Of a DNA stretch of 64,000 bases, positions 1 to 64,000 are shown piece after piece. The stretch is from NCBI GenBank assembly GCA_902560075.1, contig CACEKE010000002.1:62001-126000 (forward strand), written 5' to 3'. This stretch comes from an uncultured Pelagibacteraceae bacterium. Its GTDB lineage: Bacteria; Pseudomonadota; Alphaproteobacteria; Pelagibacterales; Pelagibacteraceae. Made by a program: the position numbers and the translations under genes. The notes under the pieces are model-generated. The model saw only the letters and a program-made list of their open reading frames with translations, made no database searches and was not told where the DNA came from. Position 1 is the stretch's first letter, and every line of letters begins with the position of its first letter.

Positions 1-2002
<2,002 letters not shown>

Positions 2003-2085
2003 TTTTTTAATTTTTAAGTTAGCGGATAATACATCCTCTAGTCCAGATTGCAAAAAAAAATTGATATTAACTAAATTTTAAATAA

Positions 2086-3667
<1,582 letters not shown>

Positions 3668-3668
<1 letters not shown>

Positions 3669-5437
3669 TAAACTAATGCTTTTCCCTTACCTGTTATCTT
3701 ATTATCTTTTTCATCTTCTGGACCTAAAATCATTTGATTATGAGGCTTACCTGAAGGAATCATTGGGAAGCAGTTTTCTTGTTTATCAACTAAACAATCA
3801 AATATTACCGGTCTATCAGTATTAAGCATTTCAATTATTTTATCATCTAATTCGTCTGGTGTTTTAGCTCTAATCCCTACACATCCATAAGCTTCTGCAA
3901 GCTTAACAAAATCTGGTAAAGCAGCAGTGTAACTTTCTGAATAATTTTTATCATGAAGTAGTTCTTGCCATTGCCTTACCATGCCCATGTACTCATTATT
4001 TAAAATAAATATTTTAATTGGAAGGCTATATTGTACTGCAGTCGACATCTCTTGCATTGTCATTAAAACAGAGGCCTCACCCGCAATATCAATGACTAAC
4101 TTATTTGGATGGGCTACTTGCACGCCAACTGCTGCTGGTAAACCATATCCCATGGTCCCAAGTCCACCTGAAGTCATCCACCGATTTGGTTTATCAAACT
4201 TATAATGTTGTGCTGCCCACATCTGATGTTGACCAACCTCTGTTGTAATGTATGTGTCTTTTCCTTTTGTTAATTCATAAAGTCTCTGAACGGCATACTG
4301 AGGTTTTATTGAGGTATCACTATTAATATAATTTAAAGATTTTTTTTGTCTCCATTTGTCAATTTGTAACCACCATTTTGAAATATTTTGTTTATTAGAA
4401 TTTGCAAAATTTGGTTTAGTTTTTTTTATATTTTTTATTATTGAATTAATAACTTGCTTTACATCTCCCACTATTGGTAGATCAACTTTAACATTTTTAT
4501 TTATAGATGAAGGATCGATATCAATATGAACTTTTTTTGATTTTGGAGAAAATTCATCTATTTTTCCTGTAATTCTATCATCAAATCTTGCACCGATATT
4601 TATCATCAAGTCACAATCATGCATTGCGTTATTTGCTTCGTAAGTACCATGCATGCCAAGCATGCCTAGAAATTGATCATCATCCCCAGGAAAACAACCA
4701 AGACCTTGCAAAGTCGATGTAATCGGAAATCCGGTTGATCTCACTAAATCTCTTAAAAGCTCGCTTGCCTTTGGACCAGAATTTATTACACCTCCACCAG
4801 TATAAAATATTGGTCGCTTAGATTTTTTCATTAAGTCAATCAATTGATTTATATCTTTTTGATTAAAATAATTATGACTATTGCCATTTAACTTTTTATT
4901 TATCTTTTTAAATGAAGTATATTTTGTTTTTTGAAACTGAATATCTTTAGGTATATCTACTAACACTGGTCCAGGTCTTCCGGTAGTAGCAACTTCAAAT
5001 GCTTTATGTATAACTTTTTGTAAATCTTTAATATCTTTTACAAGCCAATTATGTTTAGTACATGGTCTTGTAATTCCAGTAGTATCACATTCTTGAAATG
5101 CGTCAGTTCCAATTAAGTGTGTAGGTACTTGTCCTGAAATACAAACTAGTGGCACAGAATCCATGTAAGCATCTGTCAAAGCAGTAACTGCATTTGTTGC
5201 ACCAGGTCCAGAAGTAACTAGCACAACACCAGGCTTGCCAGACGATCTAGCATATCCTTCTGCAGCATGACCCGCGCCTTGTTCATGTCTTACAAGAATG
5301 TGTTTGATAGATTGAAAATTTTTAAGCTCATCATAAATTGGTAATACCGCTCCACCTGGATAACCAAAAATATATTCAACGTCTTGATCCTCAAGACATT
5401 TAAAAACTATTTCTGCTCCTGTGAATAATTTTGGCAT
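3668..5437 (-). CDS. ilvB: Acetolactate synthase large subunit
   Basis: ThDP enzyme: GYPGGAVLPIYD, RHEQGAGHAAEGYARSSGKPG, GLGTMGYGLPAA. Confidence 0.95.
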
Positions 5438-5441
5438 TTAA

Positions 5442-5469
5442 CCAATCTAGCTGAAGTTGTGCTGATTGG
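5442..5469 (-). promoter_or_regulatory. Inverted repeat immediately upstream of the ilvB start codon
   Basis: CCAATC(t)AGC-tgaagttgt-GCTGATTGG on the + strand: 9-bp stem with one bulge and a 9-nt loop, between the miaA stop and ilvB ATG. Confidence 0.45.
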
Positions 5470-5486
5470 TCAAGTGATTGAACAGA

Positions 5487-6389
5487 TTATTTAAAATTTT
5501 TTATATATTTTTTGATCTCATTTGGTGCAAGCCTTTTCCAATCTGACATGTGACCTCGAGCCCATGTTGCTTGCCTCTTTGCATATTGTCTCGTTTTTAT
5601 GAGGATTTTCTCTCTTGTCTGGTCTAAATTATAATTTTTCTGTAAATAGTTGTTTATTTCGTTGATGCCTATAATTTTGTTAGCGCTTAATTCGTTTCTA
5701 ACCTTCATTTTTTTAAACCTTGCCACCTCTTTAATCGATGCAGTATTAACAATTTTAATACATCTTTTTTCAATTCGTTTTAATAAGATATCTCTTGGAA
5801 AATCTAAATAAATTTTTTGGAATTGATCTTTTTTAAAATTACTTTTAGTTTTATCAAACCAGTCAAATAACGAAATTTTAGAGAGTTTTTTTACTTCAAA
5901 AGCTCTAATAGACCTTTGTACATCTTTTGGATTTATTTTTGATTTTGATTTAGGATCAATTTTAATTAATTGTTTATAGAACTTTTTTTGACCAACTTTT
6001 TTTTGGTAATCAACTATTTTTTTTCTAAATGAGACTGGTATATTGGGAATTTTTACCAAACCATCTGTCAAAGATTTAAAATATAATCCAGTACCACCTA
6101 CTATTACTGGGACTTTTTTTTTATAAAGAATTTTTTTAATTAACTTATTTGCAAGTATAATCCATTTACCAACAGAAAATTTTTTTTTAACCGATACAAA
6201 TCCATATAAATGATGTTTAACTTTATTTGTAAGATTTTTATCTGGCCTAGTATTTAAAATTTTAATTTCTTTATAAATTTGCATACTATCTGCATTAATT
6301 ATTTCTCCATTAACTTTTTTTGCGATTTTTACTGCGAATTCCGATTTTCCAGATGCGGTTGGTCCAGATATTAAAATTATTTTGGACAT
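5487..6389 (-). CDS. miaA: tRNA dimethylallyltransferase
   Basis: ISGPTASGKSEFAVKIAKK P-loop, INADSMQIYK, VGGTGLYF. Confidence 0.93.
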   Translation of the reverse strand: MSKIILISGPTASGKSEFAVKIAKKVNGEIINADSMQIYKEIKILNTRPDKNLTNKVKHHLYGFVSVKKKFSVGKWIILANKLIKKILYKKKVPVIVGGTGLYFKSLTDGLVKIPNIPVSFRKKIVDYQKKVGQKKFYKQLIKIDPKSKSKINPKDVQRSIRAFEVKKLSKISLFDWFDKTKSNFKKDQFQKIYLDFPRDILLKRIEKRCIKIVNTASIKEVARFKKMKVRNELSANKIIGINEINNYLQKNYNLDQTREKILIKTRQYAKRQATWARGHMSDWKRLAPNEIKKYIKNFK

Positions 6390-6396
6390 TAGGTCC

Positions 6397-7797
6397 TTAG
6401 TCTAATTTAACACCAATATATCTTTTTTGATTTTGATTGTTGTATATAGCTATTAGTAGAGTTTTATCAGAACTTCTTTTAGCCATTTTAACAAAATTAT
6501 TTAGTTCACCTATTGTTTTAATTTTTTTCTTTTGAGCTTCAACAATAATATTATTTATTTTTAAGTAATTGACAGGACTATCTTGATCAATATCAGTAAT
6601 AACTACACCAGTTGTATTAGGTGGTAATTTTCTTTGCGCTACTTCATCTTTTGTTAATAACCTTACTGTAATTTTTAATTCATCTATATAAGAGTTTTTT
6701 GGAACTTCTGGTTTTATACCTTGAGCAGCAAAATCATCTGATGTTTCAAGCCTTCCTAGAATAATTTGTTTTGATATCTCTTTTTTATTTCTCCAAATTT
6801 TAACATTTACTCTTTTTCCAACCTCTGTCTCGGCAACTATCTTAGGTAATTCTTTCATTTCATTTATTAATTTTCCATCAAATTCTAAAATTACATCTCC
6901 GTCTTTAATTCCCCCTTTATCAGAGGGACTTCCTTTTGCAACACTAGCAACTAATGCGCCTCTTGGTCTATCAAGTTTTAAACTTTCTGCAATTTCATTA
7001 GTTACGACCTGAATTCTAACTCCTAACCAACCTCTTTTAGTTTCTCCAAATTTAATTAGTTGATCTATAACTTTTTCTGCGCTGTTTGATGGTATTGCAA
7101 AACCAATTCCTATTGAACCAGATTGACCTAATATAGCAGTGTTAATTCCAATGACATCTCCATCTAAATTAAATAGTGGACCACCGGAGTTCCCCTGATT
7201 AATTGAAGCATCAGTTTGAATGTAATCTTCGTATCTAGAAAGTCCAATACTTCTATTTCTAGCTGATACTATTCCACTTGTAACTGTTCCACCTAAGCCA
7301 AAAGGATTTCCAATTGCAATTACCCAATCACCTATTCTTGCTTTATCAGAGTCTCCAAAACTCACGGGTTTAAAACTATCCTCAGACTCAATTTTAAGTA
7401 CAGCAATATCTGATAAAGGATCAGCGCCTAATAGCTTAGCTTTATAATCTTTGTTCCCGTTTACTTTTACAAAAATATCATCTGCACCTTTGATGACATG
7501 ATTATTGGTGATTACTATTCCTGACTTATCAATTATAAATCCTGACCCTAATGCACTAGTTTGTCTTTCTTGAGGTTCTCCTTCAAACATGTCTTTAAAA
7601 GGCGAACCAGGCGGAAATTGAAACGGAAATGGATTTGATTTAGTTTTTATAGTAGTTGTGGTTGAAATGTTTACAACTGATGGCATTAATCTCTCTGCTA
7701 AATCGGCAAATGATGCGGGTATTTCAGCAAATGAATTTTTAACAAATCCGAAACTTAAACATATTAATAAGCAATACTTAAATACTATTTTTTTCAT
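6397..7797 (-). CDS. degP: Periplasmic serine protease, DegP/HtrA family
   Basis: Signal peptide, trypsin-like domain with NQGNSGGPLFN, PDZ repeats. Confidence 0.93.
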   Translation of the reverse strand: MKKIVFKYCLLICLSFGFVKNSFAEIPASFADLAERLMPSVVNISTTTTIKTKSNPFPFQFPPGSPFKDMFEGEPQERQTSALGSGFIIDKSGIVITNNHVIKGADDIFVKVNGNKDYKAKLLGADPLSDIAVLKIESEDSFKPVSFGDSDKARIGDWVIAIGNPFGLGGTVTSGIVSARNRSIGLSRYEDYIQTDASINQGNSGGPLFNLDGDVIGINTAILGQSGSIGIGFAIPSNSAEKVIDQLIKFGETKRGWLGVRIQVVTNEIAESLKLDRPRGALVASVAKGSPSDKGGIKDGDVILEFDGKLINEMKELPKIVAETEVGKRVNVKIWRNKKEISKQIILGRLETSDDFAAQGIKPEVPKNSYIDELKITVRLLTKDEVAQRKLPPNTTGVVITDIDQDSPVNYLKINNIIVEAQKKKIKTIGELNNFVKMAKRSSDKTLLIAIYNNQNQKRYIGVKLD

Positions 7798-7982
7798 TAA
7801 CTTTTAAAATACCAGATTATTAAAAAACCAATAACCAAAAATATTAAGCCTCCAAATCTCAACTGATTATCTTTAATTTCACTTAGCTTCATTATCATAT
7901 TTTTCATTTTTGATGGAAATATGGCGTAAAATGCACCCTCAATAAATAAGAAAAGACCAAAAGCTATGATCAATTCATTCAT
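7797..7982 (-). CDS. Small membrane protein, DUF2065-like
   Basis: 61 aa, two TM helices, between hflC and degP as in other proteobacteria. Confidence 0.7.
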   Translation of the reverse strand: MNELIIAFGLFLFIEGAFYAIFPSKMKNMIMKLSEIKDNQLRFGGLIFLVIGFLIIWYFKS

Positions 7983-7993
7983 AATTTCAGTTT

Positions 7994-8863
7994 TTATTGA
8001 GATTTAGATTTTATATTTCCGAAGAATTTAAAAAATTCACTATCTGGAGATAATATTAAAGATGTTTCTCCTCCAATTAAAGCAGTTTCATATGCTTGCA
8101 TTGCTCTGTAGAAAGCAAAGAATTCTGGATCTTGTCCAAAGGCATCTGCAAAAATTTTATTTCTTTGACCATCACCTTCACCTTTAAGAATTTGTGATTG
8201 TTTTTCTGCATCAGCTAATATGACTGTAACCTCTTTGTCTGCAGTTGATGTTATAGTAATTGCCATCTCTGCACCTTTGGCTCTAAATTCTTTAGCTTCT
8301 CTCTCTCTTTCTGTTTGCATACGTCTGTATATTGCATCACTGTTTGCTGGTGGTAAATCTGCTCTTTTTATTCTCACATCAACAATTTCTATTCCAAATT
8401 TTGCAGCTTCATTATTTACGCCATCTTGAATTAAAGCCATCTGTTTAGTTCTCTCTTCTGATAACAGTGTTTGTAGACGTTGTGTACCTAAAACACTTCT
8501 TATTCTTGAATTAATAATGGTTGATAGACGAGATCTTGCAACTCTTTCGTTACCAACTGAAATATAAAATTTTAAAGGGTCTACAATTTTGAAACGAGCA
8601 AAAGCGTCTACAATTAATCTCTTTTGATCCGATGCGATTACCTCGGCTGGAGGAGCATCTAAGTTTAAAATTCGCTTGTCTAAAAAAACTACGTTTTGGA
8701 TAAAAGGTACTTTAAAGTTTAATCCGGGTTTCATTAAAATTCTTTTTGGATCACCAAATTGAAGAACAATCGCTTGATTTATTTCTTTAACAATAAAAAT
8801 CGAGAAATAAGCAGTTGCGGCGATTAAGATTAAAATTGGTATTAAAAACTTTCCTTTTTTCAT
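7994..8863 (-). CDS. hflC: FtsH protease modulator HflC
   Basis: SPFH/band 7 domain, N-terminal TM, paired with hflK. Confidence 0.92.
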   Translation of the reverse strand: MKKGKFLIPILILIAATAYFSIFIVKEINQAIVLQFGDPKRILMKPGLNFKVPFIQNVVFLDKRILNLDAPPAEVIASDQKRLIVDAFARFKIVDPLKFYISVGNERVARSRLSTIINSRIRSVLGTQRLQTLLSEERTKQMALIQDGVNNEAAKFGIEIVDVRIKRADLPPANSDAIYRRMQTEREREAKEFRAKGAEMAITITSTADKEVTVILADAEKQSQILKGEGDGQRNKIFADAFGQDPEFFAFYRAMQAYETALIGGETSLILSPDSEFFKFFGNIKSKSQ

Positions 8864-9963
8864 TAGTTCACCTGTGTTTTTTTAAGCTCAGGTAAAGGTA
8901 AATATGGAACTACACCTGAACCTGCATTTTTTTCAATTATTACTTTATCAATATCTGCTAAAACCTTTTCCATAGTCTCGAGATACATTCTTTCTTGTGT
9001 AACTTCTTTTGCGTTTTTATACTCTAAGAAAATTGAAGTAAATCTGCTTGCTTCACCTTCAGCTTTAGCAACAACTTCTTTTTTATATGCTTCAGCCGCT
9101 TGTAATATTTTTGCTGCTTCACCCCTTGCTCTTGGAATTACATCATTGGCATATGCTTCTGCCTCATTTTTTGATCTTTCCATGTCAGCTCTAGCCGCTT
9201 GTACATCTCTAAACGCATCTATAACTTGATCTGGTGGGTCAGCTTTTTGTGTTTGAACTTGTGTTATTTGAATACCAGATGTGTATTCGTCTAAAATACT
9301 TTGAATAATTTCTTGTGTATCAACCTCAATTTTTGATCTACCTTCTGTAAGGATTGGTTGAATATCACTTCTAGCTATAACTTCTCTCATAGCTGTTTCA
9401 GCTGCAGCTTTTACCGTCCCTTGGGGATCTTGTATTTTGAATAAAAAATTTCCTGCATCTTTGATAACCCAGAAAACTGAAAAATCTATATTTACGATAT
9501 TTTCATCACCGGTAAGCATTAAACTCTCTTCAGGAACGTCTGCAACACCTCCGCCACTTGAGAAGCCACTTTCTCTTTCAGATCTAAAACCAATGTCCAT
9601 TCTATTAACTTTTGTAACCTTAGGTGTTAAAACACTTTCTACTGGGAAAGGAAGGTGGTAGTTCAATCCTGGTTGAGTTGTTTTAACGAATTTACCAAAT
9701 CTTAAAACTACACCTTGTTCATCAGGCAAGACTCGATATAATCCGCTTCCTACCCATAAAAGAGCCAAAATTATTAATCCTACTACTATGGGCTTAGCTC
9801 CACCTGATTTTCCAGGAAGAAATCTGTTTATTGTATCTTGCAATTTTTTTAAAATTTCGTCTAAATTTGGTGGGGTAGGACCTCTTCTAAAACCACCATC
9901 ACCATTGCCTCCACCACCTGGAGGGGGTGATCCCCACGGGCTTTGATTTCTGAAATCGTTCAT
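8863..9963 (-). CDS. hflK: FtsH protease modulator HflK
   Basis: Gly/Pro-rich N-terminus followed by TM and SPFH domain. Confidence 0.92.
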   Translation of the reverse strand: MNDFRNQSPWGSPPPGGGGNGDGGFRRGPTPPNLDEILKKLQDTINRFLPGKSGGAKPIVVGLIILALLWVGSGLYRVLPDEQGVVLRFGKFVKTTQPGLNYHLPFPVESVLTPKVTKVNRMDIGFRSERESGFSSGGGVADVPEESLMLTGDENIVNIDFSVFWVIKDAGNFLFKIQDPQGTVKAAAETAMREVIARSDIQPILTEGRSKIEVDTQEIIQSILDEYTSGIQITQVQTQKADPPDQVIDAFRDVQAARADMERSKNEAEAYANDVIPRARGEAAKILQAAEAYKKEVVAKAEGEASRFTSIFLEYKNAKEVTQERMYLETMEKVLADIDKVIIEKNAGSGVVPYLPLPELKKTQVN

Positions 9964-10015
9964 ATGACACTCTATATAGTGTCTTTATATTCAAAAACAA
10001 GGTAAGTTAGCTAAT

Positions 10016-10825
10016 ATGAGCAAAGAAAATCCGAGCATTAATGACGCTAGACGTAAAAAGTTTGAAAAAAACCCAATTAATGGAACTAAATTTACTATAG
10101 CTATATCTAGTGCTAAAGGAGGTGTAGGAAAATCTACATTTGCAACTAATCTAGCTTTAGCATTAAAGAATCTTGGATTAAAAATTGGTATTTTAGATGC
10201 CGACATATATGGGCCTTCTTTGCCGAAGCTATTTTCAATAAAAGAAAAGCCAGAGAATAAAGAAGGTAAACTAATTCCAATCTCAAAATATAATATTCAA
10301 TGCATGTCTATGGGCTTCTTAACAGATGAACAAACACCAATGATTTGGAGAGGGCCAATGGTTACAAGTGCAATCAAAACTTTTACTCAAAAAGTTGATT
10401 GGAAAAATTTGGATTTTATAATCGTTGATATGCCACCTGGCACTGGGGATACTCAGCTTACTTTTGCTCAAGAAATAAAAGTGGATGGAGCAATAATTGT
10501 TTCAACACCTCAAGAACTTGCTCTTCAAGACGTGAAAAGAGGTATAGCAATGTTTGATAAATTAAAAGTAAATGTTATTGGCTTAATTGATAATATGAGT
10601 TTTTTTATTGGTGATGATGGCAAAAAGTACTCTATTTTTGGTGATGGAGGAGTAAAAAAAACGGCTGAAGAATTTAATAAAAAGTTTCTTGGAGAAATAC
10701 CAATTAACTCAGACATTGGAAAATTTGGTGATCAAGGTAAGCCAATAGTTGAAAACATGCCAGAACACGAGATTTCAAAATTATATTTGAAATTGGCTGA
10801 ACAAATTAAATCAATTTATCTTTAA
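10016..10825 (+). CDS. mrp: Mrp/ApbC-type iron-sulfur cluster carrier ATPase
   Basis: [46 protein letters not shown]. Confidence 0.92.
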
Positions 10826-11753
10826 GATTAAATGCAATCATTAATTCATTCCATTCTCTTTTTGATAAATCGGTCTCATCAATCGAAATATTTTCTCCCT
10901 TAATAAGTTTTTTTATTACCTCTTTACCTTTTGATGAAACTTCTGTACCACCAACTCTATAATCCATAAAAGCCTCGTATGTAATAGGTACCCATCTTTT
11001 TAGAGTATCTAGCATTATATCTGCGTAAGCTCGTATTTCATACTGAGCATGGTGGTCAGCTCTAAGTCGTAAAAAATTCATTAAGTTTAACAAATCAGTT
11101 TTCCAATACCATTGCGTGTAGGTATTTAAAGTTAAGTTCATTCTTGCTAATTCTCTGGCTAAACCAGATTTTTTTTCATCTATAATCGATCCATCATAAC
11201 GTTCATTTAACATTGTTTCATAATTATTATATGTTCTTTCTGCATCTCCCTTTAATAAGTCTAAAACCTCTTTAGCTTGCTCTCCGCTAATTACATCACC
11301 TCTTCCTTGTCTATTATTTGTTGATTGAGCTGCAAGATTTTCTTTAGACGGAAGATAAAACTCTTTATCAAGTATAGAGTATCTTGCTGAATATTCATTA
11401 ACATTAGCAGTTCTATGTCTAATCCATTGCCTAGCAATAAATATTGGCAACTTGATATGATACTTTATTTCGCACATTTCAAATGGAGTACTATGCCAAT
11501 GTCTCATTAAGTATTTAATTAAGCCTGCATCTGTATTTACTTTTTTAGTACCCTTGCCATATGATACCCTGGCAGCTTGCACTATAGATGTATCATCACC
11601 CATATAGTCAATTACTCTTATAAAACCATGATCTAATATTGGTAGTGCTTCAAATAATATATTTTCTAAATCAGGGGCAACAACTCTTTTAGTTGTAAAT
11701 TTTTGAGATTGTTGATTTTTTATATCTTTTTTCTGTTCTTCTGTAAGTTTCAA
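10806..11753 (-). CDS. thyX: Flavin-dependent thymidylate synthase
   Basis: ThyX signature [15 protein letters not shown]. Confidence 0.95.
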
Positions 11754-11832
11754 AGTTATTTTCCTTTATATAGAATCATTCAAATTTTATATCAAAGACG
11801 TATGATTTAAAATGACTTTATTAATCATTTCC

Positions 11833-13140
11833 TTAATCATTTTTTGTAATTTTGAGGCTAAATCGTTTCTTAGGATAAGGCCACAAGCCTATTAAAGTTG
11901 TGTTATCTTTTCTCCACCTACTTATTTCAGACTTCCATTCAGGACAATTCAGGCAATCTAAAAATTTTAAATAATTAGTATTTAAATTAATTAAGTTTAC
12001 TCTATAATTTGGCCTAAATTCGTATGCTCCAGTTATCAGGGAAGTAAAAATCATTGTACTTAAAATTACTGTCAATGTTGATTTTTTAGACTTTGTTAAA
12101 ATATCAGTTAAAATCAAAATTATTATAACACCCGGTATCACAGCATATCTTCCGCCTATTTGGTTATTTAAACTTCCAATAGATATAACTCCAGCCATTA
12201 TAAAAAAAATAAATATTAAATACCAAGTAGTGTAATTTTTTTTTAAAAAACTAACGATTTCCTTAAATTTAAAAATTGCAAATATGATAAAAATTGAAAA
12301 AAAGATTGTTGTCCATAAAAAAGGGTTATTATTTATATAACTTATTTTTACCCATATCAGATGGGTTAAGTCTCTACCAAAAAAAGGTTTTAAAAATATG
12401 TTATAAATAAAACTAATCAACATATCCTTATTAAAATCGTTCGTAAAAACTGAATTATTAAGTGAATTACTTAATTTTGAATTCAATATTAACCCTAATT
12501 GCAAAAGATTTGAAAATATTAAAATCAAAAAATTAAAAAAATTATATCTATTTTTATTGAAATAAAATTTAATTACATATAACGGGACTAAAGCACATGT
12601 ATAGATACCTGAGACACTGCTAATAAATAATAAAATATGGTTTTCGATTTTTTGCTTTTTATTTAATTTTTTCATAAACAAAATTAAAATAGAAATTAAG
12701 CAAAGATAAATTTGCGAATTTATAGAATTTATCCAAATTTCCGATATAAAAGGCGGCGTTATAAACAACAACAAGGCTCCCAATATTTTTTTATTGTCTG
12801 TGTCAAATAAGTCAGATTCTCTAAATAATGCTATGTAAGATAAGTAAAGGATAATTAAAAATGATCCGTAAACTGTAAAATAAGGCGCATATTCTAAAGG
12901 AACTAATGTAGAAAACCAAGTCAACAGGTTTGGGACTAGATTAAAATAACCTGCACTAGCATCATAATAAAATAAATTTGAATAAAATGAATTGTTTATT
13001 GCAAACAAGAAATGATGACTACCTTCTTCAGCAACGAATCTTGAATTCAAAAAAATATAAGGACTTCTATAAAATGAAAAAATTAATATTAATAATAATA
13101 TTAAGTATTTAAACTTGATGATTGATAAGTTTATTTTCAT
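11833..13140 (-). CDS. Multispanning membrane protein, candidate GT-C-fold glycosyltransferase
   Basis: About 10 or more TM segments; acidic motif in first loop (SRFVAEEGSHHF) after TM1; soluble C-terminal tail. Family assignment is inference. Confidence 0.5.
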   Translation of the reverse strand: MKINLSIIKFKYLILLLILIFSFYRSPYIFLNSRFVAEEGSHHFLFAINNSFYSNLFYYDASAGYFNLVPNLLTWFSTLVPLEYAPYFTVYGSFLIILYLSYIALFRESDLFDTDNKKILGALLLFITPPFISEIWINSINSQIYLCLISILILFMKKLNKKQKIENHILLFISSVSGIYTCALVPLYVIKFYFNKNRYNFFNFLILIFSNLLQLGLILNSKLSNSLNNSVFTNDFNKDMLISFIYNIFLKPFFGRDLTHLIWVKISYINNNPFLWTTIFFSIFIIFAIFKFKEIVSFLKKNYTTWYLIFIFFIMAGVISIGSLNNQIGGRYAVIPGVIIILILTDILTKSKKSTLTVILSTMIFTSLITGAYEFRPNYRVNLINLNTNYLKFLDCLNCPEWKSEISRWRKDNTTLIGLWPYPKKRFSLKITKND

Positions 13141-13247
13141 CTGAGTAATTTATAGAATTTAATTATCGTTTAGCGTCGATATATACTATAAAAATTGTTT
13201 GAAGAATAAATTTAATAAATTAATATGAACCATTCATCAACTGTAGA

Positions 13248-13991
13248 TTGAAAATGAAAATTTCTGTTGTCATACCCTGTTTAAACGCTGCAGCTATAAT
13301 TGAGAAAACCATAAAAACATTAACTAAAAAGTTAAAAAAAATTAATATAAAACAGTACGAATTGATCTTTGTAGATGATGGAAGTAGTGATGGAACAAGT
13401 AGTATCATAAAAAATTTAAAAATTAAGAAATGTAAATTGATTATTAATGAACATAATTTAGGTAAATCATCATCCCTTATAATTGGAATAAAAAAAGCAA
13501 AATATAGCAAAATAATTATTTGGGATTGTGACTTGCCATATTTAGAAAAAATAGAAAAAGTTTTAAAAAATATGAAATATAATGACCTTGTTTATATAAA
13601 TAGAAGATCTAAAAAAAGTAAACTAAAAAAAAATAAAATGAACTTATATCAGACCTGTAGATATTACATTGGAAGTGTTGTTTGTTTGATTTTGGATATG
13701 TTGCTTCTGGATAAGGATACTGGAGACACTCAAGCAGGTTTAAAAGGTTTTAATAAACCAAAAAATTTCGAGAAGATTAATTTTTTATCGCAAAAATTTT
13801 TTTTTGATGCAGAACTAATGATTTTATTTTTTAGATCAAAATATAAAATGAAATCTATTCCTTTAAAGTATGAAATATATGCTGACTCAACTATTAAATT
13901 AATTGCTTTTGAAAACTTTATATATTTATTTGAGTTGTTAAAAATAATTATATTTTACAAGTTTTTTAAGACAAATAATTTTAAGTTATAA
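13248..13991 (+). CDS. Family 2 glycosyltransferase, polyprenyl-phosphate sugar synthase (DPM1-like)
   Basis: KISVVIPCLNAAAIIEKTIKTL, FVDDGSSDGTSSII, NLGKSSSLIIGIKKAK, WDCDLPY (DxD). Confidence 0.85.
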   Translation: MKMKISVVIPCLNAAAIIEKTIKTLTKKLKKINIKQYELIFVDDGSSDGTSSIIKNLKIKKCKLIINEHNLGKSSSLIIGIKKAKYSKIIIWDCDLPYLEKIEKVLKNMKYNDLVYINRRSKKSKLKKNKMNLYQTCRYYIGSVVCLILDMLLLDKDTGDTQAGLKGFNKPKNFEKINFLSQKFFFDAELMILFFRSKYKMKSIPLKYEIYADSTIKLIAFENFIYLFELLKIIIFYKFFKTNNFKL

Positions 13992-13994
13992 AAA

Positions 13995-14843
13995 TTAATA
14001 GGCATCAAAATCTAAATACGAAAAATAACATTTTTTTTTATTTATATCTAAATTTTTTTCACTTATATTTTTATATAAAAAGTTCAATGGAGAAGGTTTT
14101 AAAATTTCGGGAATTTTAAAATGAATAGTTTCGACTTGTTTTGGCAATAAACCTACGAACAAATTTGGCAAAATATCAAATTCTTTTTTATCATAATTTA
14201 ATAAATAATTATTATTTTCTAAATATGAAAAAACTTTGAACTTTGATAAAACACTTAAACTAGTAAACTTAATATTTTCGCCATTTATAATTTTAGCTGG
14301 ATTATGTGGATTTTTTTTTCTCCAATTAATAAGATTTTCGTCCCATATTGATCTGAAAGTATTATTATCAAATTTCATTTTTTCAAATTCAGATAAATTG
14401 TATGTTAAAAAAACGTCTAATTTAGTTAAAAATTTCATAGAAATAGAGCTCATCCATGCTGGTGTAGCTAAAGCATTAGCGATGGCAATAATAAAACTAA
14501 AATTTAATTCTTTTGCATAATCCTCTAGTCTTGACGACATTTCTTTAAAAAGTTTTTGCCCTCTATATCTTTGGTCAACGCATACATTTATAGATTGAAG
14601 TATTTTAATAGGTTTGCCTAAATAATTGAAATTATATGGTATGCCTCCAACTTGACCTATTTCTATATTTTTATCTGTATCAAACGCGTCTATACCTATA
14701 AAACTTCCAAGTGGATTTTTTCTATAAAGCCACGTAAAATAAATAAAATCTTTTTTTTCAGGATATTTCTTAAAACATCTTTTATATAATTCAATATATT
14801 GAGGTAATTTATTCAAATCAGATTTAAAGAATTTGATTGCCAT
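13995..14843 (-). CDS. GNAT-family N-acyltransferase
   Basis: INVCVDQRYRGQKLFKEMSSRLEDYAKELNFSFIIAIAN resembles the GNAT acetyl-CoA binding motif A. Confidence 0.7.
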   Translation of the reverse strand: MAIKFFKSDLNKLPQYIELYKRCFKKYPEKKDFIYFTWLYRKNPLGSFIGIDAFDTDKNIEIGQVGGIPYNFNYLGKPIKILQSINVCVDQRYRGQKLFKEMSSRLEDYAKELNFSFIIAIANALATPAWMSSISMKFLTKLDVFLTYNLSEFEKMKFDNNTFRSIWDENLINWRKKNPHNPAKIINGENIKFTSLSVLSKFKVFSYLENNNYLLNYDKKEFDILPNLFVGLLPKQVETIHFKIPEILKPSPLNFLYKNISEKNLDINKKKCYFSYLDFDAY

Positions 14844-15645
14844 TGATTTTTTTCAAAAAAATTTTTATTTTATTGGAAAAACATAATTCATATTCTTGTT
14901 TTCTATTAGAATGACTATAAAATTTAAAGTATTTTTTTTTAAACAATATTCTTTCTTTTTTATCTGTAAAACCTGGATGAACTAGTAATTCAATAGCAGT
15001 ATTTTTAGTATTTTTATAAAAATTAATTGTTTTAAAAATTGTATCCTCATTCTGATGACCGGTATAAACTAATCCAATAAATTTTTTTTTTTCCAGTAAT
15101 GATTGGTCAAGAAATATATTAAAAAATTTTAAAGTTAAACAAGCAATAATATTCCTTAAGTAATTTATTTTATAAAAATCATTAATTCGAGGCATTAACA
15201 ACTTTTCATTTGAAATTCTAATTTCTGTAATTTTGTATTTTTTTTTTAAATTTTTAATATAATTAAAAATCCATGGTATCATTTGAATATGCTCGTGTCC
15301 GTCTATTTGCAGAGATTTTACTTTATAAAGACTTATAAATTTTCTGATTTGTAATTCAATTTCTTTAAAAATTATCTTTTTATTTCTCTCCTTCAAAAAT
15401 ATTAATTTAAAAAAGTTAAGATTGTTTAAAATTTTTGATTTTTTGTGATGAAGTTCAGTTAAATTTAAATGAAGTTTTATATTTACATTTTTGATATTTT
15501 TTAATTTTATGTGATAAATGTTGGGTAAGTAACTTACCATTACAGAAACGCTATTTATATTTCCTTTTTTTATACAATTTATTATGTTGCTAGATATCTG
15601 CCTTGATCTTCCGAAGTCATCTGCGTGGAAGTAAATTTTATTCAT
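14824..15645 (-). CDS. YdjC/ChbG-family carbohydrate deacetylase
   Basis: Metal-site motifs FHADDFGRSRQIS, LHLNLTE, QIDGHEHIQMIPWIF, LLVHPGF. Confidence 0.85.
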   Translation of the reverse strand: MNKIYFHADDFGRSRQISSNIINCIKKGNINSVSVMVSYLPNIYHIKLKNIKNVNIKLHLNLTELHHKKSKILNNLNFFKLIFLKERNKKIIFKEIELQIRKFISLYKVKSLQIDGHEHIQMIPWIFNYIKNLKKKYKITEIRISNEKLLMPRINDFYKINYLRNIIACLTLKFFNIFLDQSLLEKKKFIGLVYTGHQNEDTIFKTINFYKNTKNTAIELLVHPGFTDKKERILFKKKYFKFYSHSNRKQEYELCFSNKIKIFLKKINGNQIL

Positions 15646-15656
15646 TTTTATTTTTG

Positions 15657-17615
15657 TTAATATAATTTAGGTATACAACTTACTTTGGAAAGTACACTAT
15701 CAAGATTAAATCCTATTATTTCACTGTAAATTTTTAAAGTATCGTATTTTATTTTATTATCTTCCTCAGCTAATTTAAGACCTTCCTCACGTGTTATAAT
15801 ACCTTCTCTAATCTGATTTGCCCTAAAATTATCGTATTCGGAAAATCCTGCAACTGTATAATAAACAAAATTATTAAATGCAGTTTGACCATCGCCCATT
15901 CTCCATTGATTTTTACCGTAAGATATATCACTTTCCCACTCATACTCTTTTTCTAAAGTGTTTATTATTTTTTGTTCTTCCCATTTTTCATATCTAAACA
16001 AATGTAGAAATCTCTCTTTAAGAACAAAACTATGTATGAATGCTTGGGCTGTTGCAAAAAAAGAGGAATTAAAATATGAAGGATTTAAAAAATATTGTAA
16101 TCCATATTTTAATAACATATTTATTTTATTTATAAAACTGTAGTCGTACAAAGTTGGATTATTTTTTAACCTTTCATTTACCCCTAAAAAACCTAAGAAA
16201 AATTCTCTTTGCTCAAGTTGATAGCCTGTTGAATGTATAACCAATTTTAAATTTAATTCTTTTGAAAGTCTTCTACCATATTCATAGAATCCCTTATCTC
16301 CTGCTTGTAACATTGGTATCATTCCTAAGTGAGGACGTTTAAGCCATGCAAATAAATTTTCTCTAACATGAGATCTCCTTTCATCTATTTTTGCTGACCT
16401 TATGATGTGTTCAACACCTAGTTTTCCACATAATTTAGAGGCATTTATCCTTGATATATCTGTTGTGAGGCCCCAATCAAATGTATAGGCAATTGGGTTC
16501 ATTTTATATTTAGTTTTTATTAGATGTAAACCATATGAACTATCGCGTCCGCCACTTAAACCAACAATACAATCAGGTTCACCATTTTTAGATCTATACT
16601 TTTCTAAAATTTTAAAAAGCTTCTCCTCACCGAAAAATTCTTGTTTGTCATATTCTAGACAAAAATTGCATACACCATTGTTGTCAAATTTTATATAAGG
16701 ATAAGTTTCTAAAAGAATACATTTTGTACATCTTTTTAATTTTGAATGTCTTCTTAAATTTTCATCATAGTTATTTGATGTTATTGTATTAATATTTTTG
16801 TTTGTTTCATCTAGTTTTATTTGGTCAAGTTGATCATTAAGTTTAAAAATTTTTATAGAGTTATTGGCATTATTAAATATTATGGTTTCATTTAAACATT
16901 GTTTTATTTGATCTTTTTTTATACTAACACCTAAACTTTGAATAAATTTTGATTCAGCAAGATATTCATATAATATGTTTTTTTCAGAGGCATACGAAAT
17001 CAGTTTTTTATCTTTATCGTAATAATAAAATAATGAACCACAATTAGATGATAATATTATCTCATTATAATCTTTGAGTACAAAAGCAATTGTATAGTTT
17101 CCCCTCATTTTACTAAGTATATTTTTATAGTGATTAATGAAATCTTGGTCTTGAGGGATGTTTGACAATAACTCAAAAAACTTTAAAGAGTCACTTTTGA
17201 TGGAAATGCTTTCATAATTTTTAGTTTTTTCAGCATTTTTATCTAATTCAAAATTAACAAAAATCCCATTATGCACTCCTATTATTTTATCGGTTATTAA
17301 TGGCTGATTATTCTGATCCGAAAATTTTGAACCATTTGTTACCAATCTTGTTTGGCCCATAATATTTAAAACTCCTGAATAATTATTTATTTTTTCTTTT
17401 AAAAAAAGATTATAATCTTTTCTATTTATCGCATCAGAAGGATCTTCATTAATTTTGTAAATAGAATTGTTGTTTTTATCTTTAATAAGAACACCAAATG
17501 TATCTGAACCTCTCTGCTGACTCTTTTGCGCAAGGATATTAATATCTTTTTTTAATATAGAAAAATCTGATTGGTTGTATTTTTTGTTAAATGATATGCC
17601 GAAAATTCCACACAT
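15657..17615 (-). CDS. Fusion: class II (Ntn) glutamine amidotransferase + N-acetyl-sugar amidotransferase (WbpG/PseA/WbuX-like PP-loop with zinc ribbon)
   Basis: N-terminus MCGIFGIS (catalytic Cys2), QRGSDTFG, GQTRLVTNG, NNQPL, HNGI; C-terminal half CTKC...GVCNFC then PP-loop GLSGGRDSSYGLH. Confidence 0.82.
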   Translation of the reverse strand: MCGIFGISFNKKYNQSDFSILKKDINILAQKSQQRGSDTFGVLIKDKNNNSIYKINEDPSDAINRKDYNLFLKEKINNYSGVLNIMGQTRLVTNGSKFSDQNNQPLITDKIIGVHNGIFVNFELDKNAEKTKNYESISIKSDSLKFFELLSNIPQDQDFINHYKNILSKMRGNYTIAFVLKDYNEIILSSNCGSLFYYYDKDKKLISYASEKNILYEYLAESKFIQSLGVSIKKDQIKQCLNETIIFNNANNSIKIFKLNDQLDQIKLDETNKNINTITSNNYDENLRRHSKLKRCTKCILLETYPYIKFDNNGVCNFCLEYDKQEFFGEEKLFKILEKYRSKNGEPDCIVGLSGGRDSSYGLHLIKTKYKMNPIAYTFDWGLTTDISRINASKLCGKLGVEHIIRSAKIDERRSHVRENLFAWLKRPHLGMIPMLQAGDKGFYEYGRRLSKELNLKLVIHSTGYQLEQREFFLGFLGVNERLKNNPTLYDYSFINKINMLLKYGLQYFLNPSYFNSSFFATAQAFIHSFVLKERFLHLFRYEKWEEQKIINTLEKEYEWESDISYGKNQWRMGDGQTAFNNFVYYTVAGFSEYDNFRANQIREGIITREEGLKLAEEDNKIKYDTLKIYSEIIGFNLDSVLSKVSCIPKLY

Positions 17616-17619
17616 AAAA

Positions 17620-18264
17620 TTATTTTATTTTATACAGATAGCTAGTCACAACAAATATCACAAATATGATTAAAAAAGGAATATAAAAATTTTTATCGAG
17701 AAATAAAGTAAAAATTGATATAGAGATACTAAAATCAAAATTAATCATAGATTTTCCAATTGAGTTAAGCGCATATAGCATAGGTATTTCTGAAAGTATC
17801 ACTAATAAAGAAAATTTCTTAAGTTTAATATTTAATATACCATAATAAATATTATGAAAAAAATAAGGAAAAATATATCTTGATAAAATTATAGAATAAT
17901 TGCTTTCGGAAAATTTATTAATATTAATTTTTTTTAATATTTTATTCTTATATTTGGTAAAATCAAAGTACTTATCAATTTTTTTTGCAATTGAAAAAAT
18001 CAAAATTGAGCAAAGGACAACTTGAAAAATAGATATAATAAAACCTAAATTTTGAAAAAAATAGCCATTAGCTATAATAATTAATGTGACTGGTAACGGT
18101 GTAAGAAAATATAAAAATGACACAAAAATAAAAAATAAGGAATAATATTTGTGAATAGATTGATCCTTTATTAACAAATTAGCAAAATAATTATAATCAA
18201 AGAAGTACAAAAACACAAAAATTATAGAGATAAAAAGTAAAATAAAAATAATGATATTTTTCAT
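17620..18264 (-). CDS. DedA/TVP38 (SNARE-associated) family membrane protein
   Basis: Multi-TM; TPLPVTLIIIANGYFFQNLGFIIS and SRYIFPYFFHNIYYGILNIKLKKFSL match the family layout. Confidence 0.65.
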   Translation of the reverse strand: MKNIIIFILLFISIIFVFLYFFDYNYFANLLIKDQSIHKYYSLFFIFVSFLYFLTPLPVTLIIIANGYFFQNLGFIISIFQVVLCSILIFSIAKKIDKYFDFTKYKNKILKKININKFSESNYSIILSRYIFPYFFHNIYYGILNIKLKKFSLLVILSEIPMLYALNSIGKSMINFDFSISISIFTLFLDKNFYIPFLIIFVIFVVTSYLYKIK

Positions 18265-18308
18265 AACACAATGATTGTAAATTTTATAATTAGTTTTATA
18301 TTAATCAT

Positions 18309-18570
18309 GTTGGATTTCCAACTACGACGATAAACGAATTTCGTAATAAACATTGCGGACGTGGGGGCAGTACCCACCACCTCCACCATTGCAACTTAGG
18401 GGGGTGAATTAGGATCGACGGATGTCTAAAGGCTATTCTTTCGTTCGGTATTGTTCCGCCGTAAAGGGCAATTTTATAAATGCAAATAATAAATTTGCAC
18501 TTGCAGCTTAATTAATTTTTATTAATTAAGTTACGGGGTATGGGGCACCTGGCAACAGAACGCCCCTTTT
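18309..18570 (+). ncRNA. ssrA: Circularly permuted two-piece alphaproteobacterial tmRNA: acceptor piece ending ...CACCUCCACCA at 18388, coding piece starting GGGGGUG at 18400
   Basis: Acceptor stem 18400-18406 GGGGGTG pairs with 18378-18384 CACCTCC, including a G3:U70 pair; A73 + CCA 18385-18388; GTGGG-GGCAGTA-CCCAC T-arm equivalent; tag reading frame ending ...ANNKFALAA-TAA at 18511; CCTGGCAACAGAA near the 3' end. Outer ends approximate. Confidence 0.92.
18467..18511 (+). other. tmRNA proteolysis-tag reading frame, (G)NFINANNKFALAA-stop (resume codon uncertain)
   Basis: GGC AAT TTT ATA AAT GCA AAT AAT AAA TTT GCA CTT GCA GCT TAA, followed by a 9-bp hairpin CTTAATTAA/TTAATTAAG. Confidence 0.75.
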
Positions 18571-18592
18571 AAAAATTATATTATTTTTAAAA
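18567..18592. terminator. AT-only inverted repeat between convergent tmRNA and tRNA-Leu, possible bidirectional terminator
   Basis: TTTTAAAAAT-tatatt-ATTTTTAAAA. Confidence 0.4.
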
Positions 18593-18594
18593 CG

Positions 18595-18677
18595 TGCGGC
18601 CAGAGAGACTCGAACTCTCATGGGAAATTCCCACTTGGCCCTCAACCAAGCCTGTCTACCAGTTTCAGCATGGCCGC
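18595..18677 (-). tRNA. tRNA-Leu(GAG), CCA not encoded
   Basis: Reverse complement GCGGCCA...CTTGGTTGAGGGCCAAG...GAGAGTTCGAGTCTCTC TGGCCGC A; long variable arm; acceptor 7 bp. Confidence 0.95.
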
Positions 18678-18731
18678 TTATGCGGCAGATTAAGTGAATG
18701 ACAACTCTATTTCAAGTTGATAACATTAACT

Positions 18732-19721
18732 ATGGAATATACGTCAGAAATAAAAAAAGCTACAAATTCAATATATCAGAAGATTTCAAGAACAATGCCT
18801 GAAATCGAGTGGTCAGTTCATGCTCCTTATATTTATGAAATAAATAAATTAAAGAAAGAGAAAAATGCCGTAATTTTAGCTCACAATTATCAGACCCCAG
18901 AAATTTACCATGGTATTTCTGATTTTTCTGCAGACTCTCTTGCGCTAGCCGTTGAAGCTGCAAAAACAAAATCAGAGATAATTGTAATGTGTGGAGTTCA
19001 CTTTATGGCTGAGACAGCTAAATTGATGAGTCCTAATAAAAAAGTTTTACTACCCGACATGAAAGCAGGTTGTTCATTATCTTCATCTATTACTGGAGCT
19101 GATGTAAGAGATCTTAAAAGAAAAAATCCAGGTGTTCCAGTAGTTTCTTATGTAAATACGTCGGCAGATGTTAAAGCAGAAACAGATGTCTGTTGTACGT
19201 CAGCAAATGCTGTTAAAATTGTTAATTCGTTAGGAGTTAAAAAAGTTATTTTTTTACCTGATGATTATTTAGCAAAATATGTAGCTTCGCAAACAAATGT
19301 TGAAATTATTTCATGGCGCGGTACGTGTGAGGTTCACGAACAATTTACTGACACAGAAATAAATGAAATAAGGAAAAATAATCCAGATATTAAAGTTATT
19401 GCACATCCAGAGTGTCCACCAGAAGTTATTAAGGCAAGTGATTTCGCTGGTTCGACAAGTGGTATGATAAAATACGTCAGGGACAATCAGCCGAAAAAAG
19501 TAATGATGGTTACTGAATGTTCTATGAGTGATAATATTCAAATAGATAACCCAAACGTTGAATTTATTAGACCGTGCAATTTATGTCCTCATATGAAAAG
19601 AATTACATTACCAAAAATTCTAGATTGTTTAAAAAATGAGACAAATGAAATTATAATGAGTAAAGATATAATTGAAAAGGCTAGAAAATCTGTAGAACGA
19701 ATGGCAGAAATAGGCAGATAA
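18732..19721 (+). CDS. nadA: Quinolinate synthase
   Basis: VILAHNYQTPEIYHGISDFSADSLALA, CGVHFMAETAK, Fe-S cysteines. ATG at 18732 preferred over TTG at 18717. Confidence 0.94.
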   Translation: MEYTSEIKKATNSIYQKISRTMPEIEWSVHAPYIYEINKLKKEKNAVILAHNYQTPEIYHGISDFSADSLALAVEAAKTKSEIIVMCGVHFMAETAKLMSPNKKVLLPDMKAGCSLSSSITGADVRDLKRKNPGVPVVSYVNTSADVKAETDVCCTSANAVKIVNSLGVKKVIFLPDDYLAKYVASQTNVEIISWRGTCEVHEQFTDTEINEIRKNNPDIKVIAHPECPPEVIKASDFAGSTSGMIKYVRDNQPKKVMMVTECSMSDNIQIDNPNVEFIRPCNLCPHMKRITLPKILDCLKNETNEIIMSKDIIEKARKSVERMAEIGR

Positions 19722-19726
19722 TATCT

Positions 19727-20560
19727 GTGGAAAGAAATAGTTTAAGTAAAAAATTTATCAAAAAGATAGTCAAATCTGCTTTAAAAGAGGACTTATATCC
19801 GATTGGAGACATCACATCTAAGTTAATAAAAAATAATAATCTTAAATCTTTTAAAATAATCTCTAATCAAAAAGGAATTCTTGGAGGTATAGAATTAGCT
19901 AGATGCGTATTCCAGTTAGTGGATAATAAAATTAAATTTAAAGCAAAAAAAAAAGATGGTTCTAAATTAGGTAAAGGCAGTGTTGTAGCTAATATAAATG
20001 GACATCCTAAAAGTATTTTGATTTGTGAAAGAGTTGCTCTTAACTTTTTATCTCATATCTCTGGTATAGCAAGCGAGACAAATAAGTATGTTAACAAAGT
20101 TAAGGGTAAAAGTAAAATTTGTTGTACTCGCAAAACGATCCCTAACATAAGAGCAATACAAAAATATGCTGTAAATATTGGTGGTGGAATAAATCATAGA
20201 TTTAATCTTAGTGACGAATATTTGATTAAAGATAATCATATTGCTATCTCAAATTTAAAATTTTTAGTACAAAGAGCAATTAAAAATAAAAAGGGAAAAA
20301 AGATAACTGTTGAGGTAGATAATTTAAATCAGCTTAAATCAATACTGGGATTAAAGTTTAATACTGTTTTATTTGATAACATGAGTATTAGAAATTTAAA
20401 AAAAGGTGTTGAGATCGCTAAGAAATACTACGAGACTGAAGCTTCTGGAAATGTATCTCTTCATAACGTAACTATGATCGCAAAGACAGGGGTTGATAGA
20501 ATTTCAGTAGGAAGAATTACACATAGTGCTTCCGCCATAGATTTTAAATTAGAAATTTAG
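19727..20560 (+). CDS. nadC: Nicotinate-nucleotide pyrophosphorylase (carboxylating), GTG start
   Basis: EDLYPIGDITSKLI, RVALNFLSHISGIAS, CTRKTIPNIRAIQKYAV. Confidence 0.94.
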   Translation: MERNSLSKKFIKKIVKSALKEDLYPIGDITSKLIKNNNLKSFKIISNQKGILGGIELARCVFQLVDNKIKFKAKKKDGSKLGKGSVVANINGHPKSILICERVALNFLSHISGIASETNKYVNKVKGKSKICCTRKTIPNIRAIQKYAVNIGGGINHRFNLSDEYLIKDNHIAISNLKFLVQRAIKNKKGKKITVEVDNLNQLKSILGLKFNTVLFDNMSIRNLKKGVEIAKKYYETEASGNVSLHNVTMIAKTGVDRISVGRITHSASAIDFKLEI

Positions 20561-20598
20561 AAAAATTTATTTCAAATTATTTAGTATACAGTTGCTAG

Positions 20599-23259
20599 TT
20601 ATTTATTTTTTAACTCAGCTTGGGCTGCGGCTAATATTGCTACAGGAACTCTATAAGGAGAACAAGAAACGTAATCTAGGCCAGTTTTTGAACAAAAATT
20701 TATACTCTTTGGATCTCCCCCATGTTCACCACAAATACCCAGCTTAATTTTTTTATTTTGTTTTTTACCTTTTTTTGCAGCAAGTTCTATAAGATCACCA
20801 ACTCCGTCATCAATTGAAACAAATGGATCAACCTCAAAAATTTTGTTTTCAATATAATCATTTAAAAATTTTCCACTATCATCTCTGCTTATTCCAAATG
20901 TTGTTTGTGTTAAATCATTAGTGCCAAAACTAAAAAATTCTGCATGTTTTGCTATTTCTTTAGCTTTAATTGCTGCCCTAGGTAATTCTATCATTGTACC
21001 TACCAAAAAATTAATTTTAACTTTAGTTTTATTTTCAACCTCTCTTGCTATTTTAATAACTAGATCTTTCATTATTTTTATCTCTGTCTCAGTAGACACT
21101 AAAGGTATCATAATTTCAGGAATTATAGATTTAATTTTATTTTTTTTACATTCGACTAAAGCTTCAAATATTGCCTTACATTGCATTTCATAAATTTCTG
21201 GAAAAGATATTGCCAATCTACAACCTCTATGTCCAAGCATAGGGTTTTGTTCATGTAACTCTTGTATTCTTTGATCAACTTCTTTGTAAGAAATATCTAA
21301 AGAGTTAGCAACACCTACAATCTCCTCTTTAGTTTTTGGTAAAAACTCGTGTAATGGTGGATCCAATAATCTCACTGTAACTGGTAAACCTTTCATAATT
21401 TTGAATATTTCAATAAAGTCTTTTTTTTGATAAGGTAAGAGTTTAGACAAAGCTAAATCTCTATCTTTTTTTGATTTTGAAAGTATCATTTGCCTAACAG
21501 ATAAAATTCTATCTTCATCAAAAAACATATGCTCAGTCCTGCAAAGACCAATTCCCTCTGCTCCAAATTCTCTCGCGGTTTTGGTATCTGATGGTGTTTC
21601 AGAGTTTGTCCTTATTTTAAGTTTTCTATATTGGTCTGCCCATTTCATTACTTTTAGAAAATCTCCAGATATGTCGGGTTTAATAGTTTTGACTTCTCCC
21701 AAAATTACTCTTCCAGAGGATCCATCCACTGTTATAATTTCTCCTTCTTTTATAGTTCTGTTATTAACCTTAAAAACTTTTTTGTTATAATCAATTTCTA
21801 TCTCGCTTGAACCTGAAACACATGGTCTACCCATACCTCTAGCCACAACTGCTGCATGACTTGTCATGCCTCCTCTTGAGGTTAATATTCCTTTAGCCGC
21901 ATGCATGCCGTTTATATCCTCTGGAGAAGTTTCTACTCTTACCAATATTGTATCTTGCATCATAGAATTAAGTCTTTCAGCCTCATCAGATGAAAAAACT
22001 ACTTTCCCACTTGATGCACCTGGTGAAGCAGGTAATCCATTTGCAATTATAATCATTTCGGCTTTTTCATCTAAGGAAGGATGTAATAAATTATCAAGCG
22101 ATCCAGGGTCTATTCTTAATAACGCATCTTTTTTTGTTATTAACTTTTCTTTAACCATATCTACTGCAATTTTAATTGCCGATCTAGCAGTTCTTTTACC
22201 TGATCTTGTCTGAAGTATCCAAAGCTTTCCGTTTTCTATAGTAAACTCTACATCTTGCATATCTTTGTAATACTTCTCCAAAGATTTTAAAATTTTTTTT
22301 AGCTGTTTAAATATCTTTGGCATATTTTCTTCTAACGACATACCTTTATTATTTGATTTAAGTCTTGATCTTTTAGTAATATATTGTGGTGTTCTTGTAC
22401 CTGCTACAACGTCCTCTCCCTGGGCGTTAACCAAATATTCACCATATATCTCATTATTTCCATTAGATGGGTCTCTTGTAAAAGTTACTCCAGTTGCACA
22501 TTTATCTCCCATATTGCCAAAAACCATTGATTGTACATTTACAGCAGTCCCCCAATCGGAAGGTATTCGATTGATCTTTCTGTAAGTTTTTGCTCGATTG
22601 CTTTCCCAAGATAAAAATACTGAAGAGACTGCATTAATTAATTGATCCTCCACATTTTGAGGAAAATCCTTTTTGGTCTCTTGTTTTACAACATTTTTAA
22701 AATCTCTAATTAACGCTTCCCAATCGCTCGTTTCAAGGTCAGTATCTAAAAGTACACCTTTAGTTAATTTATAATTTTCTATTAAATCCTCAAATTTATA
22801 ACTTTCGATACTTAATACTACAGTAGAGTACATTTGAATAAATCTTCTATAACTATCTTTAGCAAATCTGTTGTTTTTAGTTTTTTTAGCTAGCGCCTCA
22901 ACTGTTATATCGTTAAGACCAAGGTTTAAAATAGTATCCATCATACCAGGCATTGATACTCTCGCACCAGATCTAACAGATAGTAGAAGAGGATCGATGG
23001 TATTGCCAAATTTTTTACCGTTTTCTTTTTCAATTTGACTTAATTCTTTTTTAATCTCAATTAATACTTTTTTGTCTAATTTTTTATTATTTTTGTAAAA
23101 CGCTTCACATGCATTTGTAGAAATAGTAAATCCAGATGGAACTGGAAAACCCAATCTACCCATTTCAGCAAGATTAGCTCCTTTGCCTCCTAGTATATTT
23201 TTAGGATATTTAAATTTTTTAGTAATTTTAGATTTAAAATTAAATACCAGCTTTTTCAT
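20599..23259 (-). CDS. ppdK: Pyruvate, phosphate dikinase
   Basis: LGGKGANLAEM, GGMTSHAAVVARGMGRPCVSG, FGTNDLTQTTFG. Confidence 0.96.
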   Translation of the reverse strand: MKKLVFNFKSKITKKFKYPKNILGGKGANLAEMGRLGFPVPSGFTISTNACEAFYKNNKKLDKKVLIEIKKELSQIEKENGKKFGNTIDPLLLSVRSGARVSMPGMMDTILNLGLNDITVEALAKKTKNNRFAKDSYRRFIQMYSTVVLSIESYKFEDLIENYKLTKGVLLDTDLETSDWEALIRDFKNVVKQETKKDFPQNVEDQLINAVSSVFLSWESNRAKTYRKINRIPSDWGTAVNVQSMVFGNMGDKCATGVTFTRDPSNGNNEIYGEYLVNAQGEDVVAGTRTPQYITKRSRLKSNNKGMSLEENMPKIFKQLKKILKSLEKYYKDMQDVEFTIENGKLWILQTRSGKRTARSAIKIAVDMVKEKLITKKDALLRIDPGSLDNLLHPSLDEKAEMIIIANGLPASPGASSGKVVFSSDEAERLNSMMQDTILVRVETSPEDINGMHAAKGILTSRGGMTSHAAVVARGMGRPCVSGSSEIEIDYNKKVFKVNNRTIKEGEIITVDGSSGRVILGEVKTIKPDISGDFLKVMKWADQYRKLKIRTNSETPSDTKTAREFGAEGIGLCRTEHMFFDEDRILSVRQMILSKSKKDRDLALSKLLPYQKKDFIEIFKIMKGLPVTVRLLDPPLHEFLPKTKEEIVGVANSLDISYKEVDQRIQELHEQNPMLGHRGCRLAISFPEIYEMQCKAIFEALVECKKNKIKSIIPEIMIPLVSTETEIKIMKDLVIKIAREVENKTKVKINFLVGTMIELPRAAIKAKEIAKHAEFFSFGTNDLTQTTFGISRDDSGKFLNDYIENKIFEVDPFVSIDDGVGDLIELAAKKGKKQNKKIKLGICGEHGGDPKSINFCSKTGLDYVSCSPYRVPVAILAAAQAELKNK

Positions 23260-25327
23260 TTAAAAATTCAATTTTTTCAAAATTAAAATATTTATCAAAT
23301 GTATTACACAACATTTTTAAAAGCTCTAGTCTATTTTTTTTTATAACTACATCATTATCATTAACTATGACATTATCAAAAAAATTTTCTACCTCTTTTT
23401 TTAGAGAAGCTAATAATGATAATTGACTGTCATAATCATTTTCTAAGTTAATGCTTGTAAAATTTTTTCTAATGTCGTGAATTTTTTTAAAAAGATCTTT
23501 TTCAAAATTACTTTTGAATAAAGCAGGATCTGCGGAACCTTTATAATCTTCATTTTGCAATTGGGTTTCTGAATTTAAAATATTAAATGCCCTTTTATAA
23601 TTTTCTATTAAATCTATTCCAACCTGCTTTTTTATTATTTTATTAAGTCTGTCGGCTTTTGTGAAAATTACAAAAATATTATTTAAATCAAAATCTATTA
23701 ATGAACTTTCTATTATATCTAGTCTTATGCCCTTTTCTTTCATGTAATTTTTTAGTCTATCTATTATAAAAATGGAAAGATTAGTATGAACTGATTTTCT
23801 ATCAAAGTTTATAGATTGATTATTATACAACTGGCAAGAATAATCGATCATTTCCTTAAGTTTAAAAGACTTTTTGTTTTCAATGATTAATTTGATAAGA
23901 CCTATTGCCATTCTCCTTAAGGCATAAGGATCTTTTGAGCTAGTAGGGACTAAATCTAAACCAAAAAATCCTACTAAGGCGTCAAGTTTATCACTTAACG
24001 ACAAAGCAATACTATAATTATTTTTTGGTGTTCTGCTATTCAACCCGCTAGGTAAATAATGCTCACTAACTGCTAAACATACTTCTTTTTCAAATCCTTG
24101 TGACTCAGCAAAGTATCCTCCTAAAACTCCTTGCAATTCTGGAAACTCGTTCACTAAATCAAAAAGCAAATCTACTTTAGCAATTGTAGAGGCTAACTCT
24201 AATTTTTCTTTGCTAATTAATAATTCGTCTGAAATTACACTACATAAATTTTTAAGTCTTTTTGTTTTATCTAGATAATTTCCTAAACCGTTAAAATAAT
24301 TAACATTTTCAAGCTTAGAAACATATTTAAGCATACTTTGTGATTTATTTTTTTTCCAAAAATACTCAGCATCAGTTAATCTTGCATCAACAACACTCTC
24401 ATTGCCTTTTTTTATTAATCCAAATTTGTCCTCTTTATCGATTACAGAAAAAAAGTAATTCAATAGGTTGTTTTTTTTATCGGAAATTGGGAAAAACTTT
24501 TGATGATTTTCGATAGTTAATTGAATTACTTCTCTTGGAATTTCAAGGAACTTTTTATTAAAAGAACATAAAATTACCTTGGGTTTCTCTACAATGTTTG
24601 TTATCTCATCTAAAAGCTTTAAATTTATATTTAAATTAAAATTCTTTGTCTTTGAAATTTTTTCTAAATTTTTCTTAATGCTTAACTTTCTTTCTCTATC
24701 ATCAACGATAACTCCAGCTTGTTTAAAGTAATTTTTATAAGATACAAAATTTTTAAATGTCCGAGTTTTTATCTCATCATCTTTATTTATAAAAGTTTTA
24801 TTAGAACTTTTAAGATGATAAAAAACAAAATTTAATGATGTCCCATTAAACAAACACAATATAGATTTAAGAGGTCTGCCCCAAGATAATTCATAATTTC
24901 CCCATTTCATTGATTTTTTCCATTTAATTCTTTGTAATAAAAATGGCATATTTTCCTGAAGTATTTTTTTGGTACTAACTTTTGTTGATGGAATTTTATA
25001 AAAATAAAACTCACCCTTTGAAGTTTTTTTCATGAAAATTTTTTTTTTTGATATATTTTTTGATTTTAAAAAACCTTCTAGAGATTCTTTATTTGCATCA
25101 ACTCTCGGGCCCCTGATTTCCTCTGTTTTTTTTTCAAACTCTTCTACTATATCCTTAAAGTAAAATATAAGTCTGTTTGGAGTTGAAATAGAATAATATA
25201 ATTTGTTATAAGATATTTTTTTTTCATCAAGGAAATTTTTTAAAATCTCTAAAAATTCGATTTTAGCATTGTTCTGCAAAGATGGAGGCATTTCTTCAGT
25301 AAATAATTCTAAAAAAAATTCTGACAT
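23240..25327 (-). CDS. glyS: Glycyl-tRNA synthetase beta subunit
   Basis: LELFTEEMPPSLQ at N-terminus; follows glyQ. Confidence 0.93.
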   Translation of the reverse strand: MSEFFLELFTEEMPPSLQNNAKIEFLEILKNFLDEKKISYNKLYYSISTPNRLIFYFKDIVEEFEKKTEEIRGPRVDANKESLEGFLKSKNISKKKIFMKKTSKGEFYFYKIPSTKVSTKKILQENMPFLLQRIKWKKSMKWGNYELSWGRPLKSILCLFNGTSLNFVFYHLKSSNKTFINKDDEIKTRTFKNFVSYKNYFKQAGVIVDDRERKLSIKKNLEKISKTKNFNLNINLKLLDEITNIVEKPKVILCSFNKKFLEIPREVIQLTIENHQKFFPISDKKNNLLNYFFSVIDKEDKFGLIKKGNESVVDARLTDAEYFWKKNKSQSMLKYVSKLENVNYFNGLGNYLDKTKRLKNLCSVISDELLISKEKLELASTIAKVDLLFDLVNEFPELQGVLGGYFAESQGFEKEVCLAVSEHYLPSGLNSRTPKNNYSIALSLSDKLDALVGFFGLDLVPTSSKDPYALRRMAIGLIKLIIENKKSFKLKEMIDYSCQLYNNQSINFDRKSVHTNLSIFIIDRLKNYMKEKGIRLDIIESSLIDFDLNNIFVIFTKADRLNKIIKKQVGIDLIENYKRAFNILNSETQLQNEDYKGSADPALFKSNFEKDLFKKIHDIRKNFTSINLENDYDSQLSLLASLKKEVENFFDNVIVNDNDVVIKKNRLELLKMLCNTFDKYFNFEKIEFLNEKAGI

Positions 25328-26200
25328 TTACTTTTTTTCCTCTAACCATTTTAATCCTACTTGTTTTACTAAATCTCTTATTCGGGATATATATCCTGCT
25401 CTTTGAGCTGTACTAATTGCGCCACGTGAATCAAGAATATTAAAAACATGACTAGCCTTTAAGCTATGGTCATAAGCAGGTAAAGGCAGTTCATTAAGTA
25501 ATAAATTTTTAGCCTCTTTTTCTAAACTCTCAAAAGCATTAAATAAATAATCGATATTTGCTAATTCAAAATTATATTTAGAGAATTGTTTTTCGTTTTC
25601 TTTGTAAATATCTTTATATAAAGTTCCATTTTTATTCCATAAAATATCGAATACATTTGACTTTTCCTGAACAAACATGCAAATTCTTTCAAGCCCATAA
25701 GTAAGTTCTACTGAAACTGGACTACATTGAACACCTGCCATTTGTTGAAAATAGGTAAATTGAGTTATCTCCATACCATCGCACCAAACTTCCCAACCTA
25801 ATCCCGCAGCTCCCAAAGTTGGACTTTCCCAGTCATCCTCTATAAATCTAATATCATGTACATTTTTATCTATACCTATAGATGAAAGACTATCTAAGAA
25901 TAATTTTTTTATATTTTCAGGTGATGGTTTAATTAATACCTGGAATTGATAGTAATGCTGAAGTCTATTTGGGTTTTCTCCATATCTCCCATCTGATGGA
26001 CGCCTTGAAGGTTGAACATATGCAGCTTTCCACTTCTCTGGTCCAAGAGAACGTAGTGTAGTTGCAGGATGGAAAGTTCCTGCACCTACCTCTACGTCAT
26101 AAGGTTGTAATATTAAACAACCATGATTGCTCCAATAATTTTGGAGATTAAATATGGTTTCTTGAAATGTGATAAGTTTTTTAGTTTTTTTAGAAACCAT
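25328..26200 (-). CDS. glyQ: Glycyl-tRNA synthetase alpha subunit (ORF track extends to 26227)
   Basis: [37 protein letters not shown]. Confidence 0.95.
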
Positions 26201-26996
26201 ATTTTTGCCAGAGATTTTTTTCTTCAATTGTATTTAATAATTTTTCTATTTGTGTTTCTGAAGACAGTTTTCTAGCTAACCAACTCTTAGATTTTTCAAA
26301 TTTTTTAATAATAATATTTTCACCAAATTTTTTTTTTAAAATATCATTAACATTTCCTAACCCATCAATTAAACCTAGCTCTAGTGCTTTTCTACCTGAC
26401 CAAAATTCACCAGAAAATAATTCAATACCTTTATCTTTTTTTAATTTGGAAGCTCTACTATTTTCTACAACATCGATAAAATCTTTATGTAAGTCTAATT
26501 GAATATTTTTTAGCCTCTTAATATCCTCCTCTTTTTCATCTAAAAAAGGATCTAGTGTACTTTTATTTTTACCTGCAGTGTAAACTCTTCTTTCAACTCC
26601 TATTTTACCTATTAAATCTTTAAATCCAAAAGATGAATATATAACTCCAATTGATCCAATGATGGAGCTCTTATTTGCATATATTTCATCTCCAGCACAT
26701 GAAATTAGATAACCACCTGATGCAGCCACATCCTCAGCAAAAACAATAACTTTTTTATTATTTTTCTTTGCTAACTGCCTAATGTGATCATGAATTAAGT
26801 GTGATTGAACTGGAGACCCTCCTGGTGAATTAATTGAAATTGCGACAGCTGGAGATTTCTTTAGTGAAAAAGCTTTAGTGATAATTTCTTCTTGTCCTGA
26901 AAAATCTATACCTTGTTTAAATTTCCCGACGCTTCCAATTACACCTGAAAGTTTTACCAGTGGTATTATCTTTTTTTTTTTGAAAAGTGAAAACAT
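26190..26996 (-). CDS. S49-family signal peptide peptidase (SppA/SohB-like)
   Basis: [17 protein letters not shown] and [21 protein letters not shown]. Confidence 0.88.
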
Positions 26997-27102
26997 AATT
27001 ATGCTTATAAAATTTTTATATTAATATAAAGTCTCCTTTTAGTTGAAGATTTAGGTGCGTCAATTGATAAGTATAATATCAACAAAATTGTAATAGTTTG
27101 TA

Positions 27103-28119
27103 ATGATGGGAAGCGTAATTCAATTAAAAACAAAGATTAACAACTCATATTTTGATCTAAAAAACTTAGTTGAGGATAAGTTGGTGTTAGTTGATGAAAA
27201 AATAAAAAATAAATTAAATAGTGAGGTGGATTTGGTTGACCGAATGACTAAATATCACTTTAATACAGGTGGAAAACGACTCAGAGCATTATTAACTCTT
27301 GGCTCATCAAAACTTTGCGGATATAAAAAAGGTGGAAGAGATATAAACCTAGCCGCTTGTGTAGAGCTAATTCATGCAGCTACACTTCTTCACGATGACG
27401 TAATTGATAATGGGGAGGTTAGAAGAGGTAAAAAAACATTAAACAATATTTGGGGTAATCAATCATCTATATTAGTTGGAGATTATTTATTGAGTAGATG
27501 CTTTGAAATGATGGTTGATGATGGAGATTTAGAAGTACTAAAATTATTGTCTTCTACCTCTGCTCAAATATCTCAAGGTGAAGTACTTCAATTACAACAT
27601 AAAAACGATATAGATATTTTAGAGGAAACATATTTAAAGATTATCTCATGGAAGACGGCATCTTTATTTGCCTCGGCGACTAAAGTAGGTGCTATATTAT
27701 CTGGAAGTGAACAAAATATTAAAGACGCTTTAAATTCTTATGGAAAAAATTTAGGTTTAACATTTCAGATTGCAGATGATGCCCTTGATTACAATTCAGA
27801 AATTAAATTATTTGGAAAAGAAACAGGTAACGACTTTTATGAGGGCAAAATTACATTACCAATTATAATTTTATATCAAAAAGCGTCTAATGATGAAAAA
27901 AAATTACTAAAAAATTATTTTAATAAAGATTTAAGGAATGAGCAAGATTTCACAAATACAATTCAAATGATAAAAAAATATAACATAATCAACGAATGCT
28001 ATCAGAAAGCGTCATATTTTGTAAATATTGCCTCAAATGCATTAAATATTTTCAATGATACTAAAGAAAAAGATACTTTAAAGAAACTAACTTACTTTAG
28101 TTTAGAAAGAAATTATTAA
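27103..28119 (+). CDS. ispB: Polyprenyl (octaprenyl-type) diphosphate synthase
   Basis: GGKRLRALLTL, LLHDDVID (FARM), QIADDALDY (SARM). Confidence 0.87.
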   Translation: MMGSVIQLKTKINNSYFDLKNLVEDKLVLVDEKIKNKLNSEVDLVDRMTKYHFNTGGKRLRALLTLGSSKLCGYKKGGRDINLAACVELIHAATLLHDDVIDNGEVRRGKKTLNNIWGNQSSILVGDYLLSRCFEMMVDDGDLEVLKLLSSTSAQISQGEVLQLQHKNDIDILEETYLKIISWKTASLFASATKVGAILSGSEQNIKDALNSYGKNLGLTFQIADDALDYNSEIKLFGKETGNDFYEGKITLPIIILYQKASNDEKKLLKNYFNKDLRNEQDFTNTIQMIKKYNIINECYQKASYFVNIASNALNIFNDTKEKDTLKKLTYFSLERNY

Positions 28120-28742
28120 GGACTTAAAAGAAATTTATCCCATTCTCCATTTTCTGTAATAACATATTTAAGTCTTTCATGTATTCGATTTTCACCATCT
28201 AACCAAAATTCAATTTCTTTTGGTTTTAAAATCCATCCTGACCAATAAGGTGGCCTTGGTACTACTCCCGTATCGGGATATTTTTTTTTAAATTTTTCAA
28301 TAGATTTATAAAGGTCCTCCCTTTTTTTAAGTATTTTACTTTGATTTGAGGCCCATGCACCTATACGGCTTCCATATTTTCTAGAATTATAATATTTGTC
28401 AGCTTCATCCGAGCTAACTTCAGATATTTTTCCAACCAATCTTATTTGCCTTAATAAACTTTTCCAATGGAAACACATTGAGGCATTAGGATTTGATTTT
28501 AAATCTTCACTTTTTTTACTATCTAAATTTGTATAAAAAATAAATCCATTTTTACTGAAATCTTTTAAAAGTACCATTCTAACACTTGGTATAGAATTAT
28601 TATCTGAAGTAGCAACAGCTACAGCATTAGGATCATTAATTTCAGATTTTTTGGCCTCCTCATACCACTCTTTAAAGAGATCAATTGGATTTTTTTGCTC
28701 TCCAAAGCAAATATTTATATTAAGAGAGTTTTTTTGATTCAT
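28116..28742 (-). CDS. pdxH: Pyridoxamine 5'-phosphate oxidase
   Basis: VRMVLLKDFSKNGFIFYTN, RPPYWSGWILKPKEIEFW. Confidence 0.92.
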   Translation of the reverse strand: MNQKNSLNINICFGEQKNPIDLFKEWYEEAKKSEINDPNAVAVATSDNNSIPSVRMVLLKDFSKNGFIFYTNLDSKKSEDLKSNPNASMCFHWKSLLRQIRLVGKISEVSSDEADKYYNSRKYGSRIGAWASNQSKILKKREDLYKSIEKFKKKYPDTGVVPRPPYWSGWILKPKEIEFWLDGENRIHERLKYVITENGEWDKFLLSP

Positions 28743-28774
28743 AATTTTAACAAAATAATTTATATAATATATTA

Positions 28775-29860
28775 ATGTCTTTTAATACATTTGGAAAAAT
28801 ATTTCGATTCACCACATGGGGCGAGTCTCATGGTCCAGCTATTGGCTGTGTAGTTGACGGATGCCCACCAAATATCCCCATAAACGCAGATGATATACAA
28901 ATCGAATTAAATAGAAGAAAACCAGGTCAATCAAAGTTTACTACTCAAAGAAAAGAGGATGATAAAGTTCAGATACTCTCAGGTGTTTTCGAAGGAAAAA
29001 CTACAGGAACTCCTATCTCATTAATAATTTATAATAAAGATATGAGATCTCGAGATTACGAGACAATTAAGAATAAATTTAGACCAGGTCATGCCGATTT
29101 TACTTATTTAAAAAAATATGGAATAAGAGATTATAGAGGAGGCGGGAGGCAATCAGCTCGAGAAACAGCATCTAGAGTCGCAGCGGGAGCAATAGCAAAG
29201 AAGGTATTAGGAATCAAGCTAGGCAAAAAATACAATGTTATAGGAGCAGTTACCCAACTAGGAATATTAGGTTGTAATTTAAAAAATTGGAATGATAAAT
29301 TTATAAGAAAAAATAAACTTTTTTGTCCAGATAAATCAATTTTAAAACTTTGGGAAAAATATTTATTAAGCATACGTAAATCTGGCTCATCGTGTGGTGC
29401 AGTTATAGAGGTAAGAGCAAGAGGAATACCCGTAGGACTAGGAGCGCCAATTTATTCAAAATTAGATATGGATCTCGCAGCTGCAATGATGAGTATTAAT
29501 GCTGTTAAAGGTGTCAATATAGGCTCCGGAATGAATTCTGCACAATTAACTGGTGAACAAAATTCTGATGAGATGTCGAAAAAAGGAAAAAGTACATTAT
29601 TTAAATCTAATAATGCAGGGGGTATCTTAGGTGGAATTTCCTCAGGACAGGAAATTATTTTATCGTTTGCAGTAAAACCAACCTCATCTATTCTTACTAA
29701 GAGGAAAACAATAGACAAATTTGGAAAGAATACTTCAATATCTGTAAAAGGCAGACATGATCCTTGTGTTGGAATTAGAGCAGTGCCTATCGGTGAAGCA
29801 ATGATGAATTGTGTTTTGTTAGATCACTTTTTAATGCACAATGCACAGTGCAAAAATTAA
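28775..29860 (+). CDS. aroC: Chorismate synthase
   Basis: [56 protein letters not shown]. Confidence 0.96.
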
Positions 29861-31770
29861 TTAGTTTTTTTGATTATTACCTTGGAGTTTAAAGTCTCTA
29901 ATACTTTATCAACAATGTTAAAAGAGTCTAACCCTGCAATTTTATACATCTGCTCTGGCTTATCTTGATCTATAAATTTATCAGGCAATACCATGTTTCG
30001 CAGTTTTAAGTTGTTATCAAGGAGATTTTTATCTGTAAGAAATTTAGAGACATGAGAGCCAAAACCTCCTATAGAACCTTCCTCAACAGTAATTAAAATT
30101 TCATGCTCATTAGCTACTTGCCATAAAAGATTTTCATCTAAAGGTTTGGCAAATCTCGCATCGATTATGGTTAAATTTATACCTTTTTTTTGTAAAATTT
30201 CTGAGGATTTAAGAATATCATTTAATCTTGCTCCAAAGTTAACGATTGCAACTTTCTTACCCTCTCTAACTACCTTGCCTTTACCTACAATTAATTTTTC
30301 ATCAATTGATGGTAGCTCGACACCCAATCCATTACCTCTAGGGTATCTAAATGCGCAAGGTCTATCATTAATATCTATAGAAGTATTTATCATTTTTACA
30401 AGTTCAGCCTCATCACTCGCAGCCATCACAATAAAATTAGGCAAAGTTGTAAGATAAGTAATATCAAATGAACCAGCGTGAGTAGGTCCGTCTGCACCAA
30501 CTAATCCTGCCCTGTCAATTGCAAATCTGACAGGTAAGCTTTGTATCGCTACATCATGAACAACTTGATCATAAGCTCTTTGCAAAAATGTTGAATAAAT
30601 AGCTGCGTAAGGTTTAAAACCTTCCGTAGCTAGCCCAGCTGCGAATGTTACTGCATGTTGTTCGGCTATACCTACATCAAACATTCTATCAGGAAATTTT
30701 TCTGCAAATAAATCCATACCTGTACCAGATGGCATTGCAGCTGTTATACCAATTACCTTACTGTCATTTTTAGCATGTTCAATTAGAGTATTTGCAAAAA
30801 CCTTTGTATATGATGGTGCAATTGATTTAGATTTTTCTTGTTTGCCAGTACTTACATTAAACTTTGAAACACCATGATATTTATCTTCAGATTTTTCAGC
30901 AAAACTATATCCTTTACCTTTCTCAGTCTTTACATGTATCATAATTGGACCGTCGTAACTTACTTCTTTTGCATTTTGCAGAACTGGTAGTAAGGCATCT
31001 AAATCATGTCCATTAATTGGACCAACATAATAAAATCCCATTGAGTTAAACAAAGTACCGCCTGTTACTGCAGATCTTAAAAAATCTTCTGCCTTGCCTG
31101 CTTTTTTTGAAAATCTTTTTGAAAAAGCAGAAATAATAAGCTTAACTGTTTCTCTAAAACTAAAATAAATTTTACCAGAAAGAATTTTTGCAAGATAACT
31201 TCTCATTGCACCAACAGGTTTAGCAATTGACATGTCATTATCGTTTAGAATTACTATAATTTTAGTCTTACTCGCTCCTGCGTTATTCATCGCTTCATAA
31301 GCCATGCCTGCACTAATTGCTCCATCTCCTATTACTGAAATTACATTACTAGATTTATTAGATAATTTGTTAGCTATAGCAATTCCAAGTCCTGAAGATA
31401 TAGAGGTTGAGCTGTGTGCAGCACCAAAAGGATCATACTCGCTTTCAGTTCGTTTTGTAAAACCAGATAATCCATTTCCTTGTCGCAAAGTTCTGATTTT
31501 ATCTTTCCTTCCAGTTAGTATTTTATGTGGGTATGCTTGATGACCAACATCCCAAATTAATTTGTCGTTTGGAGTATCAAAAATATAATGTAATGCTACA
31601 GTTAATTCAACCACACCTAAACCAGCACCTAAATGACCACCAGTTTCAGAAACTGCATCAATTAATTCTTCTCTGAGTTCTTTAGCAACATGTTTTAGTT
31701 CATCCTTTTTAAGTTTTCTTAAATCTGATGGAAAATTTATATTATTTAAATATTTGTAGAATTTTTTCAT
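29857..31770 (-). CDS. dxs: 1-deoxy-D-xylulose-5-phosphate synthase
   Basis: [46 protein letters not shown]. Confidence 0.96.
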
Positions 31771-32639
31771 TTACTTCTTGTTAAAATAAAGTTCACAGTT
31801 TCCTTTAAATCCTCTGCATTCTTGCCAAATTTACTTAAGCGTTTAAAAATGTTATTTTTTAATTTATATGAATAATTAATAGCATTTTTATATCCAAGTA
31901 AACTAATTAAAGTGGCTTTTCCTTTTTTTTGATCTTTCTTTGTTTTTTTCCCAACTTTTTTCGAATTTCCACTTTGATCAATTAAATCATCAGCTATTTG
32001 AAAAAGTAAACCTATATCTGATCCAATACTACTAAAATTTTTAAAATTTTTTTTATCTTTATTTATGATAATAGGTGCAATACAACAAAATTCAAAAAGC
32101 ATTCCAGTTTTTTTTCTCTGCATCTCTATTATTTTTAACATGGAAACTCTTTGTTTTTCGTATTCAAGATCTAAATGCTGACCTCCTGCTACTCCAGAAT
32201 GTCCTGCACACCTAGAAATAGAATGTATAAGTTCATTTTTTACATCACTTGATACATTAAAATTATTGCTGCTTAATATTTCAAAGCTAATAGTTAATAA
32301 TGAGTTTCCTGCAAGAATTGCGGTTGATTCACTAAACTTTTTATGCACGGTTAATTTACCTCTTCTTAAAATATCATCATCCATACATGGTAGGTCATCG
32401 TGTATTAGTGAATAAGCATGTATACACTCTACTGCTGCACTAACATGTAATAAAGTTTTATAGTCAATAGAAAAAATTTTTCCTACATCAATTAATAACT
32501 TTGACCTAATTTGCTTACCACCGGGAAATAAGCCATATTTCATTGAGCTAATAAGACTTGTTTTATTTTGTTTGTTTAAAAATTTTTTTAAGAAACTGTT
32601 AGTATCTCTTGCAACTTTATATAATTTTTTTTCCATCAT
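31767..32639 (-). CDS. ispA: Farnesyl/geranyl diphosphate synthase
   Basis: [32 protein letters not shown]; next to dxs and xseB. Confidence 0.93.
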
Positions 32640-32865
32640 TTAAAATTTTTTTAATTTTTTCACGAGTTTCATCAGAAATTTTTCTTGAAGTATTTTGGAA
32701 TTTTTTTTGAATTAAATTATTTATAGTTAAAAGCTTTTGATATTCTTCAATTGATTTTTCTAAATCCTTCTGTTTTTCTAATTTTTTGACCAGATTAGCT
32801 GCTATTTCTGTTAGCTCAGTTAATGATTTAATTTTAATATCATCTAGTAAATTTTTGTCTTTCAT
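32617..32865 (-). CDS. xseB: Exodeoxyribonuclease VII small subunit
   Basis: Small acidic/helical protein immediately upstream of ispA-dxs, overlapping ispA. Confidence 0.78.
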   Translation of the reverse strand: MKDKNLLDDIKIKSLTELTEIAANLVKKLEKQKDLEKSIEEYQKLLTINNLIQKKFQNTSRKISDETREKIKKILNDGKKII

Positions 32866-32885
32866 ATTAAATATTTAATTATTAC

Positions 32886-33815
32886 ATGAAAATTAACAAT
32901 TCCAGTATTAAAAAATCTATTAACTATTTAAAAAATAATGAATGTATAGGTATACCTACAGAAACTGTTTATGGATTAGCCGCAAATGCATATTCAAGTA
33001 GTGCAGTTTCGAAAGTTTTTAAGCTTAAAAAAAGACCAAAAAAAAATCCTCTTATAGTTCATTATTATAGTAAATCTCAACTGGAGAGAGATTGCCACTT
33101 GAATAAAAATTTTTATAAGCTCTATAAAAAATTTTGTCCAGGACCATTGACTTTTATTCTCAGGTTGAAAAGTAATAGTATGATTGATAATAAAGTGACA
33201 AATAAAAAAAAAAGCTTAGCAGTAAGATTTCCAAAGCATCCAGTCATAAGAAGTCTTTTAAGTAAGATTGATTTTCCGTTAGCGGCACCTAGTGCAAATA
33301 TATCCTCAAGCATTAGTCCCGTCACCAAAAATGATGTAATAGATGAATTTGGAAAAAAAATTAAGTATGTATTAAATGGCGGTAGGTCAAATATTGGATT
33401 AGAGTCTACTATAATTGATTTGACTAGCAAACCAAAAATAATAAGGCTTGGAGGGTTAAACTTGGAATACTTGAAAAAAATTTTAAATGTAAGACTTAAT
33501 TATAATTCAGATACTAAAAGAGACTATCCAGGACAAAGAAGGCTACATTACTCTCCTGGTATACCTATTAGATTAAATATAAAAGATCCAAAAAAAAATA
33601 GTGCTTACATTTTGATAAATAAAAAAAAATTCACAAGCAGAAATTTTTTTTATTTAACTAAGAATAAAAATCTTGAGGAGGCAGGAAAAAATTTATACAA
33701 AACACTAAGAAAAATAAAGAAAAGAAAATTTAAATTAATTGAAGTTGAAAAAATTCCAAATACTGGAATTGGTCAAACTATTAATGATAGACTACAAAGA
33801 GCTTCGATTAAATGA
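32886..33815 (+). CDS. L-threonylcarbamoyladenylate synthase, Sua5-type
   Basis: IPTETVYGLAANAYSSSAVSKVFKLKKRP; C-terminal YPGQRRLHYSPGIP linker of Sua5. Confidence 0.9.
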   Translation: MKINNSSIKKSINYLKNNECIGIPTETVYGLAANAYSSSAVSKVFKLKKRPKKNPLIVHYYSKSQLERDCHLNKNFYKLYKKFCPGPLTFILRLKSNSMIDNKVTNKKKSLAVRFPKHPVIRSLLSKIDFPLAAPSANISSSISPVTKNDVIDEFGKKIKYVLNGGRSNIGLESTIIDLTSKPKIIRLGGLNLEYLKKILNVRLNYNSDTKRDYPGQRRLHYSPGIPIRLNIKDPKKNSAYILINKKKFTSRNFFYLTKNKNLEEAGKNLYKTLRKIKKRKFKLIEVEKIPNTGIGQTINDRLQRASIK

Positions 33816-34534
33816 GTATTAAAATTAAAAATTTATATAAAAACTACAAAGGTTTTGAAGCAGTTAAAAATTTAAATTTTGAAATTAAAAAAGGTTCAAT
33901 TACTGGACTACTTGGACCAAATGGATGCGGAAAAACTACAACAATAGGAATGATACTTGGTCTGATTAGACCAACTAAGGGGGAGGTTTTAATTAATAAC
34001 AAAGATATTGAGATTGAAAAAAATAGAATAAGTGTTTTAGAAAAAATGAACTTTATATCTCCCTATGTCGAGCTTCCAAAAAAACTATCAGTCAAAGAAA
34101 ACTTAATTGTTTATGGAAAAATGTATGAGGTAAAAAATCTTCAAAATAGAATTAATACATTATGTAATGATTTGAACCTTAAAGAGTTTTTAAACAAAAA
34201 AACTGGTGAATTATCATCGGGTCAAAAAAATAGAGTTTCTTTGGCAAAATCCTTAATTAATAATCCAGAAATTTTATTATTAGATGAGCCTACAGCAAGC
34301 CTAGATCCAGATACAGGCGACTATGTCAGATCATACATTGAAAATTATGCAAAAAAAAATAATACAACAATACTACTAGCATCCCATAACATGAGTGAAG
34401 TGGAAAGATTATGTGAGAATATTATGATGATGAAACAAGGAAAAATAATCGATGAAGGTACATGTGAGGAATTAATTTTTAAACATGGTAGAGTAAATCT
34501 TGAAGAAACTTTTTTAAAGCTAGTAAGAGAATAA
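33812..34534 (+). CDS. ABC-2 type transporter ATP-binding protein
   Basis: LLGPNGCGKTTTIGMILGL, LSSGQKNRVSLAKSL, LLLDEPTASLDPDTGD. Confidence 0.9.
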   Translation: MSIKIKNLYKNYKGFEAVKNLNFEIKKGSITGLLGPNGCGKTTTIGMILGLIRPTKGEVLINNKDIEIEKNRISVLEKMNFISPYVELPKKLSVKENLIVYGKMYEVKNLQNRINTLCNDLNLKEFLNKKTGELSSGQKNRVSLAKSLINNPEILLLDEPTASLDPDTGDYVRSYIENYAKKNNTTILLASHNMSEVERLCENIMMMKQGKIIDEGTCEELIFKHGRVNLEETFLKLVRE

Positions 34535-34536
34535 TT

Positions 34537-35328
34537 ATGAAATTACGAAGAATGTATGCATTGTCTATAAGACATCTTTATTTGATAAGAGGATCTTTCC
34601 CTAGAATATTAGACCTAATTTATTGGCCAACAATTCAAATTATACTTTGGGGTTTTATTTCAAAGTTTTTTACGATGTACAGCGATTATTATAATAATAC
34701 TGTAGGTGTAATCTTAAGTTGTGCAATACTATATGATTTCTTATTTAGATCGAGCATAAGTTTTAACATGTTATTTCTTGAAGAAATATGGAGTAGAAAT
34801 TTTACAAATTTATTTGTAGCTCCCTTAAAATTAAGTGAAATTATCACTGCGCTAACATTTACAGCTCTTCTAAGAACTTTAATCGGGATTGTACCAGCAG
34901 TTTTATTAATGAGTCCTTTATTTGGGGTTTCTATAATAAATCTGGGAGCTCCATTATTTTTACTTTTTTTAAGTTTATACATGTTTGGAACAACTTTAGG
35001 TATTTTGGTAACTTCAGGTCTTTTGAGATTCGGGCCTGCATTTGAAAATACAGCATGGTCATCTCTTTTTCTATTGGCACCTTTAGGATGTGTTTATTAT
35101 CCTCTATCAATCTTGCCTGAATGGCTACAATATATTTCTAATTTGTTGCCATTGGTATATGTATTCGAAGAAGCAAGATCAATCTTAATAAATAACTCTG
35201 TAAATTATGATAATATTATAAATGCTTTGTTGTTAAATTTAATTTATTTTTCATTATCGGTGATAATATTTTATTTTTCTTTTTATGGAGCAAGAAAAAA
35301 AGGTACTTTAGTAAATATGGGGGAATAA
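34537..35328 (+). CDS. ABC-2 type transporter permease
   Basis: Multi-TM protein directly following the ATPase. Confidence 0.82.
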   Translation: MKLRRMYALSIRHLYLIRGSFPRILDLIYWPTIQIILWGFISKFFTMYSDYYNNTVGVILSCAILYDFLFRSSISFNMLFLEEIWSRNFTNLFVAPLKLSEIITALTFTALLRTLIGIVPAVLLMSPLFGVSIINLGAPLFLLFLSLYMFGTTLGILVTSGLLRFGPAFENTAWSSLFLLAPLGCVYYPLSILPEWLQYISNLLPLVYVFEEARSILINNSVNYDNIINALLLNLIYFSLSVIIFYFSFYGARKKGTLVNMGE

Positions 35329-35360
35329 AAATTATAAAATTTAATATATTGATTGATAAT

Positions 35361-35437
35361 TGGTGCGCCTGCAAGGAGTCGAACCCTGAACCTCCAGAGC
35401 CGAAATCTGGCGCTCTATCCAGTTGAGCTACAGACGC
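35361..35437 (-). tRNA. tRNA-Arg(TCG), CCA encoded
   Basis: Reverse complement GCGTCTG TA GCTC..CCAGA TTTCGGC TCTGG..CAGGG TTCGACT CCTTG CAGGCGC ACCA. Confidence 0.94.
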
Positions 35438-35460
35438 ATTATTTATTAATATTATAATTT

Positions 35461-36435
35461 ATGAATAATATCATTAATTTTGTTGTAGAAAATATTCAAG
35501 GCAATCCAAGAATAGACTATTACCTGAGTAAAAATTATAAAAATTTGAGTAGAACAAAGATAAAAAACCTAATTTTAAATAAGTTTCTTAAAATAAATGG
35601 ACAAGTTGTAAATAGTCCATCTAAGAAGATCAATCTAGGTGATAAAATTTATTTAAAAATAATAGAAGAAAATAAGGTCACTTTAAAACCTTACGATTAT
35701 AATTTAGATATTATTTTTGAAGATAAAGATATTTTAGTTTTAAATAAACAATCGGGAATATCGATACATCCAGGAGCAGGAAATTATGATAAAACTGTCG
35801 TAAACGCCTTAATTAAATATTGTAATAAAAATCTTTCTGACGTGGGTGAAAAATATAGACCTGGTATTGTGCACAGAATTGACAAAGATACCTCTGGTTT
35901 AATAATAATTGCTAAAAATAACATAAGTCATTTAAAATTGTCCGAACAATTTAAAAATCACACCATAGATAGAGTTTATCTTGCTCTGGTGTGGGGAAAG
36001 ATTAGACCTCGGTCTGGAAGAATTGAAAATTTTATAAAGCGCAGTGTTAAAAATAGACAATTAATGGAAGTAAGTTTAACAAAAGGTAAAAAAGCGATAA
36101 CAAATTACAAAACCATTGAAGTGTTCGAGAGTGACAAATCACCAACTTTTAGTTTAGTTGAATGCAAGCTTGAAACGGGAAGAACACATCAAATCAGAGT
36201 TCATTTAAGCAATAAAGGTAATCACATAGTTGGTGATAAACACTATAAGAAAAAATTTAAAAAAATAACAAATGTTGATGAAGAATTATTTAATATTTTA
36301 AATACTTTAAATAGACAATTTTTACATGCAGCAAGTATTCGCTTTACCCATCCTGTTAGCAATAAGAGATTATTTTTCGAGTCAAAATTACCAAATGATT
36401 TGGAAAAATTATTAAAAAGTCTAAGAAATACTTGA
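35461..36435 (+). CDS. rluD: Large-subunit rRNA pseudouridine synthase, RluD family
   Basis: VLNKQSGISIHPGAGN, GIVHRIDKDTSGLIIIAKN, ETGRTHQIRVHL. Confidence 0.91.
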   Translation: MNNIINFVVENIQGNPRIDYYLSKNYKNLSRTKIKNLILNKFLKINGQVVNSPSKKINLGDKIYLKIIEENKVTLKPYDYNLDIIFEDKDILVLNKQSGISIHPGAGNYDKTVVNALIKYCNKNLSDVGEKYRPGIVHRIDKDTSGLIIIAKNNISHLKLSEQFKNHTIDRVYLALVWGKIRPRSGRIENFIKRSVKNRQLMEVSLTKGKKAITNYKTIEVFESDKSPTFSLVECKLETGRTHQIRVHLSNKGNHIVGDKHYKKKFKKITNVDEELFNILNTLNRQFLHAASIRFTHPVSNKRLFFESKLPNDLEKLLKSLRNT

Positions 36436-36483
36436 AAAAGAAATCATTGTAAAAATAAAAAACTTTATTAAATAAATAACATT

Positions 36484-37374
36484 ATGAGCAATTCAAAATA
36501 TAACCTTCCAACACTAGCTAGTGATGGATCTCTGGCAGCTTATTTATCTCAAATTAAAAAGTTTCCAATGTTAGATGCAGAAGAAGAATATATGCTGGCT
36601 AAAAATTGGCAAAATACTGGAAATGTAAAGTCTGCCGAGAAACTTGTTACGAGTCACCTCAGATTGGTTGCAAAAATAGCCATGGGCTATAAAGGTTATG
36701 GATTGCCAATCAATGAAATGATTTCAGAGGGAAATATTGGGTTAATGCAAGCTGTTAAGAAATTTGAACCTGAAAAAGGTTTTAGATTAGCAACTTATGC
36801 AATGTGGTGGATAAAAGCTTCAATTCAAGAATATATTTTAAGATCCTGGAGTTTGGTTAAAATAGGAACCACAACTGCTCAAAAAAAGTTATTCTTTAAT
36901 TTAAAGAAATTAAAAAATCAAATTGCACCTAGAACGGATGGTGATCTTAAGGATGAGCATGTGAAAAAAATTGCAAAAGATTTAGATGTTAGTGAAAATG
37001 AAGTTGTTTCAATGAATAGAAGATTATCTGGAAAAGAAAAGTCTTTAAACTCTCCGATTGGCGAAGACGGTGATGAATGGCAAGATTGGATAGTAGATAA
37101 TCAAATGGATCAGGAATTAAAATTTGCTCATCAAGAGGAAATGGAACAAAGAAAAGGTCTTTTAAAAGACTCAATTAGAATTTTAAATGAAAGAGAAAAA
37201 GAAATATTATATTCGAGAAGATTAAATGATAACCCTGTAACCTTAGAAGAATTGAGTAAAAAGTTTAAGATAAGCAGGGAGAGAATTAGGCAGATTGAAA
37301 ATAAAGCATTTGAAAAACTGCAAAAGCATATGCTTAATTCAGCTAAATCAAAAAATCTCTTACCTGCAAATTAA
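36484..37374 (+). CDS. rpoH: RNA polymerase sigma-32 factor
   Basis: [73 protein letters not shown]. Confidence 0.95.
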
Positions 37375-38663
37375 TTTTTAAAAGGATCTTGAATTAGTAT
37401 AGTGTCTTCTCTCTCTGGACTCGTCGAGATACTAGAAATTTTAGTTTCTATAAATTTCTCTAAATCTTGAATATATATTTTTGCGTTTTTAGGCAGTTCA
37501 TCAAAATTTTTTATTCCAACGGTTGAAGATTTCCAACCATCATAAGTCTTATAGATTGGTTTTACTTTTAGTTGATCATCTACAGCTGCAGGCAGGTAAT
37601 CAATTTTTTTTCCATTAATCTCGTACGCTACACAGATTTTAATTTCATCTAGTTCATCTAAAACATCAAGTTTTGTGAGAGCTATTCCGTCAATTCCGGA
37701 AATTTTAATTGTTTGCCTTACTAGTACTCCGTCAAACCAACCACATCTTCTTTTTCTACTTGTCACTGTACCAAATTCTTTCCCTCTAGTACCGAGCTCC
37801 TCACCTACCTTATCTTTTAACTCAGTTGGAAAAGGTCCCTCACCAACTCTTGTCGTATAAGCTTTTGTAATTCCTAATACATAATTTATGGAATTAGGAC
37901 CACAACCAGTTCCTGTAGCAGCTGATGAAGCAACAGTATTTGAAGAAGTTACAAATGGATAAGTTCCATGATCTACATCTAGCAATATTCCTTGAGCTCC
38001 TTCAAACAAAATTTTTTTATTTTTTTGTTTAAATTCGTCAATTTTTTTCCAAACCGGTTGAGAATATTTCAAAATGTTTGGTGCGATTTTAAGTAACTCC
38101 TCTATCAAAACACCTTTCTCGTAAATTTTTTTTTTTAATCCTTTTCTAATTGCATTGTGATGAGCTAGAACATTATCTAATCTTTTATTTAAATTTTCTT
38201 TTGAGGCTAAATCCATCACTCTAATAGATCTTCTGCCTACTTTGTCCTCATAAGCTGGGCCTATTCCTCTTCTAGTTGTTCCAATTTTAGAGTTTCCAGC
38301 AGCATCTTCTCTGATTTCATCCATTTCCCTGTGAAAAGGTAGTATTAAATTTGCTGCTTCAGATATTATTAAGTTTTTTTCATCTACGTTTACACCTTTC
38401 GAATTTATCTCTTTTATTTCATCTAATAAAGCCCATGGGTCAATAACAACTCCATTTCCAATAATTGATATTTTGTTTTTTCTAACAATCCCAGACGGTA
38501 ATAATCTCAATTTATATGTAACACCATCAATAACTAAAGTATGTCCTGCATTATGGCCACCTTGAAATCTAATTACAACATCGGCGTGGCTTGAAAGCCA
38601 GTCAACTATTTTCCCTTTTCCTTCATCTCCCCATTGAGACCCTACTACTACTACATTTTTCAT
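37371..38663 (-). CDS. purA: Adenylosuccinate synthetase
   Basis: [42 protein letters not shown]. Confidence 0.96.
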
Positions 38664-39472
38664 TTAAATTTTTTATTTATAATAAATGTGTTCAAATGGT
38701 TAATTGGTCCATTTCCTTTTCCAAATTTAGGTCCTGAACTTATTGCTTGGTTAACATACTTAATTGCCATCTCACAAGATTTCTTTAATGTTTTTCCACA
38801 TGAATAAAATGAAGTTATAGCACTAGATAAAGTGCACCCGGTGCCATGTGTATTTTTTGTTTTATATCTTTTGCTTTTGAACTTAACAATTTCAATTTTA
38901 TTGACAAAAATATCTATTACAAATTTTGAATTATTATGACCACCTTTTATAAGTACATTTTTTGCTCCCATATCAATTAATAATTTCGCTGCGAGAATCA
39001 TGTCTTCAGTATTTTTGATTTGAATTCCTGACAAAATTTCTGCTTCTGGTATATTTGGAGTTATCAAAGATACTTTTTTTATTAATTCACTCCTTAAAAT
39101 TTTTATAGACTTACTATCTATAAGTTTAGCACCCCCTTTTGCTACCATTACTGGGTCTAATATTATCTTATTTATACTAATTTTTTTTAACGAATTTATT
39201 ACGGATCTTATGACTGGTGTAGAATGAAGCATGCCTATTTTAATTGCGTCTGGTTTTATATCTTTGGAGGTGAATTCAATTTGTTGGGAAATATTTTTTG
39301 CAGAAACTGGCAAAATAGATAAAACACCTGTTGTATTTTGTGAAGTAATAGCAGTTATAGCTGTCATCGCATAACAACCTAAAGAAGTGACTGTTTTAAT
39401 ATCGGCTTGTATTCCTGCTCCACCCGATGAGTCTGATCCTGCAATAATTAAAATTTTAGATTTTATTTTCAA
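38660..39472 (-). CDS. thiD: Hydroxymethylpyrimidine/phosphomethylpyrimidine kinase
   Basis: [29 protein letters not shown]. Confidence 0.93.
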
Positions 39473-39473
39473 A

Positions 39474-40805
39474 TTAGTTAATCGATTTTTTTACAATATT
39501 AATACATTTAAAAATTAATTTTTTATCATTACTTTCACACATAATCCTTATTTTAGGTTCAGTGCCTGATTTTCTAACAAGCATTCTACCGTTTCCACTA
39601 ATTAATTTATTTGCATTATTTATGGCTTTTTTACATTTATCACTTTTGATTATGGATTTATTTTTTACAATTACGTTTTCTAATAATTGAGGTGTTGGTT
39701 TAAAATTATTGAATAATTCACTAGCTTTTTTTCCTTTTCTCATTGAAAACAAAACTTCTAAAGCTACTAATAAACCATCTCCTGTTGTTGCAAACTTGCC
39801 TAAAATTATGTGACCAGATTGTTCGCCACCTAAATTAAATTTATTTTTTTTCATTAATTCCTTAACATGCCTATCTCCAACCTGAGATCTTAAAAACTTA
39901 ATTTTGTTTTTCTTAAAGTACTCTTCTAATCCAAAATTGGACATTAAAGTTCCAATCACACCACCTTTTAAAATTTTTTTTTTTTTCCATCTTTTAGCCA
40001 ACATTGCTATTATGGCATCACCATCTACTATTTTGCCATTTTCATCACATATAATTATTCTGTCGGCATCTCCATCTAAAGATATGCCTATATGTGCTTT
40101 ATTTTTTTTTGTAAAATTTCTTATCTTATTTGGATAGGTGGAGCCACATCTTTCATTAATGTTAAATCCATTTGGATTAATTCCAGTTTTATAAACTTGG
40201 GCACCAAGAGATTCAAATAACAATGGTCCAACTTTATAGGCTGCACCATTCGCACAATCAATAGCAATTTTAAGACCTCGTAGATTAAACTGATTTGGAA
40301 AATTACTCCTCAAAATTTCAATATATTTTTCTGAACCGCTCTCAAGCCTTTGAACTCTTCCAAGAATTTTTGGATTTGATAAATTGATAGATATATTAGT
40401 ATCTATCAATTTTTCAATTTTTTTTTCAATTAAGTCAGATAGCTTTAGTCCATCTGGACCAAATAACTTTAAGCCATTATCATAATATGGATTATGTGAT
40501 GCAGTAATCATAATACCCAAATTTGCTCGCATTTTTTTTGTTAGCATTGCTAAACCATTTGTTGGTAGTGGACCAAATGTAAATACATGCATTCCGGCTG
40601 AGGCCAACCCTGATACAAGTGCAGGCTCTAAAGTATAACCAGATAATCTTGTATCTTTAGCAATTATAGCTATTTGCTTATTTTTTTTTTGGTTCTTAAA
40701 ATACGTGCCGGCTGCTAAGCCAAATTTGAAAAACATTTCTCCATTTATTTTTTCTTTATTTACTCTGCCTCTTATTCCGTCAGTGCCAAAATATTTTTTT
40801 AACAT
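39474..40805 (-). CDS. glmM: Phosphoglucosamine mutase
   Basis: YFGTDGIRGRVN, GIMITASHNPYYDNGLKLFGPDG, SLDGDADR. Confidence 0.95.
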   Translation of the reverse strand: MLKKYFGTDGIRGRVNKEKINGEMFFKFGLAAGTYFKNQKKNKQIAIIAKDTRLSGYTLEPALVSGLASAGMHVFTFGPLPTNGLAMLTKKMRANLGIMITASHNPYYDNGLKLFGPDGLKLSDLIEKKIEKLIDTNISINLSNPKILGRVQRLESGSEKYIEILRSNFPNQFNLRGLKIAIDCANGAAYKVGPLLFESLGAQVYKTGINPNGFNINERCGSTYPNKIRNFTKKNKAHIGISLDGDADRIIICDENGKIVDGDAIIAMLAKRWKKKKILKGGVIGTLMSNFGLEEYFKKNKIKFLRSQVGDRHVKELMKKNKFNLGGEQSGHIILGKFATTGDGLLVALEVLFSMRKGKKASELFNNFKPTPQLLENVIVKNKSIIKSDKCKKAINNANKLISGNGRMLVRKSGTEPKIRIMCESNDKKLIFKCINIVKKSIN

Positions 40806-41854
40806 TAATTATAAATTTTTTTAAATACCTTTAAACCTTGGTTAATTTCATTAACATCATGAACTCTAAGTATTTGAACTCCTTGCATTAAACTATATAT
40901 ACTAGAAGATAATGTTCCTCCTAATCTATTTTTACTATCATTTATACCAGATATTTCTCGGATAAACCTTTTTCTTGATACTCCTAATAATATTGGGAGT
41001 CCAAGTGAATGGAAAATAGAAATTTGTTTAATCAAAGTAATATTATGTTTCAAATTTTTACCAAAACCTATACCTGGATCGATTAATATCTGATTATGTC
41101 TAATTCCATATTTTCTTAATTTTTTGAGCTTCTTTTCAAAGAAATCAAAAATATCTAAAAGAACATTTTTGTATGAAGGATTTATTTGCATATTTTTTGG
41201 AGTACCTTTCATGTGGTGAATAACAAATGGTAAATTAGAATGTTTTAAAAATTTAAAAATATTCTTATCATAGCTAAGGCCCGAGACATCATTAATTAAA
41301 TCTAATTTGTAAGAAAGCGCTTTACGCATGACATATGTTTTTCTTGTATCTAATGAGATAAAAATTTTTTTTTTGTTTAGATATTTTAAAGTTTCTTTGA
41401 CTCTATTCCACTCATTTTTCTGATTAACATCTTTAGATCCGGGTCTAGTTGACTCACCACCAATGTCAATTATATTTGCACCTGATCTAATCAGTTTATT
41501 AATTTGTGATTTCGAGGCATTTATTTCATTATATTTACCACCGTCTGAAAAACTGTCAGGTGTCAAATTTAAAATACCCATTAAAAGAGGTATATTTTTT
41601 AAATTTAATTTTCTAATTTTTTTTATTTTGCAAATATTTTTTAAATCGCTAAGAACTTTTTTTTTTATATTTTTCGGAAGATGATTTAATTGCTTAATAT
41701 TTAATTTTCTTTTACTGGTTCTTGTTATAATCTCTATTGTATCAAACGATATACTTTTATTTCCACCTAAGGGTAAACTTAGGTTTTTTTTAACTTTTTG
41801 TAATGAATTTTTTCCAAAATAAAAATTACACGCTCTAGTGTAATATTTTTGCAT
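40805..41854 (-). CDS. folP: Dihydropteroate synthase
   Basis: MGILNLTPDSFSDGGKY, IDIGGESTRPG, DPGIGFGKN. Confidence 0.93.
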   Translation of the reverse strand: MQKYYTRACNFYFGKNSLQKVKKNLSLPLGGNKSISFDTIEIITRTSKRKLNIKQLNHLPKNIKKKVLSDLKNICKIKKIRKLNLKNIPLLMGILNLTPDSFSDGGKYNEINASKSQINKLIRSGANIIDIGGESTRPGSKDVNQKNEWNRVKETLKYLNKKKIFISLDTRKTYVMRKALSYKLDLINDVSGLSYDKNIFKFLKHSNLPFVIHHMKGTPKNMQINPSYKNVLLDIFDFFEKKLKKLRKYGIRHNQILIDPGIGFGKNLKHNITLIKQISIFHSLGLPILLGVSRKRFIREISGINDSKNRLGGTLSSSIYSLMQGVQILRVHDVNEINQGLKVFKKIYN

Positions 41855-41859
41855 TAAGT

Positions 41860-43752
41860 TTAGTGGACAATTTTTGGTTTTAACCCAATTGATCCTAAAG
41901 CTGATCCTTTGTCTTCATCCTCTACTTTAAGATCTTCCTTATTAGAAGGATAGACATTTTTGTTTACTATATCCTCAATTTCTTCACCACTTAATGTTTC
42001 ATAAGTTAATAGTGCTTTTGCGAGTTTATGCAAATCTTCAATCTTATCAGTTAGTATTTTTTTTGCTCTCTCATAACCTTTGTCGACAAATTTTCTAATT
42101 TCTGCATCTACTTTTTTTGCAGTTTCCTCAGACATATTTTGTTGTCTTGCAACTGATCTTCCAAGAAATACCTCTTCTTCATTTTCTCCATAAGCCACTG
42201 GGCCAAGTTCTTTACTTAGTCCTGCTCTCATAACCATTGCTCTAGCCCTTTTTGTAGCTTGTTCAATATCACTCACTGCTCCAGTAGTTACTTTATCATG
42301 TCCGAAAATTAGCTCCTCAGCAACACGTCCACCCATAGCAATTGACATCTGTGCGTGCAATTGTTCTCTTGTCTGTGAAACTTCATCTTTCTCAGGAAGT
42401 TGCATTACCATTCCTAAAGCTCTACCTCTCGGTATTATAGTCGCTTTATGTATTGGATAGGCGGCTTTTTCATTGATGGTGACTATAGCATGTCCTGCCT
42501 CATGATAAGCTGTAAGTCTTTTTTCGTCCTCAGTCATGACCATAGATCTTCTTTCAGCACCCATCATTACTTTGTCTTTTGCTTCTTCAAATTCTAAGTA
42601 CGTAACTATTCTTTTGTTTTTTCTTGCTGCTAGCAATGCTGCTTCATTAACGAGATTAGCAAGATCCGCTCCAGAAAATCCAGGAGTGCCTCTTGCAATT
42701 GTTCTTAAGTTTATATCCGGGGTCATTGAAATCTTTTTACTGTGAACTTTTAATATTTTTTCTCTGCCAATAATATCTGGAAGAGAAACAACAACTTGTC
42801 TATCAAACCTTCCTGGTCTCAATAATGCTGGGTCTAAAACATCTGGTCTATTTGTTGCTGCTATAATAATTACACCTTCATTGGTATCAAAGCCATCCAT
42901 TTCAACAAGTAACTGGTTTAAAGTTTGCTCTCTCTCGTCGTTTCCACCTCCTAAACCAGCACCTCTACTTCTTCCTACTGCGTCTATCTCATCTATAAAT
43001 ATTATACAAGGTGAATGTTTTTTTCCTTGCTCAAACATATCTCTGACTCTTGATGCGCCAACTCCAACAAACATTTCTACAAAATCAGATCCAGAAATTG
43101 TAAAAAAAGGAACTCCCGCTTCACCTGCTATTGCTCTAGCTAACAAAGTTTTACCAGTACCCGGTGGTCCTACTAATAAACATCCTCTTGGAATTTTTCC
43201 TCCAAGTCTACTAAATTTTTTTGGATCTTTTAAAAACTCTACTACTTCCTCTACTTCTTCTTTAGCTTCCTCTACACCCGCAACATCATTAAAGGTTACC
43301 TTACCTTTAACTTCATTCATCATTTTTGCCTTGGATCTTCCAAAACCCATTGCACCGCCCTTTCCTCCCTGCATTTGTCGCATAAAGAATATCCAAACTG
43401 CAATTAACAACAACATTGGAAACCAAGATAGCAAAACACCAAACAATGAAGGCATTTTCTCGTCAAGTGGTGCTGCAGAAATGCTGACGCCTTTTTCAGT
43501 TAACCTTTGGATTAAGTTTGGATCATTTGGAGAATAGGTAGTGAAATTCTCACCATTTGAAAGTATACCTTTTATATTATTACCCTGAATATCAACTTGG
43601 ACTACTCTACCATTATCAACCTCATTTAAAAATTCTGAAAAAATTATACTATTATTTTGTGATATGGACCTTTGGGGGTTCTTAAACATATTGTAAAGTC
43701 CTATAGTAAGAACTATTATAACAGCCCACATTGCTAGGTTTCTAAAATTCAT
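41860..43752 (-). CDS. ftsH: ATP-dependent zinc metalloprotease FtsH
   Basis: [24 protein letters not shown] region, [10 protein letters not shown] (HExxH). Confidence 0.97.
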
Positions 43753-43804
43753 ACGATATAATTAAGAATTATTGAGAATTTAACAAGAGGCAAATTATAC
43801 AGAA

Positions 43805-44854
43805 TTACAGTTTTTTCAATGATTCAGGGTAAATAATAGTCAATTTTTTAATTTTTTCTATTGTGCACCCAGATAAAGTGGCCTTTGAAAAGTTATCAGA
43901 TACTATTCTGTGAATCATTTTTAAGATTTTTCTTCCTCTTGAGGAGTAGTACTTACCACCTACAACGCTTAATATTTTAGAAAAACTTCTAAATACTATT
44001 TCATCAGGTTGTAAAAAAAAATTGTGTTTTAATATTACGAATTTCCTTTTTAAATAGATAGTGTTTTCATCCAAATTGTTATTAACATAAAATTCTACAA
44101 CGTCATTTGATTTTGTTAAATTCGATATAGTTAATTTAATTTTTTCAAAATTAAATTTCTCCTCTTTTAGTTTTTGAATAATTTCCCTTATTCTAGATCT
44201 TTTATATTTAAAATCTTTATTAGATGGATCTTTTATATAAAAATTGTAAATTTTTTGAGAAGTATACTCGAGCTCATTTTTACTACAATTTAACAATGGC
44301 CTACACAAATAAACACCATTATTTTCAATTAATTTTGAATTAAACGATACAAAGCCTTTTAAACCAGATCCTCTGCTTAATCTAATTAAAAAGTTTTCAA
44401 TTAAATCATCTTCTGTGTGACCTAGGAAAATAATATTAATTAAATTTTTATTTAACCTCTTGCTTATAAGATTATATCTAGATTTTCTAGCTTTTGATTG
44501 AATATTTGACTTAGGTTTTAGTCCTTTCCATTTTAGAATCTTTAAATTTATATTGATTAATTTTAATTTTTTCTTGACCATTAAAGCCTCATATTTTGAG
44601 CTATGTCTTAATCCGTGATCAACGTGATAGTAATTTATTCTGATTTTCTTTTCTAAACTATAAAGTTTAAGAAAATAAGCTAAAGCCATACTGTCAGGTC
44701 CGCCTGAAATTCCAGCAGAAAATTTAGATTTATCATTCAAAAAAATGATATTTTTTTTAAATCTTTGGTAAATATTAATTATTTTTTTATCGGATATTTT
44801 AAGAAGATTTTTTTTATGAATTATTTTTTTTACACTCAAACTTTTTTTCCTCAT
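43805..44854 (-). CDS. tilS: tRNA(Ile)-lysidine synthase
   Basis: SAGISGGPDSMALAYFLK PP-loop, VDHGLRHSSKYEA, LGHTEDDLIENFLIRLSRGSGLKG. Confidence 0.92.
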   Translation of the reverse strand: MRKKSLSVKKIIHKKNLLKISDKKIINIYQRFKKNIIFLNDKSKFSAGISGGPDSMALAYFLKLYSLEKKIRINYYHVDHGLRHSSKYEALMVKKKLKLININLKILKWKGLKPKSNIQSKARKSRYNLISKRLNKNLINIIFLGHTEDDLIENFLIRLSRGSGLKGFVSFNSKLIENNGVYLCRPLLNCSKNELEYTSQKIYNFYIKDPSNKDFKYKRSRIREIIQKLKEEKFNFEKIKLTISNLTKSNDVVEFYVNNNLDENTIYLKRKFVILKHNFFLQPDEIVFRSFSKILSVVGGKYYSSRGRKILKMIHRIVSDNFSKATLSGCTIEKIKKLTIIYPESLKKL

Positions 44855-45806
44855 ATTTGGCTTTTTGGATTACAGATTCCTTTGCGTTAGGATATTGCTT
44901 TTTAACTCCCGAAATCATCAAACAACCTTGATCTTTTTCACCAATTTGTACTAAGGAAACTCCTAGCTTTAATAAATTTATTGGAGCTTTGTCGCTCTTA
45001 GGATAATTTTTATAACCTTCAAGGTAAGCTGATGCTGCGTCAGTATATAATTGTCTAATCCTAAATGTTTCTGCATACCAATATTGAGCATTACCAGCTA
45101 ATTTATGATCTGGATTTGTGTTTACAAATTCTCTAAATGCTCTCTCTGCAGTATTATAATCTCCAACTTTAAGAAAACTTGTTGCAAATTCATACTGCTG
45201 TTGTGGATTTGTTTGAGGTAAAATTTTTTCTTCTACAACAAAATTTTCAGTTACTACTGAGGCTGTAGTATCAATTGATTGTGTCTCTTGATTTGTTTCC
45301 TCGCTGGTCATATCTTTATAAGAAATTGAACCAAGATCTTGGGGTTCACTCGAACCAGGTAAAGTTAGATTTGGATCACTAGATGAAGATGAAGATGTTA
45401 TACTTGCTGCCTCAGTACTGATATTTTTATTTACTGATTTCTCTAATTGTTGAAACCTTAGTTGATTATCGCTCTGTACCTTTGATAGTCTAGTAGAAAG
45501 TTTATCTATCTTAAAGTTAATTTCTTCAAATCTGTTAGTTAAATTTTGAAACTGGGTTTCAATCTCTGATAATTTTAATAAATGTCTAGTTAAAACATCC
45601 TCAGCATTATCATTTAATTCATGTGAGTTATTTGATAATTCATTGTTTAATTTACTCTCAGAATAAACTGCTTTTTCTAAAGTTTTGATATCATTTTGAA
45701 TAATTTCTAATATTTCTTTGAAATTATGGTTGTCGGAAAAAGAGTTAGACGACGCAAGAAATAAATAAAACAAAATATAATTAATTATAAATATAATTTT
45801 TTTCAT
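44814..45806 (-). CDS. cpoB: Tol-Pal associated TPR protein CpoB/YbgF (ORF track extends to 45839)
   Basis: Signal peptide, coiled coil, C-terminal TPRs (YEFATSFLKVGDYNTAERAFREFVNTNPDHKLAGNAQYWYAET). Confidence 0.88.
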   Translation of the reverse strand: MKKIIFIINYILFYLFLASSNSFSDNHNFKEILEIIQNDIKTLEKAVYSESKLNNELSNNSHELNDNAEDVLTRHLLKLSEIETQFQNLTNRFEEINFKIDKLSTRLSKVQSDNQLRFQQLEKSVNKNISTEAASITSSSSSSDPNLTLPGSSEPQDLGSISYKDMTSEETNQETQSIDTTASVVTENFVVEEKILPQTNPQQQYEFATSFLKVGDYNTAERAFREFVNTNPDHKLAGNAQYWYAETFRIRQLYTDAASAYLEGYKNYPKSDKAPINLLKLGVSLVQIGEKDQGCLMISGVKKQYPNAKESVIQKAKYEEKKFECKKNNS

Positions 45807-45843
45807 TAAACTTTTTATTTGTATGAATAATAATGGCAAAATA

Positions 45844-45871
45844 AAGACCCTAGATTTAAATCTAGGGTCTT
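45844..45871 (-). terminator. 28-nt perfect palindrome with T-rich flank, intrinsic terminator after pal
   Basis: AAGACCCTAGATTT|AAATCTAGGGTCTT; minus strand continues TATTTT. Confidence 0.75.
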
Positions 45872-45891
45872 AAATTATTAATTTTTTTATC

Positions 45892-46374
45892 TTAATTAGC
45901 TTTAACTGAGACTGATCTTCTATTTTTTGACCATGCTAAAGGATTTGAGCCAGAATCCACTGGTCTCTCTTTTCCATAACTAATTACAGAAATTCTATCT
46001 GAGGAAATTCCATATGTCATCAAATAGTCTTTTGCAGCATTAGCTCTTCTTTCACCTAATGCTAAGTTGTATTCTCTTGTTCCTCTTTCGTCAGCGTGGC
46101 CTTCTAAAACAATTGTAATGTCTGAATTCTTTCTTAACCATGCAGCTTGTTTTCTTAAAGTATCTCTAGAAGCAGTTGTTAAAACTGACTCATTGGTTGC
46201 AAAGAAAACCCTGTCTGGGACACCACTTGCTAAATATTCTACAGTGTCTGTACCAGTATATACGTCTCCTTGCATCTGAGAATCTACTTTTTTAGTTTGT
46301 GTTGCACATGCAGACAAAACAAAGCTTAACAGAAATGCTAGGAATACGTTTTTTAAAATTTTGTTAGATATCAT
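45892..46374 (-). CDS. pal: Peptidoglycan-associated lipoprotein Pal
   Basis: Lipobox (SACAT), OmpA-like VLEGHADERGTREYNLALGERRANAAKDYL. Confidence 0.95.
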   Translation of the reverse strand: MISNKILKNVFLAFLLSFVLSACATQTKKVDSQMQGDVYTGTDTVEYLASGVPDRVFFATNESVLTTASRDTLRKQAAWLRKNSDITIVLEGHADERGTREYNLALGERRANAAKDYLMTYGISSDRISVISYGKERPVDSGSNPLAWSKNRRSVSVKAN

Positions 46375-46489
46375 ACTGCTCCTTAATTAATTGTCTAAAT
46401 CCTTAAATTTTAATTTTTTCATAACTAAATAGATCTTTCAAGCATAAAAATCAATTGAATTAATCCAATATTTTATGTCCAAATTAGGA

Positions 46490-47833
46490 TTAATTACTCA
46501 ATAATGATGACCAGGAAGGGTCTGAACCATCAGTTTCTGTTGGTACCTGTCTCTCATTATAACCAGTTAAATCTATAGACCAAAGTTTTGCTGAAAATCC
46601 TTTACCCTCACTATTAGATTTTGTTTCTCTATAAAAAATTAGTACTCTTCCATTTGGAGACCATGATGGTGCTTCTTGATAATAATTTTCAGTTAGCAAT
46701 CTTTCTCCACTGCCGTCAGTTCTCATAACACCAATATAAAATTTACCTTTATGTAATTTTGTAAATGCTATTAGGTCACCTCTAGGAGACCAAACTGGAG
46801 TTCCATATAAACCTTTTCCAAATGAAATTCTTTTAACATTAGAGCCATCACTTTTCATAACATATATTTGTTGAAATCCACTTCTATCAGAATTAAATGT
46901 AATAAATTTTCCATCTGGTGAATAAGATGGAGACGTATCTATTGATGGATGATTAGTAATTCTGTTTACGATACGATTTTCCAAATTCATTGTATAAATA
47001 TCGGAATTGCCATCTTTAGCAAAACTCATGATTATTTTTTTTCCATCAGGAGAAAATCTTGGAGCAAATGTCATTCCTGGAAAATCTCCGACCACTTCCT
47101 GTATCCCAGTTTCTATATCCAATAAATAAACTCTAGGTAAATTTTTAAAATAAGATAAGTATGTAACCATTTGGTTTGTGGGATTAAATCTAGGAGTTAG
47201 AACTAACTCGTTTCCTAACGTTAAATATTTAGTATTAACACTATCTTGATCCATAATAGCAAGTTTCTTGATTCTTTTTGTTTTTGGACCCTGTTCAGCA
47301 ACATAAATTATTCTTGTATCAAAATAACCCTTTTCACCAGTTAGTCTCTCATAAATTTTGTCTGATATAATATGACCAACTCTTCTCCAGTTTTCTGGCA
47401 CAGTTGTAAAAGCTAGCGCCATAAGTTCTTTAGCAGCAAGCACATCCCATAATCTGAACTCTACTCTTAATTTCTCATCTACAAATTTTACCTGTCCAGT
47501 TATAAGTGCTTGGGCTTTAATTAATTTCCAATCTTCAAATCTCGGTTTTAAATGTGCCACATCAGGATTTTGTAAAAAAGCATTTTTTTCTAAAGGATTA
47601 AATAACCCAGTTCTTCTTAAATTGTTTTCAACAACTTCAGATATTTTCTCTCCTAATTTACTAATATTTGTTTCATTTTTGAGCTCTTGTTTGGTATCAC
47701 TGTCTGAAAATAGAGGAGAAACAGCAATTGGAAGTGGATTTAGATTTCCTCTAGTAATATCTACTTCTATTAGAGAATATGCATTGTTTATATTAAGTAA
47801 AAAAAATAAAATAAAGAATAGATTTTTTTTCAT
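46490..47833 (-). CDS. tolB: Tol-Pal system protein TolB (start [11 protein letters not shown] at 47833; ORF track extends to 47884)
   Basis: Signal peptide, WD40-like beta-propeller repeats ([22 protein letters not shown]). Confidence 0.94.
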
Positions 47834-48639
47834 CACCCCTCTAACATTTCTCTTGCATCGAAATTTAATTGTAAATCCTTCCATCTTTCATATCCAGTAG
47901 ATGGAACTCTCAAAGGTTGGCATAGCTGAATTGCTCTTAAAGCGCTTTCTGCGAGTACCTTATAAAAATTTTGACCAGGTTTATTCATTCTTGCATGATC
48001 TAGTATTTCAGAATCAATTATTGTGCCATCTGGTTCTAATTTCAATTTAATTCTTACCATTAAATTTTCGTTGTAAGGTAGTCCCAAAGGTATACTCCAG
48101 CAACCAAATATTTGGGCTTTTAATGCATCTTCTTCACTTAAAGTTAATCCTACATTATTTAATGATTTATCTTGAGATTGAGTAATTTTATTAGACTTTA
48201 CATTGGTTTCAGCTAAATTTTCTTTAGACTTATCAATTAATGCTGCAATATTTGTGGGATCAAAGATTTCTTTTTTTTCGAATTCGGATACTTGTTTCAC
48301 TTTTGTGTCTTCTACTTCAGGATTTTGCTTATCATCTATTTGTTTAATTTTTTCAACCTTTTGGTCTGGCATTGGAATTGCTTCAGGTTTGATTTTTTTA
48401 ATTTTTTTTGGAGGTGCTTGCTCTGATACAAGTTTTTTTTCTTCCTCTTTGATTTTCTCAATTATTTTTTTTGCTTTAGGTGCAAAAGGAATATTTGTCT
48501 TCTCAGAAATTTGAATTAGCTCGACAGATATTAATGGAGGCAAATCTAAAGGTTTTTTAGCGACAAAAGGTAAACTCACAATCGTTAAAATTATTATTAA
48601 CGCATGAAAAGCTGATGATAATAGAATACTTTTAGACAC
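47833..48639 (-). CDS. tolA: TolA-like protein
   Basis: N-terminal TM, Lys/Glu-rich linker, C-terminal TonB/TolA-like domain; between tolR and tolB. Confidence 0.83.
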
Positions 48640-48640
48640 A

Positions 48641-49057
48641 TTAACGCTCTTTATAAGGCTCGGATATTAGAGCAACTTTTGTAAAACCAGATCCGGAAAG
48701 CATGCCCATAATTTCAAGAACACGACCATAATTAATTGTTTTATCTCCTCTCACATAAATTCTAGTATCCGTTCTGTTTTTTGAAACTGCAAGAATTTTA
48801 TCTATTATATTATCATATTCAACTTTTGACTCTTGGATATAGATTTCTCCTTTAGAATTAATGGTAAGTGTTAGTGGCTCTTGTTCTTCAGGCAATGTGT
48901 CTGCTGAACTTTCTGGCAAATCAACTTGAACACCAACTGTTAGAAGAGGAGCTGTAACCATAAAAATTATCAATAAGACTAACATTACATCAACAAACGG
49001 TGTAACATTAATTTCACTCATTGGTTCTCTTGATGATCGTTTAAGATTAAAAGCCAT
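48641..49057 (-). CDS. tolR: TolR/ExbD family protein
   Basis: SEINVTPFVDVMLVLLIIFMVTAPLL. Confidence 0.93.
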   Translation of the reverse strand: MAFNLKRSSREPMSEINVTPFVDVMLVLLIIFMVTAPLLTVGVQVDLPESSADTLPEEQEPLTLTINSKGEIYIQESKVEYDNIIDKILAVSKNRTDTRIYVRGDKTINYGRVLEIMGMLSGSGFTKVALISEPYKER

Positions 49058-49729
49058 TTAAATTATAGATATAAATCTTTTTGAAAAATTTTCCAATTTT
49101 TGAAAATATTTTTTAGAGTCATTGCTAAATTTATTATATGCGATAACTGCTGGTATGGCTGCTAATAAACCAAGAGCAGTCGCAAACAATGCTTCCGCTA
49201 TACCTGGTGCAACAATAGCTAAACTGGTATTTCTTGAAATTGCTATTGATTGAAATGAATTCATTATTCCCCATACAGTTCCAAATAATCCAATAAAGGG
49301 GGCTGTAGATCCAACAGTTGCTAAAAAAGTATAATTTTTCTCTATAATGTTCATTTGCTTTTCTATATTTGATTGAAGTGTACTTCCTAATCTCTCAGAT
49401 AAATTTGACTTAGATCGTGTTTTAATTACAGATTGCATTGTTACTCTGAAAACTTTTGCCATTGGGTCGTCTATGTTAGCCGGTAGATTGTTAAAAAATG
49501 TTTCTGCCGATTTCGATTTCCAAAATTTTTCCTCAAATTCATCAGAGGTCTTATTTATTTTTTTAAATAATTTATATTTGTCAAAAATAATTGCCCAAGA
49601 ATAAACTGATGCTGCAATTAAAATAATTATTACTGATTTAACTATGATATCTGCTCTTAAAAATAATTGAACTATTGAAAAATCTGTACTTGTTAAACCA
49701 ACGGCTTGTGATGCAATATCTGCTTCCAT
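49058..49729 (-). CDS. tolQ: TolQ/ExbB family proton channel protein
   Basis: TVGSTAPFIGLFGTVWGIMNSF, VAPGIAEALFATALGLLAAIPAVIAYN. Confidence 0.94.
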   Translation of the reverse strand: MEADIASQAVGLTSTDFSIVQLFLRADIIVKSVIIILIAASVYSWAIIFDKYKLFKKINKTSDEFEEKFWKSKSAETFFNNLPANIDDPMAKVFRVTMQSVIKTRSKSNLSERLGSTLQSNIEKQMNIIEKNYTFLATVGSTAPFIGLFGTVWGIMNSFQSIAISRNTSLAIVAPGIAEALFATALGLLAAIPAVIAYNKFSNDSKKYFQKLENFSKRFISII

Positions 49730-49783
49730 AAAACTTTATTCACACTAAATTGTGTCATCAATTTGACTTTAGTAATATAGGTA

Positions 49784-50275
49784 TTAATTACTTAAATGTG
49801 TATTATTAAAAAAACTAGCTATCAAAATTGCATCTGCTTTATTATTATCCTTTTTTTTTGATAGTTTAGAGGATATTTGAGGAAAAATTTCTATTGCTTT
49901 AGTTCTACTTGCCTCTTTTTCTGTCTTAATCAGATTAAAATATTTCTTCCATTTCGCAGGTCGAACAAAATACATTGGTAGTTGCATTGCAGAACAAATT
50001 CCCTTAATCACACCAAATGATTGACCAAAATTAAACATACTGGTCACACCTTGTCCAGGCATTGCAGATACCTGTTCTATAACAACAATAATTTTTTTTT
50101 TATCTATATTTTTGATTTTTAAATTTATTTCGTTATAGATTTGGGAGCCATTCACTTGTTTTTTATTTTTTTTGCCGTCTGCCATAAATGGCATATCAAT
50201 TACATCTATCACACTCCCATTCTCAAAAAAACAGATTGCACCTGAAATACCTGGGTCAATACTTATTATATACAT
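49784..50275 (-). CDS. RuvC-like Holliday junction resolvase (phage/MOC1-type subfamily)
   Basis: IISIDPGISGAICFF, VIEQVSAMPGQGVTSMFNFGQSFGVIKG, RPAKWKKYF, KKDNNKADAILIASF. Confidence 0.8.
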   Translation of the reverse strand: MYIISIDPGISGAICFFENGSVIDVIDMPFMADGKKNKKQVNGSQIYNEINLKIKNIDKKKIIVVIEQVSAMPGQGVTSMFNFGQSFGVIKGICSAMQLPMYFVRPAKWKKYFNLIKTEKEASRTKAIEIFPQISSKLSKKKDNNKADAILIASFFNNTHLSN

Positions 50276-50278
50276 CTT

Positions 50279-51001
50279 CTAATCTATAAATTTTAAATTT
50301 GTATAAACATTTTGAACGTCTTCGTTATCCTCTAAACTATTTATAAAATCATATAAATTTTGTTTTTCGTCTTCCTTAGGAATAACTAAATTAATTGGTA
50401 TCCATTCAATTTTTGTTGATATAAAATTTTTGATTTCAATTTCCAATTTTTTTTTAACATTATAAATTTCATTTTTTTCACAATGAATTTCATAAATATC
50501 ATCTTTAATTAATAAATCATCAATTCCTAAATCTATTACATAATTGTATAAGACATCTTCTTTGATCTCATTGATATCAAGCTTAATAACTCCGATTTGT
50601 TTGAAATTATGAGAAGCAGATCCTTGTGAGCCTAAGGATCCACCATTTTTTTGAAAAAGTGTTCTAATATTAGAAGCTGTTCTATTTTTGTTGTCCGTCA
50701 AAGCCTCAACTATACATGCTACATTATTAGGACCGAAGCCCTCATATCGTAAATGTTCGAAATTATGGTCTTTTGATAATTTTGATTTATCTATTGCTCT
50801 CTCTATATTATCTTTGGGCATATTAGCAGATCTAGCAGATTGAATTGCTGATCTTAATCTGGAATTTGTGTTTGGATCTTTATCCCCTAGTTTTGCAGCT
50901 ACTGTAATTTCTTTTGATAGTTTTGAAAATATTTTAGATCTAGTTTTATCAACTCTATCCTTTTTATGTTTTATACCTGCCCAATGAGAATGTCCCGCCA
51001 T
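50279..51001 (-). CDS. yebC: YebC/PmpR family transcription/translation factor
   Basis: MAGHSHWAGIKHKKDRVDKTRSKIFSKLSKEI. Confidence 0.95.
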   Translation of the reverse strand: MAGHSHWAGIKHKKDRVDKTRSKIFSKLSKEITVAAKLGDKDPNTNSRLRSAIQSARSANMPKDNIERAIDKSKLSKDHNFEHLRYEGFGPNNVACIVEALTDNKNRTASNIRTLFQKNGGSLGSQGSASHNFKQIGVIKLDINEIKEDVLYNYVIDLGIDDLLIKDDIYEIHCEKNEIYNVKKKLEIEIKNFISTKIEWIPINLVIPKEDEKQNLYDFINSLEDNEDVQNVYTNLKFID

Positions 51002-51009
51002 TAAATTTC

Positions 51010-51807
51010 TTATTTGTGCTCCCCGCTAAAAATAAAACTCTCAGCTTTTTTTGCTAATCCACTATTATCGTCAGCATCTACGATAACTCCACATAGAGAA
51101 GCATTTCCATTCGATGGAAAGTTTTTATCTGTAGTTTTTCTTAAAAATCTATTTAAAGATATTTCTTTATTCATGCCTATTACAGAATTATAATCTCCAC
51201 ACATGCCTGCATCTGTTTGATAAGCTGTTCCTTTAACTAATATTCTACAATCATTAGTTGGAACATGTGTATGAGTACCAACAACTAAAGTCGCTTTACC
51301 ATCAAAAAAATGTCCTATTGCCATTTTTTCACTTGTGATTTCACCATGAAAATCGACTAACAAAAAATCATAGTCGGCTTTTAATTTTTTATTATCTAAA
51401 AAATTTTTTGAAACATCAAAAACGTTTTCACACTTTTTCATGAAAACATTTCCCATCAAATTAAGAACACCAACTTTGAAACCTCTTTTTGAATTAAAAA
51501 TGTTAAAACCTTTACCAGGTAGATCTCCAGTGAGGTTTAAAGGTCTGAGTAATCTTTTCTCATTTTTAATAAAATCATAAGTCTCTTTTTGATCCCAGAT
51601 GTGATTTCCAGTTGTTATAACATCAACACCTGATGATAATAATTCACTCATAATGTTTTCGGTTATACCTACTCCGCTATCAAAGGAATTTTCACCATTA
51701 ACAACTACAAAATCAATTTTTTTTTTTATAATTATTTCTGGTAAATTTTTCTTTAATTTATCGCAACCGGGAAAGCCAACTATATCACCTAAAAATAAAA
51801 ATTTCAT
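51010..51807 (-). CDS. YmdB-type metallophosphoesterase
   Basis: FLGDIVGFPGCD, NGENSFDSGVGIT, TTGNHIWDQKE, VGTHTHVPTND. Confidence 0.88.
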   Translation of the reverse strand: MKFLFLGDIVGFPGCDKLKKNLPEIIIKKKIDFVVVNGENSFDSGVGITENIMSELLSSGVDVITTGNHIWDQKETYDFIKNEKRLLRPLNLTGDLPGKGFNIFNSKRGFKVGVLNLMGNVFMKKCENVFDVSKNFLDNKKLKADYDFLLVDFHGEITSEKMAIGHFFDGKATLVVGTHTHVPTNDCRILVKGTAYQTDAGMCGDYNSVIGMNKEISLNRFLRKTTDKNFPSNGNASLCGVIVDADDNSGLAKKAESFIFSGEHK

Positions 51808-52346
51808 TTGTAAAATTTATTTTCTGTAATAACTAGATCTAGTTTTTTGTCAAAATTATTAATCGGAATTTTATTAACTTTTTGAAAAGAGAAAGCAAAG
51901 CCGATTGATTTAAAAAGCTTTTTTTTTTCTAATTTGGCTAAATATCTGTCGTAATATCCTCCACCGTATCCAATCCTATACAGTTTGTCGTCAAAAGCTA
52001 CTAGAGGAACAAATAAAATATTAGGTAATAGAATTTTACTCTTAAAAGGTTCTGGTATCCCATATTTATTAATTTTCATTGGAAATTTAAATGAATATTT
52101 ATAAAACTCCATATCATTATTATTTTTAATTACTGGGAGGCTTATTTTAATTTTTTCATTCTCGAGTTTTTTAAGTATATTTAAGCAGTCTATTTCATAA
52201 TTTACCGGAATATAACCACCAATAACTGGTTTTACACTATTATTAAAAATAAAGTCTTTAATAATATTAAAACTAATTTTTTTTAAAGGATCAAACTTTT
52301 TTTTTCTTATATTTAAAATTTTATTTCTAATATCTGATTTTTTCAC
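51804..52346 (-). CDS. 5-formyltetrahydrofolate cyclo-ligase
   Basis: VPLVAFDDKLYRIGYGGGYYDRYL. Confidence 0.9.
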   Translation of the reverse strand: MKKSDIRNKILNIRKKKFDPLKKISFNIIKDFIFNNSVKPVIGGYIPVNYEIDCLNILKKLENEKIKISLPVIKNNNDMEFYKYSFKFPMKINKYGIPEPFKSKILLPNILFVPLVAFDDKLYRIGYGGGYYDRYLAKLEKKKLFKSIGFAFSFQKVNKIPINNFDKKLDLVITENKFYK

Positions 52347-52348
52347 TT

Positions 52349-52798
52349 TTATCTATCTAATGATGAATTGACATCAATTTTCTTAATAAAATTTTCTAAT
52401 TTGTTTGTAGTGTCTTCAATAATAGAGTTATAATTATTTTTATTTTTTTCAATTTCAATTTCTAATTCTTTTTGTTTTTCGTTTAATAAATGTATTTGAA
52501 TATCTTTATTTTTTTTAAAATCATAAACTAATGATTTTAGTTCTTTAAATTTATTTTTTATTTCATCGATTTCTTTTTTTTTTTCATTTATTCTTTTTTT
52601 AGTTTCATAATACTCATCTAGAACAGTTATAGAGGTTATTAATAACAATTTGTTCTCACCTATGTTTCCAAGAGTAGTTTTCAATTTATTAAATTTATTG
52701 TTTAATATGTTTGATAGCTCATCAAGATGTTCTTCTTGTCCATCCTCGCAAGACAATAAAAAATCTTTACCATTGAAGTTTATGTTTACATTTGCCAT
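52349..52798 (-). CDS. zapA: Cell division protein ZapA
   Basis: NVNINFNGKDFLLSCEDGQEEHLDELSNILN followed by coiled coil; next to 5-FCL. Confidence 0.83.
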   Translation of the reverse strand: MANVNINFNGKDFLLSCEDGQEEHLDELSNILNNKFNKLKTTLGNIGENKLLLITSITVLDEYYETKKRINEKKKEIDEIKNKFKELKSLVYDFKKNKDIQIHLLNEKQKELEIEIEKNKNNYNSIIEDTTNKLENFIKKIDVNSSLDR

Positions 52799-53109
52799 TT
52801 ATCTATTTCATCAATTAGAATATCCGTTTCCTGATTTAATTCATCAATTTTCTCCTCGAATTTCTTTTCTTTTTTACTTTCTTCTTTTCGCTGTTTATTA
52901 AAATAATCTAATTTAACCTTTAATTGTTCGTACTCATTTTTCATAAAATTATATTTTTTCACTAATTCTGTTTTTTCAATTTCTAATTGATTTTTTTTGT
53001 TTTCTAACAGTTTAATTTCTTTAGAGTTTTTAATAGTTAATATCTCAAAATTTTTCAATTTTTCTAAAGTGTCTAGTAATTTTTTTTCTTTCTCATTAAA
53101 GGAATTCAT
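52786..53109 (-). CDS. Coiled-coil protein overlapping zapA, possible ZauP-like partner
   Basis: 107 aa Glu/Lys-rich coiled coil; 13-nt overlap with zapA. Confidence 0.55.
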   Translation of the reverse strand: MNSFNEKEKKLLDTLEKLKNFEILTIKNSKEIKLLENKKNQLEIEKTELVKKYNFMKNEYEQLKVKLDYFNKQRKEESKKEKKFEEKIDELNQETDILIDEIDKWQM

Positions 53110-53161
53110 ATATATAACTATATTAATAAATTGAATCGTCTTAGTCTATACAGGATAATTT

Positions 53162-55105
53162 TTGAAAATTGATAACAAAGATTTAGCAAACTCAATCAGA
53201 TTTTTGTCGGTAGATGCCGTACAAAGAGCTAATTCCGGGCATCCAGGTATGCCTATGGGCATGGCAGATGTGGCGACAATTTTATTCAAAAACTTTATTA
53301 AATTTGACCCTGCAAATCCTAGCTGGATTAATAGAGATAGATTTATTTTGTCAGCAGGACATGGCTCAATGCTACTGTATTCGTTATTGTATCTAACGGG
53401 TTATAAAAGCGTCTCTTTAAAGGATATAAAAAATTTTAGACAATTAAATTCTATATGTGCTGGTCATCCAGAGTTTGAGCAAAACAGTGGTATCGAAACA
53501 ACAACAGGTCCCTTAGGACAGGGAATATCAAATGCTGTAGGTTTTGCATTAGCTGAAGAAATTTTGAAAGCTCAATATGGTAAGAAAATAATTAATCATA
53601 AAACTTATGTTTTAGCTGGTGATGGATGTTTGATGGAAGGAATAAGTCATGAAGCGTTAAGTCTTGCAGGCCATTTGAAACTAAAAAATTTAATTTTGTT
53701 ATTTGATAATAATTCAATTTCAATAGATGGACCAACTAGTTTGGCAGTTTCAGACAATTATAAAAAAAGATTTAATAGCTATGGATGGAATTACATTAGT
53801 ATAAATGGTCATAATTTTAAAGAAATAAACAAAGCTTTAAAAATAGCTCAAAATTCAAAAAAACCAATTGCAATCTCATGTAAAACGAAAATTGGATTTG
53901 GTTCTCCAAACAAAAGTGGCAGTGCTTCGGTGCATGGTAGTCCTCTTGGTAAAGAAGAGGTAAAATTAGTTAGAAAAAAATTGAGATGGAAATACGATAG
54001 TTTTGTTATTCCAAATTCAATTATTAGAGAATGGAGAAAAATTGGTAAAAGAAATTCTAGAATATCTAAAAAAGAAGTTAGGAACTTAAAAAGAGTTTAT
54101 AAAGAAAATAACCTATTAAAAAAAAATAATTTTTCAATAATGAAATTCAAAAAGGAATATTTGAAAACTTTAAAACCTTTAGCAACAAGAAAATGCTCTG
54201 AGATGTTTTTAGATATTATTTCAAATTCCAAGTTGTTAATAGGTGGTTCTGCAGATTTATCCGGATCGAATAACACTATGACAAAAAATCATAAAATTAT
54301 TAAGCCTGGCGAATTTATGGGAAACTATATTCATTATGGCGTAAGAGAACATGCTATGTGTGGAATAATGAATGGATTATCTCTACATAGTAATTTAATT
54401 CCTTACGGTGGAACTTTCTTAATTTTTAGTGATTACTGTAAACCATCAATTAGATTAGCTGCGATGATGAAAAAAAGAGTAATTTATGTCTTATCTCATG
54501 ACTCAATAGGTTTAGGTGAAGATGGACCAACGCATCAACCAATAGAACAATTGACTAGTCTAAGGTCAATTCCAAATTTAAATGTATTTAGACCAGCTGA
54601 TTTAATTGAGACATTTGAGTGTTGGGAACTAGCTTTAAAAAATAAATATACTCCAAGCGTCATAGCTTTAACTAGACAAAGTGTTAATCCTGTAAGAACA
54701 AAACTAGAAAAGAAAAATAAATGTTCATTAGGAGCTTATGAAGTTTATAGATCATCAAATCGTATTAAACTTACAATACTATCTTCTGGATCAGAGACTA
54801 GTTTAGCTTGTGAGGTTAGTCATAAATTAGCCACAGAAAATATTTACTCAAAAGTTATATCGATGCCTTGCCAAGAAATATTTGACAAACAGAGTGAAAA
54901 ATATAAGAAAAAAATATTAAAAGAGACTCCTTTGGTGGTTTCTATTGAAGCATCTGAAAGTGCTTTTTGGAAAAAATACACAAGTAATAATGGATTAAAT
55001 TTTGGAATAAATAGTTTTGGTAAAAGTGCACCTTATAAAAAAATATACGATTATTTTGGCCTAAATTCTAAAGAAATAATTAAGACGATAAAAAAAAGAT
55101 TATGA
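53162..55105 (+). CDS. tkt: Transketolase (TTG start)
   Basis: [51 protein letters not shown]. Confidence 0.95.
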
Positions 55106-56112
55106 AAATAAGAATAGGTATAAATGGAATGGGAAGAATAGGTAGAATGATTGCCCGTTCAATTCTAGAATCAAAAAATAAGAACTTAGAGATAAAACAT
55201 ATAAATAATAGAACTAGTGCTGAGCAATGTTCAAAGCTAATTAAATATGATTCAATCCATGGAGAGTTTAAAGCAGATGTTAATTTTAGAAAAGATAGCT
55301 TAATATTAAATAAAAAAAAAATATTCTTCACTCAAGAAACTGATTTAAATAAAATTAATTGGGGAAAATCTAAAGTGGATATTGTTTTTGAGTGTACAGG
55401 AAAATTTAATTCTAAAAAAAAGTTGCTCCCACACTTAAAAAATGGCGCAAAGAAAGTTATAGTTTCGGCGCCATGCAAGAATGCAGATAAAACAGTTGTA
55501 TTTGGTGTGAATGAGGCCCAAATTAATAGTAAAGATAGAATAATATCTGCAGCTTCGTGCACTACAAATTGTTTAGCCCCTGTTGCTCATGTTCTACATA
55601 ACAATTTTAAAATAGAAAAAGGTTTTATGACTACAATACATGCATTCACTTCGGATCAGAGAATTCTTGATAATTCTCATAAAGACCCCAGAAGAGCCCG
55701 AGCTGCAAGTTTATCTATTGTGCCAACATCAACTGGGGCATCAAAGGCCATTGGTGAAATTATACCGTCATTAAAAGGAAAGCTAGAGGGGGTAGCTATG
55801 AGAGTCCCAACACCAAATGTTTCGTTAATTGAATTTATATTTTGCACACAAAAAAAATTAGCTATAGAAACTATAAATTCAGCCTTTAAAAGATTTAGTA
55901 CCAAAAATAAAAAAAAAATTTTAGATATTACTAATGAAGATTTAGTTTCAATTGATTTTAATCATAATCCTGCCTCCGCCATTATAGATGCAAATTTAAC
56001 AAAAGTAATTGGGCAGTATATGGGAAAAATTTCAGCATGGTACGACAATGAATGGGGCTTTTCCAATAGAATGATCGATATAGCTGAATTTATTCATAAA
56101 AAATCTTCATGA
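55102..56112 (+). CDS. gap: Glyceraldehyde-3-phosphate dehydrogenase
   Basis: [33 protein letters not shown]. Confidence 0.96.
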
Positions 56113-57284
56113 AAAATATAGAAGATCAAGAAAATCTTTCTGGAAAAATAGCATTACTAAGACTTGATTTAAATGTGCCTCTAAAAAATAAAGATATTTT
56201 AGATGAGACAAGAATTGATAAAATTATTCCAGTAATTAATTTTTTACTGAACAGAAAAACAAAAATATTAGTAATATCTCATGTGGGTAGACCAAAAGGT
56301 AAAAAAAATAATGATCTTTCTCTAAAGCCTATTTGTTTAAACATAGAAAAAAAAATAAAAAAAAAAATAAAACTTGTTACTTCTAATTTATATGAAATAA
56401 CAAAAGATAAACTATTTATGCAGGAGGAGGAGATAATTTTTTTAGAAAATATCAGATTTTATCGAGAAGAAGAAATTAACGACTCTAAGTTTGCTAAACA
56501 AATTGCAAGTTTGGGAGATTTTTATGTAAATGATGCTTTTTCATGCTCTCACAGAGATCATGCTTCAGTTTCCAAAATTACAAAATTTTTACCATCATAT
56601 GCTGGATTACAACTGCAGTCTGAAATTAATGCGTTAAAAAAAATAACATCTGATATTGAAAGCCCAATCACTTGCATAATTGGTGGATCTAAAATATCAA
56701 CAAAAATAGGATTAATTAAAAATCTAACAAATAAATTAGATAATTTGGTTTTTGTTGGCGGTATGGCAAATAATATTTTAAATTTTAAAGGTTTTAAAAT
56801 AGGCAAATCTATAAAAGAGGACCATTGTAATAATATAATCGATGATATTTTTATAAACGCTGAGAAAAACTTTTGTAAAATATATTATCCAGAGGATGTG
56901 TGCGTTGGTAAGAATTTTGATAGTCATTCTGAGATTAAAAGTCTTAAAGATATATCGAAAGAGGATATAATTTTAGACATCGGACCAAAAACAGTAGAAA
57001 AAATAAAGAAAATTATAGAAAACAGCAGAACTGTCTTTTGGAACGGGCCTGCTGGTTACTTTGAAAATGAAAATTTTGAGAATGGAAGTTTGCAAATTTG
57101 CAAAATTATTGAAAATAATACAAAAAATAAATCTCTTTATTCTGTTGTTGGTGGTGGTGATACAATTGCTGTAATTAACAAAACAGGAAGTCTAAATAAT
57201 TTTAATTTTGTTTCAACCGCTGGTGGAGCATTTTTAGAATATCTTGAAGGTAAAGAGCTACCTGGTATAAAAGCTTTAAATTAA
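56109..57284 (+). CDS. pgk: Phosphoglycerate kinase
   Basis: LLRLDLNVPLKN, SHVGRPKGK, VVGGGDTIAV. Confidence 0.95.
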   Translation: MKNIEDQENLSGKIALLRLDLNVPLKNKDILDETRIDKIIPVINFLLNRKTKILVISHVGRPKGKKNNDLSLKPICLNIEKKIKKKIKLVTSNLYEITKDKLFMQEEEIIFLENIRFYREEEINDSKFAKQIASLGDFYVNDAFSCSHRDHASVSKITKFLPSYAGLQLQSEINALKKITSDIESPITCIIGGSKISTKIGLIKNLTNKLDNLVFVGGMANNILNFKGFKIGKSIKEDHCNNIIDDIFINAEKNFCKIYYPEDVCVGKNFDSHSEIKSLKDISKEDIILDIGPKTVEKIKKIIENSRTVFWNGPAGYFENENFENGSLQICKIIENNTKNKSLYSVVGGGDTIAVINKTGSLNNFNFVSTAGGAFLEYLEGKELPGIKALN

Positions 57285-57285
57285 A

Positions 57286-58293
57286 ATGTCAGAATTGAAT
57301 AATATAGCCTTACAAATCATATCTAATGGAAAAGGTATACTGGCAGCTGATGAAAGCACTGGGACAATGACTAAGAGACTAGAAAGTGTGGGTGTAGAAT
57401 CCTCAGCAACAAATAGATTGTCATTTAGAGAAACGCTTTTTACTGCTTCTAATATGTCAAATTGTATAGGTGGTGTCATTTTGTATGACGAGACAATTAA
57501 TCAAGAAGTAAATAAAAAAAAAATTCCTGAAATTATTTCTGATCAAGGTACGTATCCTGGTATAAAAGTTGATACAGGTGCAAAAATGCTTGCAGGATCA
57601 GAGAATGAAAAAATTACTGAGGGCCTAGATGGATTAAGAGAGAGATTAAAAGTTTATAGTAATTTGGGTGCAAAATTTACAAAATGGAGAGGTGTTTATT
57701 TTATTTCTAAAGAATACCCAAGTAAACTAGCAGTCTATTCAAATGCACATGCGTTAGCTCGTTATGCTGCACTTGTTCAAGAGGCAAATATGGTTCCAAT
57801 TGTTGAGCCTGAAGTACTAATGGATGGAAATCACTCTGCAAAAGAATGTTATGATAAAACATCAGTTGTGATTAAAAAATGTTTTGATGAATTAATTTTT
57901 AACAATGTTGACTTAACAGGTATTATCTTAAAGCCTAATATGATACTCGCTGGAAGTAATTCTAAAGAAAAAATTTCAGGGGAAGAAGTCGCAAAGTTAA
58001 CAGTTGAGTGTCTTAAAAATTCAGTGCCACAGGAAGTTCCTGGAGTAGCATTTTTATCCGGAGGTCAGTCGGAAATCGAAGCTACAGAAAATCTTAATTT
58101 GATAAATAAATATAATACAACTGACTTTATTATGACTTATTCATATGGTCGTGCTTTGCAACAAAGTGCTCTTAAACACTGGTCAAAAAATATTAAAGAT
58201 ATCAAGGGAACTCAAAAAATATTCAACCACAGAGCAGAAATGTGCTCTCTTGCTTCTCAAGGCAAATGGAGCAATGAACTTGAAAACAAATAA
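57286..58293 (+). CDS. Fructose-bisphosphate aldolase, class I
   Basis: GKGILAADESTGTMTKRLESVGVE, KWRGVY, IVEPEVLMDG, ILKPNMILAGS. Confidence 0.95.
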   Translation: MSELNNIALQIISNGKGILAADESTGTMTKRLESVGVESSATNRLSFRETLFTASNMSNCIGGVILYDETINQEVNKKKIPEIISDQGTYPGIKVDTGAKMLAGSENEKITEGLDGLRERLKVYSNLGAKFTKWRGVYFISKEYPSKLAVYSNAHALARYAALVQEANMVPIVEPEVLMDGNHSAKECYDKTSVVIKKCFDELIFNNVDLTGIILKPNMILAGSNSKEKISGEEVAKLTVECLKNSVPQEVPGVAFLSGGQSEIEATENLNLINKYNTTDFIMTYSYGRALQQSALKHWSKNIKDIKGTQKIFNHRAEMCSLASQGKWSNELENK

Positions 58294-58897
58294 AAAATTC
58301 ATATATCTATTATCTCCAAGTAAAATAAAAAATAATAAATTTTTCCTAGATCTTGTTGAAGTATTATCTACAAACAAAATATCTTTTTTTCAGTTAAGAT
58401 TAAAAGGTAAAAGGCACAAAAAAAGTTTAAGTATTGCAAAAAAAGCAAAAAGAATTTGTAAAAAATTTAACGTCAAATTTATAATAAATGATAATCCTTA
58501 TTTTGCAAAACAAATTGGTGCAGATGGATGTCACTTAGGACAAAAGGATATGAGTCTGCAAAAAGCTAGAAAAATTTTAAAGAAAAAAATAATTGGAGTT
58601 AGTTGTCATAATTCAATTAAGCTAGTAAAAAAAGCAACTAAAGACGGAGCCGATTATGTGGCATTAGGTTCTTTCTTTAAATCTAAAACAAAACAAAATG
58701 CACTTAGATCCAAGTTTCAAATTATAAATAAGGCTAAAAAGGTTTCTAAATTACCTATAGTTTGCATAGGAGGAATTACCGATAAAAATTACAAGAAACT
58801 TATATTGCATAAACCAAATTTTTTAGCTATCTCCAATTATATTTGGGGTAATTCTAAGTTAAAACCAAAAGAGGCTGCAAAAAAAATTAATTTATGA
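58274..58897 (+). CDS. thiE: Thiamine-phosphate synthase (ORF track starts at 58145 inside fba; ATG at 58274 preferred)
   Basis: FFQLRLKG, GADGCHLGQKDMSLQKAR, GADYVALGSFFKSKTK, PIVCIGGI. Confidence 0.85.
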   Translation: MNLKTNKKFIYLLSPSKIKNNKFFLDLVEVLSTNKISFFQLRLKGKRHKKSLSIAKKAKRICKKFNVKFIINDNPYFAKQIGADGCHLGQKDMSLQKARKILKKKIIGVSCHNSIKLVKKATKDGADYVALGSFFKSKTKQNALRSKFQIINKAKKVSKLPIVCIGGITDKNYKKLILHKPNFLAISNYIWGNSKLKPKEAAKKINL

Positions 58898-59454
58898 AAA
58901 TTAACGCTAACGAAATAAAAGTTGGAATGTTACTCGAGTATAAAGGTGACCTTTGGGAAGTTTTAAAAACTCAACATGTTAAACCAGGTAAAGGTGGAGC
59001 ATTTAATCAAGTTGAAATGAAAAATTTAAGTAGCGGAACAAAATTAAATGAAAGGTTCAGATCGAGTGAAAATGTTGAAAAAGCTATGATTGAAGAATTA
59101 AAATTTTCCTATTTGTATGAGGATCAGAATAGTTTAATTTTTATGGATTTAAATTCTTTTGAACAAATAAGTGTAGGAAAAAAAATTATTGGAGATAAAA
59201 GTCTTTTGTTAAGTGAGAACCTTGAGGTAACTATTAGATTTCATAACGAAAAACCAATATCTATAGAATTACCAAAACATATTGATTGCGAAATAATTTC
59301 TACAGATGCAGCTATTAAAGGCCAAACAGTTTCGTCCTCTTATAAACCAGCAATATTAAATAATAATTTAAAAGTTCAAGTTCCACCTTTTATAAATTCC
59401 GGAGACAAAATAACTATTGATACTAGAACATTAGAATACGTCAAAAAGGTTTAA
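58894..59454 (+). CDS. efp: Elongation factor P
   Basis: VGMLLEYKGDLWEVLKTQHVKPGKGGAFNQVEMKNL. Confidence 0.95.
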   Translation: MKINANEIKVGMLLEYKGDLWEVLKTQHVKPGKGGAFNQVEMKNLSSGTKLNERFRSSENVEKAMIEELKFSYLYEDQNSLIFMDLNSFEQISVGKKIIGDKSLLLSENLEVTIRFHNEKPISIELPKHIDCEIISTDAAIKGQTVSSSYKPAILNNNLKVQVPPFINSGDKITIDTRTLEYVKKV

Positions 59455-59456
59455 TT

Positions 59457-60197
59457 ATGAATTCTATTTCCCCTAATTTAAATCTGATGATTAAAGCATG
59501 CGAAAAGGCGTCTAAAATTTTGATAAGAGATTTTGGTGAATTAGAAAATCTTCAAGTCTCTAAAAAAGGACCGAAAGATTTTGTAACCAATTCCGATAAA
59601 AAAACTGAAAAAGTATTAATAAATGAGTTGACTAAAAATAAAAAAAAATACTCTATACTTTCAGAGGAAATAGGGTTTATTAAAAATGATGATAATGATT
59701 ACATTTGGGTCATAGATCCTATTGATGGTACTACAAATTTTCTTCATGGAATTCCACATTTTTGTATTTCGATAGGTTTAAAATTTAAAGATGAAATAAT
59801 ATCAGGAATAATATTTGATCCTATAAAAAATGAAATATTCTATGCAGAGAAAAATCAGGGAGCCTTCTTTAATAATCATAGAATTCGTGTTTCAAAAAGA
59901 AAAAATCTAGATGAATGCCTATTTGCAACTAACAAAAATGGTTTATTATCTACAGATTTGAATGCTAGGATATTTGGTAGTGCTGCACTTGATCTAGCAT
60001 ACGTGGCTTCTGGAAGAATAGATGGATATTTTCAAAATGGTTTGAATTTGTGGGATATCGCTGCAGGAACTTTAATAGTAAAAGAAGCTGGAGGTATAGT
60101 TAATAATTATGATTTAGAAAAAACAAATAATATAAAATTAGTTGCATCTAGCGAAAATATTAACCAAAAAATGCTAAAAAGTCTGAATAAGTTTTAA
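59457..60197 (+). CDS. suhB: Inositol monophosphatase family protein (SuhB-like)
   Basis: [58 protein letters not shown]. Confidence 0.92.
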
Positions 60198-60232
60198 TTG
60201 TTTTTGTCAAATCTTTTGTTATAAGTCGCGAT

Positions 60233-60460
60233 ATGAAAAAAAAAATACACCCAAATTATCATAAAATTAAAGTCGAGATGACTGATGGAAGTCAATTTGA
60301 GACAATGTCGACTTGGGGAAATGAAAATGATGTTTTAAAACTTGAGATAGATCCAAAGTCACATTCTGCTTGGACCGGTGGTAAGCAAAAATTACTTGAT
60401 AAAGGTAGAGTGAGTAAATTTAATCAAAAATTTAAAAATTTTAGATCTGAGAATAAGTAA
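60233..60460 (+). CDS. rpmE: 50S ribosomal protein L31
   Basis: [49 protein letters not shown]. Confidence 0.93.
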
Positions 60461-61038
60461 TGTCTAAGGCACCTTTAATGCCAATGGCAACCGCCCTTTG
60501 GTTAGTTGAGAATACAACTTTAACTTTTAAACAAATCGCTGAGTTTTGTAAAATGCACGAAGTTGAAATACAAGGTATTGCAGATGGTGAGGTTGGCAAA
60601 GGAATAGTTGCGTATAATCCGATAATGTCCGGGCAATTAACAAGAGATGAAATTGAACTTTCTTCAAAAGATGAAAGCAGACCTCTAAACTTGAAAACTG
60701 ATGATATTGATTTTGAAGTTGAAGAAAAAAAAATTAAAAAATATGTACCTTTATCAAAAAGACAAGATAAACCTGATGCAGCTTTATGGTTAATTAGACA
60801 ACACACATCTCTTAAAGATTCTCAAATTTCAAAATTAGTCGGAATAACAACAAATTCTGTTTCATCGATAAGAAATAAAAGTTATTGGAACTATAATAAT
60901 TTAAATCCTAAAGATCCTGTTGCTATGGGTTTATTTAATCAAAAGGATTTAATTCTTGCCTTAGAAAAGGCCGAAAGAAGGATTAAGAGAGAGAAAAAAA
61001 CTAAAGAAAAGTTAAATTTATCAAGAAATAATAATTAA
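60460..61038 (+). CDS. DUF1013 family alphaproteobacterial protein (putative cell-cycle/RNAP-associated regulator)
   Basis: MPMATALWLVENTTLTFKQIAEFCKMHEVEIQGIADGEVGKGIVAYNPI and a second HTH-like repeat AALWLIRQHTSLKDSQISKLVGITTNSVSSIR. Confidence 0.83.
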   Translation: MSKAPLMPMATALWLVENTTLTFKQIAEFCKMHEVEIQGIADGEVGKGIVAYNPIMSGQLTRDEIELSSKDESRPLNLKTDDIDFEVEEKKIKKYVPLSKRQDKPDAALWLIRQHTSLKDSQISKLVGITTNSVSSIRNKSYWNYNNLNPKDPVAMGLFNQKDLILALEKAERRIKREKKTKEKLNLSRNNN

Positions 61039-61095
61039 TAATTAATAGACAAATTATATTTTAGATGTTACTTAATCACTTTTTTGGAGGTTGCT

Positions 61096-61290
61096 ATTAA
61101 AATAGAGGTTAAAGATAATAACGTTGAACAGGCTCTTAGAGTTTTAAAAAGAAAACTTCAGAGGGATGGTTTTTTTAAAATTGTTAAATTAAAAAATAAC
61201 TATGAGAAACCTTCGGAAAAAAAGAAAAGAATACTTCAAGAAAATATTAAAAGAGTAAAAAAACTTAACAAGTTAAGAAATAGAATTTAA
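61096..61290 (+). CDS. rpsU: 30S ribosomal protein S21 (probable ATT start at 61096; ORF track uses TTG at 61084)
   Basis: KIEVKDNNVEQALRVLKRKLQRDGFFKIVKLKNNYEKPSEKKKR; GGAGG at 61086-61090. Confidence 0.85.
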   Translation: MKIEVKDNNVEQALRVLKRKLQRDGFFKIVKLKNNYEKPSEKKKRILQENIKRVKKLNKLRNRI

Positions 61291-61293
61291 AAT

Positions 61294-61370
61294 CGCGGGG
61301 TGGAGCAGTCTGGTAGCTCGCAAGGCTCATAACCTTGAGGTCGGCGGTTCAAATCCGTCCCCCGCAACCA
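61294..61370 (+). tRNA. Initiator tRNA-fMet(CAT), CCA encoded
   Basis: CGCGGGG...CAAGG CTCATAA CCTTG...GGCGG TTCAAAT CCGTC CCCCGCA ACCA; C1:A72 mismatch typical of initiator tRNA. Confidence 0.95.
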
Positions 61371-61371
61371 A

Positions 61372-62067
61372 TTATTTCAGTTTAAATTTAGATTTTCTGC
61401 TATCTAGCAAAAAAGCCTTCACTGTTGAAATAGTCAGAGTTGAAAAACTATTTCCAAACTTTTTAATTTTTTCAATTATTGATGGTGGTACGGTAATGAT
61501 ATGACAGCCTAACTGTTTTGCCCTGGTAAAATTGTAAGCTTCTCTAGTACTAGCCCATAATATTTTAACGTTTTTATAACTTTTAGCATAATTTAAGCTT
61601 TTTTTAATCTCAGGTATTGGGTCCTTACCAGCATCAGACATTCTACCTGCAAATATTGATATAATAACTTTAGTTTTTTTATCTATCTTATTTAAAATTT
61701 TTTTAGTTTGCTTTGCAGTGTAAACGGCGGTTATATTTAGTTTTACTTTTTGCTGGTTAAGCTGTTTAATTACACTTCCGGTGAATTTCCCTTTTGAGTT
61801 TACAATTGGAACTTTGACATAAACATTTTTTCCCCAGCTATTTATTTTTTTTCCTTGTATAATCATATTTTTTTCGTCATCTGCAAAAACTTCAAAAGAA
61901 ATAGGTTTTTTTGTTATCTTAAGTAATTCTTTACAATATTTTTGATAATTTTTTGCTCCTGCTTTTCGCATTAAACTTGGATTAGTTGTAAATCCATTAA
62001 CAATATTTTTTTTGTTATAAATTTTTATTATTTTTTTGTCTGCTATATCGCAATAAATTTTAGTCAA
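61372..62067 (-). CDS. Transaldolase / fructose-6-phosphate aldolase family protein
   Basis: GFTTNPSLMRKAG, VYVKVPIVNSKGKFTG, LNITAVYTAKQ, FAGRMSDAGKDP. Confidence 0.87.
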   Translation of the reverse strand: MTKIYCDIADKKIIKIYNKKNIVNGFTTNPSLMRKAGAKNYQKYCKELLKITKKPISFEVFADDEKNMIIQGKKINSWGKNVYVKVPIVNSKGKFTGSVIKQLNQQKVKLNITAVYTAKQTKKILNKIDKKTKVIISIFAGRMSDAGKDPIPEIKKSLNYAKSYKNVKILWASTREAYNFTRAKQLGCHIITVPPSIIEKIKKFGNSFSTLTISTVKAFLLDSRKSKFKLK

Positions 62068-62068
62068 T

Positions 62069-63463
62069 TTATAGACTCTTTATTATATCTTCAGTCATCT
62101 TTTTTGCATCTGCAAATAACATTAAGGTATTATCTCTATAAAAAAGGTCATTATCTATGCCTGCATAACCAGGTGACAAACTTCTTTTTACAAATAAGAC
62201 TGATTTTGATTTCTCTACATCTAGTATTGGCATACCGTAAATAGGAGATTGTGGATCAGACTTTGCAACTGGGTTAGTGACATCATTAGCTCCAATGACA
62301 TATGCAACATCACAATTTGCAAAATCATTATTTATTTCCTCTAATTCGAAGACTTCATCGTATGGGACATTAGCCTCAGCTAATAAGACATTCATATGAC
62401 CTGGCATTCTTCCAGCAACAGGATGAATTGCGTATGTTACTTTAACACCATTTTTTTTTAAAGCATCTACCATTTCTCTTAAAGCATGCTGCGCTTGTGC
62501 TACAGCCATGCCGTAACCTGGAACAATAATTACTGAAGATGCATTCTTCATTAAAAATGCCGCGTCATCTGAGTTTCCGCTCTTAACTGGCTTTTGCTCT
62601 TTTGAGGATGACTTAAGTGACTCCTCTGTAGCTCCCCATCCACCAAGTATCACATTGAAAAAAGATCTATTCATTCCTTTGCACATTATATATGATAAAA
62701 TCGCTCCGGATGAACCAACCAAAGCACCTGTAATTATTAAGGCACTATTCTCAAGCGTGAAACCAATACCAGCGGCTGCCCATCCTGAATAAGAATTTAA
62801 CATAGATATTACAACTGGCATATCTGCACCACCAATTGGAATAATCAATAAAATACCTACTAAAAATGAGATCGTTATTATTGTCCAAAATAAATTATTA
62901 TCTTGCGTCACACATAGATAATAAATTAAACCCACAAGAGATAAACCAAGTAGTAAATTTAAATAATGTTGTCCTACAAATGTTATTGGCGATCCAGACA
63001 TTATTCCCCTTAACTTTAAGAAAGCGATGATGGATCCTGTAAAAGTTATTGCGCCTATCGATGCTCCTAAAGACATTTCAATTAGGCTAGCAATTTTAAT
63101 ACTACCAACTGTTCCAAGACCGAAAACCTCTGGATTTAAAAATGCGGAAATGGCAACAAAAACAGCGGCTAGTCCAACTAAGCTATGAAAACCTGCAACT
63201 AACTCTGGCATTGCTGTCATAGGAATTTTAAAAGCGATAAAGGCTCCAATTGACCCACCAATAAGTAGAAAAACAATTAGATAAAGGAAACCTGTTGAGA
63301 AATTACCTACAGACAAGATAGTAACACTCACAGCGATTGCCATACCAACAATACCAAATAAGTTACCTCGTCTTGATGTCTCAGGTGAAGATAGGCCTCT
63401 TAATGCTAATATGAATAAAACTCCTGAAATTAGATAGAAAATCGCTAATATATTTGCTGTCAT
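62069..63463 (-). CDS. pntB: NAD(P) transhydrogenase subunit beta
   Basis: VPGYGMAVAQAQHALREMVDALKKNGVKVTYAIHPVAGRMPGHMNVLLAEANVPYDEV. Confidence 0.95.
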   Translation of the reverse strand: MTANILAIFYLISGVLFILALRGLSSPETSRRGNLFGIVGMAIAVSVTILSVGNFSTGFLYLIVFLLIGGSIGAFIAFKIPMTAMPELVAGFHSLVGLAAVFVAISAFLNPEVFGLGTVGSIKIASLIEMSLGASIGAITFTGSIIAFLKLRGIMSGSPITFVGQHYLNLLLGLSLVGLIYYLCVTQDNNLFWTIITISFLVGILLIIPIGGADMPVVISMLNSYSGWAAAGIGFTLENSALIITGALVGSSGAILSYIMCKGMNRSFFNVILGGWGATEESLKSSSKEQKPVKSGNSDDAAFLMKNASSVIIVPGYGMAVAQAQHALREMVDALKKNGVKVTYAIHPVAGRMPGHMNVLLAEANVPYDEVFELEEINNDFANCDVAYVIGANDVTNPVAKSDPQSPIYGMPILDVEKSKSVLFVKRSLSPGYAGIDNDLFYRDNTLMLFADAKKMTEDIIKSL

Positions 63464-63465
63464 TT

Positions 63466-63774
63466 CTATTTATCTTTCTTTTTCTTTTTATACATTGCTA
63501 ACATTCTTTGTGTTACAAGGAATCCTCCAAAAATGTTTACTGCTGCTAAAACTATTGCTAAAAAACCATAAATATTTGAAACCTCAAATATTTTAATATT
63601 ATCTCCTGCTAATGCTGCAATTATTGCTCCTACAATTATTACTGAAGAAATTGCATTTGTGACAGACATCAAAGGCGTATGTAAAGAGGGTGTTACACTC
63701 CAAACTACATAGTACCCTACAAAAATCGACAAAATAAAAATACTTAATCTAAATATAAAGGGATCTATTTCCAT
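63466..63774 (-). CDS. NAD(P) transhydrogenase subunit alpha, part 2 (membrane domain)
   Basis: VGYYVVWSVTPSLHTPLMSVTNAISSVIIVGA. Confidence 0.92.
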   Translation of the reverse strand: MEIDPFIFRLSIFILSIFVGYYVVWSVTPSLHTPLMSVTNAISSVIIVGAIIAALAGDNIKIFEVSNIYGFLAIVLAAVNIFGGFLVTQRMLAMYKKKKKDK

Positions 63775-63775
63775 A

Positions 63776-64000
63776 CTATTTAACCAATGTTTTACTTACT
63801 ATCTCATCCTCTAAGTTTATGTTAATTTTTTTATTATCTTTATCATAAAGATTCAGAACAAAATTAAACAAATTTTTTGCGTATAAATTTGAAGCAGATG
63901 TTGGTAATTTATTTAAAATTGTACTTTCACCAACAATTGTAACACCATTTTTTTCTATAATTTTGTCAGCCTCAGTAAATGCAGCATTTCCACCCTGTGA
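63776..64000 (-). CDS. NAD(P) transhydrogenase subunit alpha, part 1 (partial, C-terminal end)
   Basis: Reverse translation SQGGNAAFTEADKIIEKNGVTIVGESTILNKLPTSASNLYAKNLFNFVLNLYDKDNKKINI...VSKTLVK*; truncated by window edge. Confidence 0.9.
   Translation of the reverse strand, partial: SQGGNAAFTEADKIIEKNGVTIVGESTILNKLPTSASNLYAKNLFNFVLNLYDKDNKKININLEDEIVSKTLVK

Follow-up and report, generated by a model that had tools for sequence, protein, structure and literature searches.

A candidate envelope-glycan cassette with a fused glutaminase-amidotransferase in a variable slot between thyX and ssrA of a Pelagibacteraceae genome

In the window analysed here, the whole 64-kb stretch of a Pelagibacteraceae genome (G000; 1.18 Mb, about 90% complete), six genes between thyX and ssrA appear to represent one allele of a strain-variable slot for envelope-glycan genes. 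The cassette can be read as an Arn/NaxD-like unit for envelope modification via polyprenyl-phosphate sugars, to which an amidating enzyme has been added. We give this reading of the cassette, and the explanation taken jointly with the slot, about an even chance of being correct. The recurrence of cargo between thyX and ssrA and the distinct single-chain amidotransferase family, which has a conserved VTT-domain neighbour, are both new points of analysis; an initial annotation of the sequence had missed the cargo spot, as well as the separation of the fused form from the HisH/HisF2-dependent enzymes.

All six open reading frames are intact and have family-level matches. The slot is bordered on the left by thyX (10806-11753, minus strand; PF02511, 187 bits) and on the right by a permuted tmRNA gene (ssrA; 18293-18602, plus strand; ARAGORN), which is followed by tRNA-Leu and nadA. 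From left to right, the cassette comprises a candidate GT-C-like membrane glycosyltransferase of 435 aa (11833-13140, minus strand), suggested by a weak fold match and its GT2 neighbourhood; a GT2 of 247 aa resembling polyprenyl-phosphate sugar synthases of the DPMS/GtrB/ArnC type (13248-13991, plus strand; PF00535, 82 bits), whose listed start is TTG, with an ATG two codons further in; a GNAT acyltransferase of 282 aa (13995-14843, minus strand; PF13527, 29.8 bits, and PF00583, 23.8 bits, both above cut-off); a YdjC-family deacetylase of 273 aa (14824-15645, minus strand); a fused class II glutaminase and WbuX/NASAT-like amidotransferase of 652 aa (15657-17615, minus strand), assigned from GATase_7, a sub-cut-off match to TIGR03573, and motifs; and a VTT-domain (DedA/TVP38-like) membrane protein of 214 aa (17620-18264, minus strand; PF09335, 37.8 bits). 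The initial annotation had described the six reading frames, their strands and order, and the 20-nt overlap of the YdjC and GNAT genes correctly, and its enzyme families were upheld by profile searches of the six proteins; the VTT-amidotransferase and amidotransferase-YdjC gaps measure 4 and 11 nt, not 5 and 12. The GT2 gene is convergent with the GNAT gene (3 nt) and divergent from the GT-C-like gene (107 bp). The GC content of the cassette is 23.4%, compared with 30.2% for the remainder of the window, and the lowest-GC 6.4-kb segment of the 64 kb coincides with it (start less than 100 bp away; 0.233 versus a mean of 0.292, SD 0.018), so that, together with the intact reading frames and their family-level matches, the cassette exceeds what chance would produce. 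Another very AT-rich kilobase of the window lies at 52001-53000 (20.6% GC).

At its N-terminus, the 652-aa protein carries a glutaminase domain of class II with Cys2 (GATase_7, 25.4 bits against a cut-off of 25), whose nearest solved relatives are GFAT, and at its C-terminus a WbuX/NASAT-like PP-loop domain with a Cys4 motif. The only significant solved NASAT relative of the protein is LpNASAT (8WEX), an N-acetyl sugar amidotransferase (PMC10607449). Domain profile searches of the 652-aa protein gave no match to an asparagine-synthase domain, and the cassette holds no separate HisH/HisF2 partner genes. The catalytic motifs are intact: the PP-loop reads SGGRDS in the window protein and SGGxDS in all nine fused proteins, nine of nine also have the MCG start and the HNG motif, and the zinc motif CxxC...[GN]xCxxC (C296 and C299 with GVCNFC in the window protein) is complete in eight, the protein at L071 being without the second pair. 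Against TIGR03573 (WbuX/NASAT), the fused proteins tested score 90-139 bits (138.8 for that of the window and 90-134 for its relatives), below the cut-off of 203.2, whereas canonical NASATs at two loci that also hold a fused protein (L072 and L154) reach 281-284 bits. Motifs common to the fused proteins (T[YF]DWG, AGDKxF, and WR[MI]GDG) are absent from these canonical NASATs. Because of these sub-cut-off scores and conserved motifs of its own, the fused form is best regarded, at the level of sequence, as a family apart, namely a distinct and unnamed sister subfamily to WbuX that would generate ammonia by itself and may act on another substrate. Its public annotations (7-cyano-7-deazaguanine synthase (QueC), glucosamine 6-phosphate synthetase, or hypothetical protein) are mislabelling. 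An AF2 model of the fused protein (pLDDT 52) was left out of the evidence. Beside the fused enzyme in L072 (11630-14254) and L154 (11704-14615) lie canonical acetamidino sets of WbuX with HisF- and HisH-like proteins, the latter two called by sequence reading.

The fused protein occurs in 5 of 297 Pelagibacteraceae genomes, the window's included, and is thus accessory. Identity to the window protein is 71-72% in the single-cell genome SAG AG-464-P04, 54-58% in G016 and G245, and 32-37% in G186 and G192, and a partial match with stop codons in G084 may be a broken copy of the gene. Fused relatives outside the family were found in a genome from another family of the same phylum (G602) and on three plasmids, from two Agrobacterium strains and from Solidesulfovibrio (34%). 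Apart from the window's own genome, none of the 190 genomes sampled at class level had such a relative, and a phylum-level sample of 249 genomes contained one. The distant relatives sit in polysaccharide clusters. Near the distant fused enzymes of L154 (1068-4722) and L155 (11822-15479), genes for GT4, a sugar transferase, an acetyltransferase, and DegT resemble the bacillosamine (pgl) set.

In all four of the closest members (the window, L019, L070, and L071), the gene immediately preceding the fused one encodes a VTT-domain protein, and the VTT proteins of the latter three are 32-45% identical to that of the window. In SAG AG-464-P04, which represents a second species (nadA 81% identical), genes for a GT2, a VTT protein, the fused amidotransferase, and a YdjC protein stand in a row beside ssrA; the fused protein is 71% and the YdjC protein 60% (over 72 aa) identical to those of the window, and the GT2 only 28%. 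In two other genera (G016 and G245, with loci L070 and L071), the VTT and fused genes lie within larger glycan clusters, with genes for a UDP-glucose/GDP-mannose 6-dehydrogenase and a DegT aminotransferase upstream of the pair and, immediately beyond the fused gene, a convergent GT2 gene whose product is 45-46% identical to that of the window. At L070, this GT2 is followed by a DUF6311 membrane protein and then a Wzy-type protein.

The profile of the cassette GT2 and its relatives matches DPMS (5mlz) over the full length (positions 1-231), as well as GtrB (5ekp) and ArnC, and the enzyme is accordingly predicted to be of the polyprenyl-phosphate sugar synthase type. The 435-aa protein gave no Pfam or NCBIfam match; the nine best PDB matches of its AF2 model (pLDDT 68) are STT3/PglB, all with E-values of at least 0.02 and none at or below 0.001, and the viral structural neighbours of the model were uninformative. 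Most of its homologues carry E or D near residue 39, an acidic residue being expected in the first periplasmic loop of a GT-C enzyme, and the model weakly suggests a GT-C type. Four homologues were found in 246 other genomes of the family, and a GT2 adjoins, or lies one gene away from, this type of protein in all five cases; the GT2s at L145 and L146 match that of the window by tblastn, and those at L147 and L148 were recognised from sequence only. The pairing of GT2 with GT-C put forward initially is therefore backed by neighbourhood and weakly by fold. The YdjC protein matches PF04794 with 102.6 bits (cut-off, 29.7) and, aligned to solved YdjC enzymes, keeps the metal-site motifs HADDFG, HLNL, and DGHEH; within the same superfamily, NaxD is a deacetylase acting on undecaprenyl-phosphate GalNAc (PMC11279074, a review). 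For the VTT protein, no PDB relative was found and the broad VTT domain PF09335 was the only match; the earlier label DedA is supported to that breadth, and placing the protein in the one DedA subfamily (COG0586) for which Und-P flipping is established (PMC10127716) would go beyond this match. A search of the genome revealed no GtrA-type flippase, which leaves room for the VTT protein, by analogy, as one that could take the flippase role; with about 90% completeness, the missing GtrA counts as weak evidence.

thyX is present in 250 of the 297 family genomes. Among the 98 same-genus genomes (that of the window being one) in which a single contig carries both thyX and ssrA, the interval is empty in 82 (the two genes being about 26-36 bp apart) and holds 0.8-11 kb of cargo in 16, as counted from thyX positions, tmRNA tag positions, and fetched intervals, with part of the distances computed by hand from coordinates. 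The comparison of this interval across SAR11 genomes that the initial annotation had suggested thus reveals a variable, non-core locus with alternative glycan cassettes rather than a set of conserved core genes. Most of the cargo consists of glycan-assembly genes, including those for PMT-type GT-C, Wzx-like, NAD-epimerase, DegT aminotransferase, GT4, methyltransferase, and GSDH-type dehydrogenase families, along with unassigned membrane proteins. No integrase was detected in the window cassette or among 20 scanned cargo proteins, and no direct repeat longer than 10 bp common to both flanks was found. Integrase-mediated insertion into ssrA was rejected on the grounds that neither att-like repeats nor an integrase were seen, as was a viral origin, given that two scans of viral contigs returned no relatives and phages matched part of the glutaminase region only. 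Cargo would likely be replaced via homologous recombination between the conserved flanks.

GT-C and GT2 cargo also occurs beyond ssrA in L145 (5183-6439) and between thyX and mrp in L148 (5937-7827), so that the variable hot region is wider than the thyX-ssrA interval. A short GT2 reading frame (116 aa) adjoining ssrA in L124 (2690-3040) resembles a truncated remnant of former cargo. The tmRNA tag alleles differ within the genus, ANNKFALAA/ANDKFALAA versus ANESYALAA (window 18293-18602; loci L050-L089 and L120-L138), and the former type is associated with thyX-ssrA cargo (8/17 versus 8/81; Fisher p about 0.001). Since tmRNA and thyX identities are without clear discordance, this association may reflect shared ancestry, and an exchange of ssrA together with the cargo is not claimed.

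The GT2, YdjC, and GT-C-like proteins come closest in logic to the Arn and FlmF2/NaxD pathways, where an amino sugar is built on polyprenyl phosphate, loses its acyl group, and crosses the membrane before being transferred on the outer side. For the cassette, we infer a single pathway of all six genes with the following putative substrate, step order, and product. The fused enzyme would free ammonia from glutamine at Cys2 and pass it to the ATP-pyrophosphatase domain, which would activate the oxygen of an acyl or carboxyl group on an amino- or acid-sugar so that nitrogen takes its place, in the simplest form converting an N-acetyl into an N-acetamidino group. A sugar would be loaded on polyprenyl phosphate by the GT2, and an N-acetyl group would be removed by YdjC, with another acyl group perhaps added by GNAT, such that charge is tuned; the amidotransferase would place its nitrogen on the same or a neighbouring sugar. 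The VTT protein may then aid membrane crossing of the lipid-linked sugar or of the empty carrier, and the GT-C protein would attach the sugar, on the outer side, to a glycan or lipid of the cell surface. The initial annotation holds in outline, as regards an accessory envelope-sugar cassette and alternative cargo at the locus. The acetamidino product that it proposed would be plausible by distant similarity; the amidated group may be other than N-acetyl, because the fused protein falls under the WbuX cut-off and differs in motifs. To call the system self-contained was an overstatement, as the cassette includes no nucleotide-sugar synthase and its sugars must come from elsewhere.

The fused enzyme might instead amidate the carboxyl group of a uronic acid, giving a uronamide in place of an amidated N-acetyl group, which we consider rather unlikely but a serious rival. 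Asparagine-synthase-like enzymes form uronamides in other O-antigens, the sugar 6-dehydrogenase and DegT aminotransferase upstream of the VTT-fused pair in G016 and G245 would fit this chemistry, and the separation of the fused subfamily from WbuX, together with its occurrence alongside full canonical acetamidino sets at L072 and L154, speaks for another substrate. However, the synthetase domain resembles WbuX, bears the Cys4 motif, and gave no asparagine-synthase domain match, and the window cassette, which is without a dehydrogenase, has a YdjC and a GNAT protein suited to N-acyl groups. A more far-reaching proposal, and one that we hold to be quite unlikely, is that the fused enzyme would define a new single-chain family amidating another position or substrate than WbpG/WbuX, with the VTT protein as a flippase devoted to the polyprenyl-phosphate sugar so formed, the whole being a minimal exchangeable unit for envelope-charge modification in SAR11.

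The six genes may also combine two independent modules from separate insertions, as is suggested by GT2/GT-C pairs without the amidotransferase in G190, G240, G005, and G220. The VTT-amidotransferase-YdjC-GNAT operon would then act on a glycan made elsewhere and the GT2 and GT-C proteins would work alone. The pair is indeed oriented differently from the operon, and a cluster of further GT2 genes lies on this contig some 50 kb downstream, indicating that other glycan pathways exist. Against this somewhat doubtful alternative, the position of the GT2 (45-46% identical) directly after the fused gene in G016 and G245 implies that the GT2 and the amidotransferase also keep company in genera other than that of the window. 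It is highly improbable that the cassette performs ordinary Arn/NaxD-like addition of an amino sugar to lipid A, with the amidotransferase as a decayed passenger or in the service of another process: the GT2, YdjC, and GT-C-like proteins are essential parts of such pathways, but the amidotransferase retains every catalytic motif tested, is 71-72% identical to its same-locus relative in another species, and is encoded with tight operon spacing.

SAR11 bacteria occur in very large numbers and face intense pressure from phages, and to our knowledge little has been established about their surface glycan chemistry. Should the cassette determine an amidated or re-acylated sugar, it would provide a compact surface marker that differs among strains and lies outside HVR2, and, plausibly, a phage-receptor switch. 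As a single chain, the fused enzyme should lend itself more readily to assay than the three proteins HisH, HisF2, and WbpG, and the thyX-ssrA slot offers a simple presence/absence test across genomes.

The slot resembles the SAR11 regions HVR1-4 in being strain-variable, with HVR2 likewise bearing glycan genes, but it lies at another locus, is usually empty, and is small (0.8-11 kb); the HVR1-4 gene lists show no match to the thyX-ssrA locus, and thyX, tmRNA, and ssrA are absent from the text describing these regions (PMC2217521). With the Arn (ArnC-ArnD-ArnE/F-ArnT) and FlmF2/NaxD systems, the cassette shares a polyprenyl-phosphate sugar GT2, an amino-sugar deacylase (of the YdjC superfamily in NaxD; PMC11279074), and a GT-C-like transferase, and it differs from them in having a VTT protein instead of ArnE/F, an extra amidotransferase and GNAT, and a GT-C-like fold that a weak search places nearer STT3/PglB. 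Like the WbpG/WbuX NASATs, the fused enzyme has the PP-loop SGGxDS and the CxxC...GxCxxC zinc motif and is found in envelope-glycan clusters. Unlike these enzymes, which depend on a separate HisH, it carries an N-terminal class II (Cys2) glutaminase, and the fused proteins score 90-139 bits against the cut-off of 203, have distinct motifs, and occur next to canonical NASATs at L072 and L154. The N-terminal Cys2 glutaminase is shared with class II amidotransferases of the AsnB and GFAT types, and its fusion to a PP-loop synthetase recalls AsnB, whereas the synthetase itself, with no asparagine-synthase domain match, is WbuX-like and bears the Cys4 motif.
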